Both the position numbers and the translations under genes were made by a program. From contig CP141147.1 in NCBI GenBank assembly GCA_035235625.1, positions 6,127,001 to 6,191,000 of the forward strand: a DNA stretch of 64,000 nt, given 5' to 3'. The DNA is from Saururus chinensis (taxonomy: Eukaryota; Streptophyta; Magnoliopsida; Piperales; Saururaceae). The notes beneath the pieces are model-generated. The model worked only from the letters and a program-made list of their open reading frames with translations, did no database searches and was not told the DNA's origin. How positions within the stretch are numbered: the stretch's first letter is position 1; each line of letters begins with the position of its first letter. Of the stretch, positions 1 through 64,000 are shown piece by piece.

Positions 1-2342
1 GATCGATCGTTCAATCTTTTGTAAAAAGTCCCAAGAAATATTCAAGCCTGATTGATCACTAGTTTAAGGACCATTGCTCTCTTTTGAACGCTCATATGAT
101 TTTTGTCATTTATGTCTAATTCTTATCCCAACACTCAAATAAGCTTCTTCTATAAAAATCCTAAATGTTTGTGTATATGTGTATGTGTGAATTTTACCTT
201 TCAGCTCTTCAATGTTCTTTCACTCTGATTAAGCCTTCCACCTTGAAGCTTGAGAATATGTCCGCTCTAATTCTTCGCATTCTTCAATTCCAAATCTGAC
301 TCTATATATCACTAATGTAGTCATATTTTTAGGAATTTAAAACACTTATAAAATGAACATAATTTTGATAATCAAAATTAGCTAATTATAATATATATGC
401 AATATATGTTCTAACAAAATCTCCCTTGGGCTACTTCTTGTCAAAACACTACAAAGTACAAAAAAAAATGCAAATTTTTGACAATATAGTGCATTGATTT
501 TCACTTGTACAAAATCATTTACTTAACTCTACATAACTTACTAAGACTATTTGGAATTAGTTTTGAAAAACCTTTAACATGTACTTAAGCTAAACACTTA
601 AATAAAAATCATTTATAAAGCACTCTTCAATAAGAGTTAACTAAGGACAATCACATGATTTTTCATAATTTGTTTCCCCCTTTTTGTAAGATAGTAAAAC
701 ATAGGATAGAAAATACAAATATAAATCATTAAAGCACGGGAAGTCAAGTAAACAAGCTAGAATTAGACAATAAAATGTATCCATAATATGAACATGTCTA
801 ATAAGTAACATTAGTTTTAAGATACATCAAAAGCAACAATACAAAATACATATTTCAAATTGAATAAAAACTAAAGACTCTATCTCAATATACTCATATT
901 TTCATTCATATCTATTTCAGCTCTTCAAGACTTTAAGACTAATCAACAATCTAGAAATAGATACAAAAAATAAAATTATCCTTGAATTTGCTAATATATT
1001 TATTACCTTCGAGAATGTAAAATATCTAGTGTCATTGGACGGAAACAATCTTATATTTCTCTAAAATTTTAAAATATTATTTGAAATCAAATTTTGAAAC
1101 AACATTCTTAATATTAGTTAAAATCTACATCACCCATTGAAATTCCTATTGGTTCATCAAGTTCCAGAACAAACTCAAATTTTAAATTCATTAAACTTGA
1201 ATTCTAACAATTAGAACTGCATGAAACCATAATATAGTGTAGATCTTGGCAACGCAGCAAACTACAACAAAAAGTAGTGAAAAAATTAACCTAGAATTGA
1301 CTATAAAAATAAAAAAAATCGATAATCAAGATGCGACAAGGCTATTTAGACTATGATGTTTTAAACTCTTTTATTCATTTTTAAAATGCATCAATTAACT
1401 CTTATCTTCCTCAAAATTAAACTCTCATGTTCAATATAATCAAGATGAGACAAAGATATTTAGACTCTAGCATAGATAAAGTTTTCCTTTTCGACTCACT
1501 TGCTAGACTCCATTACATTTCATGTATAATATAAATTGAAAAGTAGCAAAATTTTCATCTTTTTATGCTCTTTATTTTCCCTATTTTTTTTTAACATTTT
1601 TTCTAAGGCTTGACTATTTCTAAATTCTCTCAACTTGTATTCTTTTATTTTTTTTTCTTTTGCATGTCAAGTGGATGAAATTTTTTATACTAGCATAGGA
1701 TATCTTATGTAGGTAGCCATTCTCCGTCATTTTTACGAGGATTTTTCTTTTTCTAATTTTTTCAACAGGTATGCACAATTCTATTTTAGAAAGAACTTTA
1801 ATATAAATTCTATGAAACTTGAAGACTTGGGAGTTTAGATTTTAGTACAGTCTAGGAAATCAAAATTAGGGGAACTTGCTAAATTCAACAACAATTTGAT
1901 GTTATCCGTGCAATGCTTTAGAAAAAAAAGGCTTATAACATCAAGATGAAGCAAAATTAACAAAATCATCACTCACCTTGGTGCATTCTTCTCTTAGTTA
2001 AAAAACAATAATACTCATCATGGTATTTTTAGCCTCAATTATAAAATTTGGAAATATTATATAAATTGAGCTAAAAACCAACACAAAAAAAAACTAAAAA
2101 ACTAATGCATCTACTTCAAAGAGCATAAATAAAACCATTTTTTTTGTGTTTTTCTATTTTTTTATTTTTTTCACTAACAAAAGTAAACAAAATCAAGCAT
2201 AAAAAAAAATTGATATGCATCCCATAAGATTGAAAGAATTAATCTAAGGAGGTTTTGAAAAATTTCTTTATTTTGCAAAAGATACAACATTTGATTTGCT
2301 TAATAATCCAATTCTAAGACAATCTAAGAGTTTTGAGGATAA

Positions 2343-3440
2343 TTAAAGATTCTTCTTCTCAATATGTAACCTAAGGTTCTCTATGTTTTTCATTTCAACT
2401 ATCATGGTTTTCTTCTGATTGAATTGTGAAGCCTTCTTGGATTTAACATTTGGTATGTGATTTCTAGTCCACATGACTTTGGCTTGAGGTTCTCTATGTT
2501 GTGAGTTGTTTCCTTTCCTCTTCTTAGGTAATTTATTCAAGTTTGAAGCCACATAACTTTCCTTATTTTTAAATTTGTTCATGACACAATGACTAAGGTG
2601 ACTTAGATTGTACTTCATAGCTTTAATTGGCTAATTAAGGAAGGTTTATAATTTTTTGTAATGTATTGTTTCTTGCTTTGGCAAGACTTTAGACGTGGAT
2701 TGCTAGGAGTTTCTTTTGACTTTTGAGTGTAATTAAATTGTGGAACATCCTTCTTAGTGTGCATGAGTTCTTTTTCTTAAACAAACTTATGACACCTTTA
2801 GGATTTAAAGAATTTGTCTCATTAAATTCTAGTCCTCTTTTATCTCTACTTCATTGTCCCAAGTAAAAAATCTTGTTCAATTTTTATTGCCCTAAGGTAA
2901 ATGGTTTCAATTTCTCTTGAGAAGCTTTCAATTCATCACGTAGATTTCAATTCTGTGAAGGCAAGTCTTGTTTGTCTTAACTTTTTCATGTTCTTCATTC
3001 TTTAAGAATCTTTTCTTCCCTACAAGACTTGTTTTATCATATTTGAATGTGTTAATCTTCTCATTGGATGACCTAAGTTTGTATTCTAGAGATCTTGTAA
3101 TTGACCTCTCCTTCTCAAGTTCATCTTTCAATTTTTGAACCTCCTTTTCTAATGATTATTTTTCTTTAGCCAATTGCCAATTGCCAACTTGATTTGAAAA
3201 GTTTCAATTGTCTCCTCATTTATTTGACAATTTTCTCATGTTTCTTAACCATTTTGCCCCATTCAACAACTTTCATAAAAAGTTTTTCATGTTCATTAAG
3301 GAATATTCTCCATTAGATGATCCATGATCAAATTCTAAACTATTTGATTATTTAGATCCATCAATTTCAGAATCATTCATCTCTAGACTAGCATATAAAA
3401 CAATCTCATTGAAAGTAAGATCATCATAATCAATAGTGTA
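2343..3440 (-). pseudogene. Copia gag/pol remnant (coiled-coil region)
   Basis: Minus-strand fragments read as charged coiled-coil protein (for example KDELEKERSITRSLEYKL at about 2,928-3,131) and as a lysine-rich stretch with KKRKGNNSQHREPQAKV (2,343-2,618). Such wording is familiar from gag and pre-protease regions of plant copia polyproteins. It is a broken fossil with several breaks, and no complete domain is left. It could belong to another LTR family; the superfamily call is moderate. Confidence 0.45.
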
Positions 3441-3829
3441 GATAATAGCATGATGGGACAATCAAACACAAAACAATTAAGAGCAATTTGAGAGAACTCA
3501 AGGAAATATTAAGCAAACACAAGCAATTGAAGGAAGAATAATTTTTGGAGAGGGCCATAACAAGTAGCAAATCAAGCAAGAATGATATCAATAAAAAACT
3601 CCTTAGCTACTAGTTGTTAGTTTTATACCCTTCACTTTGTGGAGGGTTGCCACATTGTCTCTAGTTCAAATACCTTACAAGGCAATGAACTACAAGATGT
3701 GACCTCTAAGTGCAAGAAATTAACAACAAAAACTAGCGCAAAATATAAACCATTCAACCATACAAATCAATCAAGTAGTTTTTAATGTGGAAACCCAAAC
3801 TATAAAATTGTGTAGCTGATCCTTAGGTT

Positions 3830-6800
3830 GAACTCAATTACCATGCCTAGAGACACTGACCTGACTTTGGAGTCGAGAATCCCAAGCGTGACAGATTCAG
3901 CCCAATTCCAAAGAATAAGACCGGCTAAGTGCACAACAAACAATTGCTATTGAGGAAAATACTAACTTCATATGCATTATAAATTCAACTACCAATACTA
4001 AATTAGTCTTATTACATTATTAAATAAAAACCCTACTTAAAAAGTTCTCCTTATGATGAAATAAATCCAAAATAATTGTCTTAGTCTTCCCAAGATGATT
4101 CCCATTGTTCACTCTGTGACCACATTGGTATTGGCTCCTAAGTCCTCCGAATACGCCATCACCTCTAAGTATAGTAATAGGTAGGGAAAAAATCTAGCAA
4201 AAACAACAAACACAGGGGTGAGCATCACATAGTAAGGAAACCATCATCACATGCATTTATGAATGCTCATGAACAATATGAGAATATACACACCATTCAA
4301 CAATGGATAACTCAATACTATTTCCATGAAATATTAACCACCATGGAACTTCATTCAATTCAATTACCATTTCTATGTAATAATAACCACAATTGAACCC
4401 CATTTAGTTAAATTATTATTTTCACTAATTATGTGCCAATAGAACCCATTGTGTCAACTTTGCAATCACAATGCTTTGCTGAGTCAACTTTGCAAGCTCA
4501 ACGAAAAAAACGTGGGAGGGATTTGGGGTCTTGCACCCTAGGTTGGACCATGTCATGCACCTAATGTGCCCCTTGACCCGAACAGGGTTAGGACAAATGA
4601 CAAGGGTGTGATGAGATGAGTTCTAACCTAAACCAGGGCTATATCGAAGTACACATCTGTCACTTTGTGCAAAAGCAATTACCGGAAGATAAAAGAAATT
4701 AAATAAAACTATTAAGCATTCTTACACTTACATATAAGTTCACAATCACAAGGGAGCCTCAAGCCTTTAAAAAGCAATAAATAAGGTTATGCTATCAAAA
4801 AGAAAGGCTTTCCCACAACACAATCAATTACATCATATATTAACTACTAACTATCCCAAAATAGGAGAACTATCCCCACTTCGCATCCTTTTAATCTTCA
4901 TCGTGCATGCAAAACAAACCATCCTGAGTACCTACATGCTACAACTACATAGGAGGATACTAGAGGGATACCCAAAACAAAAGAAAGTAGAGGGGTGAGC
5001 ATAGCCCAGTAAGGGTTCGAAAACATAGAGCTCACATTAACACCATAAAACATAATCTCAAGATGGATAACATAAACCTTATGCAACATTGGTGTTAAGA
5101 TTACAAGAGCATGCCAAATCCCTTATACATAAGAGTTGTGCAAATATGTCAATCATGCATCATAATCCATACATAAAACCTATGTAAATGTCTCAATAGA
5201 GTAACTAATCCACACACAAAACTTGTGCAATTAAGTGTCATAATTCATACACAACTGTATCATTATCCATATACAAAACATGTTTAGTAAACATAATAGT
5301 CCACAAAGTAAATGATGGAATAATCTTGGTACCTGAAGATATTAAATACCTATTTACCCGGTATTTCTAAGCCAAAAATACCAAAAGTAGACTCTTGTAA
5401 ACTAGCAATTCCCTTGGTTAGCCAATGCACATCAACAAACCAGTATGAAGCTCACTTAAGAAGTCTCATTTAGTGTCCTCATTATAGAATTCCAGTCTTC
5501 TCGGCCCAGGGAGAATAGACTTAACCTTTCAGTATGAAAAACTCTTCCTTTTCAGACAGAAAACTACATCCTTTTGGACAAAAACTGATTCATTCAAATC
5601 CCCAATATAGCTAATTTAGAAACCATAGAATATCATGGCTAATCACAATTAATCAAAATTTAACAAACCATTTACATGTTGTATGCGGCATGGGTCAAAT
5701 GTGAATAATACCAATTACATATAATCATAAGTATTCATACCAATAAACAACCCCATCATGCATAAGACATGGATCATACGTAGATAATATAGTCATGTAA
5801 GCCTAAGTGCGTGTAATCATAAGTAGTCATGTTCATAAATGATTTAGAGTGCATGAAGCATGGTTCATACATGAATAACATCACATGTGTGAAATCATTT
5901 ATGATAATTCTTTACTAGTTACATGTAAGACACATGGAGGGACCCTAAAAATTTGGCTTAAAAATAAGCATAAAAGTAGAAATTCTCTTGGGCAATCGAT
6001 TGGACTCAAGGGCGATTGATCGGGTACACAGAAGTGGCAAACAATTGTTTTTGCGATCAATCGGGCCTTCCTGGCGATTGATTTATTGGTTGATCAACTG
6101 GTCTTTGTAAAAATGAAGACAATAGCTTCACCAATCTATCGCCCTTCATAAGCGATCGACCAGTCGTGCTTAGAAACACGAAAAATAGTATTTTCTTTGG
6201 AAAAACCAGTCCGATCTTCAATCAAAACATCATAAATCTTTAAATAAACATCATCTTGGCTTTAGACATATTATGACCAACATAACTCATGCATATTCAC
6301 ATCAATACATCATCAAAACACATATTCAAGAAGATCTAAGCTCATACATCCAACATGCTTCAAGAATATGATTCAACATACACAATCCATGGTTTTAATT
6401 TAAGGGAAACTTCACCAAAGAAAAACCCGTTACCTCAAATCAGTAGGTAGTTCCTTCAATCTCTTCCCAAACTCAAAGAATCCTTAACCAATAAATTAAG
6501 TTACATTAGCCTTAAGCAAAAACAACACCTTTAAACCAAATAGAGGCTCAAAATCACTAATAGAAAGACAAATCAAATATTCCCTTGTGCCCAAACATGA
6601 AACACGAGAGTAGAGAGAAGAAACAAGGATATAAGCTTCTAAAACATGGGTAAAAGATGGAGTTTTGACGAGTAGAAGACATGGAATCAAATGCAAGCAA
6701 GAAGAACATGGGATTCAAGGAAGAAACATAAGAAATCTTGTAGTAATATTGCTTGGCTTACCTTGGATGAAGCTAGAACACATGCTTTCCCTTCTAGAGA

Positions 6801-7180
6801 GAGATTAGAGTACAATAAACCCTTGAATCTAAGCCAACCCCAAGTGAAAGAATAGGCTAATTTGACTATTATACAAATGGATGGGTAAGTGGGCTTGCAT
6901 GGGCCCAACAAAGGAACAAGTGAAGCCCATCTTGGAAAATGGGTTAGAATGAAGGTAGCAAGGTCCAAACCCATCTAATATTCCAAATGAAGGTCGGTGG
7001 CCTAAGAAGTTGTTGGTTTGTTGGACTAAGTGTGTGACATAGACAAACTGAGAAAATAAAATGCCTCTAACTTGCAATTAAGTTAAAAGATTTATTTTCT
7101 CCCTTTAAGCAAAATAAACTTAGAATTTAACCAATTAAATGTTCCTAATACCAATGTTTAATAAGAAACCAAATATACAA
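3830..7180. mobile_element. LTR-derived insertion(s) of unresolved family
   Basis: Non-coding sequence in which the phrase GGGGTGAGCAT..CA.AGTAAGG occurs twice in the same orientation (about 4,215 and 4,995), as it does inside many plant Ty3/gypsy LTRs. At 5,992-6,165 there are paired self-complementary blocks built on CGATCAATCG. The flanking copia sequence appears to resume near 7,190. More than one insertion is likely. No coding region is recognisable, and borders are approximate. Confidence 0.35.
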
Positions 7181-8180
7181 GAATTTTTTCTTTGAAATCC
7201 AACTTGTGAAAAACCATAGGATACTCTGTCCAGATCAACTGTGCAGTATATAAACTTAAGATTATAGAATTGCTTATTACATAGGCAAAAGACATTCTTT
7301 TTTCTTCAAACTAGCTATATATTCACACTACTCTTAAATTCTAAACCAACAACTCCTTGGTTATTTACCGGCCACAACTTAATCTTCTTCTCCTTTTTGC
7401 TCTCTTGATCAGCATAGATCTTTCATCTTTTCTTTGAATGAATTTTCTATTGACTTGATCTTCTCAGCAACAAACTTCATTAAACTCATAGTGTTTTATG
7501 CTATAATCTCACCTCTAATTACTCTTTTTGATTTATGGCAGAGATTCTCACAATTTAGAAGACAACTCTCTCAAACCTCCATTGAAAAGACTCCACACAA
7601 GCTCTCAAAGTTTTTCTAGGTCTTCTCTCTTCTTCCATCATGTTCCAATCCCTTTTTATAGGCTCACAAACCCTAAAAGGAAAATGTATCTAAGTTGGAA
7701 TCGTAACTAAACTAGAAAATCTTAATTTTGGTAACATGCTGCTCAAACGATCAATTGTTTCCACACGGTGATTGATCGTTCCCTATATATTTCAACACGA
7801 CTTCAAATGCTTGATTGTTTCATTAAGCCGATCAATCACTGACTCTTGGCTTAGTTCTAAATAGTGCAATTTGAGGTGCCGACTGATCGCTCTACAAAAC
7901 TGATTGATTGTCCTATCAAATTTTTTAAAATTTGATTTTTTACTATTTAAAAATATAAACTTAACCATTCTTTTACCTGAGGTCTTTTTTACCCTAAAGT
8001 GTGTGATTGTGATATGTGTGAATGCTTTTACCTTATGAAAACATGGATTTTAGTCTTCTTCTCATTCCACCTTCAAAAATCCATCTTTAGACTTTAAACT
8101 GACTCAAAATACATATTTCATGGCATTGTTTTGATCACAACAATAAGCTAATATTTGACATAAAAATACTTTTCTTATAG

Positions 8181-8844
8181 AAGTTGGTGCAATGACGAGG
8201 ATGATCGTAGTGCCTAGAGTGGGGCCAACTTCCTTAATACAAGGAAATGTATAGAAATTTCAACAATCTGTGTGGTACTATGGTGGTTTATGCTACGCAT
8301 TGATGTTTTCCATGAGTATTTCCACGTCATGGCTAGGAGAATGCGTCTGTCACACCTTGGGTAAACCCCCGATAGAACCGGTCTACTAATTCTTTGACAA
8401 AAATCAAAACATGACCAACAAAATTCATAATTAAACCAAACCATCGCACTACAAGAGCAAATAATAATATAAATTTTTTATATCTCATAGACCCCCATCC
8501 TTTTGAACACTTACGGGGCACGAAAGATACATATATTCTTAGATGAGAAATTATCATTCAAACAAGAAGTATCACAAACCACTTTTATTTAAGAAAAGAG
8601 AGTATTGAATTGTCCATCGTATGAGCTATTACCCAAATTGTTTCATGATGATTTTAGGTAATTTAGATATCATCCCTTACCCTTCTTAATGATGCATAGA
8701 CATGTTACATGATATCAAATGATGCATGATTACAAAGTCCATACATGTCAACATAGAATTTTAACATGCATATCGTGAAAAAATCCATATTGATTCATGT
8801 ACATCATACAAACTTGGATACATAGGTATAAACAAACATTAATC

Positions 8845-8893
<49 letters not shown>

Positions 8894-9371
8894 GAGAGAT
8901 ATCATGCATAATGATTCCATAACATCAAGAACAACCAATTAAAGGTTTAAATAAGATTATTCATGCAAAATCCACTATCAATATGGAATTCCATATATAT
9001 TAGCACAAAAACATGTCTCTAAAGATTAAATCCTATAAAATCACACACATTTCAAAAATTCATAAAATTCTTACTTATCACTACTAAAGTAATAAGGATA
9101 CTATATAAATTTTAGTATAACAAAAACTGTCATATGAATAGTCTAAAAGCCTTTTAAAAATTCTAAAAACTCACAAAAAATCACCATAGATATGACTACA
9201 TTTTCACAATATTTCAAGGAGTATATAATTACTTTTGAATTTTCCAAATTGAGTGACCAAACAACCAAAACTTATTTAATAGTTCTAAACACTCTAATGC
9301 TACTAATGACCATTCATAAAAGCTAAGAATTATTAGTAAGTTCCCTTACCTCCAATTTCCAAATTGGGTGT
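8181..9371. other. AT-rich DNA without recognisable gene
   Basis: No gene is seen in either strand; the short open frames lack family features. It contains a (TA)n microsatellite at 8,847-8,888. The last five bases (GGTGT, 9,367-9,371) form the left target duplication of the large LTR element that follows. Confidence 0.5.
8847..8888. repeat. (TA)n microsatellite
   Basis: About 21 uninterrupted TA units are visible directly. Confidence 0.95.
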
Positions 9372-11320
9372 TGTAACACCCCGACTAGTAAACTGACTTG
9401 GACCAGGGGTTTAGAACACAACATCGGAATAATTTATTTTTAATTCTATAATAACGGATCAACAGAGTCTGCGTGTGAGAGTCATAAAGTTCCTCTACGC
9501 ACTACAGAAATTAAGTACTTCGTTGCTTGTAGGTCAGAACAAACTTCATTTAAATCTTATTTTGGATCGGGTCAACATTGTTGTGTCATTGGTTGCCTAC
9601 ATACGTATTGGATAACAACTACATTGTTATTCTAATACGATCGGATACGAACGTAGGTCATCCGAATGGCTAATAGATGCATCAAGTGCTCCAAAATCAT
9701 ATACATCAAAATATGTATATCCAAATATTGAATTAGAGTCATACAGAAATCATCGGAGTTAAACAAAAGCTAACAAATTACACATTTCACTCTAGCATAG
9801 AGCATAGCAAAACATACTAGAGCAAATAGATCATATCATATCTCATCCGACCATATCAGATCATGTAGATCAGAGCATATCAGAATACATTGGAACAAAG
9901 CATAACATATATCTTAATAAGCACATGTATTCATATAATCATATATTGAATCAGAAGATAAGATACTCCCTTATAATTCTGGAAGTAGAGGCATTTAGAA
10001 TTACTCCTTCCTTCGGGGCATCCTCCCCTTCAGGTCCAGAGATAGAAAGAAGAGTCACTTCTTGCTCCGGAACATTTTTCTCATTGTGCATGAAGGTGAC
10101 GGACAAAAACTCCCTTTTCCCTAGGTTTTTCTCTCTTTATGTCCATAGGTGGCGGACAAAATCTCTTCTTACCTAGAGACACATCTTACTTTCCATGCCT
10201 GTACGTGGTGGACAAAACCTCTCCTTACCCTGGGATATTTCTCACTTTCCTTGCCCATAGGCGGTGGACAGAACCTTCCCTTACCTGGGAATGTTTCTCA
10301 CATTCTACGCCCATAGGCGGCAAACAAAACCTCCCTTACCTAGGGGTGTTTCTCACTTTTCATGCCCATAGGTGGAGGACATAACCTCCCCTTACTCAGG
10401 GATGCCTCACTCATTGCATAGCCCGTTGATGAAGGATGGAGCCTCCCCTTACTCCGGGCCACCTCTCTTGATGTGACCCAAAGCCTCCTCTTACTCCGGG
10501 CCACTTCTCTCTATTTCGGCCTGGGGATGTCAGACAGAGCCTACTCATGCCCTTGGCCATTTCCCCTCTCTAGAGTCGCTAACTCAAGGAATAGGCACTT
10601 CCATTGCATAGAATACTCCCGAATGAGCTAAGAACTCCTTTCGAATAGGCAAAAACATACTTAGAATGGGCCAGAAAACTTCTCCAAAAGATCACATAGG
10701 ATTCCTATTTATAGAGGAAAAATCCAGCGAGCAAACAGAATGATGCGCACATGCATGCATGACACACATCACACGTCCATGACGCATCGACTGGCAGGCA
10801 CACGTGACGTGCACACCGCCCGTACGCCACTCGTCTCATGGATCCATTGTGCATTGCATGGACGTGGGCCTCACACTGCGTGGCGTGGTTCTCACGTTGT
10901 GGCTCAAGCCACTAGAAACATCGATGAAGCCAACAATTTTGTCCTTTTCCCCATTTGAAAATATTATTTTATTTAAATATTACTACAACTTCAAAATGTG
11001 ATATCTTCTTACCCCGAAGTTGGAATCGCCCATCCTTGGTATCAATGGACTCATATCGACTATCCCTTCAATACTAGACTACACATGGGTAGGTTATCTC
11101 ATACTTTTTAAGTGGTCCCACCCATGTAGCACACTTCTTGAGGTCGTAATATTTGCTCCCAACCTCTACTCCGCGCGTTCTTTGATTTGTTACACTAATT
11201 ACTTTGAGCTTTACCTATATATGTGGATTTCATCCCTTGAAACCCAAAAAAAATTATCCAAAATTCTATAAATACCCCTCACCCCTTGGGTTAGATATAA
11301 TTTGTAAATGAGGCATTATA
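9372..11320 (-). repeat. 3' LTR of element F
   Basis: The plus strand runs from TGTAACACCCC to GAGGCATTATA. It is homologous along its length to 12,416-14,154 (opposite orientation) and to the pieces of the 5' LTR. It contains about six units of a 56-bp tandem repeat (10,090-10,480), so the open frames here (9,925-10,384) are by-products of the repeat rather than genes. Confidence 0.8.
10090..10480. repeat. 56-bp tandem repeat inside F-family LTR
   Basis: The core GGCGGACAAAACCTC or a close variant recurs at about 10,151, 10,207, 10,263, 10,319, 10,374 and 10,431, giving a period of 55-57 bp. The same array lies in the 5' LTR (about 14,975-15,235) and, inverted, in the solo LTR copy (about 13,200-13,520), so it is an ancestral part of this LTR. 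Confidence 0.8.
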
Positions 11321-12415
11321 TTCTTCCCCCTTAAACAAATTGCGTCCTCACAATTCACCCAATAACTCTCTTCAAGTCATATCAAAATCAGAACATATAT
11401 CTAACAAAATTCAATAGTTAATTGGATAAGTAATTGTAAACAGAATCCGATAGATTATGATCGGATAAAACATACATAAACATAATCCAATAGCTATAAT
11501 CAGATAAAATATTTATAAACGGAACTAACCCTAGAGTTTTCCACTAACACTCACATCTGATACTATGGGTGTTTGGTGGTTACTCTTAGGTAGTTCCACC
11601 GTCTTTTAAAATAAATTCATTTCTTAATCAAATGCACTTTCTAAAACACACAATTTGAAATCGATTTTTATTTCAAAATCTTGGTAGAATTAGCAGTAGT
11701 CTTCCACTTGTGCCTAGTGTCCCATACCACAGGCATTTGGTGGTTACTCCTTGGTAATTCTATCATTGTTTAAAATAAATTTGATTTACATCCCAACAAA
11801 TTTTTAATTGATATACTATTTGAAACTAAAGTCTCCTAATATATTTTCAAAAAATCATGAAACAAAGTTAGAACAGATATTTCCAATTGATTCAAATTTT
11901 AAATCGAAATTTGTAAAAATAAGAGTTTAGATCAAATCTGATGCCACACATGTAAAACAAAATTTCAAATCATTCCTGATTCAAAATGTAAATTCGCATA
12001 ATCGAAATCCATCTTAAATTTGTTATAGCACATGTAGAATAGAATTTTAAATTGAATCCGATTCAACTTATTTAAAATAGAATTTTCAAATAACTTCTGA
12101 TTAAAATTGGAATTTCTGAAATCAGAGTCAGTATTAAATCCGATGTCACAGTCGAAACAAAATTTCAAATTAATTCAAATTTAAAATGTATTAAGACAAT
12201 AAAATTAAATAATTTTTCATTCAAAACCAAAATTCATAAAATTGATGTTTGTATCAAATCCATGGCAACAAAGTTAAAACCAAGTGTCAAATTAATTTAG
12301 ATTCAAAATCAGAATTCGTATAAAACCCAGAATCAGAATAGAAATTTTAAATAATAACCGATTCGAAAGCAAAATTTGCAAAATTGAAGATTATATCAAT
12401 CCGATACAACAATCC
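11321..12415 (-). other. Non-coding interior of element F
   Basis: AT-rich sequence with loosely repeated phrases such as AAATTTCAAATTAATTC. No gag, protease or polymerase motif is seen on either strand. It begins with the polypurine tract of the element. The last five bases (AATCC) are the left target duplication of the solo LTR. Confidence 0.6.
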
Positions 12416-14154
12416 TATAATGACCTGTTTTCTGGTTAGGCCCGACCAGAGGGGTTAATGGGTAATCCATTTTTCGATTACTCCTAACCTGAGGGGTTAA
12501 GGGGTAATTCTATAATTTTGATTATTTGTTATGAGGTTTCTAGGGATAGAATCCCCATATTCGGGTAGAGCTCGATGTAACCAGCGTAACAAATCGAAGA
12601 ATACACGAAACAGATGTAGGGAACGAAAGTTGCGGTCTCAGGAAGTGTGCCACATGGGCGGGACCCACTTGAAAAGTGCGGGATAACCTACCCATGTGTG
12701 GTCTTAATTCGAAGGGCTCGCCGATACAAGTCCATCGGAATGAAGAACGCACAATTTTGACTTTGGGGTAGGAAGTTATCGCATTTTGAGGTCAGGATAT
12801 TATTTAAATAAAATAAAATCATTCTGGATAGGATTGACGACGCAGTGGATAAGACTGACGGCGAAGCGGATAGGATTGACGACGCAATAGATAAGATTGC
12901 TGATGTAAATGGATAGGATTGCTTACGCAAGTGGATAGGATTGCTTACGAAGCGGATAAGATCGCTGACGTAGCGGATATGGCTGACACATGTCAATCCT
13001 ATCTGCCATGTGTCAGTCTCATGTCTATCCAATTTTTCTATAAATAGCGTCCAGAGTATTCAGTTTTGGAGTTCAAAAGACTCTCCTACATTTTTCGTAC
13101 TCTCCCTCATTCATAAACTTCTTTCCTTCATTTCTCACTCATTTTAAGTCCGATTCAAGTCATTCAAGAGGCATTCCTAGCTAATTCGAGGGTGATCTAC
13201 TCGATGACATAGTCTATTCCTCGAGTTAGCATCCCTAGAAGGGAAAATGCCCGAGGGCAAGAGGAGGCTCTATCCACCACCTTCGTGCCCCGAAGAGTGA
13301 GAAGCGGCCCAGAGAAAGAGGAGGCTCCGTCCTCCGTCACCGGGCCGCATCGAATGAAGTGGCTTGGAGTAGGGGAGGCTCTGTTTTGCACCAAACGGCC
13401 ACACAGTGTGAGAAAAGCCCCGAGAAAGGGGACGTTCTGTTTGTAGCTTATGAGCACTGAAGAAGGAAAGAGTCTCCATGTAAGGGCGGGTTTTGTCCAT
13501 GGCCTATGGGCGCGCTACGTGATGTGACCTGTTTATGTTCTGTGTTGCTCTAGGGTAGAGCGAGATGTGTGGTGTGTGTCTGGTCTCGACTCTGTGATAG
13601 AGCGAGACTTGTGATTGTGTGCCATCTCGTTTTGGGTACGTGTGGTGCATGCAGTCTGGTTCAGTGATGGAGTGAGACATGCGAATGTGATAGATCCGCT
13701 TTGGGGTAGAGCGAGGCATGTTGTGGTGGCCGAGTGGTACTCAACTCTATGATAGAGCAAGATGCGTGTTGCCGGTGTATTATCAGTTTCATATAACCCG
13801 ATTAAATATTCGGGTATACATATGTATTTTCGTACGGTTTGATGTATGTAGTAGCTGATAGGCAGAACTACATATGGATCCAATCGTATTGGAGTAGCAT
13901 CGTGGATGTTATCTAATACGTACATAGGCAATCAATGGCAAGGCAATGTTGGCCCGATCCGAATTAATTATTAAATTAGATTTGTTCTGGCCTACATGCA
14001 ATGAAGCGCTAAAGTTCCAAAGTGCGTAGGGGAACGTGAAGACTCTCGCACTCAGAGTTCGCTGCTCTTGGTCTAGTTTTGTTTTTAATCATTTTCTCTG
14101 GGCTATCCCCTGTGGACCCCTGGCTAGGGTCGGTTTCCAGGTTGGGGTTTTTCA
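12416..14154 (+). mobile_element. Solo LTR (F family, copy B) in the interior of F
   Basis: It starts TATAATGACC, ends GGGGTTTTTCA, and is flanked by a perfect 5-bp duplication AATCC (12,411-12,415 and 14,155-14,159). It is homologous to the two F LTRs but inverted relative to them. No internal region accompanies it, so it is a solo LTR left by recombination. It uniquely carries a 21-22-bp tandem array at 12,826-12,993. Confidence 0.8.
12826..12993. repeat. 21-22-bp tandem repeat, about 8 units
   Basis: Units begin GGATAGGATTGACGACGC and alternate with near variants such as GGATAAGACTGACGGCG. The array is at the TATTTAAATA junction of the LTR and is absent at the same place in the other two F-family LTRs. 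Confidence 0.85.
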
Positions 14155-14240
14155 AATCCAAACAAAATTTTTAGATTAATTCTGATTTATATCAATCAAT
14201 ATAAATTTTTTTAAGCATTTTCCTCTAGCAAATAGAGCAA

Positions 14241-14255
14241 AGCTCCGATACCATT
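14241..14255 (-). other. Primer-binding site of element F
   Basis: The minus strand reads TGGTATCGGAGC directly after the LTR end (GTTGTTACA). This differs from the common Met-tRNA initiator site TGGTATCAGAGC by one base. It fixes the element's direction and identifies the LTR beginning at 14,256 as the 5' LTR. Confidence 0.75.
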
Positions 14256-15271
14256 TGTAACAACCCGACCCAAAAATTGGCCTAGACCGGGGGTTCAAAA
14301 CACAACATTGGAGTGTTTTTTTTTTAATTCGATAAATCAGGAGTGATAGAGCCTGAGTGTGGGAGCCATAAAGTTCTTCTATGCACTACGAAAATGAATC
14401 GCTCCATGGCGGTAGGTGAGAACAAACGTAATTTTAATCTTATTTTGGCTCATGCTAACATTGTCGTGTCATTGGTTGCCTACGTATGTATTGGATAACA
14501 TCTACAACGTTATTCTAATATGATTGGATCCTCACGTAGTTTTGCCTAACAGCTAATACATGTCTCAAGAAGTCCAAAATCATATACGTCAATATATGTA
14601 TATCCGAATATTTTATTAGAGTCATACAAAAATCGTCAAAATTAAACGAAAGCTAACAAATCAGCGGAATCACACATCTCACTCTATCATAGAGAGTAAC
14701 AAAATGCATAAGAGTAGATTGGATCATATCAGATCTCATACGACAATATCATATCAGATTAGAGCATATCAGAACACATCGATCATAGTATAACATATAT
14801 CTTAATTAGCAAATAAATTTATATAATCATATATTAAATCAAAAGATCAGATACTCCCCCATAATATTGGAAGTAGCGGCATTCAAAGTTACTCCTTCCA
14901 TCATGGTATCCTTCCCTTGCAGTCTGGAGACAGAGGGTTGAGGCACTTCTAGCTCCGGAATGTTTTTCTCATTGTGCCCGAAGGCGATGGACAAACACTC
15001 CCTTTTCCCTAAGTTATTCTCACTCTTTACGCCTGTAGGCAGCGAACATAATCTCTCCTTACATGGAGGCACTTCTTACTTTTTGTGCTTGTAGGTGGCA
15101 AACAGAACCTCCCCTTGCCCGGGAACACTTCTCTCTTTCAGTGCCCATAGGCGGCAGACACAACCTCCCCTTACCTGGGGAAGCTTCACTCACTGCATGG
15201 CTCGTTGGTGAAGGGCAAAGCCTCCCTTACTATGGGTCACTTCTCTCGATGTGGCCTGGAGCCTCCTCTTG
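14256..15271 (-). repeat. 5' LTR of element F, piece 1
   Basis: It is homologous to 9,372-10,490 in the same orientation. It is interrupted at TCTTG (15,267-15,271) by insertion of the gypsy element G; the second copy of the target is TCTTT at 22,971-22,975. Confidence 0.8.
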
Positions 15272-17014
15272 TGTGACAACCCTGATTTTTCAGTAAGTGC
15301 TTAAAACTAATAATTTATTTTTTTAATATATTTTTATTAGTAAAATATTGTTTTAGATAAAAATTTAAAAGGTTTGTGGTAGAGCTCTAAAAGACGAGTG
15401 TAACGGTCCTTGAATCACTTAAATCGGACATCGGGGCTCCAAGTAATGACCTCAAGAAGTGTGCCTCATGGGTGGGACCCATAGTAAAACTATCGTAAAA
15501 CCTACCCAAGAGTGGTCTTGTTTTGAAGGGCTCGTCGATATGATTTTATCGGTATGAAGATCGCACGATTCCGACTTATGGTTAAAAAGATATCGTCGTT
15601 TAAAATTTGGGAATTTGAAAAAAATAAAAAAGTATTTTTTCTAGGGAGCTAACATAGGCTGATTTAAGAAATGCGTCATCCGTGCATTAGCAATGCGGGA
15701 CGCAGAACGTCTGCATTGTTGACGTGGATGTGAGGAGCTTCATGACAGCCCTGCATGGCAGGCAGGCGTTGTGCGGTGTGATCGTGACACTGGCATTCCG
15801 TGCATCCTCGTAGTATCCACTCATGCAACGCATGGTCCCCATGCATCGCACATCTATTTTGCTTCATCCACAAGTTTGGCTATAAATTCGGAACCCGTAT
15901 CATATTACCCATTGGAAAATTTTCACCTCTACCACGTCCTAACCCTCTTTTCTTCCGTTCTAAGTCGCTTTAACTCCAAATTAGACCTTTCAAGAGCCAT
16001 TTCTAGCTAAATCGAGCAAGTCAGAAATGGCGATGGGGTCTTTTTTTGTTGGAGGTCTTTTCAATTATGAAATTTTACGTTAAGTTTGAGGTAGGGAGTC
16101 TTAAACTATAAACTGATGCTCTGCTAGTATAATTACCTTTTTCTAAACTGTTCTTGTTTCATTTATGCTTATTTGGGTTATTTTTTGGAGAATATTATGT
16201 CGATGAAATGTTGTGCATATGTTGCTTTATTGTGTGCAATTTTGGATAAATATTGATTTGCTTTGATGAGTAGTTATTTGGTATAAAGTCCAAAAACTAC
16301 CGAACTATGAAAGATATTTATTTTGTATAAAGTCCAAAAACTATTGGAGCATAGCTCCTTGATACCTGCTGAGAAAAATAATCGATATAGCATGTGCATG
16401 GGTGTGGAGCATCATGGGAAAGCTCCTCGCTTTTTGAGCTTCTCGATGCCCCATGAGTGCGGGGGGAACGCCATTAGGTATCATAGCTTTTGGATTTATT
16501 GTCATCGGATGAACTAACAATTTCTAATTTTGTTTTCTGATACTATTTCCTTAACAAATTATTTTAAGGCAAAGATAAAGTTTTCGATTATTTTATGAAT
16601 TTTTGCTTAGCATTACTTTAGATATTAACACGACCTACTGAGTATAAAAGTACTCACCCACTCCTAGATTCTACAATGAATAATACGAAAGCAAAAATAA
16701 AAGAAGAAGAGTATTTCAGCTAATTTATCTGATTACTACTCTAGATATAGTCTGTAATTATTTTTGCGACAATATGTGAAGGCAAAATATGCCTCAAATT
16801 CTGTACAACTATGAGCTCTACACACAATGATCAAAGGCATGTAGAATATAAATTTTACTATACTTTGTGAACTTGATATATAAAAAATATTTTTTTTGCA
16901 GTGCAATTACTCTGATGTATTTTGTATGATGCAATGTGTGATTTTATGTTTGTTATATGTCCTGATGGCCATTACGTTCGGTCACATGAGTATAATTTAC
17001 ATGTGTTAGACGGA
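15272..17014 (+). repeat. 5' LTR of element G
   Basis: Homologous to 21,320-22,970 along nearly all its length. The downstream border is approximate because the 3' copy stops about 40 bp before the primer-site-like sequence found here. Confidence 0.75.
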
Positions 17015-17058
17015 ATTACAATGTTTATTATATCATTATAAAATGGCGGCTATCACAT

Positions 17059-17890
17059 TTGGTATTGGAGCCTAAGAATCATTGTGGTAGAGCAATAGTT
17101 ATGATTAGTCACACAAATAGTGAAAAGGACAATTTGCTTGATCGATTTAAGAAAATTGCTCTAGAATTCTCAGGAGAGGATTGGTCGGAAGCAACCGAGA
17201 AATGGATATTTGAGGTCGAAAGAATTTTGAAGGCAATGAAAGTTCTAGAAAATAGCAAAGTGGACGTAGCCACTTTTGCGATGACAGGAGAAGCAGAGAA
17301 AGAAATTCCATGACAAGGAGAACATCAAGTGGGAAGAGTTCAAAGAAGTATTATATAGTAAATATTTTCCACATCATGTTCAGGAAAAGAAAGAATAAGA
17401 ATTCTCATTCCTTCAGCAAGGAAACATGACAGTATTTCAATATGAAAATAAGTTTGTGTAGCTACAACACTTTTCTCCTGAATTGTGTCCTACAGAGTTA
17501 AAGAAAGCTCAAAAATTTGTCAAAAGTCTGAATAATGGAATCCGTAGTAGAATAGTAGGATTTCAACCTACTACTCTCGCTAGAGTTGTGGAATTGTCCT
17601 CTTTGACGAAACAAGAATATCATGAGTTTCTGGAAGAAAGAAAGGACTGTGGGCAAAGCAGAAATTCTAAAACTGAAAATCAGAAGAGGAAAGTGACATT
17701 CCCAACCCAGAATACAAATTGAAAATTTTAGAGAACCTCTGGACTGCCAATCCAGACTCAAGGGGAAAAGAAAGTAGAGAAATGTTCTAAATGTAACCGA
17801 TTTCATCCACTAGAAATTTGTTATATCTCTAAAAAGCGATGCTTTGAGTGCGGGGATGTTGGGCATAAGGTTAAGGAATGCCCTAAGAAG
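17059..17890 (+). pseudogene. gag remnant of element G
   Basis: The fragments show a typical retrotransposon gag segment (EDWSEATEKWIFEVERILKA near 17,180-17,240) and a CCHC zinc knuckle of the form CFECGDVGHKVKEC near 17,841-17,882. It is broken in several places. In the family, gag forms the virus-like particle and the knuckle binds RNA. Confidence 0.75.
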
Positions 17891-17984
17891 AAAAATCAAG
17901 AAGAAATGAAGACGAAGCAGAAACCTAATGCTGAGGGGCGGGTCTATGCTGTCATTGCAGAGGAGGCTCAAATATCAATAGGAG

Positions 17985-19100
17985 TTGCACAAGGTACACT
18001 TCTAATTTTAGATAAGATTGCTAAAGTTTTAATAAATCCAGGATCAATACATTCTATTATCTCTTGTAATATTGCTTTAAGTACTGGTTATCTGGTTATG
18101 GAATTAGGATATAGTTTAGAAGTGTCAAATCCTATGGGAAATACTTTTATAGCCCAGGAATTTCTCCAAGATATGTCTATGTCATTAGAAAACCAAGAAT
18201 GAAAGGTTAATCTTATACCCTTTGAGTATGATAGACTTTGATGTCATATTAGAAATAGATTGGTTAGTTGAAAATGAGGTTTTAGTAGATTGTAAGAGGA
18301 AACAAGTTATATTCCATAAACAAGGAGAGAAAACTTTTACTTTTCATGGAAATCAAGATTCTTTAGGAGTATGTATCATTTCCGCCGTGAAGGCACGATA
18401 ATTGATCTTCAAGGGATGTCAAGTAATCTTCCTAGTGTGATTTCAGAGGAATCTATGCCTGCCAAACTAAGAGATATTGAAGTAGTAGAAGACTTTGAAG
18501 ATGTGTTTCCATATAAACTCCTTGGGGTACCACCTAAAAGAGAGATAGATTTTAATATTGATCTGGTACTTGGAACAGAACCTATCTCTAAGTCACCCTA
18601 TCATATAGCTCCTGTAGAGTTAAAAGAATTAAAAAGTCAATTGCAGGAATTATTCGATAAGGGATTTAGCAGGCCCAGTGTTTCACCTTAGGGAGCTCCG
18701 ATTCTCTTTCTAAGAAAAAAAGATGGATCCTTAAGATTATGTATAGAATATAGGATGCTTAAGTCTGTAACTATAAAAAATAAGTATCCTTTACCCAGGA
18801 TCAATGTTTGATCAGCTGCAAGAAGCAAAAGTATTCTCAAAGATAGATTTAAGATCAGGGTACCATCAACTAAGAATACAGGATGAAGATATTTCGAAGA
18901 CAACTTTTCATATCCAATATGGCCATTATGAATTTCTAGTAATGCCATTCGGATTAATGAATGCTCCTACAACATTCATGGATTTGATAAATTTAGTTTT
19001 TCAAACTTTCTTGGACAAATTTGTAATTGTCTTTTTTGATGAGATATTGGTCTACTCTCCAAATCTAGAAGAACATCGAGACCACTTATAGATACTTCTT
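17985..19100 (+). pseudogene. Protease and reverse transcriptase remnants of element G
   Basis: An aspartic-protease-like segment lies near 18,030-18,060. Reverse transcriptase segments follow at about 18,590-19,090, with [15 protein letters not shown] and [13 protein letters not shown], both hallmark Ty3/gypsy phrases. It is a fossil with multiple breaks. Confidence 0.8.
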
Positions 19101-19459
19101 CAAACACTAAGAGGTCATTGACTCTATGCTAAGTTGAGTAAATGTGAATTTTGGTAAGAACAAGTTGTCTTTTTGAGTCATATTATTTCTAAAAATGGAG
19201 TGTCAGTGCACCCATCAAAGATCAAAGCAGTTATAAAGTGGGAAATGCCTAAGACAGTCATAGAAATCAAAAGTTTTCTAGGGCTTTTTGGTTATTAGCG
19301 AAGGTTCATCCAAGGATTTTCAAGTATAGCCTTACCTTTGACAAGGTTAACCAGAAAGCGGGTGAAGTTTATATGGGATGAGGAATGTGAAGACTGAAGA
19401 TGCATTTCAAGAGTTAAAACAAAAGTTAACTACAGCTCCAGTCTTATCTTTACTGTCTG

Positions 19460-21250
19460 GCAATTGAGGATTTGTTATTTACAACAATGCTTCAAGAATG
19501 GGCCCCGGATGTGTTTTGATGCAGAACTAGAAAGTAATAGCATATGCTTCAAGACATCTAAAAAGCATGAAGGTAATTACCCCACTCATGATCTTGAATT
19601 GGCAGCAGTAGTTTTTTCCTTGAAATTTTGGAGACACTATTTATATGGAGAGAAATTTGAGGTTTTTATAGATCATTAGAGTTTACATTTTCTCTCAAAG
19701 TGATCTTAACGTAAGGCAAAGACGGTGGATTGAGTACATTAATGATTATGATTTCTCTATTCAATACCACTCAGGAAAAGCCAATATAGTGGTCGATGCC
19801 TTAAGTCAAAAGGTTGCAGGGAAAGTGGCCCAAATGCTAGTAAAAGAATGGAAATTGGTAGAATAAGCAATAAGTATGCAACCTAAGTTACAATCGAAAA
19901 ACAAAAAGGCTTTTGTTGCTAATCTGAAGGTGAAATCTTAGTTGGTTGAGCGCATTTTGGTGGATCAGAAAGATGATGAAGAGGTACAAACTTTATTGGA
20001 AAAGCCTGACCTCAGTAAAGGCTATGATGACGGAATAAAATTTAGAGGAAGATTGGTGGTTCCGGCAGTGTCAGAACTAAAACAAGATTTGTTATATGAA
20101 ACACATAGGTCTCAATACACCATCCACCCAAGAGGAACAAAAATGTACCAAGACTTAAAAGGGAATTTTTGGTAGAATGGGATGAAAAGGGACATAGGAA
20201 CCTTTGTCTCTTGATGTTTAACATGTCAGCAAGTTAAAGCAGAACATGAGAAACCATCTGGTATTCTCCAACCTATTGAAATTCAGGAATGCAAGTGGGA
20301 ACACATTTCCATTGATTTTGTTTCAGGCTTACCCAGGTTTTCATGAGGTATGAATCTATTTGAATTATAGTGGACCGACATAACAAAAGTTCACATTTTC
20401 TTCTATTAAAGAAGATGCAATTGTTAAATGCTTTGGCAAGAATGTACATAAAGGAAATTGTGAGTCAACATGGGGTATCGTTATCAATCATTTCATATTG
20501 GGATAGTTGATTCACTTCCACTTTTGGCAAAGACTTCAAGAAGAGTTAGGTACTAATATCAGATGTAGTACAACATTCCACCTGCAAATAGATGGTTGGT
20601 TTGAAAGAACTATTCAGACCTTAGAAGATATGTTATGAGCAATTGTCGTTGATTGAATTTGCCTATAATAACATTATCACTTCAGTATTGGCATGGCACC
20701 CAACTTGTTGGAGTGAAATGGGATAGAGAAAGTTGATAAAATTAGAGTTCTTGCAGTAGTGTGTTGATAAGGTAAAGCTTATCAAGAATCAATTAATGAC
20801 AGCTCAAAGACGCCAAAAGAGCTATGCCGATCAGAGAAGGAAAAACCTCGACTTCTGTGTAGGTGATCATGTGCTGCCAAAAGTATCACCAACTCAAGGA
20901 GTTATGAGATTCAGTGTTAAAGGTAAACTAAGTAATCATTTTGAAGGACCGTTTGAAATTTTGGACAAAGTAGGGTCTATGGCTTACAACAATCCTTTAG
21001 CTAGACAATGTTCATAATGTATTTCATATAACTATGCTCCAAAAAAATGTGCGAGGCCCCTCTCATATCTTGGATCACAAAACTCTCACCCTAGAACCTG
21101 ATTTATCCTTTGAAGAGAAACCAATCAAAATTTTAGATTGTAAGGAACATATTCTTCAAAAAAAAAAAAGGATTCCATGGGTAAAAGTATTGTGGCAGCA
21201 CCATTCTTCCGAGGAGCAACGTGAGAGTGGGAAAGTGAAATGTTGAAGAA
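19460..21250 (+). pseudogene. RNase H, integrase and C-terminal remnants of element G
   Basis: An RNase H segment (HDLELAAVVFSLKFWRHYLY, about 19,587-19,646) is followed by an integrase zinc-binding and core region (about 20,100-20,700). The tail at 20,796-21,240 (KLSNHFEGPFEILDKVG, then VKVLWQHHSSEE) resembles the integrase C-terminus and chromodomain-like end of plant chromoviruses. All pieces are broken. Confidence 0.7.
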
Positions 21251-21319
21251 ATATCCATAACTATTTCAAGATTGACGAGATTAATTTCGAGGATGAAATT
21301 TTCCTTAAGGGGGGTAGAT

Positions 21320-22970
21320 TGTGACAACCTTGATTTTTTGGTAAGTTTATAAAACTAATAATAGAGTTTTTAATATATTTTAATAAGTAGAATATTGTTT
21401 TAGATAAAAAAATTTAAAGTTTTGTGGTAGAGCTATAAAAGACAAGCATAACAGCCCTTTAATCACTTGAATTGGACATTGAGGCTGTAAGTAATGGTCT
21501 CGAGAAGAGTGCCTCATGGGCGGGACCCAATATAAAACCTACCCATGAGTGGTCTTGTTTCAAAGGACTCAGCGATATTGGTCCATCGATACGCACGATT
21601 CCGACTTATGGTTAAAAAGATATTGTCGTTTGAAGTTTTAGAATTTGAAAAAAATAAAAAATATTACTTCTGGGGAGCTGATGCAAGAAATGCGTCAGCA
21701 ACACAGCGTACGGGGAGTCCATGTTGTTGACGCAGATTCGCAGGGCCGCGTGGTGGCCCCATGTCACGTGGTGCGACCACATTATGCATGTGTTCCACAC
21801 ATCTGCGTAGTGTCCACACACGCGACGCTTAGTCCCCACGTATCGCACGTCTGTTTTGCTTCACCCATGGGTTTGGCTATAAATTTCGAACCCGTATCAT
21901 GTACCCGAGTGGAAAATTTTCACCTCTACCTTGCCCAAACCCTCTTTTCTTCTGTTCTAAGCTATTTTAACTCCAAATTAAGCCATTCAAGAGCCATTTC
22001 TAGCAAAATCAAGCATGCCGGACACAACGATGGGGTCGGTTTTTTTGTTGGAGGTCTTTTTCAATTAAGAAATTTTACTTCAAGTTTGACGTAGGGAGTC
22101 TTAAGCTCTAAACTGACGCTATGCCCATATAATTACCTTTTTCTAATCTATTCTTGTTTCATTTCTGCTTTTTTGGATTATTTTCTGGAGAATATTATGT
22201 CGATGAATTGTTGTGCATATGTTGCTTTATTGTGTGCAATTCTAGATAAATATTGTTTTGCTTTGATGAGTAGTTATTTGGTATAAAGTCCAAAAACTAT
22301 CGGAGGATAGCTCATTCATACCCGCCGAAAAAAATAATTGGTATAACGTTCGCATGGGTGCAGATCATCATAGGAAAGCTCCTTTCTTTTTGAGCCTCTC
22401 GATGCCCCATGAGTGCCGGGGGAAACGCCGTTAGGTATCATAACTTTTGGATTTATCGTGATCAGACGAATCAACAATTTTTTATTTTGTTTTTTGATAT
22501 TGTTTCCTAAACAAATTATTTTAAGGTAAAGATAAAGTTTTCGATTATTTTATGAATTTCCACTTAGCATTACTTTAGATATTTACACGACCTACTGATT
22601 ATAAAAATACTCATCCATTCCTAGACTCTTCAAGGATTAATACCGGAGCAGAAGTAAAAGGAGACTTTTCCAACTAATTTATATGATTACTGCTCCAAAT
22701 TTAGTCTATAATTATTTTTGTGGCTAATATGTGAAGGCAAAATATGCCTCAAATATTTTATAACTATGAGCTCTACGCACAGTGATCTGAGGCATGTAGA
22801 ATATAAATTTTACTATACTCCGTGAACTTGATATATATAAAATATTTTTTTTTGCTAAGAAATTACTCCGATGTATTTTTTATGATGCTATGTGTGATTT
22901 TATATTTGTTATATGTCCCGACGACTGTTGCGCTCGGTCATGTGAGTATAATTTACACTTGTCGGACGTA
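21320..22970 (+). repeat. 3' LTR of element G
   Basis: Starts TGTGACAACC right after the polypurine tract and ends where F-family LTR sequence resumes (CTCCATGCCACTTCTC). Confidence 0.8.
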
Positions 22971-23622
22971 TCTTTCTCCATGCCACTTCTCTCTCATTCA
23001 GCCCAAGGACGTTAGATAGAACCTCCTCAGGCCCTAGGCCATTTTCCATTGCTAGAGTCGCTAACTCGATGAATGAATGTTTCCTTGAATAGAACATCCT
23101 CAAATTAACTAAGAACGCATCTTAAATGGGTAGAAATGGCTTCAGAACGGACCAGAAAACTTATCCAGAAGATCACATGGGTTTCCTATTTATAGAGGAA
23201 AAAACCCACAAGCAATCGGAATGACGTGCACACGCATGTGCAATTCCCGTAATGAGTCGACGCGACATGCACACGGGGAATGTGCAATGCTGCAGCGTGT
23301 AAGTCGTGCCTGGAAAGGAGGCAGGCCCCTCACCATATGGCGTGGTGCGGCTCTTATGCTATGGATCGCGCGGTGTGGCTCAAGCTGCATATTATTTTAT
23401 TCGAATATTATTCCAACTTCAAAACGTGATATCTTCTTACCCGAAGTAAGAATCGTGCGTTCTTAGTGCCAATGGACTTGTATTGATGTGCCCTTCAAAA
23501 AAAGTCCATACATAGGTAGGTTATCCCGTACTTTATAAGTGGGTCCTGCTAATGTGGCACGCTTCCTAAGGTTGTAACTTTTGCTCCCAGGCTCTTTTTC
23601 GAGCATTGTTTGATTTGTTACT
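22971..23622 (-). repeat. 5' LTR of element F, piece 2
   Basis: Continues the F LTR after insertion G and aligns with about 10,500-11,190. It ends at GTTAC (23,618-23,622), the target duplication of the giant solo LTR E. Confidence 0.8.
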
Positions 23623-26103
23623 GTCAAGACCATGATTTTTAAAACCCTTTTTACATTAGCACAAATGGTAAGTGACAAGGAATTTTTTCTTTCTTAATGT
23701 AAAACAAATCATTCGATTAAATATCTAGGTCATGATAACTAAGGTTCACAAAAACGAATATAAAATTATATGATATTATTACACGTCTCAAAATCCATAA
23801 CGAGTAGCTATCTAACTAAATACAAGTTCATTATCAGTCTGAATATAATTCACCAAGTTAGCTCTCACACCAAGGATACAGTTACTTACCATAATTGTGG
23901 AAATGAGGAACTACATCCCATGTTTGTCAGTCTTGGTCCTACTTGTCCTCGCCTAAAGAACTTGCAATAAAGCAAACAATAAGGAACCTCTCCACCCTCA
24001 AGAGAAGAGTTTCCAAAAGAACAAAAAGATTTCTTGATGCTTTTCGGATCAGGCCAACATCACCCAATGTTAGTTACCTACGTACTAATCAGACAACATC
24101 TCCAATATTTCCATCAAGATCATATCCAGTCATAGTTTTGCCTAGAAACTACATTATTTTAAGAAGCATAACATCAAACATGCAATGCTTAAGTAATTTT
24201 AATCAGCCTACACTTTATTCATGTCCTTTAATTATTCCACTTGTACTAATTAAAAATCAATAGAAATCAATGTCATTATTTATCTCACAACCCTTGTTTA
24301 ATAATTAATAACCTTGTCTAATCCCTTCGACAGACAGACAAATCATATGTCAACTAAAATGACACATGATACTAACCACACTTCATTATTCTGACCCAAC
24401 TCTAGGTTTTAAAAAATATAACTCACGATGAAGGTCAATACACTATAATTGCAATATAAGGAATTAGGAACATAATATAAATATGTATTCACCTAGAGAT
24501 AACTTGACTCTCGAAGAAATCCTAAAATACACAACTCCAACATTGGACTAGACTGCTTAGGAGCAGCTTAACTTAAATCCCCAGGGCTCTCAATAGCCTA
24601 CCACAAATATGGAGAAGTAGATTCCAACTATGCTCACAAACACAAATTGATAAGAAACACAAGTATTTCATGATGCTCATACAACTTCGCTTTTCGTATG
24701 CACTATATAATCCTGTGAAGACCTACGGGAGCCCTACGGTAAAGACCTTGCTAGCCAATACCTAAATCGTCATAGCAGTGAATAAAGTATGCAAGTAATA
24801 CAATCCCCACCATAGAAATGTCTTTAATGAAATAAATAATATAACCCATAGAAGCCTAAGGTCTTTATAACCACTGACTCCCCAAAACATTCAAAGTTTA
24901 GACTCAATTATTTTTATCTAGTCAAGTATTCATCCAACCAATTAGGTCCTCTTCACATTGTGAATCAGCCCAATAAACAATTCATCCACTAAGTTGCAAC
25001 ACGAAAATCATCCCAAACCCTAATAATCTCCATGTGACTAGGGTAACCTCTCATAATTACCCTCGGGTCATTAACCAAGGGAAGTTTCCATGTCAGAGCC
25101 CTTGTTCACTCCATGTCTCATATCCTATTCAAGGTATTTAAGTCTTTATCTTGATTAAGTGTTTGACCCTCAATCCAACGATAACCAATATCTCTCGATT
25201 AATCTTTATTAATCTCAAGTTACCATTATAAACTAACGCATCAACCAAAAGAGCATGTATCAGAGTAATTAATATAAGTAACTTGAAGTCACACAAGTCC
25301 ATTAATAATAAATGAAGGCCCATTGTACTCATTTGCAGGGCTAGCGCTAGACAACTTCAAGCCCTCGAATGTAAATAACTCCTAGATACCATGCAAGCTA
25401 CGTAAATACCGCCTAAATGATTTGATGCAATCTATTGCATACACATTACGCTACCTCAAACACTGGGAATGAGGGTTCTTCCTTTTATTTCCTGTGACAT
25501 GTAACCTGTAAATGTCTTTGTGTCACTTACCGGTCACACCTCTTTGATTTAAAGACCTTCATTATTATAAGGTGCCCTAAGTCTCCTTGGGCTAAGGATC
25601 CATTCCAGTGAAAATGGAATAAACTACCCCTAAAGGCATTAGGGCAATTCTATCACCTGGGTCATGATACTCTCCATTGGGTCATTCTGGTCATCTCATT
25701 GTCTTTTCATTGATTTCAAGTAATTGACCCCTCTAAATGCTCTACTCTCAAATTGATTCATGCTTCTATTCTCACAAATGTGGGTGGTCCGCTCATAGGG
25801 GTATTTCAATCATTTTGCTCAAAGCCTTCTTGACATCCAATGGGTCTAAAATTGGGCTCCAAGGTACTCCCCAGTGTTGAGGAACTGTGGTAATTTTTCT
25901 AGCATTTCATGGGATCATGAACCCCTTAAACCGACCCTGATTCACTTAATAGTTCATTAGTAACCATAAGGGTAAAATGGTCAATTACCTATTTATTGGG
26001 ATATTTCCCCACCATGTAAATTGGTCTATAATTAGGGTACACATAACTTATCACTAGGATTTTTCTCAATTTTTAACTTCACTCATAGGCTCCTGAACCG
26101 GAG

Positions 26104-29100
26104 TGTAAGGACTCTCATTTCTAAACCGGTTTTCATTTCTTTTTAATTATCGGTTATTGCGTGGTTAACTCATTTTCTTATTAATTTGGTAGTTTCATAA
26201 ATAAATGGTATTTCTTATGGTTTTAATTAAAATCAACTTTACAATTATTAGTTTTAAGTGATTTTAGGTTAAATCTAAATTTTTGGGATTTTTCTAATTT
26301 TTCACTAATTTTCCAAAAATTAGGGTTTGGTGGGACCCCCTGTGGGCCCCACCGTTGAAATTTGGGTTTTTAGATCAAATTAACCCAGACATCAACAAAA
26401 GCCTTTATAAAAATTTTCATAATTTTCCCAGGTTTAATTAATGCTCAAATAGCCAAAATACCCATTTTTAGCATATTTTTCTATTCATACCCCACTAATT
26501 ACCCATACACACCCTAAACCCTACTATAAATAGAATGACCTGAGCCATTTCCATTTTGGGAATAGGCTGGGAAAGGGAGGTTAGGCCTAATTCCCCAATT
26601 AGGCCCGGATTAGAAGGAGTTTAAGATATGTCTCTTTTAATTAAGCCTTAAACCCTAGATTTTCTCCTAATCCATTCTAGATCTATCATTTCCCATTTAT
26701 TTTGATTCATTTTTAAACATCAAAACTACTGATTTATATCTTTACTTCAAACCTTAGATCTAAAAATCCATTTTTTTATGTTTAACAAGCCCTAGATCTA
26801 AGTTTTTCATTAGGGTTTTCTTTGTTAAATCGATTTTAATGGAGTTTAATTTAAACTCTATGTCTTTGTAAGGTTTTCAAGAAGGTTGACCGTCAAATCC
26901 AAGCCTAATCAAGGGATAAAGTAATAGACTTTCGAAATTTCAGTCTTCCTATGGTAAAACTCTTGATTTTGTGGTTTATTTAGAGTGGATTTACTTGATT
27001 TAGTGCTTTAATGGCAAGATTAGTAAATGGTAATCTTTAATCCCGATTTCTTAGAGTTTTATCTTGTCATGATGTAGATTAACTTTCTGGAAGTTATAGT
27101 GGAATTTTAATGGCATTTGGGTTGTTAGATGGAGATTTTAAGATTCATCAATAGAGTTTCAGTTTGAAATTTTGAAATGGAGAAGAAGGTCGATTATGCC
27201 TTGTTGGCATTCGAACGGCCCACCTGGGCCTTCGAACAACAGCACTGTAAGTTCGACAGATTTCCCGTTTAGCTGATTGAACGGCCCTACTAGGCGTTCG
27301 AACGGCTACACAGCAGGTTTTCTATTATTTGCATGATGTTTATTTTGGTGTCTCTACTTTGATATATCATTTTTATATGTATATAGAGTGTTTTGAGCTA
27401 TAGTATGCTACTAGAAGTGTATACCATTGAGGTTATGAAGTTGTGGTATATATTTAGAGTTATGTGGAATGGCTTGTGGTTGGATATATGATGTTGGAAT
27501 TGCCATCTTGAAGTTATGAATGGTTGGTTCTCTATGGTTAAGTATATTCTCAGTAGAGCTACAACATACTAGTGGACTGATATGTCATGTTAGGATGTGG
27601 TTAATTGATATGTGAATGTTAGTGTTATGTCTTGACTCAAGTATGAAGTGAATGATCATATATATGTTTAGCTTGTGGTTAAACTTTAATTTGAGTTATG
27701 ATTTTAAAGGTTCTTCTTATATAATTTTCATTGGAATTTATGATTAGATGTTAATGCACATGTGTAGTGTGATAGTGAGTTAATTACAAGCATGTTAATA
27801 TACATTGAGTGAAGTGCTTCTACTATGTACACACACACATGTGGGGTTTAATTATGATGATGAACATTGATATTATGATAATGAATGATGCATGAGGGGC
27901 TAATCAGAGCACTTATCATGAATTAGGATTCATGTATGTCTTGCCCACGTATGTACCATGTTGCATGCATCATAAAAATGAATTTCTAATTGAGGATTTA
28001 TCGAGATTAATCGAATTTGATCGATTGGATGCAATGTGGTGAAATTGCGTGCCTGATTAATCAGTTGTGGCTTAATCAAAACTTGATTGGTCCGAAAGGA
28101 CATGTTTTGATTTGAGTCCCTTCGTGGAATATGTGCACTCCCCGGGTTGAGTCTAGTTAAATGAAATTATGTGGGGGACGAGTTATGTACTTGTCTTGCA
28201 ATTTGAGATTATCATGATTGTCTTCTGGACCCTAAGAATCTAGTATGGTATGCTCTGTGTACCAGCTACCATGTGTTCTAGGGTTTCCTATGTAGGAACT
28301 CGGTCTCTTCCCCATCGCAGGAGATGTCCCAGGGCGAACACCCTTGCTCTAGATTCTCATCGTGATAATGTGACATCCTTAGCCAGGATCGTTTAGGGCG
28401 AGTAGCTTTAGGGATTAACAACCCCGATCTTCTTATATTCTTGTGTAGAATTTGGACCATGACACGCCTTCGTGGCCTTGTCTGTGTTCCCGTCTGTGTG
28501 ACACCAAATTGTGATTACTCCTTGATGGAGGCATTCTTTATATGATGTTGATGCATGATTTGAAATGTATGTTAGAGATACATCTCATGTAGGTTTATAT
28601 GATGTTGAGGCATGATTTGATATGTATGTTAGAGATACATCTCATACAGGTTTATATGATGTTGATGCATAATCTGAAATGTATGTTAGAGATACATATC
28701 ATGTAGGTTTATATAATGTGAATGACACCATGTGAATTATACACTATGATGCAGGTTTAGGTGATGTGTATATATGATCAGAAAATGATACATCTTATCA
28801 ATCTTTGATATGAATTGTTATATTACTATGTCGTCGTGTTTCTGATGATTATAGTTATATTAAAAATCATTGTTGAGTTTGTTAAACTTACCCATCTTTC
28901 TTGTGCTTTTGCTTTAGGGCTGCATGACGTGACACGCAGATGGACAAGATCTCCTCTATGAGGAAAGGTCGGAGATGACTTGAGAGTGATCGTGGAGACC
29001 CCTTATGTGACTTGTTTCCTTGTTTATGCTTTTTATGATTAGAACCTTTGTGTGTGGTTCTTATTTTGATTTATGCTACATTATACATTTGTGTTGCTTA

Positions 29101-29371
29101 AGACATATTTTGGAGCCTAGAGTGAGTTATAGTTTAACTTAGCATGTGGGTTTGAGACTTTTGTTTATCTTAGGGTTAAAGCAACTCTTTCATTTCTACT
29201 TATTTATTCTTGCTCAAAGTGGTGCGTGTACTCCGTAATTTTGTTAGGTTGCCCGTGTTAAGGGCATAAGTCTTCCACTAAACCTTCTTTCAATTCTCCT
29301 TGTCCCCCCCGTGTGCTTGACCGGCCCCTAGACTAGGTTCGGCTTGGGTCGGGCAGTGCCGGGGCGTGGCA
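26104..29371 (+). mobile_element. Giant solo LTR D inside E
   Basis: It starts TGTAAGGACTC and ends GGGGCGTGGCA, flanked by CGGAG (26,099-26,103) and TGGAG (29,372-29,376), four of five bases alike. A TATA-like site (CTACTATAAATAGAATG) lies about 420 bp in, followed by a long leader, which fits a U3-R-U5 layout. It contains self-complementary blocks (27,209-27,305) and a 57-bp tandem array (28,544-28,714). It is about 3.27 kb, with no coding region. Its absence from the homologous position in 41,028-44,467 independently shows that it is an insertion. Confidence 0.75.
28544..28714. repeat. 57-bp tandem repeat, 3 units
   Basis: GATGTTG recurs at 28,544, 28,601 and 28,658 with a degenerate fourth start at 28,715. 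Each unit contains the palindrome-like core ATGTATGTTAGAGATACAT. Confidence 0.85.
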
Positions 29372-29504
29372 TGGAGCCCCAAAATTAAGTAATTGGATAT
29401 TATTCTATGATTGAACTACAAGGGGTAAATAGTCATTTCATAAACACTAGAATGTTTCCCCAGCCAGAAACTTGGTTAGACCACTCATTCACCTCTCTGG
29501 GTCC

Positions 29505-29507
<3 letters not shown>

Positions 29508-29597
<90 letters not shown>
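29508..29597. repeat. (TA)n microsatellite, about 45 units
   Basis: An uninterrupted TA run within solo LTR E. It creates an artificial Ile-Tyr open frame that should not be read as a gene. Confidence 0.95.
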
Positions 29598-29600
<3 letters not shown>

Positions 29601-30874
29601 ACATTTATAACCCTACAAACTGGACCTGATTTAGTGTCTTGTCTCTTCCTCTTCTTTTTTTAGATGGATCGGACTGGATTAACGGTTCTAGCAAGGACAC
29701 AAGCCGAACCCGCGGACACGCCTGTGGGTTGTCTTCCTTGTGGAGACATATGTAGGGCTGTAGGTGGCAATTGGATTGTGCATCTAGCTGCCGCCATCCT
29801 AGATGGCCATGCGACACTGATCTGCTGATTCAGGAAACCCCCCCTCAGATAGCAAAACTTTTTGGCCGCCAGGGAGTACAATGGTCACCAAGACCAAGAA
29901 AAAGGCCAGGTCTATTGGCCACCGGTCGGTGTCAAGGCCAAAAAAGCATTGTCGCCCTTCTCCATCTGCAAGCAGAACTACCGACGAGCACAGCTACTGC
30001 CACGACCAAGATTGGGGCAGGGCCTATCCAATTTACCGTCAGCGACAAATCCAACGGACCCAGTCCCTGCCACTGGCAGGTTGCTACCCTACCTCCTCCC
30101 AGAGCCCAACGGCGCAACCATGGTTGCAGCCTGCCCGGGGCCTCACTTCCTCTCATCTTGGTAGAGGTGAACGCAGCGAAGGAGGTCAAGGCCTCTGTTG
30201 AGGCTGCATGTTGGACCCATTAGTCGGACCAACAGGTCACACAATCGACAGTGTAGGTGGCCGGTTGTCCTCGGCCAAAACAGTCAAAATGATTTCATAT
30301 CTAACATATATTATTGAGTGCATAAATTACTATCTTAACTCGAGATTAAGTATTCTACCTCGCCATTTCCGATCTTTGGACTCGCCTTCCTCTCCTTCAT
30401 CAACAACAATGTTTGGTGCTCTAGTCACCAAAAAAACTTTGCCTCCAACGGCTTCATCTCTCCCTTAAAGGGCCAAAACTCCCCCTAGTAGAAGCCCTAA
30501 TCAGACTTTTTAAAGCATGGGGATTAGGAACCCTAATCCCCTTAGAAGTTGGGCCAAAATCTCCCTACTTAGGTAAACTAATTGGATCTCTAAAAATTAA
30601 TTTCCGTCACTTTAATTAATCGGGCCCATATAGTGACAAACAGGCTCTGCACGGCATGTTTAACTTTGCACGGTCATATCTCTCTCATCTAAACTCCGAT
30701 TCATGTATTCTTGGTAGCGTTTTGAAGCTCTTTCCATCTACTCTCTAACCTCATAAGTCTAAGCCACAAATTACAACTATTGAGTAAGTTATTCTCACGA
30801 GAAATTCAAGGGAACAAACAAGCTAATTTCCACATAATTAACTTCGGGAATTTAGAAAATTCTTGGACATTATA

Positions 30875-31006
30875 ATTACGCTTGTTACTTCAAGCTCTAC
30901 CCATATATGAGGATTTTATCCCTTAAAACCCCAAAAAATTTATTCAAAATTCTATGATTACCCATAACCCCTTGGGTTAGACATAATTAGAATACAATGT
31001 GTTATA
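30875..31006 (-). repeat. 5' LTR of element F, piece 3 (terminus)
   Basis: It aligns with the last 130 bp of the 3' LTR (11,190-11,320), sharing CCCCTTGGGTTAGA and ending GTGTTATA. This proves that E was inserted in the F LTR and gives the right end of F. The following GGCGT pairs with GGTGT at 9,367. Confidence 0.8.
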
Positions 31007-32119
31007 GGCGTGACTTTTGTGAACTCAGTTCCTATGAAATCAAAGAAAACTCTATTGATAACTAATAAACTCAATACAAGAGATTTAATTAATCTCACAT
31101 ATGAGAATCAAAGAGAGAAGTTTGAATCAAAGAATGTTTTGAATGGAAAGAGAAAAGAGATATGATTTGATAGAGAGATGAAGAGAGAGAAAGAAAAAGA
31201 TAGAGGGATGTGAAGAGAGAGAGAAAGAGAGAACGGAAAAGAGAGAGGGAGGAACCAGCAAGAGGGAGAGAGGGGCGAGTGAGAGGGGGGGATTTTCCTT
31301 GCTCATGTTGTAGATTTTCCAAGAAAATTCACTCTTATTTATTTTGGGTGATTTTCCCCAATATTTCAAAAGAAAAATAATTGATGGTTAAGGGATAAGA
31401 TCCCTAATATTTTCAAGTGGTTAAAGTGAATTGGCTTAGTAAATTTTGATTGGTTAGTTTTGGAGAGTGGTTAAGGGTCAAAGCTGTAGTTAGTTAAGAA
31501 TTTGATAAAGAATAAGTCAAAGATAACAATAAAACCACTTGTAACTAATTTATGATGATAAGAGATAGGGGAATTAGTGCCAAGTTTTGATTGGCCAGAC
31601 GATAGGTCTTGCAAGAACTCTTCCAAAATAAGTCCTACTCCCAAGGATTTTTGACGATAGGTCTTAGCAACTAGAATTTAATTCCTAATAAGGACAATGT
31701 GCCAAAGACAAGAAAATGATCTCCTCATTAGACATAAATGTTTTAAGACACAACTTCTAAAAGAAAAAACTGAACCTACCCAAAGAAAAATCTAGGTCTT
31801 ACATCAATGCACTATGAAGACGTAGATCTTACAAGACTAAGACTACCAACCTATATTCAAATTATAAGTCCTTCTCTAGAGGATTGTTGGCCACCAAAGT
31901 CCTTATTAACACTTTCCCTTCGAACTTGATCTTCATCTTTTTCTTCACTAGCACAATTTCCAATAAAAGTCTTTCTTGATTGTTGATGAAGCTCTACCAA
32001 AGTCTTTCTTGACAAGCTCCAACAATCTCCTTGTGTCTCTGGGGTGATGTGGTCTCACAATCTCTCATTCAATTCATAAGATAATCATGAATCAAAATTC
32101 TTTCTTTTCAATTCTTTTT
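31007..32119. other. Intergenic, low-complexity purine tract
   Basis: No gene is recognised. A polypurine stretch rich in GAGAGA lies at about 31,165-31,290 and explains the serine/leucine-rich open frames on the minus strand. The rest is AT-rich and shows no family features. Confidence 0.5.
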
Positions 32120-33168
32120 CTCTCAATTCATGTGAAAGTGATTGAAGCAATAAAACTCTCTTTTTCCTAAAAAAAAAAACTCCTTGAAATGAGAATCAAA
32201 TAAATTCTGCATACCTTGTTCATTCACATCAGAATATACTCCAAGTATGCTCCATACCTCCTTTGCTGTAAGAAAAAACACCATCTTCTCAACATGATCA
32301 GTGTAGTTGGAACCATTGAATCTGTCAAGTTTGACAAGATGTTGATCCACAATCTTGCCGAACATAATGGGTGATCCTGAATCCATGACAACAACAAATA
32401 CTTCATTAAAATTGTTGGTTGCGGCAAGGGGCTGAATTCAGATCTACAGAAATTGCCTTTAGAAGATAATGACTGATCTTCACAACAAACGATGGTTGGA
32501 GATGGATTAAGAACTCGCCATTGAAAGGCAGATGAACACAAAGCTTCCAGGCTCTGAGGAACGTACAAGTATAATTTTTTTAAGGAATTATTTATACCTC
32601 TTAGATATATCCAAGTTGCTAACAAGCTATACGACAAACTTCCTCCTAGGATACAATAGAGCCTTTGAGAAACTGCAACCAACAATGTTCAAGAATTCTC
32701 CCTGAACTCTCCTTGAAACTGTATAAAAATATGACTGGAATTTGTGTTTGAAAAACACAAGGGAAAACACGAGAAAAAAGAGAACACAAGAGAAGAAAAA
32801 TTGTAGTGTGTGTTTTCTTTTGTACGAATGTGTATTTGCCCGTGCCTAGGTCTCTATTTATAGATTCCTAAGGGGTGCAAAGTGAAATGGTATGTCCCTT
32901 TACAAAGATGTGTCTCATCATAACCAAAAGAATACAACCATTCCTAATAATTGCTACCCATGCATTATTTAAGAGATGACATTTTTCACCGAGAGGTGCA
33001 ATATAAATAAAAGTCACAACAAACTAAGAGATGCAACCTTTCACCAAAAGGTACAACTCTTCATTAAAATTCATTTATTATTCTTAAAAACATAAACAAT
33101 TCCTACTCTAAGGCTTTAGATATTTTCCTCATTTACGAATTAACTAGAAATTATAATATTTTCCTTCA
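32120..33168 (-). mobile_element. Truncated Ty1/copia fragment: LTR plus start of gag
   Basis: The minus strand begins TGAAGGAAAATATT at 33,168, contains a TATA-like CTATTTATAGA in reverse at about 32,860, and reaches an LTR-like end near 32,685. Downstream, the frame at 32,123-32,386 reads HLVKLDRFNGSNYTD and VEKMVFFLTAKEVWSIL, typical of the N-terminal gag (UBN2 type) of plant copia elements. The remainder of the element is missing and the gag is a fossil. Confidence 0.65.
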
Positions 33169-33210
33169 CTGCTCAATCAGTCTCATGTACTCTTATCCCT
33201 TTTTATCATT

Positions 33211-33460
33211 AAGGAAATAGAGTGTTGCCCCAATCTTCCTGATAGAAAAAAATCTAAACATGTGATTCATAATAGAAAAGTTAATAAGCGTATACATGCA
33301 ATTTCTATCACGCTGTTGAATTGTTTGATAAAATTCAAGAAATAGAGTGTTGCCCCAATCTTCCTGATAGAAATAAATTTAAACATGTGATTCATAATAG
33401 AAAAATTAATAAGCATGTGCATGCAATTTCTATCGCGCTGTTGGATTGTTCGATAAAATT
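33211..33460. repeat. Tandem duplication, period 124 bp
   Basis: Two adjacent copies share AATAGAGTGTTGCCCCAATC and GATTCATAATAGAAAA; AGTGTTGCCC starts at 33,221 and 33,345. The copies differ at only a few bases, so the duplication is fairly recent. Confidence 0.9.
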
Positions 33461-35447
33461 CAGGTGGCTCATAGTTGGCTGAGAAACGTCTCTATAAAAA
33501 ATGCAATCGATACATTAATAGGCTAGTTAAACTACATTTCTCCTAAATCTAGATATGCAAGGATGAGGAAATGGAGAACGTACGAGGGATTTGGAGTGGT
33601 GTGTTCACACTAATGGTCTATAAACACTCCCTGTGTGAATTGGCAGTTTTCTTCCGGGTACTCTAATATCTCATGCACAGTACATTATGATGGAGACAGC
33701 CCTCTCATACCGTATTCTCTGGGAATGATCTGTGGTGGCCTATTGATGCCATGCTGGTCCACCAAAGCATTTGTTAACCCGGTCCTAATGCATCAAATAT
33801 AGAGAGTCATTAAGAGAGTCGCAGATTTTTTAACAAAGAAACTCTGCTTTTGATCAGTTTTTACAAGGTACATCAGTTACATCATGGAGCTTCTGCACAA
33901 GCATCTTGGAAATATGTTCACTATTTAAGTATTTATAATTCCACTTATGCAAGATCTAACAACTTCAAGGCTTACGCCACTCAAAAGTGAGATGGAAAAA
34001 AAAGGAGCCACTCAAAGGTGGTATGGCGAGACAGTTGTGTGCCAAAGCACATTAACAACGTATGAGCAATTGAGAATTTTTTAAAACAATCACTAAATCA
34101 TCAACCGCCTATGAACAATTTAAAATTTTTAAAATAATAACTATAATCAAAACACATTACTCTAAAATTTAAAAAATTTGAGTTTACCTAGAAATAAGAT
34201 TACGTAGTCAAAGCTCCTCCTATCACAAAGTCTAGAATTAAAAGTAAGTAATCTATTAGAAACTTTTCTAGCTCAACCACTAGAAACCGTGATGCTCCTG
34301 CTTTGAACAGTCTTACTACGCTGCGATTTGAACCCACGTATGTTATGGGAAATTTATTAAATAATAATTATTAAAATAAATATTTACCAAAATGAAGGAG
34401 AGAAAAACTTAATTTCCAAACAGGTAATTGACATGCCACACGGGTGCCATCATGGGAACTATTTTTGATGTAATGAAAACCATAGCAGCCAAATACTTTT
34501 AGTAGTTAGAAAAATGTAGTTTAATAAGTAGCAGTGCACCGAAAATATGCAGTGAACAATAATCAGTCATCAATAACGGTTGCAGTAAATGTAGAAACAA
34601 TTCAAATGTTGTTGTTATCCTATAATGGATGCCTAAATGCGTAGGCACCACACTTTGTAAGATTCGTGTTGGGCCAGAGGTAAACTTGAACAAGTCAATG
34701 GCTGAGTGGTCCCCAAAGAGCATTGGACCCAATGTTGAGCAGCACAAGGCTGTACCTCACAGTATTTTCATGACCACCTCAAGTGAGAGCCCATTTTGGG
34801 CTAACGCATTCAAACTGGCATACCCCCTGTAATTCAGCCTGTGTCATCATCCTCTCGATAGAGACTCTTCTACAAATAAGTACCCAAACAGGAGACTTAC
34901 ACAAAACATTCTCGTATATGGAAATAGTTGAGATGAACCCGGCGCACTTGAGGGGTGGGGGCGCAGGAGCAGCATGCCTATCGGATTGCGTGATGTGCCC
35001 TAGGTGCGCGGGTACTCATATAAACGGGTCTCTTCGTATATTGTCTAATGGAAGTTTTAAAGACCCAGACTGAAATCAGACTCATAAAAAAGTAGACTCA
35101 TCAAACCTTGGTCAAAATAGGATAACTTATAAATATAGAAGTGTGCTTGGAGACGGCCCATTTTCACCTCAACAATCTTGGAGTATATCACTCAAACCAA
35201 TAATTCAGCATCCACATCACTCAACAACGACCACAGACAATATTTCGGCACAAATAGCTACCAAAAAATGTGTGATGTACTAGTTTATAGCACATTATAC
35301 ATACCATTATCGATCTGAGAAATTAAAATATTAGAAATCTGTTGTGCCTATCTATATCACACATTGTTATCTTGGTTTACCATTTTTATTACCCCCAGAA
35401 GAACCAAAATTTTCATCTATTGTGTGAGAATAGTTTCTCAGCACTGC
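33461..35447. other. Intergenic, 3' side of the PPR gene
   Basis: No gene is recognised. The small open frames at 34,499-35,073 have no family features. The last few hundred bases before 35,447 probably include the 3' untranslated region of the PPR gene. Confidence 0.4.
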
Positions 35448-37667
35448 TTAAAGCATCTCACCCTTCGTAGGAGAAATAGGGAGTAGTTCAAAAACTTCTT
35501 GGTATCCCTTACTTGACTCTAGGATTAGAGACACAATTGAAGCATCCGGTGAAAGCTTCCTCTTCTGCATTTCATGAAGAAGTTTAATTACTATAGTGGT
35601 TTCATCTTTCTTGATGGATGCACGCAGAAGTATATTAAAAGTAATAATATTTGGCTCACAGCCTTTCACTTGCATTGCCTCAAATGAGTCATATGCCTCT
35701 TCACACATTCCTTCTTTGCATAATCCACTTATGTATGCATTATAGGTCACTACATTGGGTGACAATCCTCTTGTTGAAATTTCATTCAAAACCTCCTTAG
35801 CCATTTTGATATTTCCACAGTTGCAACAGCCACTTATAATTGTATTAAAAGATATAATATCCAACTCTATGCCATAATCACTGGCTGTATGAAGAATATT
35901 CAATGCCTCATTCATATATTGGGCCTTACATAAGCCATCCAGAAGTATATTATAAGTACATAAATCAGGACTTAAGCCATGCCCTTGCATTTTACTGAAA
36001 AATTCCATTGCGGCCTTGGTCTTCATTTCTTTCCAAAGTCTACCAAATAAAGTATTGCATGTGATGATTGTCGGCCTAATTCCTTTACTCAACATTTCCC
36101 TAAACATCAACATTGCCTCGTCCATCCTCTGGCATCTACAGTACCCATTAATTAGCACACTGTAGCTAATAGCATCAGGACTTAACGCATTACCAACCAT
36201 TGATTTGAAGAGAATTTCAGCTTCATCAATGTTATTCAGTAGAACGAATCCATTCATCAAAGCACTATAAGTAATGGTATCAGGTTTATGACCTCTCTCT
36301 ATCATTATACCCAAAAAAGCACATGCATTTTGCATTTTTCCTTCTTTGCATAGAGCATCAATCAATGTGGTATATGTTACAACATCAGGTTGAACACCTA
36401 ATTCCTCCATTTCACGGAACATTCTCACAGCCTCTTCCCACTTACCAACAGAGCAAAGGCCACGTACTAATGCAGTGTAAGCACAAACATCAGGTTTGAT
36501 ACTCTGGTAGGTGAGCTCAGCAAATAATTGCAGCGCTTTGTCTATTAATCCATCTTCACACAAACAATCAATTAAGGTAGTGTATGTAATAGTATCTGGT
36601 TTGCAATTATCATCATAATCAGCCATTTTGCGAAGCAACTGCAGTGCTGTTTGGGCTTGACCTGTTCGACATAGCTCATTAATGAGCATACTGAAAGTTA
36701 CAACAGGAGGCCTTTGACCCCTTTGAATCATCACTTCTAGCAAACGACATGCGTTTATCAGTTTTCCTTCTTTGCATAAAGCATCTATTAAGGTATTGAA
36801 TGTGACGATGTCTGGTTTAATTCCCTTGCACTCCATTTCATTGAAGAGGCGCATCGCGTCTTCCCACTTCCCACAAGGACAATAACCCCAAATTAAAGAA
36901 CTATATGTAAAGACATCAGCACTCACCTTCCTGTTGGTCATTTCTGAAAGCAGCTCCATAGCTTGATCCATGGCTCCATCCTTGCACAGAGCATGGATGA
37001 TTGTATTGTACGTGACAGTGTCGGGTTGAATGCTTCCACCGCCAGCATCACTAGTTTCATGAAGTAATGAAACTGCAGCGCCTACTCGACCAGTTCGACA
37101 CAGACCTTTGATGAGTGTATTGAAAGTCACCACATCTCGTGGGCAATCATTCTGCACCAGTCTACTGAAAAACTCGACCGCCCCATCAATTGTTTCCTCC
37201 TTCCTACACAAGCCCCGCAACAATGTGGTATAAGTGACCACGTTGGGAGAGCAGCCCAGCCTAAGCATTTTACCGAACACAGAGAAGGCACAAGAAGCAC
37301 AGTCTAAGTGGGCATAAGCGTTGAGCAACATGGTGAAGGCGTGGACATCGAGCGGCACCCCGCAGGCTCCCATTTCGTCGCAGAGGGAAACGACAGTGAG
37401 ATGGTCCTTGCCGGAGGCGACTTTAGCAAGAGTGCGGCTGAAACTGGAGATGGGGGGCCGTGGAAGGGAGAAAAGCATGCGCCGGAAGTGGTCGACGGCG
37501 TTATCGAGTCCCGCTGTGATGGGTGGAGAAGGGTCTTGGCCATTGGTCCCTCTGGTCGGGAGGGGATTCGGTTGTCGCTTCCTTCCTCTTCTCCCCGTTC
37601 TGCCAACATACAAGACAGCGTCTTTGGTGGCGGGTTTCAAGTGTCCGGCCCTGTTGCTTCCGCTCAT
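35448..37667 (-). CDS. P-class pentatricopeptide repeat protein, restorer-of-fertility-like (RFL)
   Basis: An intact 739-residue, intronless frame. About 18 P-type PPR motifs of about 35 residues run from residue 106 to the C-terminus, each with a signature such as PDVVTYTTLIDALCKEGK; motif junctions fall near residues 141, 176, 214, 249, 284, 319, 356, 391, 426, 461, 496, 531, 566, 601, 636, 671 and 706. No E, DYW or other catalytic tail is present. P-class PPR proteins bind specific organellar RNAs and affect their processing, stability or translation; the RFL subgroup typically acts in mitochondria and includes cytoplasmic male-sterility restorers. The first 50 residues are rich in Arg/Lys and poor in acids, compatible with an organellar transit peptide, but this cannot be confirmed by eye. 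The ATG at 37,667 is the first in frame after a stop nine codons upstream. The 5' third is much more GC-rich than the rest. Subgroup placement is from repeat wording and is less certain than the PPR call. Confidence 0.93.
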   Translation of the reverse strand: MSGSNRAGHLKPATKDAVLYVGRTGRRGRKRQPNPLPTRGTNGQDPSPPITAGLDNAVDHFRRMLFSLPRPPISSFSRTLAKVASGKDHLTVVSLCDEMGACGVPLDVHAFTMLLNAYAHLDCASCAFSVFGKMLRLGCSPNVVTYTTLLRGLCRKEETIDGAVEFFSRLVQNDCPRDVVTFNTLIKGLCRTGRVGAAVSLLHETSDAGGGSIQPDTVTYNTIIHALCKDGAMDQAMELLSEMTNRKVSADVFTYSSLIWGYCPCGKWEDAMRLFNEMECKGIKPDIVTFNTLIDALCKEGKLINACRLLEVMIQRGQRPPVVTFSMLINELCRTGQAQTALQLLRKMADYDDNCKPDTITYTTLIDCLCEDGLIDKALQLFAELTYQSIKPDVCAYTALVRGLCSVGKWEEAVRMFREMEELGVQPDVVTYTTLIDALCKEGKMQNACAFLGIMIERGHKPDTITYSALMNGFVLLNNIDEAEILFKSMVGNALSPDAISYSVLINGYCRCQRMDEAMLMFREMLSKGIRPTIITCNTLFGRLWKEMKTKAAMEFFSKMQGHGLSPDLCTYNILLDGLCKAQYMNEALNILHTASDYGIELDIISFNTIISGCCNCGNIKMAKEVLNEISTRGLSPNVVTYNAYISGLCKEGMCEEAYDSFEAMQVKGCEPNIITFNILLRASIKKDETTIVIKLLHEMQKRKLSPDASIVSLILESSKGYQEVFELLPISPTKGEML

Positions 37668-37735
37668 GGCCGGACCTCCAACAGTACTAAGCCGTCACAT
37701 GGACGGGCAGATTCCATGTTGCTCTTCTTTTTCAT
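37664..37735 (-). promoter_or_regulatory. Upstream ORF ending on the PPR start codon
   Basis: A 23-codon frame starts at ATG 37,735 (peptide MKKKSNMESARP...) and its TGA overlaps the PPR ATG in the arrangement ATGA. If the transcript begins upstream, PPR translation would need leaky scanning or termination-reinitiation. Alternatively transcription starts between the two ATGs. The arrangement is seen directly; any regulatory effect is inference. Confidence 0.45.
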
Positions 37736-38663
37736 GAACCTGAAGTCCCCGGCGGCTACGAAAGCCCTCGCCATTCTCTTCGTCTTCTCCGGTTGTTTAC
37801 TCTACTCGGGTGGAGGCGGGTGTTCGGCGCCGGACAAGGAGCAAAAGTGTGGGACGGCAAAAGAAAAGGGTCGAGGTCTGGCTAATTCCTCTCCTCCCCA
37901 ATTTTACAAAAGTCAAAACCCTACGCTGAATCTGTCATATCATAATGGTTTGGTTTGGACTCTCTTGGACGACGAAGGAAAGAAAAATGATTAAATTTTA
38001 TTTGATGAAGAGAGAGGCAGAGGTGGGAAAATTTTGTTTTGCGAGGGAGAGAAAAATTAGATTTGAGGATGTATAGTTAGAGATATGTAAGTGCAACGGA
38101 GCTTCAGCTCGTTAGCCGTCCGATCATCTTCATGCTATTATCACATAAATATGGCTATTTAGATCTTTTTTTTTTCTCAATGTTCCTTGTGTAAAAGAAA
38201 AAAATTAATTTTAACTTACTCTTAGGCTTACTTTTTCTTCCCTGGTGACTTAACCTAAAATATATTCTTACATATCTTTCACATTCTCCTCCCTTATGCT
38301 AAATCAGAGCCGTCTATAGATCCGGCAACCATCTATTTTCTTTCTTTCCTCTATCCCTCTTCTAGCAATTGGCATATAGCAATATAACTTCGGCGGTGAC
38401 TAAAAAGCTCTAGTGGAGGCTATAAAAGCTCCGATGGCCAAAGCCCTTTTTGTAAGTTCATCTTCCCCTTACCAATTATTTATTTGGCATAGTTGGGTTG
38501 TTTGTTCAACTATAATTTTATTAGTGTAGTTAGGTTTTTTGTGATTTTTTCATCTATATTCCTGTGTAGATCTTTTATGGTAGTGTTTGTTCATCAATGA
38601 CTTCTTTACACTTCTATAAACCAATTTATCAGCACTCCCTACCAGAATGTTGTCGGAGGCTAT
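37736..38663. other. Upstream region of the PPR gene, no further gene seen
   Basis: The plus-strand open frames that cross into this region (37,308-37,994) are antisense shadows of the PPR coding strand. The interval is a plausible promoter region but I see no clear TATA box. Confidence 0.4.
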
Positions 38664-39070
38664 AAAACTTATGTTAGTTTTCTAGTAGGGGGTGCCCCTT
38701 GCCACATTGTGCTTCACTTTACGGTTACTACCCCTTGCCAAGTATAGATTGATAACACCGGCTAAAAACTTTTGCTAGTGTACTGGCAAGAGGGGGGTTC
38801 ACCTCACCACAAATTGGATTAGCTTCATAGGGACTACCCACTACCAAGTACAAAATGTATACACGGGCTGAAAACTTCTGTTAGCTTTATGGTGAGGGGT
38901 ACCCCCCGCCACAATGTGCTCAGGTTCATGGAGACTACCCCCTGCCAAGTAAAGAATTTTTACCCTGGCTAAAAACTTATGTTAATTTATTGGCGAGGGG
39001 TACCCCCGGCCACAATATGCATAGGTTCACGGGGGCTACCCTGTGCCATGCACAAAATATTTACAGTAGG
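38664..39070. repeat. About 103-bp tandem repeat, 4 units
   Basis: GGCTAAAAACTT and close variants recur with AAAACTT at about 38,664, 38,765, 38,871 and 38,972 (spacing 101-106). Each unit also carries GGCGAGGGGTACCCCC and GCCACA-like pieces that are partly self-complementary. It may be a subterminal array of a DNA transposon such as the neighbouring Mutator-like remnant, but this is not shown. Confidence 0.8.
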
Positions 39071-39171
39071 TCATGTAGATCAAAGGTATAGCTCAAATCA
39101 AGTAATGTACTATAAATTTGTATTTCACCAACTTCTGAAATATATCTTCTCCCTTAATTACTAGTCTATTT

Positions 39172-39594
39172 GTGATCATAGTATTTAGTAAAGACCTTTT
39201 TATCTTATGCACTGATATAACTACCTTATTACTCAATGTTCATTCCTGTGAGTTTAAAAAATGGATAAGAGCAATGTCACATGGATTTGAGGAGCTCACA
39301 CTAAGCTTAATCATATTGCTTTGTTTTTCTCAAAATAGGAGTAGGTTTTCATTGCTCCTATTTGGTGTCATCCTAGGTGACCATAGACCTTATGCTCATT
39401 GGGTAACTCAATCAGGAATGGATCATTTTGCTGTTGAATCTTCGTCCTTTATGTATTTAATTTCATCTATTATCCAAAATAGTTGTATAGCTTCAAATGA
39501 GGAAATGGAAGAGAATGTTCCATATTTATTGAAACAAATAGAGGTGAATCAACCATACAATGAGGTAGAAAACCAATCTTCTGAAAAGGTATAG
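39172..39594 (+). pseudogene. Possible upstream exon of the MULE transposase remnant
   Basis: An open frame ending NEVENQSSEK is followed by GT at 39,590 and the next transposase segment begins after AG at 39,858, so the two could be exons. No domain is recognised in it. Low confidence. Confidence 0.25.
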
Positions 39595-39858
39595 ACCATT
39601 TTTGTATCTAAAAGAGAAATGAAGAGCAATGCAAATCATTTTTGTATTTTCTAATGTTGTCAAATGAAAATTTTATGATGCAACATTTTGCTAATAAGAT
39701 GTAAGAGAAGGCCAAAGCTAGGGCGATATCTTAAATACAGATATTTCTTTTTTATTTTCTGAGGATAAGGTAACTATAATTTATTCACTAATTGTGAATG
39801 TGAGGAATGTCATATTAATTGGAGAAATGTCTATTAATATACTTTTATCAACTTGTAG

Positions 39859-40911
39859 GTACTCCCATCGCGAGAGGCTTTAATAAAATGGGCCAAAGAA
39901 ATTTGTATGAGGTATGGCACGATGCTTATAATCTTAAAATAGGATGCCCAAAAACAGAGACCATGTGTTACTCTAGCTTGTGAAAGGGCGGGCCACTACA
40001 AAAAAAGTATTATTCAAAAATCCAAGTCGGATATTCATAATTGTAGAGAAACAACCACAAAGAAATGTGGATGCCCATTCAAGTTACAAGCAAGGGAAAT
40101 GTATATTGACCGTGGTGTCAAGTGGAAATTGAAAGTAATTTGTAGTAGTCACAATCACCCCCGTAGGCAATTTGGAGAATGGTACGCATATGTTGGTCAT
40201 CTGAAAGAGGAAGCATTTTTATGCTCCGTGCTCACTATGAATCGGGCATAAGGAATGCCTAAGAGGCATTAATTTTCAAGATCGATGGCGCACACAGTAG
40301 CGCACGTTAGTGTAAGTATTAGTCACGCTAATGTACGCTACCGTGTGCGCCGTCGATCTTGAAAATCAACACCTCCCAGACGTTCCTTACGCTTGGCTCA
40401 CAGTGAACGTAGAGCATAAAAAATGCTTCCTCTGAAAGAAGGAGAGATAGAAGTTACACAAAATTTGTCAAAGATAGGCCTGACACCTCGGCAGATATTG
40501 CTTTCTTTGAAGGAAGCAAACCACACAAACTATACAACTATGAAAACAAATTACAATGTTTGTATTCTATTGTCTTTAACTCAAAGAGTGGGTAGAACTG
40601 TGTTGCAAGAGTTGATGAAACAGATTGAGAAGTCAGGGTACGTGTGCTACCATAAGAAGGATGAGGACACTGACACATTAACAAGTATATTCTTTGCTCA
40701 TCCACTATCGGCTCAGCTAGCAAATTTGTTCCAACATGTGTTTGTTATGGATTGCACTTATAAAACCAACAGATATGGACTCCTAGTTCTATCCATAATT
40801 GGAATAATTGGCATAAGGAGTAGAGGTAAAGGCACTTCTTATAACTTGATTAGTTTGGAGTTAGTAGTGAATACCTACAAGAAGTTTTCACATGATTTTC
40901 AAAGAATCTAA
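39859..40911 (+). pseudogene. Mutator-like transposase fragment with FAR1-type zinc-binding N-terminus
   Basis: From 39,859 the frame reads a FAR1/MULE DNA-binding module: REALIKWAKEICMRYG, then TLACERAGHYKKS, KKCGCPFKL and VICSSHNHP, giving the expected Cys-Cys-His-His pattern. There is one in-frame stop (TAG) after MLIILK. The frame runs to 40,208, is split by a 222-bp MITE, and resumes at 40,440: removing the MITE and one copy of its target restores the frame exactly (HLKE followed by GEIEV). The second part (to 40,911) reads the segment before the catalytic core and the first core strand, FVMDCTYKTNRYG, whose Asp is the presumed first DDE residue. Similarity is lost soon after; the rest of the catalytic domain and the SWIM finger are missing. 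A dead remnant of a DNA transposon. Confidence 0.8.
40209..40430. mobile_element. Foldback Mutator-type MITE with perfect 9-bp target duplication
   Basis: The 222-bp unit starts GGAAGCATTTTTATGCTC and ends as its inverse GAGCATAAAAAATGCTTCC. The arms extend nearly to the centre (AAGATCGATGGCGCACAC against GTGTGCGCCGTCGATCTT), so it can fold into one long hairpin. It is flanked by perfect TCTGAAAGA duplications (40,200-40,208 and 40,431-40,439). A 9-bp duplication and long arms fit a Mutator-derived MITE. It lies inside a Mutator-like transposase remnant. Confidence 0.9.
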
Positions 40912-41027
40912 TTGTCATTCAATTTGGTAGCCCTTGGCCAAGGTTGTCGCCATTCAAAGGGGCAAACACACATGCATAGATGGGGTTGTTTGAATAACTA
41001 TCTAGGGTATGGATATCTCGTTACTAC

Positions 41028-44000
41028 TGTAATATCCCAGATTTTCCTAGGTTTCGAAATTAAATATGTAGAAAATAATATATTGACCCCCTGATCTTCT
41101 TATTTAAACAAATTCCTTAGTATGTGGAATTATGGCCGAAACCTATTCTCTTAGAAAGTAGTTAGAAATAGTTTCGAAACACCACCAAGATTACGTGAAT
41201 CGGAGTTCGGATAAAGAAGATATAACCATTCGAAATTAAACATATCGTGCAAGACTCATTTACTCGAATTAGACGTGCATTTGGGCTGTTTAAATCATTT
41301 TACGAGCCCAGTTAATTAGGGTGATAGGAATAATTAAAATATAGCCCTAATAGTCCGTCTTGGCCCCACTTATAAGGGGATTAGGGTTCCTAATCCCCAT
41401 GTTTATAAAAAAGCCAACTAGGGCTTATTTTGGGGGAGTTTTGGGAGCTTGCGGAGGGAAAGAGGAGCGGTTGGAAAAGTTCCAAGGAGGCCAGACAGCG
41501 ACAACAGGGAGGATCGAGCTCGAAGACCAGTGGTGATGAGGTAAGATCACAATATAGATTCAATTAGTGCAACTTAAACTGACATCTCATTAATTATTCT
41601 TGTTAAGAAATAAAAATATATTATCTTTGAAAGTTTGGTGACTTGGCCAGAGGACAATCGAAGCATTTTTCGGATGCACTGCACTCATTCAAGCACTCAC
41701 CGGGCCATGCGGGTTCAAGCCTTGCTGACCTGGCCTCGCCTTGCCTCACCGGCATCAACCACACTGGCCAGGCTGGCCTCGGCCTTACCAGCCTAGCTTG
41801 GCCACAAGGGATGTAAATGTCAATTTTGGGAGAGGAAAACCAAAGTCATTTCGGCTTTGGGCAGTGTGGAGGCAACCATGGAATGATGACGGAGCTTGGG
41901 CTCCTAGAATAGTCGGATGACAACGATCCAGTTGATCTCGGAGCATTGTCTGACCATTGCCATTCACCGCTATGCTAATCAGTCAAAGGGAAATAAAAAA
42001 AGACTTATTGTGGCCATCATAGGAGCGCGGTGTAGCTCCTGGCTAGAGGTGGGACGGAGGCTCCTGGAATCGCCGCATGATGGCGATCCGGTCGAGACCA
42101 GCCCATCTCCAGCAGTGGCGACCTGTCGCTACGGCCCCTCGGATAGATTGCAGAACAAAAAAGGGGGGCTTTGTTGCCCCAGGCCAGGAATTTGATATGC
42201 AATGACGATCCGATCAGCCCTAGGCCCTTGCCCCGCCGTGGCAGCCAAGGGCGGCGCCGCTAAAGGCTTCCTTGCATTTGGCCAGATGTGGGGAAGATGA
42301 CCCGCATTATAGGTCATTAGGAATGGGTTTTAAACCATGTTGTTGGACCTGTCCCAGTCTGATTAAAAAATAATAATAATAATTTGAACTAGGTTCGGTT
42401 CAGTATGTTAAAATAGTATAATTTTTTTTAAAAAAAACAAATGATTGTGAGAGCATGTAGAGTATCATAATTAAGTTTCATACTTGGTAAAAATCCCAGA
42501 GGCTTCAAAATAACCAAATTACCATTCATGTGTACCCTAATTATAGACCAATATACAAGCTGAAAAAAATTCATGTGTACCCTAATTATAGACCAATGTA
42601 CAAGCTGGAAAAAAAATCCTAATAAATATATAATTGAATTTTTTTCCTATAGGGTTAAATTAAAGTTGTTAAATGAACCAAGGTCGGTTCAAGGGGTTTA
42701 CAACCCCATTAAACGACAACAAAATTACCTAGGGTCCATAACGTCTAGGAGTACTCCTAAGATGAGTTTTGGACCCATTAGGGTTCAGGGAATCCCTAAA
42801 CAAAATGATAGGAATACCCCTATGAGCGGACATGCCCGCATTCGCATGAATGGAATTAATGGGCCAATTTAATACTAGAAACTCTTGAGAGGTCAAAGAC
42901 TTCCGAGAATGGAGAGGACTATGTCTAATGTGGGAAAATTACTCTAATACACTTAGGTGCATTATAACTTATTTTCATGAAGCTACAAGCTCCTAACCTG
43001 AGGAGAGTTAGAGTACAAGAGTACAAATCTTTTTAGTGCTATAATTGAGTTTGGACCATGGTATTATGATTTGTTTATACCTGTGTGGGTCTATATTATT
43101 TATGCTTTCATTTTCTCTAGTGTTTGCTATTATTATCGTGATAGTAATTTATCACTAGCTTAAGATTAATAAATGGGGTTAAATGATTGGATTGGGCGAG
43201 AACACCTAGTAAAGATAAAGACTAAAATACCTTCAGAGGGGTTTGGGACTAGTTAATAAAGTGAACAAAGTCTTTAACCTGATGATTTGCCTTAGTTAAT
43301 GAACTGATGACAATTTTAAGTTTTAACCCTAGTCTAGATGAGACTGATAGGGTAGAATCTTTGCTTGTTGACCAACAAGATAGGGTTCAGAATAGTTTTT
43401 TAGAGTTTTAGCTCTATTAAGGAGTTGTTGATTTGACCATGCAGTTACACTTCCTAGTTGGAAAGAGCTCTACGTGAGCTAGACTCACCACCAATTTATT
43501 TAGAATCGTTTAGTGTACACATATTTGGATAAGCTAACATCCTACTTGGTTGGCTTTTCCTACCACTTCTGTTTTTGTGCAGTTGTGGGTCATGCCCTTC
43601 CACTCCGGTCAAGTTCTTATGGGCTAGGTTAGGTTATGGTACTTTCTGATGGATTACAGGGCCGCACTATGGATGATTCCCTTTCGAAGATGGTCTATAG
43701 TGGTTGTATCATTTGTCACTCAGGTTGATATCTGATGAGTTTGTCTGTCTTTAGGATTAGACAAGGATATTAATTATCGAACAATAATTTGTGAGATAAT
43801 CAATACAATTATTTGATATTACTTATTTACTTAGAATAAGTGGAATAATTAAAGGACTTATATAAAATGTAGGTTGGTTGAAAATACTTAAACATTACAC
43901 GTGAGATGTTATGCTTCTTAAGATATTGTAGTTTCTAGGCAAAACTATGTCTAGATCCGATCTTTTTGGAAACATTGAAGATGTTATTTGATAAATACGT

Positions 44001-44467
44001 ATGCAACTAACATCGGGTGATACTAGCCCAATCCAATAAATATTAATTAATACTTTTGTTCTTTTGGAAACGCTCCTCCAAGAAGATGAGATGTTTTGTT
44101 GTTGTTTGGTATTATTTGATTACAGGTTATTTAAGTGAGGACTGACGAGATCAAAATGTCAATAGAAGATTAAGGACGACATTGAACTAGTGGGATTTAG
44201 TTTTTAACTTTTGTAATTTTGTAAGGTATTATAATTACTGGTGTGAGAGCTAATTTTACTTTGTTATTTATTTTTAAACAAATAACAGACTTGTACTTAG
44301 ATGGTTAATATGTTATTTATTAAATTTTGACATGCATAATAATATCATATGTTTTGATATTCATATTTGTAAACCTCAATTATCATAAACTGTATATTTA
44401 ATCGGATGATTTATTTTATATTTAAGAAGTCTTTTATTTAAAAAGGGTTTTGAAAATCAAGGTCACA
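41028..44467 (+). mobile_element. Giant solo LTR H (same family as E)
   Basis: It starts TGTAATATCCC and ends AAGGTCACA; flanks ACTAC (41,023-41,027) and ACAAC (44,468-44,472) match at four of five bases. It aligns throughout with inverted E (23,623-30,874) apart from D and indels. A TATA-like TTTATAAAAAAG lies about 370 bp from the start. It is 3.44 kb, non-coding, and contains a 45-bp tandem duplication at about 42,525-42,612. It is inserted just downstream of the MULE fragment and may separate it from the lost remainder. Confidence 0.7.
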
Positions 44468-45801
44468 ACAACAACTATCTATAAACATGGCACAACCTTA
44501 CCTTCGTGGATGGAAGAGGAGTGGGTATTAGGTTTAACTCTAGAAGCGCAGTTTTTGTTGGCATCTTGCTCCAAAAATGGAGCAGCTGATAATGCTTGGG
44601 TTGGACTGGTATACTTAAAGAGAAAGCATGTAAGGAGTAAAACAATCATATGGGCAAATTGTGGTATATTAATAAGTTGGGAGTGATAGTGGGAAGCCTC
44701 AATTACTATCAAGGTGGTGAAGGTCATTGGTAATTAGTAGCGGCTTAATGTTGTGGTCAAATAATTAATCATATTATGGAATTTTTGTATTTAATTATTA
44801 TTATTTAATCTTACTAAGTATATTTTGATATACTCATGCATCTTTGTGGTGAACTAAGTGATAAAATTGGTCAATTAATGAAGTACTGTATAGCTATTTT
44901 CATTTGAAAAATCAATGAACCTTTTTGCCAAATCAAGATCCAACATTGATAATGGATGAGTCTTCACTGCCTAACTCTTATGTGTTTCTATGAGTGGCAT
45001 GAGGCATCCAGCCACAGTTCGCTTTAGATGTTGCATCATGCTTGCTCAATTTCACGCAGCACGCATTTCTGACACTTGGAGTGGGCAAGAAGGCATTGAC
45101 TAATTACCAGTTTTGTTAAAGTGTAATATATGCAGTGTGTGAGGAATAAGATGAGAATGGTTGTGAACCAGAAATCAATGATAATAGGGATGAAGAACTC
45201 TTGATCAGGAACAAGTTGAGCTAACCACAGTTTAAGATGGCTATTGGTTCGATTTTTAAGTAATCGCCCAATTCCCGTCAAATATTGCAAATCATATGCG
45301 AGCCCAAACTACCAGCAAGGAGAAGGTTGCCAGGGACTCCCTAGTAGTTGCCCACGATCATTTTTTGTTAGTTTGTAGAAGAAGCTGTTAACCAGCCCAC
45401 CAAACATTAGAATAAGCTGGGAATATTTTCTAAAAAATTATAATAAGAATAAAAACCAGAAAGGGCATATATACGAAATGTGATTATAATTAGTCAACAA
45501 TAAGACGAAGCAGTACCAACTCTTGCCTAGTTCACCAGGATTGACTTTGTTCTAAAAGATTAGTGATTGCGTAGCTATTGGCTCAGTTCAATTCATCGGG
45601 GCATGCAGTTTTATAATGGAGCATTGGTTTCTGAATCATAAGAGAATAGATTACAACACAAAAGGATTTACAAATACGCTAAGCAAAAGCGGCACACCAA
45701 GATAGATTCCCAAAACATGAGACTAACATAACCAGATGACCAAGATACGAAAAGAAACTCCCCTCAGACTCTCTCTAGATAAAACGATGAATCAGCCTCA
45801 A
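44468..45801. other. Intergenic, 3' side of the Expp1-like gene
   Basis: Only small unassigned frames are present (44,450-44,686 plus; 45,036-45,290 minus). The minus-strand one is hydrophobic, but nothing supports it as a gene. The region next to 45,801 probably includes the 3' untranslated region of the Expp1-like gene. Confidence 0.4.
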
Positions 45802-48800
45802 TTAAATAAATTTGTTATACTCCGAACCAAGGGAATCCCTGAGATTGGAGTAGAGATTATAGAGTGAGTACTGACGAAGATTTGACACCTCATACCATGA
45901 GTTGAATACAGCATCATGCTTATCTGTGCCGGAAAATGCAACTTGAATCCCAAGGCTACAGTCTGAGTCTCCATTATTTGTTTTACAGCTAGATGTCTTC
46001 ATCGCACAATCAGCCTTATTGAGGCAAACGAAGGCCGAATTCCCTGAGCATGATGCACATGAATCTCTTTTCCAGTAAAAGTTTTGCAGGGTGCCCTTCT
46101 TGAACTCAAGTACCTAAGGAAGGAATAAGAGAAGTAACTGAGAAGAAATTGTTACTGAGAAGAAATTTCTTAAGGCTTCTCTTGGGATTCTTACCAGAGT
46201 AAAACTTGTTATGGTGTAAGTTCCATTTGCAACAAAAGTCGGAATGGACCTAGCAGCATATTTCCGACCTGCAAAGGCAACCATGTAGCCACCAACACTT
46301 TCCTGCAAATTTCAAATCATTTCTGAATTATTTTCATGAGAAATATATCATACCATCCAACACACAAGCTCCATGGCGAGGTTTTTTTTTTTAATAAAAC
46401 CATGACATGAGATATAAAATGACAACTTTGTGTTAAGCAGAATTACAACTCAATACAGCTGATTATATTGGACAATTCTTCATAAAACACAGGAAACAGA
46501 AGAGATTTAATCGATCATTGCAGCAAAAGGATGACTTTCAGATACCTAACTCATTAATTATCAGTTGTCAAAGTACCATATCCTAAAAATATAATCAGGA
46601 CAATTGATGCAGGACTTACTCCTAAAGCCTAAAATCAGCAGAATTTAACTGACTTGGCTAAATCATTAATCTGACATTTTAGCGCTTTAATTAGAAAGCA
46701 TCCTGCATTACTAATTATCTCAAAGGTTGGAAACTTCTGCTTTGACACTACATACATCTCATATCTGTGTTAAGATATAGCATACAAGTGCATAAACAGC
46801 CAAAATTAGTGTTAAAATACCACAGAAAAATAAGTAATTTTATTTGTTATGCTATGTACTTTCGAGAACGATTTATTCATGAGTTGGATCATTGTTGATT
46901 ATCAAGTCCTAGTGCATGCCTTTTGCAAGTCAATAAGATGCCCAACATTGCCAAACAAAAAAATAGGATGCCCAATATGTCTTTGAAAGGTAGGTTGAGC
47001 TACTAGAAAATATATTTTAACCAATTATAATCCATTTTCTTGATAGGAATTTAGTCTACCTTAACTAGTATAACCACGTACCAACAAACAAACTCAAAAG
47101 CTTGTAGCTCAACTACTCCTAATGTTATAAGATTGAGTGAGTACCAACTATCAAAAATTAAAGATTGTGTGAGTAACAAAGTAATAGCAAGATGCTCACT
47201 ACTTACTCCAAACAATAAGGGCACATTCTAGGTGTAATCAAAACCCTCCATGCAAGGGCATAGAATCATGAGAGAAAGAGCAATAAAAAGATCCATTCAT
47301 AGTTTGTTGTATCTCCAAGGCAATACAATGTATGCGACAGAAAATAGGATGAAAGGGGAGAGGATTGAGAGAGAAAAGGGAGAACTTTAGACAAACAAAG
47401 GATGAGATATAGGGGAGAGACCGAAGAACTGTAATCAAAATCACATCCTTTATTGTCTTGGCAGAAGGCCCTATTCATAGAGTCAGGCTTAAGGCCTTTA
47501 CTCCTTACAATTACTAATATTACAAACAGATATAACCAAACAAAGAAATTAAACTAAACATAGAATTTGATCAAACTAGGGAAAGGGAGTTCTAATATGA
47601 GGAATGTGTAGTGCAAGTTCCTTAACAGAAAGGGCCATAACATCCCTTTCCCTCAAGACTGTTCTCAAAAGCTTGGTACATAGGATCTAGATCGTCAACC
47701 AACATAGCCAAATCTCCATCAAATGTGGCTACCGGTTTGTTGGTCTCATCAACAACATACATATGTAAGGACTCGCATTGATAGCCAGGAAAATATTTTT
47801 CGTCATAGTTTTAGCAAATATCCTTTTGTGCCTTGTGTCCAGCTCACAGCCTGCATGAGTGTGGAAAAGCTAGGACCAGTGGATGGTCCAGATGGGGTAG
47901 AAAAAGACCTGAGTGCGCAACCCATCACCTTGTTGTGAGTATTGGGAATAATGGGTTTTCCCAAGACTGCCACGGAGGTATTGTTGTGGATGAGTTGGAA
48001 ATAAGCTGAAAGACCTATGCCAGGCCCACCTGTTGAGAATGGCAATTAGGAGACATGTTCTGGATGAGTGGAACGGAAGTTCGAAGGGGCAGAATTCCAG
48101 CAGACAACCTGGCACTGGAAGGGGCGGGAATAGAAAGGGGGGAAGCACCAAGGGCTGAAAAACCCAATGCCCCCAATTCGCCTGGAGCAATTGCTGAAGA
48201 AGATAAATAGTGTTTAAATAAACTGCAACTGCTCCTTTTTACTCATCTCAAAATGTGCTGCCAGGCTTTTCTAAAGGAAAGCTGACTCATTGTAGGAGTC
48301 GCTGCAAGCTGGTTGCTTCACAAATTGGGGGTGGAGGGCACAAGCGGGATCTAGATTTTGCCAAATTGTCCAGGACTGATGCTCCAATAACATTGTTGTA
48401 TCTTCAAGGAAATACAAGGTAAGTGAAAGAAAATAAGATGAAAGGGGAGAGATTAAGGGGCTGTTTGGGTGCTGGACTTTTTAGAAACGGAAGTGGAATT
48501 TTTTGAAATTAATTCCAAAAATTCACCGCCGAATGTGAATTAGGGTTGGTAATTAAATTTGTTAGAATAAATTCAAAACTAATATAACTCTCTCTCCCAA
48601 ACTCGGATATGCACATTCTTAGTACTATTATGCTTCTAAATTTGAGCTCTATTAAACAAGATCCCACAAAGGTAGGTAATTTTGAACTTTTAAAGTGGAC
48701 CTGCCTATATGGCACGCTTCTCTAGGCTCAAATCGATATAAGAGGTAACCGTTAAAAAATAACATAATCTATAATTTTTGAAAAGGGGTTGGGAGCCAGA

Positions 48801-51800
48801 ATCGATGGGATCACCTCATGAGGTGATTCAATGATTCCGGCTCGAAACGGCTTGGAATCAACTTCCGGGCGGAATTTTTAATTCAACCCACCTTCTACAC
48901 ACACAAACATGATTCCGAGCCGAAATTGGGATGGAATCAACGGAATCTTCCAGGAATTCTGTACACAAACAGCCCCTAAGAGAGAATGGGGAGAACTTTA
49001 GATGAAGCAGAGGAATTAGATGAAGCAGAGGAAAGACACACGAGAGCCCTAAAAACACTAATTCTATAAATCAAAATCAGATCCATTCTATTTATAGAGT
49101 CAGGCTTAAGGCCTTTGTGCCTTACAATTACTGAACACTAAAATAGCAAAAGTAGGAAATTAAACTAAACATAGGATTTCATCAAACCAAGGAATAGTAA
49201 TCCTAATAAAACTACAATAAGCTAATTAAAGGAAGTCCTGATATGGAGAATGTGGAGTGCAAGTTCTCTGACAGAGCACAAATAACATAGTACTGTCTGA
49301 TGCATCAAAATTTGCAGTTTCAGAATAGTACACTACCTACTGATCAACAAAAAGGAATACTACACTACCATCAGTGACATGTACCAACCTCACCCTGGTA
49401 TGTTTCATATAGTTCAACATCACCTTCACATGTTTCTAGACATAATCACAAATCACGAAAATGGACTAAGAAGTTGGTCGTCAGAAAACCTCTATTTTTA
49501 AATACCTAAATATAAAAAACTAAAAATTAATTAAAGAATAAATTCGGCTTTAGCTCTGTCAAGCTCACCAAAGTAACAAACTTGCCTTACACCATGCAGC
49601 CAACCGGGGTAACCACTAGATGCAAAACATCCAACACCATCATCACCAAACAACAAGAATCAACTTTAGATTCCTTGACGCTCCCTGGTCTCATAGGAGA
49701 TAATATGCCAATAGAAGCGAGCCTTTTCAGTAAATCCTCAATAAGGAACACCAGACGACAGTGCAAATAAGTCCAAGTGCAATGCATAAAAAACGGATAA
49801 GATCAACCAAACCTTAGTAAATAGAAAGAACCAATTCCCTGTTCCGACTTAAGTCCTCATAAAGTGCTTATTTCAAACATATAACAGTGATTGCTAATTA
49901 CTCAACACCTCCAGTAACATTGGTCTTTTTTTTCAAAAATTTAACCATTTTGAACAGGCACTGAGCTATATTATCGAAAAATACTGTTTGATGGGCCCAC
50001 TTCTCAGTAAATAACTTCCAAAATTTTTTGTCTCATTTTTTTTCTCCTTATGATAAGTATTTATTAATTTCCCATACCTGATGTGAAAACAATATTCAAG
50101 CATATCCTGTGTTAAATTGTTTCATACAGCTTCAATTTGGTTTATCCTCTTGTTCAAACATTATTTTGAAGAACGTAGGTCACATTACATAGGCATCTCA
50201 AACACCTATAATAGCTAAATTAATTACTCTTCTAGCAATAGTAACTCTGAAACAGGAGTTTCAATGATCTATTCATTTTTCACGTCACCGCTTCTCATCA
50301 CTATATGAGCAAACAAAAGAATATAAATAAATTTGAAAAACATTGCATGCTTGCAACGAGGAAAAATCTAGCCAGCACTGTAGCTATCAGTGCTGGCAGT
50401 GAGCTGAAGCCCCTGGCCAGGAGCTGCGCCTAGCCATGATCTGACAGTGATGACTAGGGGGCTTCAGCTCTCTAGCCAGCGCAGAGAGCTACAGAACTGG
50501 CTAGACATCCTCTTGCAGCATACATGACAAGAAATTAATTATGCTAGTCATATTTTTTAAAGAGGAATGCATATCATCAAGGATGATAGCAAAAATTTTC
50601 CAGATAATTGGTAATAAGTTCAGTATCATAAACGTACTACTTCTACTTCTACATAAAATAATCGTTTTTTTATCATGAGAATTTTTGTGCAAACTCTAGA
50701 CTGCAGTACCTGTAGTTCTTAACCTCACAAGACAAATACCGTTACAATTTTGTACAAAAGTAGCACAGTAATGAGATAGTCTTTAAATGAAAACAATACT
50801 CAAAAGAACTACTTTTTGTATGAAATGCCAAATGATAAAAAAAAATTATACTCCCTCTGTCCTATATTAATAGCTCCATTTGATTTTTAAAAATAAATGT
50901 TATGACCCATTTAGAAGGCCCATTAGGAATAGTTTACTTTATTAATAGTTAAGCTAAGTGATTAGGGAGTTATTTGTAATTTCTATTTAATTAGTTTTAA
51001 TGGGCTTTTAGGCTAATGTTTAGGTCTGTTAAGAATTCTATTTAATGTAAGGGCTAGCCCTAATTTTAAGAAGCGAATGAATGAATTAGAAGTCTTCTAG
51101 TTTGATTATCCTTCTTCCCATCGTCTAACCTAATCTATCATCTTGATTCCTTCCCTTTCATCTAAACTCTTCTCTCAAATCCTAATTCTGTCTGACCTAA
51201 TCTATCATCTTGATTCCTTCCCTTTCGTCTAAACTCTTCTCTCAAATCCTAATTCCTTCTCCTCTTGATCTAGCCTTTGCTATCTTTCCCTCTCATCTCT
51301 ACAGCTCTAATATTCACCCATAGATTTAACGATCTACAACAATAAACTAAAATTAATTCATTTTGAAAACCCAAATGAAGCTATTAATATAGTGCGGAGA
51401 GAGTGTAGTTTTTTTTTGCATCATTATACCAAAAAAAATACCGTTTGTACATGCACTACAGAAGAATTATCAATTAATAGTACATATTTAACTACTTAAA
51501 AATAATATAAGAAGACAAAAGGAAGACAGAGAACAGAAAAGGCTAGCACACCAGAACATCATAGAACCTTTTCTTGATGACTATGGAAAAATGAAACCCA
51601 ACATCAAAAGCTAGGTATCGACAGAGAAGGGAAAAATCCAGATCAGTGAAACCCTAGACGAAGGAAGCGTCGAGCATCATTTGACTCATGGAATAAAGAC
51701 AAACTAAGGCAAGCAAATCGGGTATAGAGTGGAAAACCATGGAGACAATGCTTACGGGGCGGAACTGGGAGGCGGTGGTATTGACGGTGAGGATGGAGAT

Positions 51801-52103
51801 CTCGTCGACCTTGGTACGGAAGACGGCGATCTGGGCGGTGCCGGTGAGGTTGAGGCGGCGATCGCAGGGGGAGAGCTGGACGCCCTGGCCGCCGCCGCTG
51901 GAGGAGAAGAAGTCTTCGCGGCGGGCGAAGGCGAGGGCGAAGGTGAAGCCGTCGGAGCGCTCCACCTTGGCGTCAGAGCAGGGGCTGTAGACGGGGTTCG
52001 TGTCGTCCGCCGCCTCCGCCGACGGGATCATCGCCGAAAGAATCGCGGCGAAGGCGCATAGGAGGAGGAGGAAGAAGGGCATAAAGGGGATTTCGGCCGC
52101 CAT
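45802..52103 (-). CDS. Secreted plant protein, Expp1-like, three exons
   Basis: Exons: 51,756-52,103 (116 codons), 46,195-46,302 (36 codons) and 45,802-46,113 (103 codons plus stop), all phase 0 with GT-AG introns; the product is 255 residues. The N-terminus has a clear signal peptide (FFLLLLCAFAAILSAMI) ending near AEAADD. The mature part includes NPVYSPCSDAKVERSDGFTF, an extracellular-type set of cysteines in exon 3 (SCASCSG, then CLNKADC, SSC, DCS), and the conserved ending WYEVSNLRQYSLY. This matches, from memory, plant proteins annotated Expp1 (function unknown), expected in the secretory pathway or at the surface. The first ATG in frame is at 52,103; the upstream in-frame GTG at 52,118 is not a likely start. 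Exon 1 is very GC-rich. Intron 1 is 5,453 bp and full of insertions, intron 2 is 81 bp. No disabling change is seen. Confidence 0.85.
47305..49287 (-). mobile_element. Short non-autonomous LTR retroelement in intron 1
   Basis: Two homologous direct repeats: 47,305-47,642 (3' LTR, about 340 bp) and 48,394-49,287 (5' LTR, about 370 bp once a MITE is removed). On the minus strand each starts TGTTAT and ends GATACAACA. The interior is about 750 bp and lacks gag-pol; a purine tract (TTGAGGGAAAGGGA on the minus strand) precedes the 3' LTR. Flanks TAGTT and TAGTA match at four of five bases. Family unknown, probably copia-like by LTR termini. Old and non-coding. Confidence 0.75.
48457..48976. mobile_element. 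Tourist-like (PIF/Harbinger) MITE inside the LTR
   Basis: A 520-bp unit bounded by GGGGCTGTTTGGGTG and its inverse CACAAACAGCCCC, with TAA duplications on both sides (48,454-48,456 and 48,977-48,979). A 3-bp TAA target and G-rich inverted ends are the PIF/Harbinger signature. It splits the 5' LTR of the host element, so it is the younger insertion. Confidence 0.85.
49288..50344. other. Intron 1 sequence without recognisable element
   Basis: AT-rich; the small open frames at 49,582-49,787 on both strands have no family features. Confidence 0.4.
50345..50523. repeat. Long imperfect hairpin in intron 1
   Basis: The two arms (about 50,345-50,415 and 50,453-50,523) pair over roughly 70 bases with scattered mismatches and small bulges. 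Shared blocks are CTAGCCAG, CTGTAGCT, GAGCTGAAGCCCC and TGCAA. The loop is about 35-40 bases. No clear target duplication was found. It could be a small foldback MITE or the source of a hairpin small RNA. Confidence 0.7.
50851..51403. mobile_element. Stowaway-like MITE split by a solo LTR
   Basis: Ends CTCCCTCTGTCCTATATTAA and, inverted, CTCTCTCCGCACTATATTAA; the arms continue through AGCTCCATTTG / AGCTTCATTTG. It is preceded by TA. The CTCCCTC terminus and TA target point to Tc1/mariner-related Stowaway elements. The original element is only about 104 bp; the rest is the inserted LTR. Confidence 0.75.
50898..51341 (+). mobile_element. Short solo LTR (TRIM-like) inside the Stowaway MITE
   Basis: A 444-bp unit starting TGTTATGACCC and ending CTACAACA with a perfect ATAAA duplication at both sides (50,893-50,897 and 51,342-51,346). 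It contains a 67-bp tandem duplication (starts 51,125 and 51,192) and shares GGGCTTTTAGGC and GTAAGGGCTA with the element at 58,690, so both probably belong to one family. Confidence 0.8.
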
Positions 52104-52446
52104 CGTCGTCTTCGCCACCGACTCGACCGCAGAGCAGCTTCGCCGAACGGGGTTCTCTGTTACATGTTACCCGTGAAAGAGAAATCAGGAGGAGGGCATT
52201 CTCGGTATTTAACGTGATGTTATAAAACCGGCAACACCGGGCAACGCGGTGTGGCGGGTCCCGTGTAAAGAGCACCATCGGATTGAAATCCGATGGCATA
52301 TTAATAATTTTATTTTATTCAGGTTGAGTATTTAGAAAAAATATATTACAAAACTTATTTTTCTGCCTTTAGAAGTGGTTTTACCCTTTAATAAAAAATA
52401 TGATTTTATTAAATTTAACTATTAATATAGTGCAAAAAAAAGTATA
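52104..52446 (-). promoter_or_regulatory. Probable promoter and 5' UTR of the Expp1-like gene
   Basis: The 340 bp between the start codon and the MULE edge fall from very GC-rich to AT-rich. A TATA-like TTTTATAAC lies on the minus strand near 52,211-52,219, about 110 bp from the ATG. The core promoter therefore appears to lie outside the transposon, but distal promoter elements, if any, were displaced by 5.6 kb. The last nine bases (52,438-52,446) are the MULE target duplication. Confidence 0.45.
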
Positions 52447-52806
52447 GGAAAAATTATTTAAATAATATTAAAAAAAATAATTACTATTTTAAACTACTTT
52501 GGGAAATATTTTCAAAAGTGGTGTTCGTTTTTCCACGCAGGCGTCAACCAAGCGGATGCTTCTGCGTAGGTTTTTTTTTTTAGTTAATTTCGTCCTTTAG
52601 AAGGATGAAATCAACTTATTTCGTTCTTCTAAAGGACGAAACCGAGTCAAGTTTTAAAACACTTGACCCGATTTCATCCTTTAGAATGACCAAATCAGCT
52701 TAAGTCAATTTTGTTCTTCTAAAGGACGAAATTACCGTACTTAGCCGAATTTGTTGGTTCGCCCTGGTAAACAAAGTCGATTTCGTCAATTTAAAAGACA
52801 AAATCA
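52447..52806. repeat. Left terminal inverted repeat of the MULE
   Basis: It matches the inverse of 57,785-58,080 from the outer end through CTTAGCCGAATT and CGCCCTGGTAAACAAAG. It contains several copies of the self-complementary phrase CGTCCTTTAGAAGGATGAAA and its variants. Confidence 0.9.
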
Positions 52807-53049
52807 GCTTAACACTAAAGGAAAAAATCAAGTTATTTTTTTTTTAAATATCTATTTTAAACTAAATTTAACCCCTGTCCCTGTTCATGCATTCCACACG
52901 TTCCATTCCACAAGTTCCATTTCATTTCACACATTTCATGCATATTGACATCATTAAATAAAAACAAACATCATTATAAATGTTTATCAAATATATTACA
53001 CACAAGGGGAGAACATAAAACAATGCAAATATCACAATCTCCTACATCC

Positions 53050-55331
53050 TCGACCTTGACTTCGGCCTCAACGGTGCTCTACGATCTCCTCCTCATGATC
53101 TGCCAGTTCCGGCTCTGGCTGTGGCTCCAGCTCGGGATGTGGCTCTACCTCTGGCTCTGGCTCTGGCTCCGGCTAGGGATGTGGCTCTAGCTCTAGCTCT
53201 GGCTCCGGCTCTGCATAAGTAATAGATGGTTCAACACGAGCTAGCCGATGTCGTCTATAATATAAAATCTGCTCTGCCTGAGCTACATGTGCAGTGACTC
53301 CAAATGATGAACATGGAGGAGAGCTATGTGCTACTGATGACAATGGAATATCATGGAATGAAGAGTGCATCAGCGGTGTCTGAGCGGCCTCGTGGACAGG
53401 ATAATCTCTAGAGACATCCGTAATCACCGACTAAAGTAGTGGCAGCTATGAATGACATCATTATGCTCCCTAATCACTGACTGACATGCTGCTAATAAGT
53501 CCTCACTCGAAGTGTAGGTCTTAATTGCGTCAGTCAAATGCGTATGAGTATGTCGAGCTAAACGAAGCTATAAAAAAAAGTTAGATAAATAATTAATAAG
53601 AAATAAGAAAATAACATATGCCTTAATTAACAAAGTTATACTTACCAAAGCTGCCTCAGATGCTCCCCTAGGCTGATATGTCATCTCCTCTATATCGTCA
53701 CGGGGCAAAATATATCGTCGTGTAATCGGTAAATACCACTGTATATATGCGCTACGCACATCTCGCAATGTCGTAGCTATCTCCCTTTGATAATAGTGGC
53801 TCTCCTATCCTCCCATCGAGTGATAAATGACGCATGATGTAATGTCCAGTAGGTAATATGGCGGCCCTGTAGAGTGATGCGATCGATATACTCAACAGGA
53901 GATGGTGGGACCCCTTGCTCCAAGTTAAACTGGAGCATTACCCAATCTGGCACATACATCTCTACTATCTTGTAACATATTAATGGAGTTCGAGATAGCC
54001 ACACGTCTCGACCGTCAGTACATAGAGGAGGTAAGGCAACCAATACTTCCAGTGAGTACGGCTGCCAAATAACCTATACAATATATAAAGATATTTTAGC
54101 TTAAATAACAACAATATGTTTTATAAACACTACAAGAAAAGTTCAACACATAACTAAAATTACCTGATATAGCCGCTGGTGGTCTAACTCCGCTATGTAC
54201 AATCGAAGGACTCCTTGTGGATTTTTTGTTCTCTTTTTCCGAACATTCCACCTTAAGGAGTTATATTTAAAAAATGAGTTCAACAAATGTATATAAAACG
54301 ATGCTAAAATTTTCAAGTGTTAAACAAAAATAAAGCCTACCTCGCGCCTAATGGAGCACCATCGGCTAAGCGACCCATCTTAGCACTTGGTCGTCCGACG
54401 TGTAAATGCTCCCACGACCATAGCTATGTTATAAAATATGAACATATTAAATAAAATTAAAGAATTATACGTAAAAAAATATATTTAAAGTTATAAATTC
54501 ATTTACCTGAAAAAGGGTCAGGCAGCCTACAATCCCCGAGGTCATGGCCTGACATGTTTTCCCTAACTATCGGTATAAAAATGCTAGAGTGGCACTGCCC
54601 CATGAATATGCACCCACCTTGTCAAAATCCTCAAGGAGGGAGAGATAGGCCACATGTATATGGCTACTCATGGTATCCGTAAATATTGTCGCTCCAAGTA
54701 GATGTAAAAGATAGGCTCGTGCATGCTGCTCAATATCTATCTCCGTAGCATCGGTTGGGAGCTCTCGAAACTCCTGTAAGAGCCATCGAAGGCTCACTCG
54801 ACTACCACGCATGAATGTAGCAGGAGGAGGTCTACCAAGGAGTCTAACTAAAATATCACCATGAGCTCCTCCTGTCATGCCCGTCACCGCATGACCATCG
54901 ATGCGAAGTCCTAATAGAATTGCCACATCCATGAGAGTGATGGACATCTCTCCATAGGGCAAATGGAACGTCTGCGTCTCCCTCCTCCATCTCTCAACAA
55001 GAGTTGTCAATAAAGGCCGATCGAGACAAACATATCTAAGATGAATGAAATGCCCAAATCCCGCTCGCTCAATATAGGGCAGCACACGATCATCCACTGG
55101 CCAATGGCAGAGATACATAAAGTGTTCGGTGCACTCAAGGCACCTAGGGGCCAATAATAAATTTAAAATTTATAACCCATCATACTATATCGGCTAAAAA
55201 AATAAATTTTTTTTTAAAAAGAGTTATCATACCTCTCCTCTCCAAATAGCTGATAACCTATGTGTCTCCTGCTGTGAAAGTACAGAATCATCAATCGGGC
55301 CTGGCCCGTAAGATCGATCTGCATGATCCAT
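53050..55331 (-). pseudogene. Plant mobile domain (PMD, MAIN-like) gene carried by the MULE
   Basis: Exon 1 (55,233-55,331) reads MDHADRSYGPGPIDDSVLSQ and ends at GT. Exon 2 (about 55,143-54,507) holds the PMD core: HFMYLCHWPVDDRVLPYIER, then GEMSITLMDVAILLGLRIDG. Exon 3 (54,343-54,424) reads LWSWEHLHVGRPSAKMGRLA. Exon 4 (about 54,164-54,250) reads WNVRKKRTKNPQGVLRLYIA. Exon 5 (below about 54,073) reads VWLSRTPLICYKIVEMYVP; the tail is Glu-Pro rich. PMD proteins include host MAIN/MAIL1, nuclear factors in transposon silencing and genome stability, and transposon-borne relatives in MULEs and gypsy elements, often annotated as phosphatase 7 long form homologues. Damage seen: an in-frame TAG at 54,567-54,569, a frame change near 53,785-53,800, and a TAG in the Glu-Pro repeat at 53,173; the exon 1-2 junction also does not keep frame as read. 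Exon limits are tentative. Confidence 0.85.
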
Positions 55332-55428
55332 ATGAGCTACGGATGAAGAATTAAGATCACATCATTATTCATCAGGAACATATGCTCATACCTAAAATAG
55401 AGAGTAAATAAATAGATTAATTATATCT

Positions 55429-57196
55429 TTACCAATCAACAGGAGGATTTTGACATGATTTACTATTGTGCCCACTTTGTTTACACCTCCCGCATTTATA
55501 TCCCCCTCTACCATCTCTCTCCATAGTTCTACGGTCCATTGTATTCCTAATGTGAACTGACCGTGGGCGACGGGGTTGCCTTGTTGCTATTGGAGGATAT
55601 AACACAAAAGGTATATCCCTCTCCCAATATTCCCGACCACGAGGGGAAGAAAATTCTACCGCGTACACATTTTTATAAGTGGATGATGTGTAAAACAGTG
55701 ATGCTTGTATTGGCTCCCGCCACTTTGCCCACACGGAGATAAGGTGAGTGCAAGGATAACCATAAACCTGAGGGATGTTGCATGTACAAGTATGCATTCT
55801 AGCATTTACCATAACCTTCCAACCACGAATAGACGTCACTTCGTACTGACCGCTGTTAATCTGATTAACTATATACTCCCCAATTTTTCTTATTTGTTTT
55901 CTCATTATCGCTTCCACTTTAGGAGTATACGGGGTGGCCATAGCAGATGCGGCAGATGATCGTTTAACGAAAAATTTTATGACCCGATAAAAAATAGCTG
56001 ACACTAAAACCTGCATGGGTAATCCTCGTGCCCCCTTCAAGACGCTATTTAAACTTTCGACCATATTTGTAGTCGTCATGCCAAACGTCCTAAAACCCCC
56101 GTGCGCAAGGGACCACTGGGCAGGATGCAATTCTCCTCCTAAGAGGAGATGTTTTGCCCTAGGACTCTCCTGACCAATTAAGTCCATTTTAGCATCAAAC
56201 TTTTCTACTGTAAGTGCACAAGCTGCTGCCCCAATCAAGTCTGTCAATGTATCATTTTTTAACTCCTTAAAATTTGCTTTTATATGACAGATGCAATAAT
56301 GATGGCGGTACATTGGCTCTGGAAGAACCTCAAGCATGGCCTTTTGGAGCCCCTTATGTCGATCTGAAATAATGACGATGTCTGTCATGCCCATTAGTAC
56401 ATGATCCTTTAGTTCCATTAAAAACCATTTCCAATTGTCTCCATCTTCCTTCCTGACAAGCCCGAATGCTAGAGGAAATAACCCATTGTTTCCATCTATA
56501 GCCGTTGCAGCCATAAGAGCACCAGGATATCTGTCATACAAGTGAGTAGCATCAACACCAATCATAGGGAGGCAATGTCGAAACCCCGCTATAGACGGCC
56601 CAAATGCCCAAAACAATCGTGTAAATTTCCTACACATGCCACCATCTGCACGACGTACTTCATCATCCTCTAAGTGGTAGTAGGTGTCAGGATTCGCTTC
56701 TTGCACCGCCCTTAGGTACATTGGCAACAATTTGTATGATTCTACCCAATCCCCATAAATAGCCTTGATCGCCATATTCCTTGCTGCCCATGCTTTCTTA
56801 TAAGATATGTCAACATGATACTTCTCCTTCATTCTTTGAATAATATCCCTTGGTGTGAGAGTTAATTCGGCTTGGATAGCAGGCATTATGACCTTCAAAA
56901 TAAAGGAGGCACTGCACTGCCTATGATCTGTGCTAAGCTGGGCATTCCAACATGTGTGATCACCTTTACGTCTTCAATTTAAAGTACCTTCCACCCCTTT
57001 TTATGGACCTATGAACTCTCTAAGGGCAAGTACTATCAATGCACTTCACTGTATACTCCGACAAATTTGTTCGTACAACCTTGTATTCGACATAATTTTG
57101 AATAGAAAACTCCTGCAAGGTTGTAACGAACGCTTCTTTATTCTCAAAGATGCGGCCAACATATAACCTGTCTTCGTTTTGTTGGTCCATATCCAT
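55429..57196 (-). pseudogene. mudrA-like: MURA-type MULE transposase, N-terminal region disrupted
   Basis: The long frame 55,429-56,898 gives 489 residues. Visible motifs (residues counted in that frame): first catalytic Asp in MIGVDATHLYDRY (D116), second in IISDRHKGL (D179), the C-x2-H pair in HYCICHIKANF (C202, H205), a candidate catalytic Glu in MVESLNSVLK (E281), a SWIM zinc finger CTC...CTH (C371, C373, C383, H385) and a zinc knuckle CGRCKQSGHNSKSC (469-482). The first codon of this frame is TTG, so translation must start upstream: an ATG at 57,196 opens MDMDQQNEDRLYVGRIFENK and reads the MuDR DNA-binding domain as far as KCIDSTCP, where TAG stands in place of the usual Trp codon; a 1-base frame change follows near the GDHTCWN segment. 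The catalytic half is thus whole but the DNA-binding half is not. Role: binds the terminal repeats and catalyses transposition. Confidence 0.92.
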
Positions 57197-57784
57197 GGAA
57201 GAATTAACTGCCGCATCTATCTCTTAAGGACTATATCTTGAAGGCGACCCTGTAATGCTACGAATGTCATGTTTTAATAATTATGTCCATAACTCGTTAC
57301 TTCTGCGAAATATCCTAAAAAAAATAACTCCTAAACATACATTCAATACCATAACAATTGAATCTTTAAACACACAAAATTCCTAAGATAAACTAACAAA
57401 ATTTCCTAACAATTGAAACTTTAAGCACACAAAATCATTTTTAAAGACTAACATAACACAAGAAAATTACTAAAATCTAACAATTAAATCATTAAGGCAT
57501 ACATTACAGAACATTACAAAATTCTCTAACTAGATTAAACATATCAAATTCTTATATTTAAACTAGGGCAAAACAAACATACCTAAATCAGCTTGGTGGC
57601 GGGGCAGCAATCAAAACAGAAATCAATCAAGGATGAGCGGATGAAATCAATGTTGGGGCAGACTCAATCAAGGCTGGGCGGATTCAATTAAGGCAAGGTG
57701 GACGAGATCGCAGCGGAGCAAACAAAATCGTCACGACGGAGCAGATGGTCGGGACGGAGAAAACGCGGAATAGAAGGTAGGTGG

Positions 57785-58080
57785 GTTCTGTTAAAACGGA
57801 CAATTTCATCCTTTAAACGGATGAAATCGGCTTTGTTTACCAGGGCGAACAAGTGAATTCGGCTAAGTATGGTGATTTCGTCCTTTAGAAGGATGAAATC
57901 AGCTTAAACCTGATTTCATCATTCTAAAGGACAAAATCAACTAAAAAAATTAAAAAAAGCCACGCAGGCGTCAGCTGCTTAACTGGCGCCTGCGTGGAAA
58001 AAACGAACACCACTTTGGGAAATATTTCCCAAAGTGGTTTAAAATGGTAATTTTTTTAATATTATTTAAATAATTTTCAC
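57785..58080. repeat. Right terminal inverted repeat of the MULE
   Basis: The inverse of the left terminal repeat. It contains a perfect small palindrome (CCACGCAGGCG ... CGCCTGCGTGG, 57,960-57,999) and copies of CGTCCTTTAGAAGGATGAAA. Confidence 0.9.
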
Positions 58081-58089
58081 AAAAGTATA

Positions 58090-58689
58090 TTACAAAATTA
58101 TTTTTTATTTTTTGCCAAACTTGTAAAATTAAATACAATGTTTCATTTATAAAAATAATTTATTCCTAAATAAGTATCCAATTTTCTTAGTTGTCCACTA
58201 TTTTCTTCTCTTTTATGTATATTTTTCTTAAAATACCCTTTATTAATTATTTTATGTCAAGATAAAGAAAAGGTAATGCTAAAAAAATTTTGAGTGATAT
58301 GAGATTTTTGCTCAAATGTTTGACATTTTCAAAATGAGGGGGTTATTTCAAGATGGAGCTAGTGATAGATTTTGAATATGTAAAAAGTTGGAATTTTTGG
58401 TAGGAGAATAATTAGTGAGTAGGTTGGGAAGAGGAATTCTTAATCAATCTCTGTATATAGTTTTCATAATGGCTTAATAAGTGTAATGAAGTAATCAAGT
58501 AACTCCAACTATTCCTCCCTCTCTCTCTCCAAGCCCACTCTTTGCTTTCTTTTTCCCTAAACCTTTTTTCAGCATTCACCTCAACTCCTGTCATGGTCTA
58601 TGTGATGTCTTAATTGCACCATACAACCAATAACCTACTTGCCCACCATTCACTAAATTTTCACAACACAACACCTAGGGGAAAAAGAC
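58090..58689. other. Intergenic DNA right of the MULE
   Basis: AT-rich, with no gene recognised. The bases just before 58,690 (AAGAC) form the left flank of the TRIM-like element. Confidence 0.45.
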
Positions 58690-59141
58690 TGTTGTGAACG
58701 TCCTAAGGGTCTACCATCAGGGCCACATGCTAGTGCAATAAGCTTTAATTACGTTAACATAAGGGGGCGTAGGCCTTAGGGTTGCTTAGAGTTATTAGTC
58801 ATTTCATAATTATTAAGGAGTTTATTGTTATTTCCAATTAATAATGCTTAGTGGGCTTTTAGGCTTTTGTTAGTGAGCCCATTAAGATTCTCTATTTAAG
58901 TGTAAGGGCTATGCTCAGTGAGATTAGTGAATGAATTATTGAGTTTCTTGTCTTCTCCCATTTCTTCCTTGTCTCTTCCTCTTTCATGACGGCCATGCCG
59001 CTTCCTCTCCCCTTTCCCGGCCATCTAGTACTACTTCCTTCCCCTATCCCGGCTTTTAGGCCGTTGTGGACACCGGTTCACAACATTTGGTAGGGGAAGG
59101 GAGCGGCGCATGATGGCCGTTGTGGACACCGGTTCACAACA
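58690..59141 (+). mobile_element. TRIM-like LTR element with partial second LTR
   Basis: One LTR (58,690-59,085) starts TGTTGTGAACG and ends GGTTCACAACA. A primer-site-like TTTGGTAGGGG follows, then about 33 bp of interior, then the last 23 bases of a second LTR ending at 59,141. Flanks AAGAC and AAGGC match at four of five bases. It is non-coding and related to 50,898-51,341. Confidence 0.7.
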
Positions 59142-60437
59142 AAGGCTCTACCCACAAATCTTTATTCTACAACTCTTTGCTCGAATTACTATGGTAATGC
59201 ATTTTATTTTTCCCCCAAACTCAAGGAACCATACCTCCACTTGCACAAGATTGTCCCCCTCTCAAATCATGCCCTACCCAAACTCATTTCTCAGTCTTCT
59301 CTTGCTAATTTCTCCTTACAACACTCTTGCTGAATTGCACAATATTGAATGCCCTCTCATTCAGCACAACTGCCCTTTATATAGAGGAGAGGGTCTAGCA
59401 AAGATTAATACTACTAAAGCTTTGCTATCCCTTTACAAAATTTGTCATACAAGTATCACATCCTGAGTACAACTAGGAAACTTGCTCATTGCTTACTCAA
59501 GACCTCTATTCGGAGTCCCAATCCTATTAGGATTCAACTTTTGTCTTCCTTCTAGAGTCCTGCCTTCCTCAAGTAGCCTTCAAACTTCTATTTTTGCTTA
59601 ATGCCCTTAGCTTGCATGCTTCTTGCTTCAGCAAAATCCGTATCACGTCCACCTTATAGAGTTTTGAGTGACACTAAGATTTAGCTTTTTTCGCAACCAC
59701 TAGCTTTCGGGTTTCCCATTTACATTGGGCTTCAGCCCACACTCCTAGTCGTATTAGGATCCTTGTCAATGACCAACGACTAGCTTCATTGTATATTCAC
59801 ACTCAGCCAATCGTCTTGAACGAGAACCACTACCTACACATATGAGCATGGTAGCCTGCATGTGCCCCCATGAATCCGGCCATCCACATCTAAGTCCTAC
59901 TTAATATAGAACTCCCTAACATCAAGTTAATGTGCATAGGACTGCCTCCTATGTTGATGGCCTTATTGGCCATCTATTCCGAGTAGAAATAGGACTTCCT
60001 ATAACTTGTCTGTCCAACTCACAAACATCATTGTTGATGCGCACACTTGCCCCAAAATATGATTGCATTGGTTGCTTGCATGACAAAGCTGAGAGGGTAC
60101 CCAACCCCCACGTATTTGAAGGAGTTGAAGAGCCAACACCTCCCGCGGAGAGAGGTCGAAATGGCCAGTCCTACCTATTCACATAAGGGCCCCATATGCA
60201 TGTGCGGGTCATGCTAGGCTATGATTTGCTGCCTAGTGTCTGATAAAAGCTTGGCTTGAACCAGGCACAAAGCCTAGGCCAAGCTGCCAAAGACTCCAAA
60301 AAGAATCATTGGAAGCTGCTCTTAATCCTCCAATGGCACTTATTAGCAAATTACTATATATACCCCCCAATATAGACATTTTTTTAATTATGGTGGCATT
60401 ATGTCAGCTAACAAAGGGGTGTTCCCTTATAAATAGG
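59142..60437 (-). other. Repeat-like region with an LTR-type promoter
   Basis: No gene is recognised. The minus strand shows CCTCTATATAAAGGGCAG at about 59,372-59,389, a TATA setting typical of plant LTRs, but ends and family were not found. Open frames here are not gene-like. Confidence 0.3.
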
Positions 60438-60581
60438 AAAACAATATTTTCACATAAAACAATCACACGAGTTTTGATTGGTCTAGATAAGTGAGCCCAT
60501 GTGAACTTTGTATTAGGCCCACTTGCAAAGTCCAATCAAAACTCTTGTGTGAGTTTTTGTTGTGAAAATATCACTATCCTC
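60438..60581. mobile_element. Small foldback MITE
   Basis: Arms of about 45-50 bases pair: ATATTTTCACA and GAGTTTTGATTGG on the left against CCAATCAAAACTC and TGTGAAAATAT on the right. ATAAATAGG (60,429-60,437) and ATAAATAAG (60,582-60,590) are candidate 9-bp target copies with one mismatch, which would suggest a Mutator-type MITE. Confidence 0.6.
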
Positions 60582-60659
60582 ATAAATAAGATGCAGAGGG
60601 AAGGGGATTTTTCAGTCCTCATCTCTCAATCTACTAAATCTCTCTAGTTATTCAAGAAC

Positions 60660-62800
60660 TGTAATGCCCCTGATTTTTCTATGATTTTTTGTAATTTTTC
60701 TGCTATTTTTTTGGTCATTTTTGGCAGAAAATATAACGCTTCAGCATATTCATATTTATGTATTTACCCTAGTATTTAAACTCGTAGAGTCGGGTGTGGG
60801 GCTTAGTCGTAGGCCGCGGGCCTCGATGCGCGCTTTCGGTGCAAATTTTGGAGGTATAACACTTAAATAGTAAGTTAACGCGTGTTAGGGACATGAATAG
60901 AAAAAAAGATATAAAAACTCTGGAAGCAGTCAATGCATTCTAGTAACATCAAGATGCATGGAAATATTACAAACATCCAATGAGTTTTGTGAGAACCCGA
61001 GAGATATTTCGGTCGCTCTGTTGCCCCTCCTTCGTCATCAGATTTCGCTGGTTCTTACCGGGATCTACTTCGCCTTACAGCCGCCATGTCCTCTTCGCTC
61101 CTCCACGAGGTACGAAACTTTTCTTCAGTTTTTCTCTCCTTAAAAATTCATTTTTTGGGATGTGGGGGTGCGATTTTGACGTCGTTTGCAGCTGCCCTCA
61201 ACTAGAATTATGTTTGTTTGGCTACTAGGAACCCATTGGCGTTGGCTAGAGCCGCCGCCATGCTTTCTTCGCTCCGCCATGAGCTACTGATACTTTGGTT
61301 GGGTTTTATTCTTATTTTCATCTCACTGTCCAAAGAATTTTTTTGAGACGCCGGTGTTTTCGGTCTTCGTTCGGCCACTAATCGGACTCCATCCAGCCTA
61401 CCTCGACTTGGTGTCAGTTGGTGGTTGCCGTTTCCGACCCCGCTTCGCCCCTATTGTCTTGCTCCACCTAGTTAGATGCTTTGAGTGTGTATCAGGTCGT
61501 TGCCATCGGTGAGCCGTAGGCCATTTGGCCATCGTGGGCTCTGCCCCAGCTCGGCGACAATGAGGGCCAGCCCCACTTGGTGAATTACACCTCTGCCCAG
61601 GATGGGCCGCTTACCCTTCGCCCTTTTACGTGCGAGATGCACGACTGCCCGCACCATTGGCATTGGTTGTGGGTGGCGATCGGCGATGTCGCCACTTCTA
61701 TTGGCCACCACCTTTTGACCCTAGCTCGGATGCCCTTTTGTGGGCATTGGGCCACTACCATCCGACCCATCTCCCCCTAGATTGGCCCTTATTGGCCACG
61801 TGTGCATGTGACCACACATGCATTTCAGGGTTTAGGCACCACATTTGTGCCACCTAACCATTGGATGGTTTTGCCATCGAATGGAGATGACCACCAGGGT
61901 CCTCCACCCCCTCCTCTATCCTCGAGAGTCGCCCTACACCCTCTGCCCTCATGTGGTCCCTTGTTGAAGCGAACTCACTGCCATTGGGTGTTGTCCACGG
62001 TCAATTTTGACGTCTTGCGGCCAGCTGAGTACTTCTCAGCCGCCGGCCAACCTTCAGTGAGTATACCCTTGACCTCAGGTCGCACCGCCACTTATGTTGG
62101 CATGATCTTTCTCTCGGCCACCCCTAGTATGCCACCATGGATCGCAGATGGGGCCACATTGACTTGTGTCACCCCGTTTGGCCGTGAGTATTTCCGACAC
62201 TTCTTAAACCCTCGGGACAACAACTTTCTCATCTTAGCAATGCATTTGCCTGCCAACTCCACAGCTAACACCGCCACCGTCATATGCTCGCCATCAAACG
62301 TCATGATTATGAGGTAGGGGAGCTTTGAACTTGTAATTTCATGATAGAATGCTTTTAATGTGTAGCAGCATGCTAGGGTTGTATGATTCAATGTTTGGAT
62401 GTCAAAGCACGATACGTTTGCTTGATGTAAGAGGATGAATTATGTCATGTTGAAATGTATATGACATGCATGTGAGCTGTAAGTATGTTTGATGCATGTG
62501 GAATATGTATGTGCCAATGATGGCTAGCGTGTATGTTTGTAAGCTACATATGTGGAATGTGTATGTGCTAGTGATGGCTAGCATGTATGTTTGTAAGCTA
62601 CATATGTGGAATGTGTATGTGCTAGTAATGAGTAGCGTGTATGTTTGTAAGCTACGTATGTAGAATCTGTATGTGCTAGTGATGGCTAGCGTGTATGTTT
62701 GTAAGCTACATATGTGGAATATGTATGTGCTAGTGATGACTAGCGAGTATGATAATAAGCTATGTTTGGAAGTATGTATATGTTATACGTGTGTGTGATG
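60660..62800 (+). mobile_element. LTR-like sequence with TGTAATGCCCC start
   Basis: It begins TGTAATGCCCCTGATTTTTC, the same kind of start as the other gypsy-type LTRs in this window, and has a GC-rich middle (61,000-62,300) followed by a tandem array. The right end was not identified, so length and solo/complete status are unknown. The open frames at 61,472-62,317 overlap on both strands and have no family motifs; they are taken as LTR sequence rather than genes. Confidence 0.45.
62467..62790. repeat. 54-bp tandem repeat, about 5-6 units
   Basis: TGGCTAGCGTGTATG or a variant starts at 62,521, 62,575, 62,629, 62,683 and 62,737, exactly 54 bp apart, with a degenerate unit before. Units carry GTAAGCTACATATGTGGAAT. 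Confidence 0.9.
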
Positions 62801-64000
62801 GACATTGATGCACTAAAATAATGTTCAATTAAATATTTTCAAATTTTGAATTGCAATTCTATTTTGTGTTAATTCATTACTTATTTGGGCTATTTATGTT
62901 TTGCATAGGTTAGTTGGACCTTAATTGAGTTTACATGTCTAAACAGGCTTCAATAGGATCCAAGTAGAAGGAGTGAAGCCCAACTACCCAAAGATATTTA
63001 AAAATCAAGAATGGGCTCCTAATGGTCTAAACATGTATGGAATGGTCAAACACAACCTTTTGGACCTGTTGGATTTGAGATTTGCATCAAGAGAACTAAA
63101 TTAGGAAAGAAGCTAATTCGGACAGATTGACACAACCTTAGTATTTAGACCGTATCTTTATATGTATAATTCGGATTGATACGATTCTAGTGGAATTGGA
63201 AAGAAGACTTCCGTGGATACAATTATTATTTTAGGAAGAAATTCAAAATTCCGAAGATTTATGGGTTGAATTCGGAATGCAAAGGGACAACTAGTTAATT
63301 AACCCGAGGCTAGTACATAGAGAATCTTTTCATTGGTTGTGATTGATATACATAAGGAAAGACAATGAGGCTGATTGGATAACTAAAAGAATATTTAAAG
63401 ATACTTATTTGCTAAATAAATCATTGATTTATTTGTTTAATTTAGAATATAATCATTGCCAAAGAAGAAACCAATCAGGCAATCAATCAGGATGTAATCT
63501 AGAGATATGATTGGACTTTCTCCTTTGAAGCAACCCCTTCTACTCCTATAAATAGAGGGGTGGACGTGATAGAGGCATCATCCCCTCCTCTTTGGAGCTC
63601 TCTTCTCCTATTTTTCTTCTCTTCTTTTCTATTTTTATTTTTAGTTTTATTGTAATGGCTTTCTAAGCTTTCAAGCTAAGGCTAGAGGTGATTTGTAACA
63701 ATCTAATGGAGTTCTATTCATGTTTCATCAATGGTTTCAAGTAAGTATTGGTTATTTAAAGTGACATTCATTTAGTATTGTTCTTTTTCTTGTTTCTTTG
63801 TGATTTAGATACATAAGATGCTTGAAGGCTCTCCTTCTTGATCTTTTGTGATTTGGATATATAGAAATCTTAAAGAAACAATTATTTTTGTCCTTCATCT
63901 ATTCAAAGCATTTTCTATCTTTGTTTTTTCTTTTAATGTTCATATCTTCCAGTTATATAGAATTTTCATTCGATTCTAATTGAGATAACATGACACATGA
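62801..64000 (+). other. Probable LTR promoter region at window end
   Basis: No gene is recognised. CTCCTATAAATAGAGGGGTG at about 63,544-63,563 is a TATA setting often seen in plant LTR retrotransposons, followed by a pyrimidine-rich leader. It may be the U3-R part of another LTR that continues beyond the window. Confidence 0.35.

Follow-up and report, generated by a model that had tools for sequence, protein, structure and literature searches.

The window, a 64-kb stretch of Saururus chinensis DNA, contains a Mutator-like element (MULE) of 5,634 bp at positions 52447–58080. Exact 9-bp target-site duplications, AAAAGTATA, adjoin its left end (52438–52446) and its right end (58081–58089), and terminal inverted repeats (TIRs) lie at 52447–52795 (plus strand; the 3′ end in the sense of transcription) and 57812–58080 (minus strand; the 5′ end). 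Aligned with the right repeat in inverted orientation, the left one is ~82% identical over two blocks (206 and 127 columns), and the TIRs are long and degenerate (about 270–350 bp). The 9-bp duplications and inverted repeats are those of the Mutator superfamily, and they confirm the exact coordinates, perfect duplications and matching repeats of ~300 bp given in an initial annotation of this DNA. A search for a further copy within the 64-kb window found none. Loci of the family in the genome carry L numbers here, L009 being the window copy. Two of them, L065 and L067, have ends of the same kind, each with its own exact 9-bp duplication, which indicates that the ends of the window element are not due to chance. 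At L066, an exact 9-bp duplication was looked for and not found. The best self-inverted matches within L065–L067 reach 84–89%.

The element encodes a MURA-type transposase on the minus strand, of which a 514-aa part of exon 2 is open (55429–56973). This frame matches the MULE domain (PF10551, E 6.4e-18) and, likewise above cut-off, PF00872, identifying a MULE/Mutator DDE domain, and it carries a SWIM-like zinc finger scoring 19.0 bits, just below the Pfam cut-off of 19.6. The transposase of L066 matched PF10551, PF00872 and the DNA-binding domain DBD_Tnp_Mut (PF03108). Upstream in the sense of transcription, tblastn with the L066 transposase revealed a 5′ remnant of exon 2 (56954–57223, minus strand), which contains one in-frame TAG and is frameshifted relative to the downstream frame. 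This is followed by a non-coding remnant (57224–57811, minus strand) beginning at an internal deletion junction at ~57223/57224, where the sister L039 is longer by ~1.7 kb; L040 is longer by ~2.2 kb between the matches flanking this junction. The family transposase gene is predicted to have two exons, the first of which was found in L065–L067 and has no match in the window element. In the window copy, the internal deletion has removed exon 1 together with the initial 113 of the 711 residues in the exon-2 frame.

Downstream on the same strand lies a plant mobile domain (PMD) gene, predicted to comprise about six exons in the family. Its own ATG (55331) opens exon 1 (55233–55331), as seen from sister alignment and reading frames. 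Exon 2 (predicted bounds 54507–55151) holds the core of the domain, matched at 54567–55169 on the minus strand by PF10536 (E 2.3e-41, 142.6 bits), and includes a premature TAG where L066 encodes E. Exons 3 (54341–54423) and 4 (54164–54251) were predicted by eye from splice signals and compared with L066. A second PF10536 match on the minus strand (53777–54073; E 1e-13, 51.3 bits) falls within exon 5 (predicted bounds 53646–54073), which is frameshifted, the L066 exon 5 match being split into two frames. The sixth and final exon (predicted at approximately 53032–53567) was located by tblastn with the L066 exon in two frames and contains stops and a frameshift. With both matches above the curated cut-off of 34.9 bits, the product is a plant mobile domain protein. 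No credible counterpart of exon 2 came up among solved structures (best E 0.56), and a structure prediction from 11 copies reached a mean pLDDT of only 41.6.

These results uphold the pairing of a MURA transposase with a PMD gene proposed in the initial annotation and the location of both genes on one strand, while correcting their distance from about 98 to 97 bp. Its description of the element as nearly complete, with a clean two-gene architecture in this copy, does not hold, as the transposase start is missing relative to the sisters and both genes are broken by stops and frameshifts. The window copy has no intact transposase gene, as an autonomous element would, and is a dead, internally deleted derivative of a high-copy MULE family.

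Sister copies provide the evidence on whether this copy alone carries the PMD gene as a passenger fragment, captured once in the manner of a Pack-MULE. MULEs often capture fragments of host genes, according to a review (PMC13317346), and the initial annotation had named beforehand the absence of PMD from sister copies as a refuting outcome. Of 83 listed places with a sister transposase, PMD exon 2 occurs no further than 2.5 kb away at 78 and 3.6 kb away at one; two others retain its 5′ part only, and at the remaining two no PMD was seen across the 801 bases read. All or part of the same PMD gene therefore accompanies the transposase at 81 of the 83 listed places, and the association was not refuted. 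In the 35 close pairs that were fetched, exon 2 was on the transposase's strand in every case. PMD exon 2 itself was scored in at least 150 genome copies (150 of 2096 candidates were scored, with 80–100% identity and the window copy included). The first 314 bases of the left TIR were scored at 39 sister places, and 16 of these have a listed PMD exon no more than 7 kb away (0.16 expected). Both genes were present in all six sister loci inspected, and likewise in three further full-length stretches (L065–L067). None of these three full sisters is clean in every piece, and some copies of the family keep open frames. The plan of the family is a MULE transposase followed ~97 bp downstream by a PMD gene, in one direction and with a separate ATG. 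Pack-MULE membership was rejected, as a transposase is present, if broken, and PMD is family-wide. A one-off capture, already refuted by the sister copies, also conflicts with between-group dN/dS below 0.5 and has practically no likelihood.

For the codon analysis we pooled 52 sequences, omitting the window copy itself (L009), the TIR loci L001–L008, and L012, L018, L021, L023, L052, L061 and L062, which are the same places as longer loci. Low-coverage copies were then removed, with 29, 50 and 34 kept per piece. Between groups, which were defined for each gene and differ in membership among genes, the ratio of mean dN to mean dS was 0.20 for PMD exon 2 (codon bootstrap 0.15–0.31), 0.41 for PMD exon 5 (0.27–0.64) and 0.40 for the transposase (0.30–0.46). 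The values for the two PMD exons show that the PMD gene is under purifying selection, the second check proposed for it in the initial annotation. Ratios within groups were higher (0.47–0.83), as predicted for neutral decay after insertion, and selection is thus visible between groups only. For the recent pair L066/L067 we obtained 0.69 for the transposase, 1.42 for PMD exon 2 and 0.94 for PMD exon 5, and a one-ratio codon model gave 0.53, 0.57 and 0.66, respectively.

The spacer between the two genes (55332–55428, minus strand) measures 97 bp including the stop codon, from the last transposase codon to the PMD ATG, and resembles an intron (GT…AG), with a donor GT in 33/33 copies and an acceptor AG in 32/34. 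This resemblance could favour splicing across the spacer into a single transposase–PMD protein, as in the MULE-transposase/PMD fusions of grasses and Amborella reported by Ikeda et al. 2017 (PMC5418596). Moreover, removal of an alternative 41-base intron would keep a frame open across the PMD exon 1 region in some copies of the window type (L041). However, GT…AG splicing of the spacer leads to an immediate TGA. Joining exon 1 of the transposase (phase 2) directly to the PMD acceptor, where phase 1 is needed, would break the frame, and the 41-base route is not in the frame of PMD and is closed by a stop codon in L065–L067 as well as in the window copy. The unspliced transposase stop is retained in 31/33 copies, and the PMD ATG in all 34 copies covering it. 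A simple fusion of the type of Ikeda et al. is therefore excluded by frames, splice phases and the conserved stop and ATG, and we consider a fusion protein highly improbable. The present family shares with those published fusions (PMC5418596) the pairing of a MULE transposase with PMD (PMD-C in the fusions), but differs from them in its two separate open frames, conserved stop and separate ATG.

Both the presence of PMD in MULEs of angiosperms and its proposed action against silencing have been published before. Ikeda et al. 2017 (PMC5418596) cite Babu et al. 2006 for first describing PMD in a rice MULE, and propose an anti-silencing role for MULE-borne PMDs, a proposal repeated for transposon PMDs in a 2021 review (PMC8616336). 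Dupeyron et al. 2019 (PMC6446971) describe PMD 'in most' MULE-Monocots, MDR and MUDRAVI2, sometimes or often antisense, as well as antisense in most of MUDR, in MuDR-9_OS, and, as PMD and/or DUF, in half of VANDAL. These PMD-bearing groups are similar to the present family in having a MULE transposase with SWIM or CCHC, 9-bp target-site duplications and TIRs of tens to hundreds of bp (PMC6446971); a count in one genome, dN/dS of PMD and a tree conflict were measured here and not found in the available text of that study. Like the present family, maize MuDR is a two-gene MULE (mudrA, mudrB; PMC6446971). Unlike in MuDR, the second gene here is a PMD gene on the transposase's strand. Maize MuDR has long TIRs. 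VANDAL elements are also MULEs with an extra gene, although counter-silencing has been shown for VANDAL VANC and is only proposed here, and their TIRs are absent or short and degenerate, with 46–174 bp in some members of the group (PMC6446971). The TIRs of about 270–350 bp set the present family apart from VANDAL.

Based on these findings, we infer that PMD is an accessory protein required by the element. We consider it probable that the account as a whole is correct, namely a dead, deleted copy of a two-gene MULE family whose PMD is a needed accessory protein and perhaps a silencing regulator. Among the functions considered, regulation of silencing ranks first, with a direct role in transposition close behind. 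Tentatively, PMD may act in trans to regulate the silencing of its own element, for instance by mimicking or competing with host PMD proteins of the MAIN/MAIL1 type. MAIN and MAIL1 have the plant mobile domain in common with the family's PMD (Ikeda 2017, PMC5418596; Nicolau 2020), which differs from them in being transposon-borne and multicopy. A genome search with Pfam PF10536 (117 candidates scored) and searches with two approximate MAIN-type probes (111 and 150 candidates scored, identity at most 50%) yielded no place that stood out as a host MAIN-type gene; these searches were judged from candidate lists, and a host gene may be absent, split by introns or ranked lower. The listed PMD places share 44–50% identity with one of these MAIN-type probes, a rough figure.

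A somewhat less favoured possibility is that PMD aids the transposition reaction itself rather than affecting silencing, comparable to mudrB of maize MuDR and mutB of the yeast element Mutyl. PMD travels with the transposase and is under similar or stronger purifying selection between groups, and according to Dupeyron et al. 2019 (PMC6446971) integration apparently requires mudrB, and mutB binds DNA. However, MAIN and MAIL1, the PMD proteins characterised in the papers cited here, have roles in gene expression and silencing (PMC5418596; PMC8616336; Nicolau 2020). PMD transcripts might instead feed the host small-RNA defence, making the gene mainly a silencing trigger, since PMD genes are phasiRNA sources in tea, with 175 PHAS loci reported at PMD genes of Camellia sinensis var. 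assamica (PMC10673657). This leaves the purifying selection on the PMD protein unexplained, and the tea species and PMD type may differ from those considered here; we regard it as very unlikely.

The transposase and PMD trees of the family conflict, which points to recombination between element subfamilies. An earlier mosaic comparison used diagnostic sites between two reference groups, which alone cannot show recombination, and was then extended by trees with a further lineage added. The window copy is dead and serves as an entry point only. The family offers at least 150 PMD exons, near-universal pairing, open frames in some copies, measurable selection and apparent natural recombinants between subfamilies, and the role of PMD is thus testable by methylation, expression and transgenic approaches. 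Under a more specific and rather unlikely reading, PMD would serve as a counter-silencing module that is under selection and can be exchanged. It would be translated separately, starting at the downstream ATG, and its lineages would have been swapped between transposase lineages by subfamily recombination. The protein would perhaps be produced by reinitiation on a transcript shared with the transposase, on which splicing of the spacer would leave only 4 bases between the stop of the transposase and the ATG of PMD, and such a module would resemble the anti-silencing systems of VANDAL, which coevolve with their elements.

The plant mobile domain (PMD) gene is part of the family of Mutator-like elements (MULEs) to which the window copy (52447-58080) belongs. 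Searches of the genome (516 Mb, 11 contigs) scored at least 84 places with the transposase query (best of 4672 candidates), at least 83 of which are sister places with 86-92% identity to the window transposase, and at least 150 places with PMD exon 2 (best of 2096 candidates, window copy counted), all 150 at E <1e-104 and 80-100% identity. The left 314 bases of the element returned at least 40 places (best of 2520 first-look candidates), including at least 39 sister terminal inverted repeats (TIRs) that are 77-84% identical to it. These copy numbers are lower bounds because only the best candidates were scored.

Both genes were found in all six sister loci fetched first. The PMD exon 2 search placed this exon within 2.5 kb of 33 of the 83 sister transposases; among the remaining 50, 20 were fetched and 18 of these carry it immediately downstream, with exon 2 listed at a distance of 3.6 kb at L063 and only the PMD 5' part present at L045. 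Other PMD searches listed the gene within 2.5 kb at ten more places, and the last 20 fetched have exon 2 in 17 cases, some truncated or frameshifted, with a 5' part only at L072 and no PMD within the 801 bases read at L079 and L085. In total, exon 2 lies no more than 2.5 kb away at 78/83 scored places, and 81/83 retain at least a piece of the gene, which speaks against a one-off capture; the search covered the best-scoring places, and very diverged relatives without PMD would escape it. A script check of 35 fetched stretches with exon 2, out of the 78 places, found it on the transposase strand in every one. A listed PMD exon is found no more than 7 kb from 16 of the 39 sister TIR places, where 0.16 such places would be expected by chance.

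The ends of the window copy bear out the initial annotation: exact copies of AAAAGTATA abut both sides, and the terminal repeats match in inverted orientation at ~82% identity, aligned in two blocks (206 and 127 columns), and contain repeat units of ~32 bases. On the minus strand, a 514-codon open frame with a MULE transposase domain (the name MURA would be an analogy with maize) is followed downstream by the PMD exons, the exon bounds of both genes being predicted from splice signals. The two genes do share a strand, and their proposed spacing of about 98 bp becomes 97 bp from the last transposase codon to the PMD ATG, stop codon counted. A 6-bp tandem repeat (GGCTCT, 53111-53213) lies where the PMD protein's PE-rich tail is encoded, and this tail varies in length among sisters.

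The window copy is nevertheless broken and not nearly complete as first described. Compared with sister frames it is missing exon 1 of the transposase and 113 residues at the start of the exon-2 frame, and its transposase has a TAG and a frameshift, PMD exon 2 a TAG, PMD exon 5 a frameshift, and the last PMD exon stops and a frameshift. The fuller sisters L065 (about 6.8 kb) and L067 (about 6.9 kb) are each flanked by an exact 9-bp duplication of their own (TATAAAATA and TTCAATTTT, respectively); an exact 9-bp duplication was sought but not obtained for L066, whose ends could not be resolved. The first transposase exon, shortened and differing at its end in L065, is present in all three, as is an exon-2 frame of 711-712 codons, yet none is intact in every part. 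PMD exon 2 is interrupted by a stop in L065, and PMD exon 5 by a stop and frameshifting gaps in L067. The L066 transposase frame (3009-5141 of that locus) is fully open and includes the MuDR DNA-binding domain PF03108; a Pfam scan of its exon 1 (2291-2779, a 163-aa frame) gave no match. L066 is altered at conserved transposase positions, with K in place of the E that L065, L067, L041 and the window have in an NMAESLNS-like motif, a residue we take to be catalytic, and Y in place of their H in a SWIM-like finger. Because of these changes, its open frame need not mean an active enzyme.

The spacer starts with GT directly after the last transposase codons in 33/33 copies and ends with AG just ahead of the PMD ATG in 32/34, and may therefore be spliced. 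The unspliced transposase stop is conserved in 31/33 copies and the PMD ATG in 34/34. A simple transposase-PMD fusion appears not to be encoded here. A splice across the spacer would put a TGA at the join, and transposase exon 1 (phase 2) does not match the phase 1 that the PMD acceptor needs. An alternative 41-base intron would keep a frame open across the PMD exon 1 stretch in some window-type copies (L041, for example), but this frame is not that of PMD and is stopped in the window copy and L065-L067. Whereas a fusion of this kind is reported for grasses and Amborella (Ikeda et al. 2017, PMC5418596), the S. chinensis family has separate frames as read from DNA.

The PMD gene is retained in its own reading frame and is under selection together with the transposase. 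From 52 pooled sequences, codon alignments kept 29 (transposase), 50 (PMD exon 2) and 34 (PMD exon 5) copies, many of them incomplete for the piece in question. Disabling changes are present in most, and 4/29, 11/50 and 12/34, respectively, show neither a stop nor a frameshifting gap over the length that they cover. For each gene separately, copies were assigned to a group according to whether they resemble L066 or the window copy, so that membership differs (transposase 17 and 12; PMD exon 2 19 and 31; PMD exon 5 5 and 29). Between groups, mean dN over mean dS (codon bootstrap range in parentheses) was 0.404 (0.30-0.46) in the transposase, 0.198 (0.15-0.31) in PMD exon 2 and 0.406 (0.27-0.64) in PMD exon 5, the bootstraps using 20 sampled, non-independent pairs; these values indicate purifying selection on PMD. 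Within-group ratios were 0.47 and 0.55, 0.55 and 0.50, and 0.83 and 0.56 in the same gene order, the L066/L067 pair gave 0.69, 1.42 and 0.94, and a one-ratio codon model over each tree 0.53, 0.57 and 0.66. Our reading is that both proteins were under purifying selection in the lineages that went on transposing, a signal that dead copies, decaying neutrally, have weakened.

The transposase and PMD trees disagree, a pattern that suggests recombination between subfamilies. Of 23 non-reference copies that span both genes, 14 are 69-77% L066-type at diagnostic sites in the transposase (bases 800-1600 of the reference stretch) and 0-8% L066-type in the PMD part. For the 29 copies common to both alignments, L010 and L022 fall with window-type copies in the early transposase tree (ultrafast bootstrap 100), and L040-type copies stay with L066-type, whereas the PMD exon 2 tree joins L040-type to window-type (support 94, just below the customary 95) and leaves L010 and L022 with L066-type. 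Divergence between L040 and L066 jumps from 0.10 to 0.27 at the spacer.

The element is of a known kind, as both PMD-bearing MULEs and the proposal of an anti-silencing role for transposon PMDs are already published. PMD is listed for the majority of members in several groups of angiosperm MULEs, sense or antisense (Dupeyron et al. 2019, PMC6446971), and transposon PMDs are suggested to counter silencing (Ikeda et al. 2017, PMC5418596; 2021 review, PMC8616336); VANDAL MULEs have VANC proteins, for which anti-silencing activity is reported. Our analysis adds a PMD count across the family, an estimate of selection, an architecture of separate frames and a conflict between trees; the titles and abstract starts listed from the open-licence literature yielded no report of dN/dS for MULE-borne PMD. 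From its retention and selection we infer that PMD benefits the element. The likeliest reading, which we hold tentatively, is that it would adjust how strongly the element is silenced, acting as a mimic or competitor of MAIN/MAIL1-type host proteins; the genome search recognised no MAIN-type gene of the host's own among the best-scoring places. That PMD instead assists transposition is only slightly less likely.

MULEs often insert in 5' regions of genes, and the window copy is possibly in that of a host gene, lying 344 bp upstream of the ATG (52103) of a minus-strand open frame (51654-52166) whose start resembles a signal peptide and which had no match in a Pfam scan. Elsewhere in the window, 40420-40911 (plus strand) may be a fragment of another MULE/FAR1-like transposase, with a weak ZSWIM1-3 RNaseH-like match below the Pfam cut-off, and 17732-18202 (plus strand) is a retroelement fragment, presumably Ty3/gypsy, with Pfam zinc knuckle and RVP_2 protease matches. 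A PPR protein frame of 748 aa runs without interruption over 35448-37694 on the minus strand and has 16 PPR_2 stretches (Pfam).
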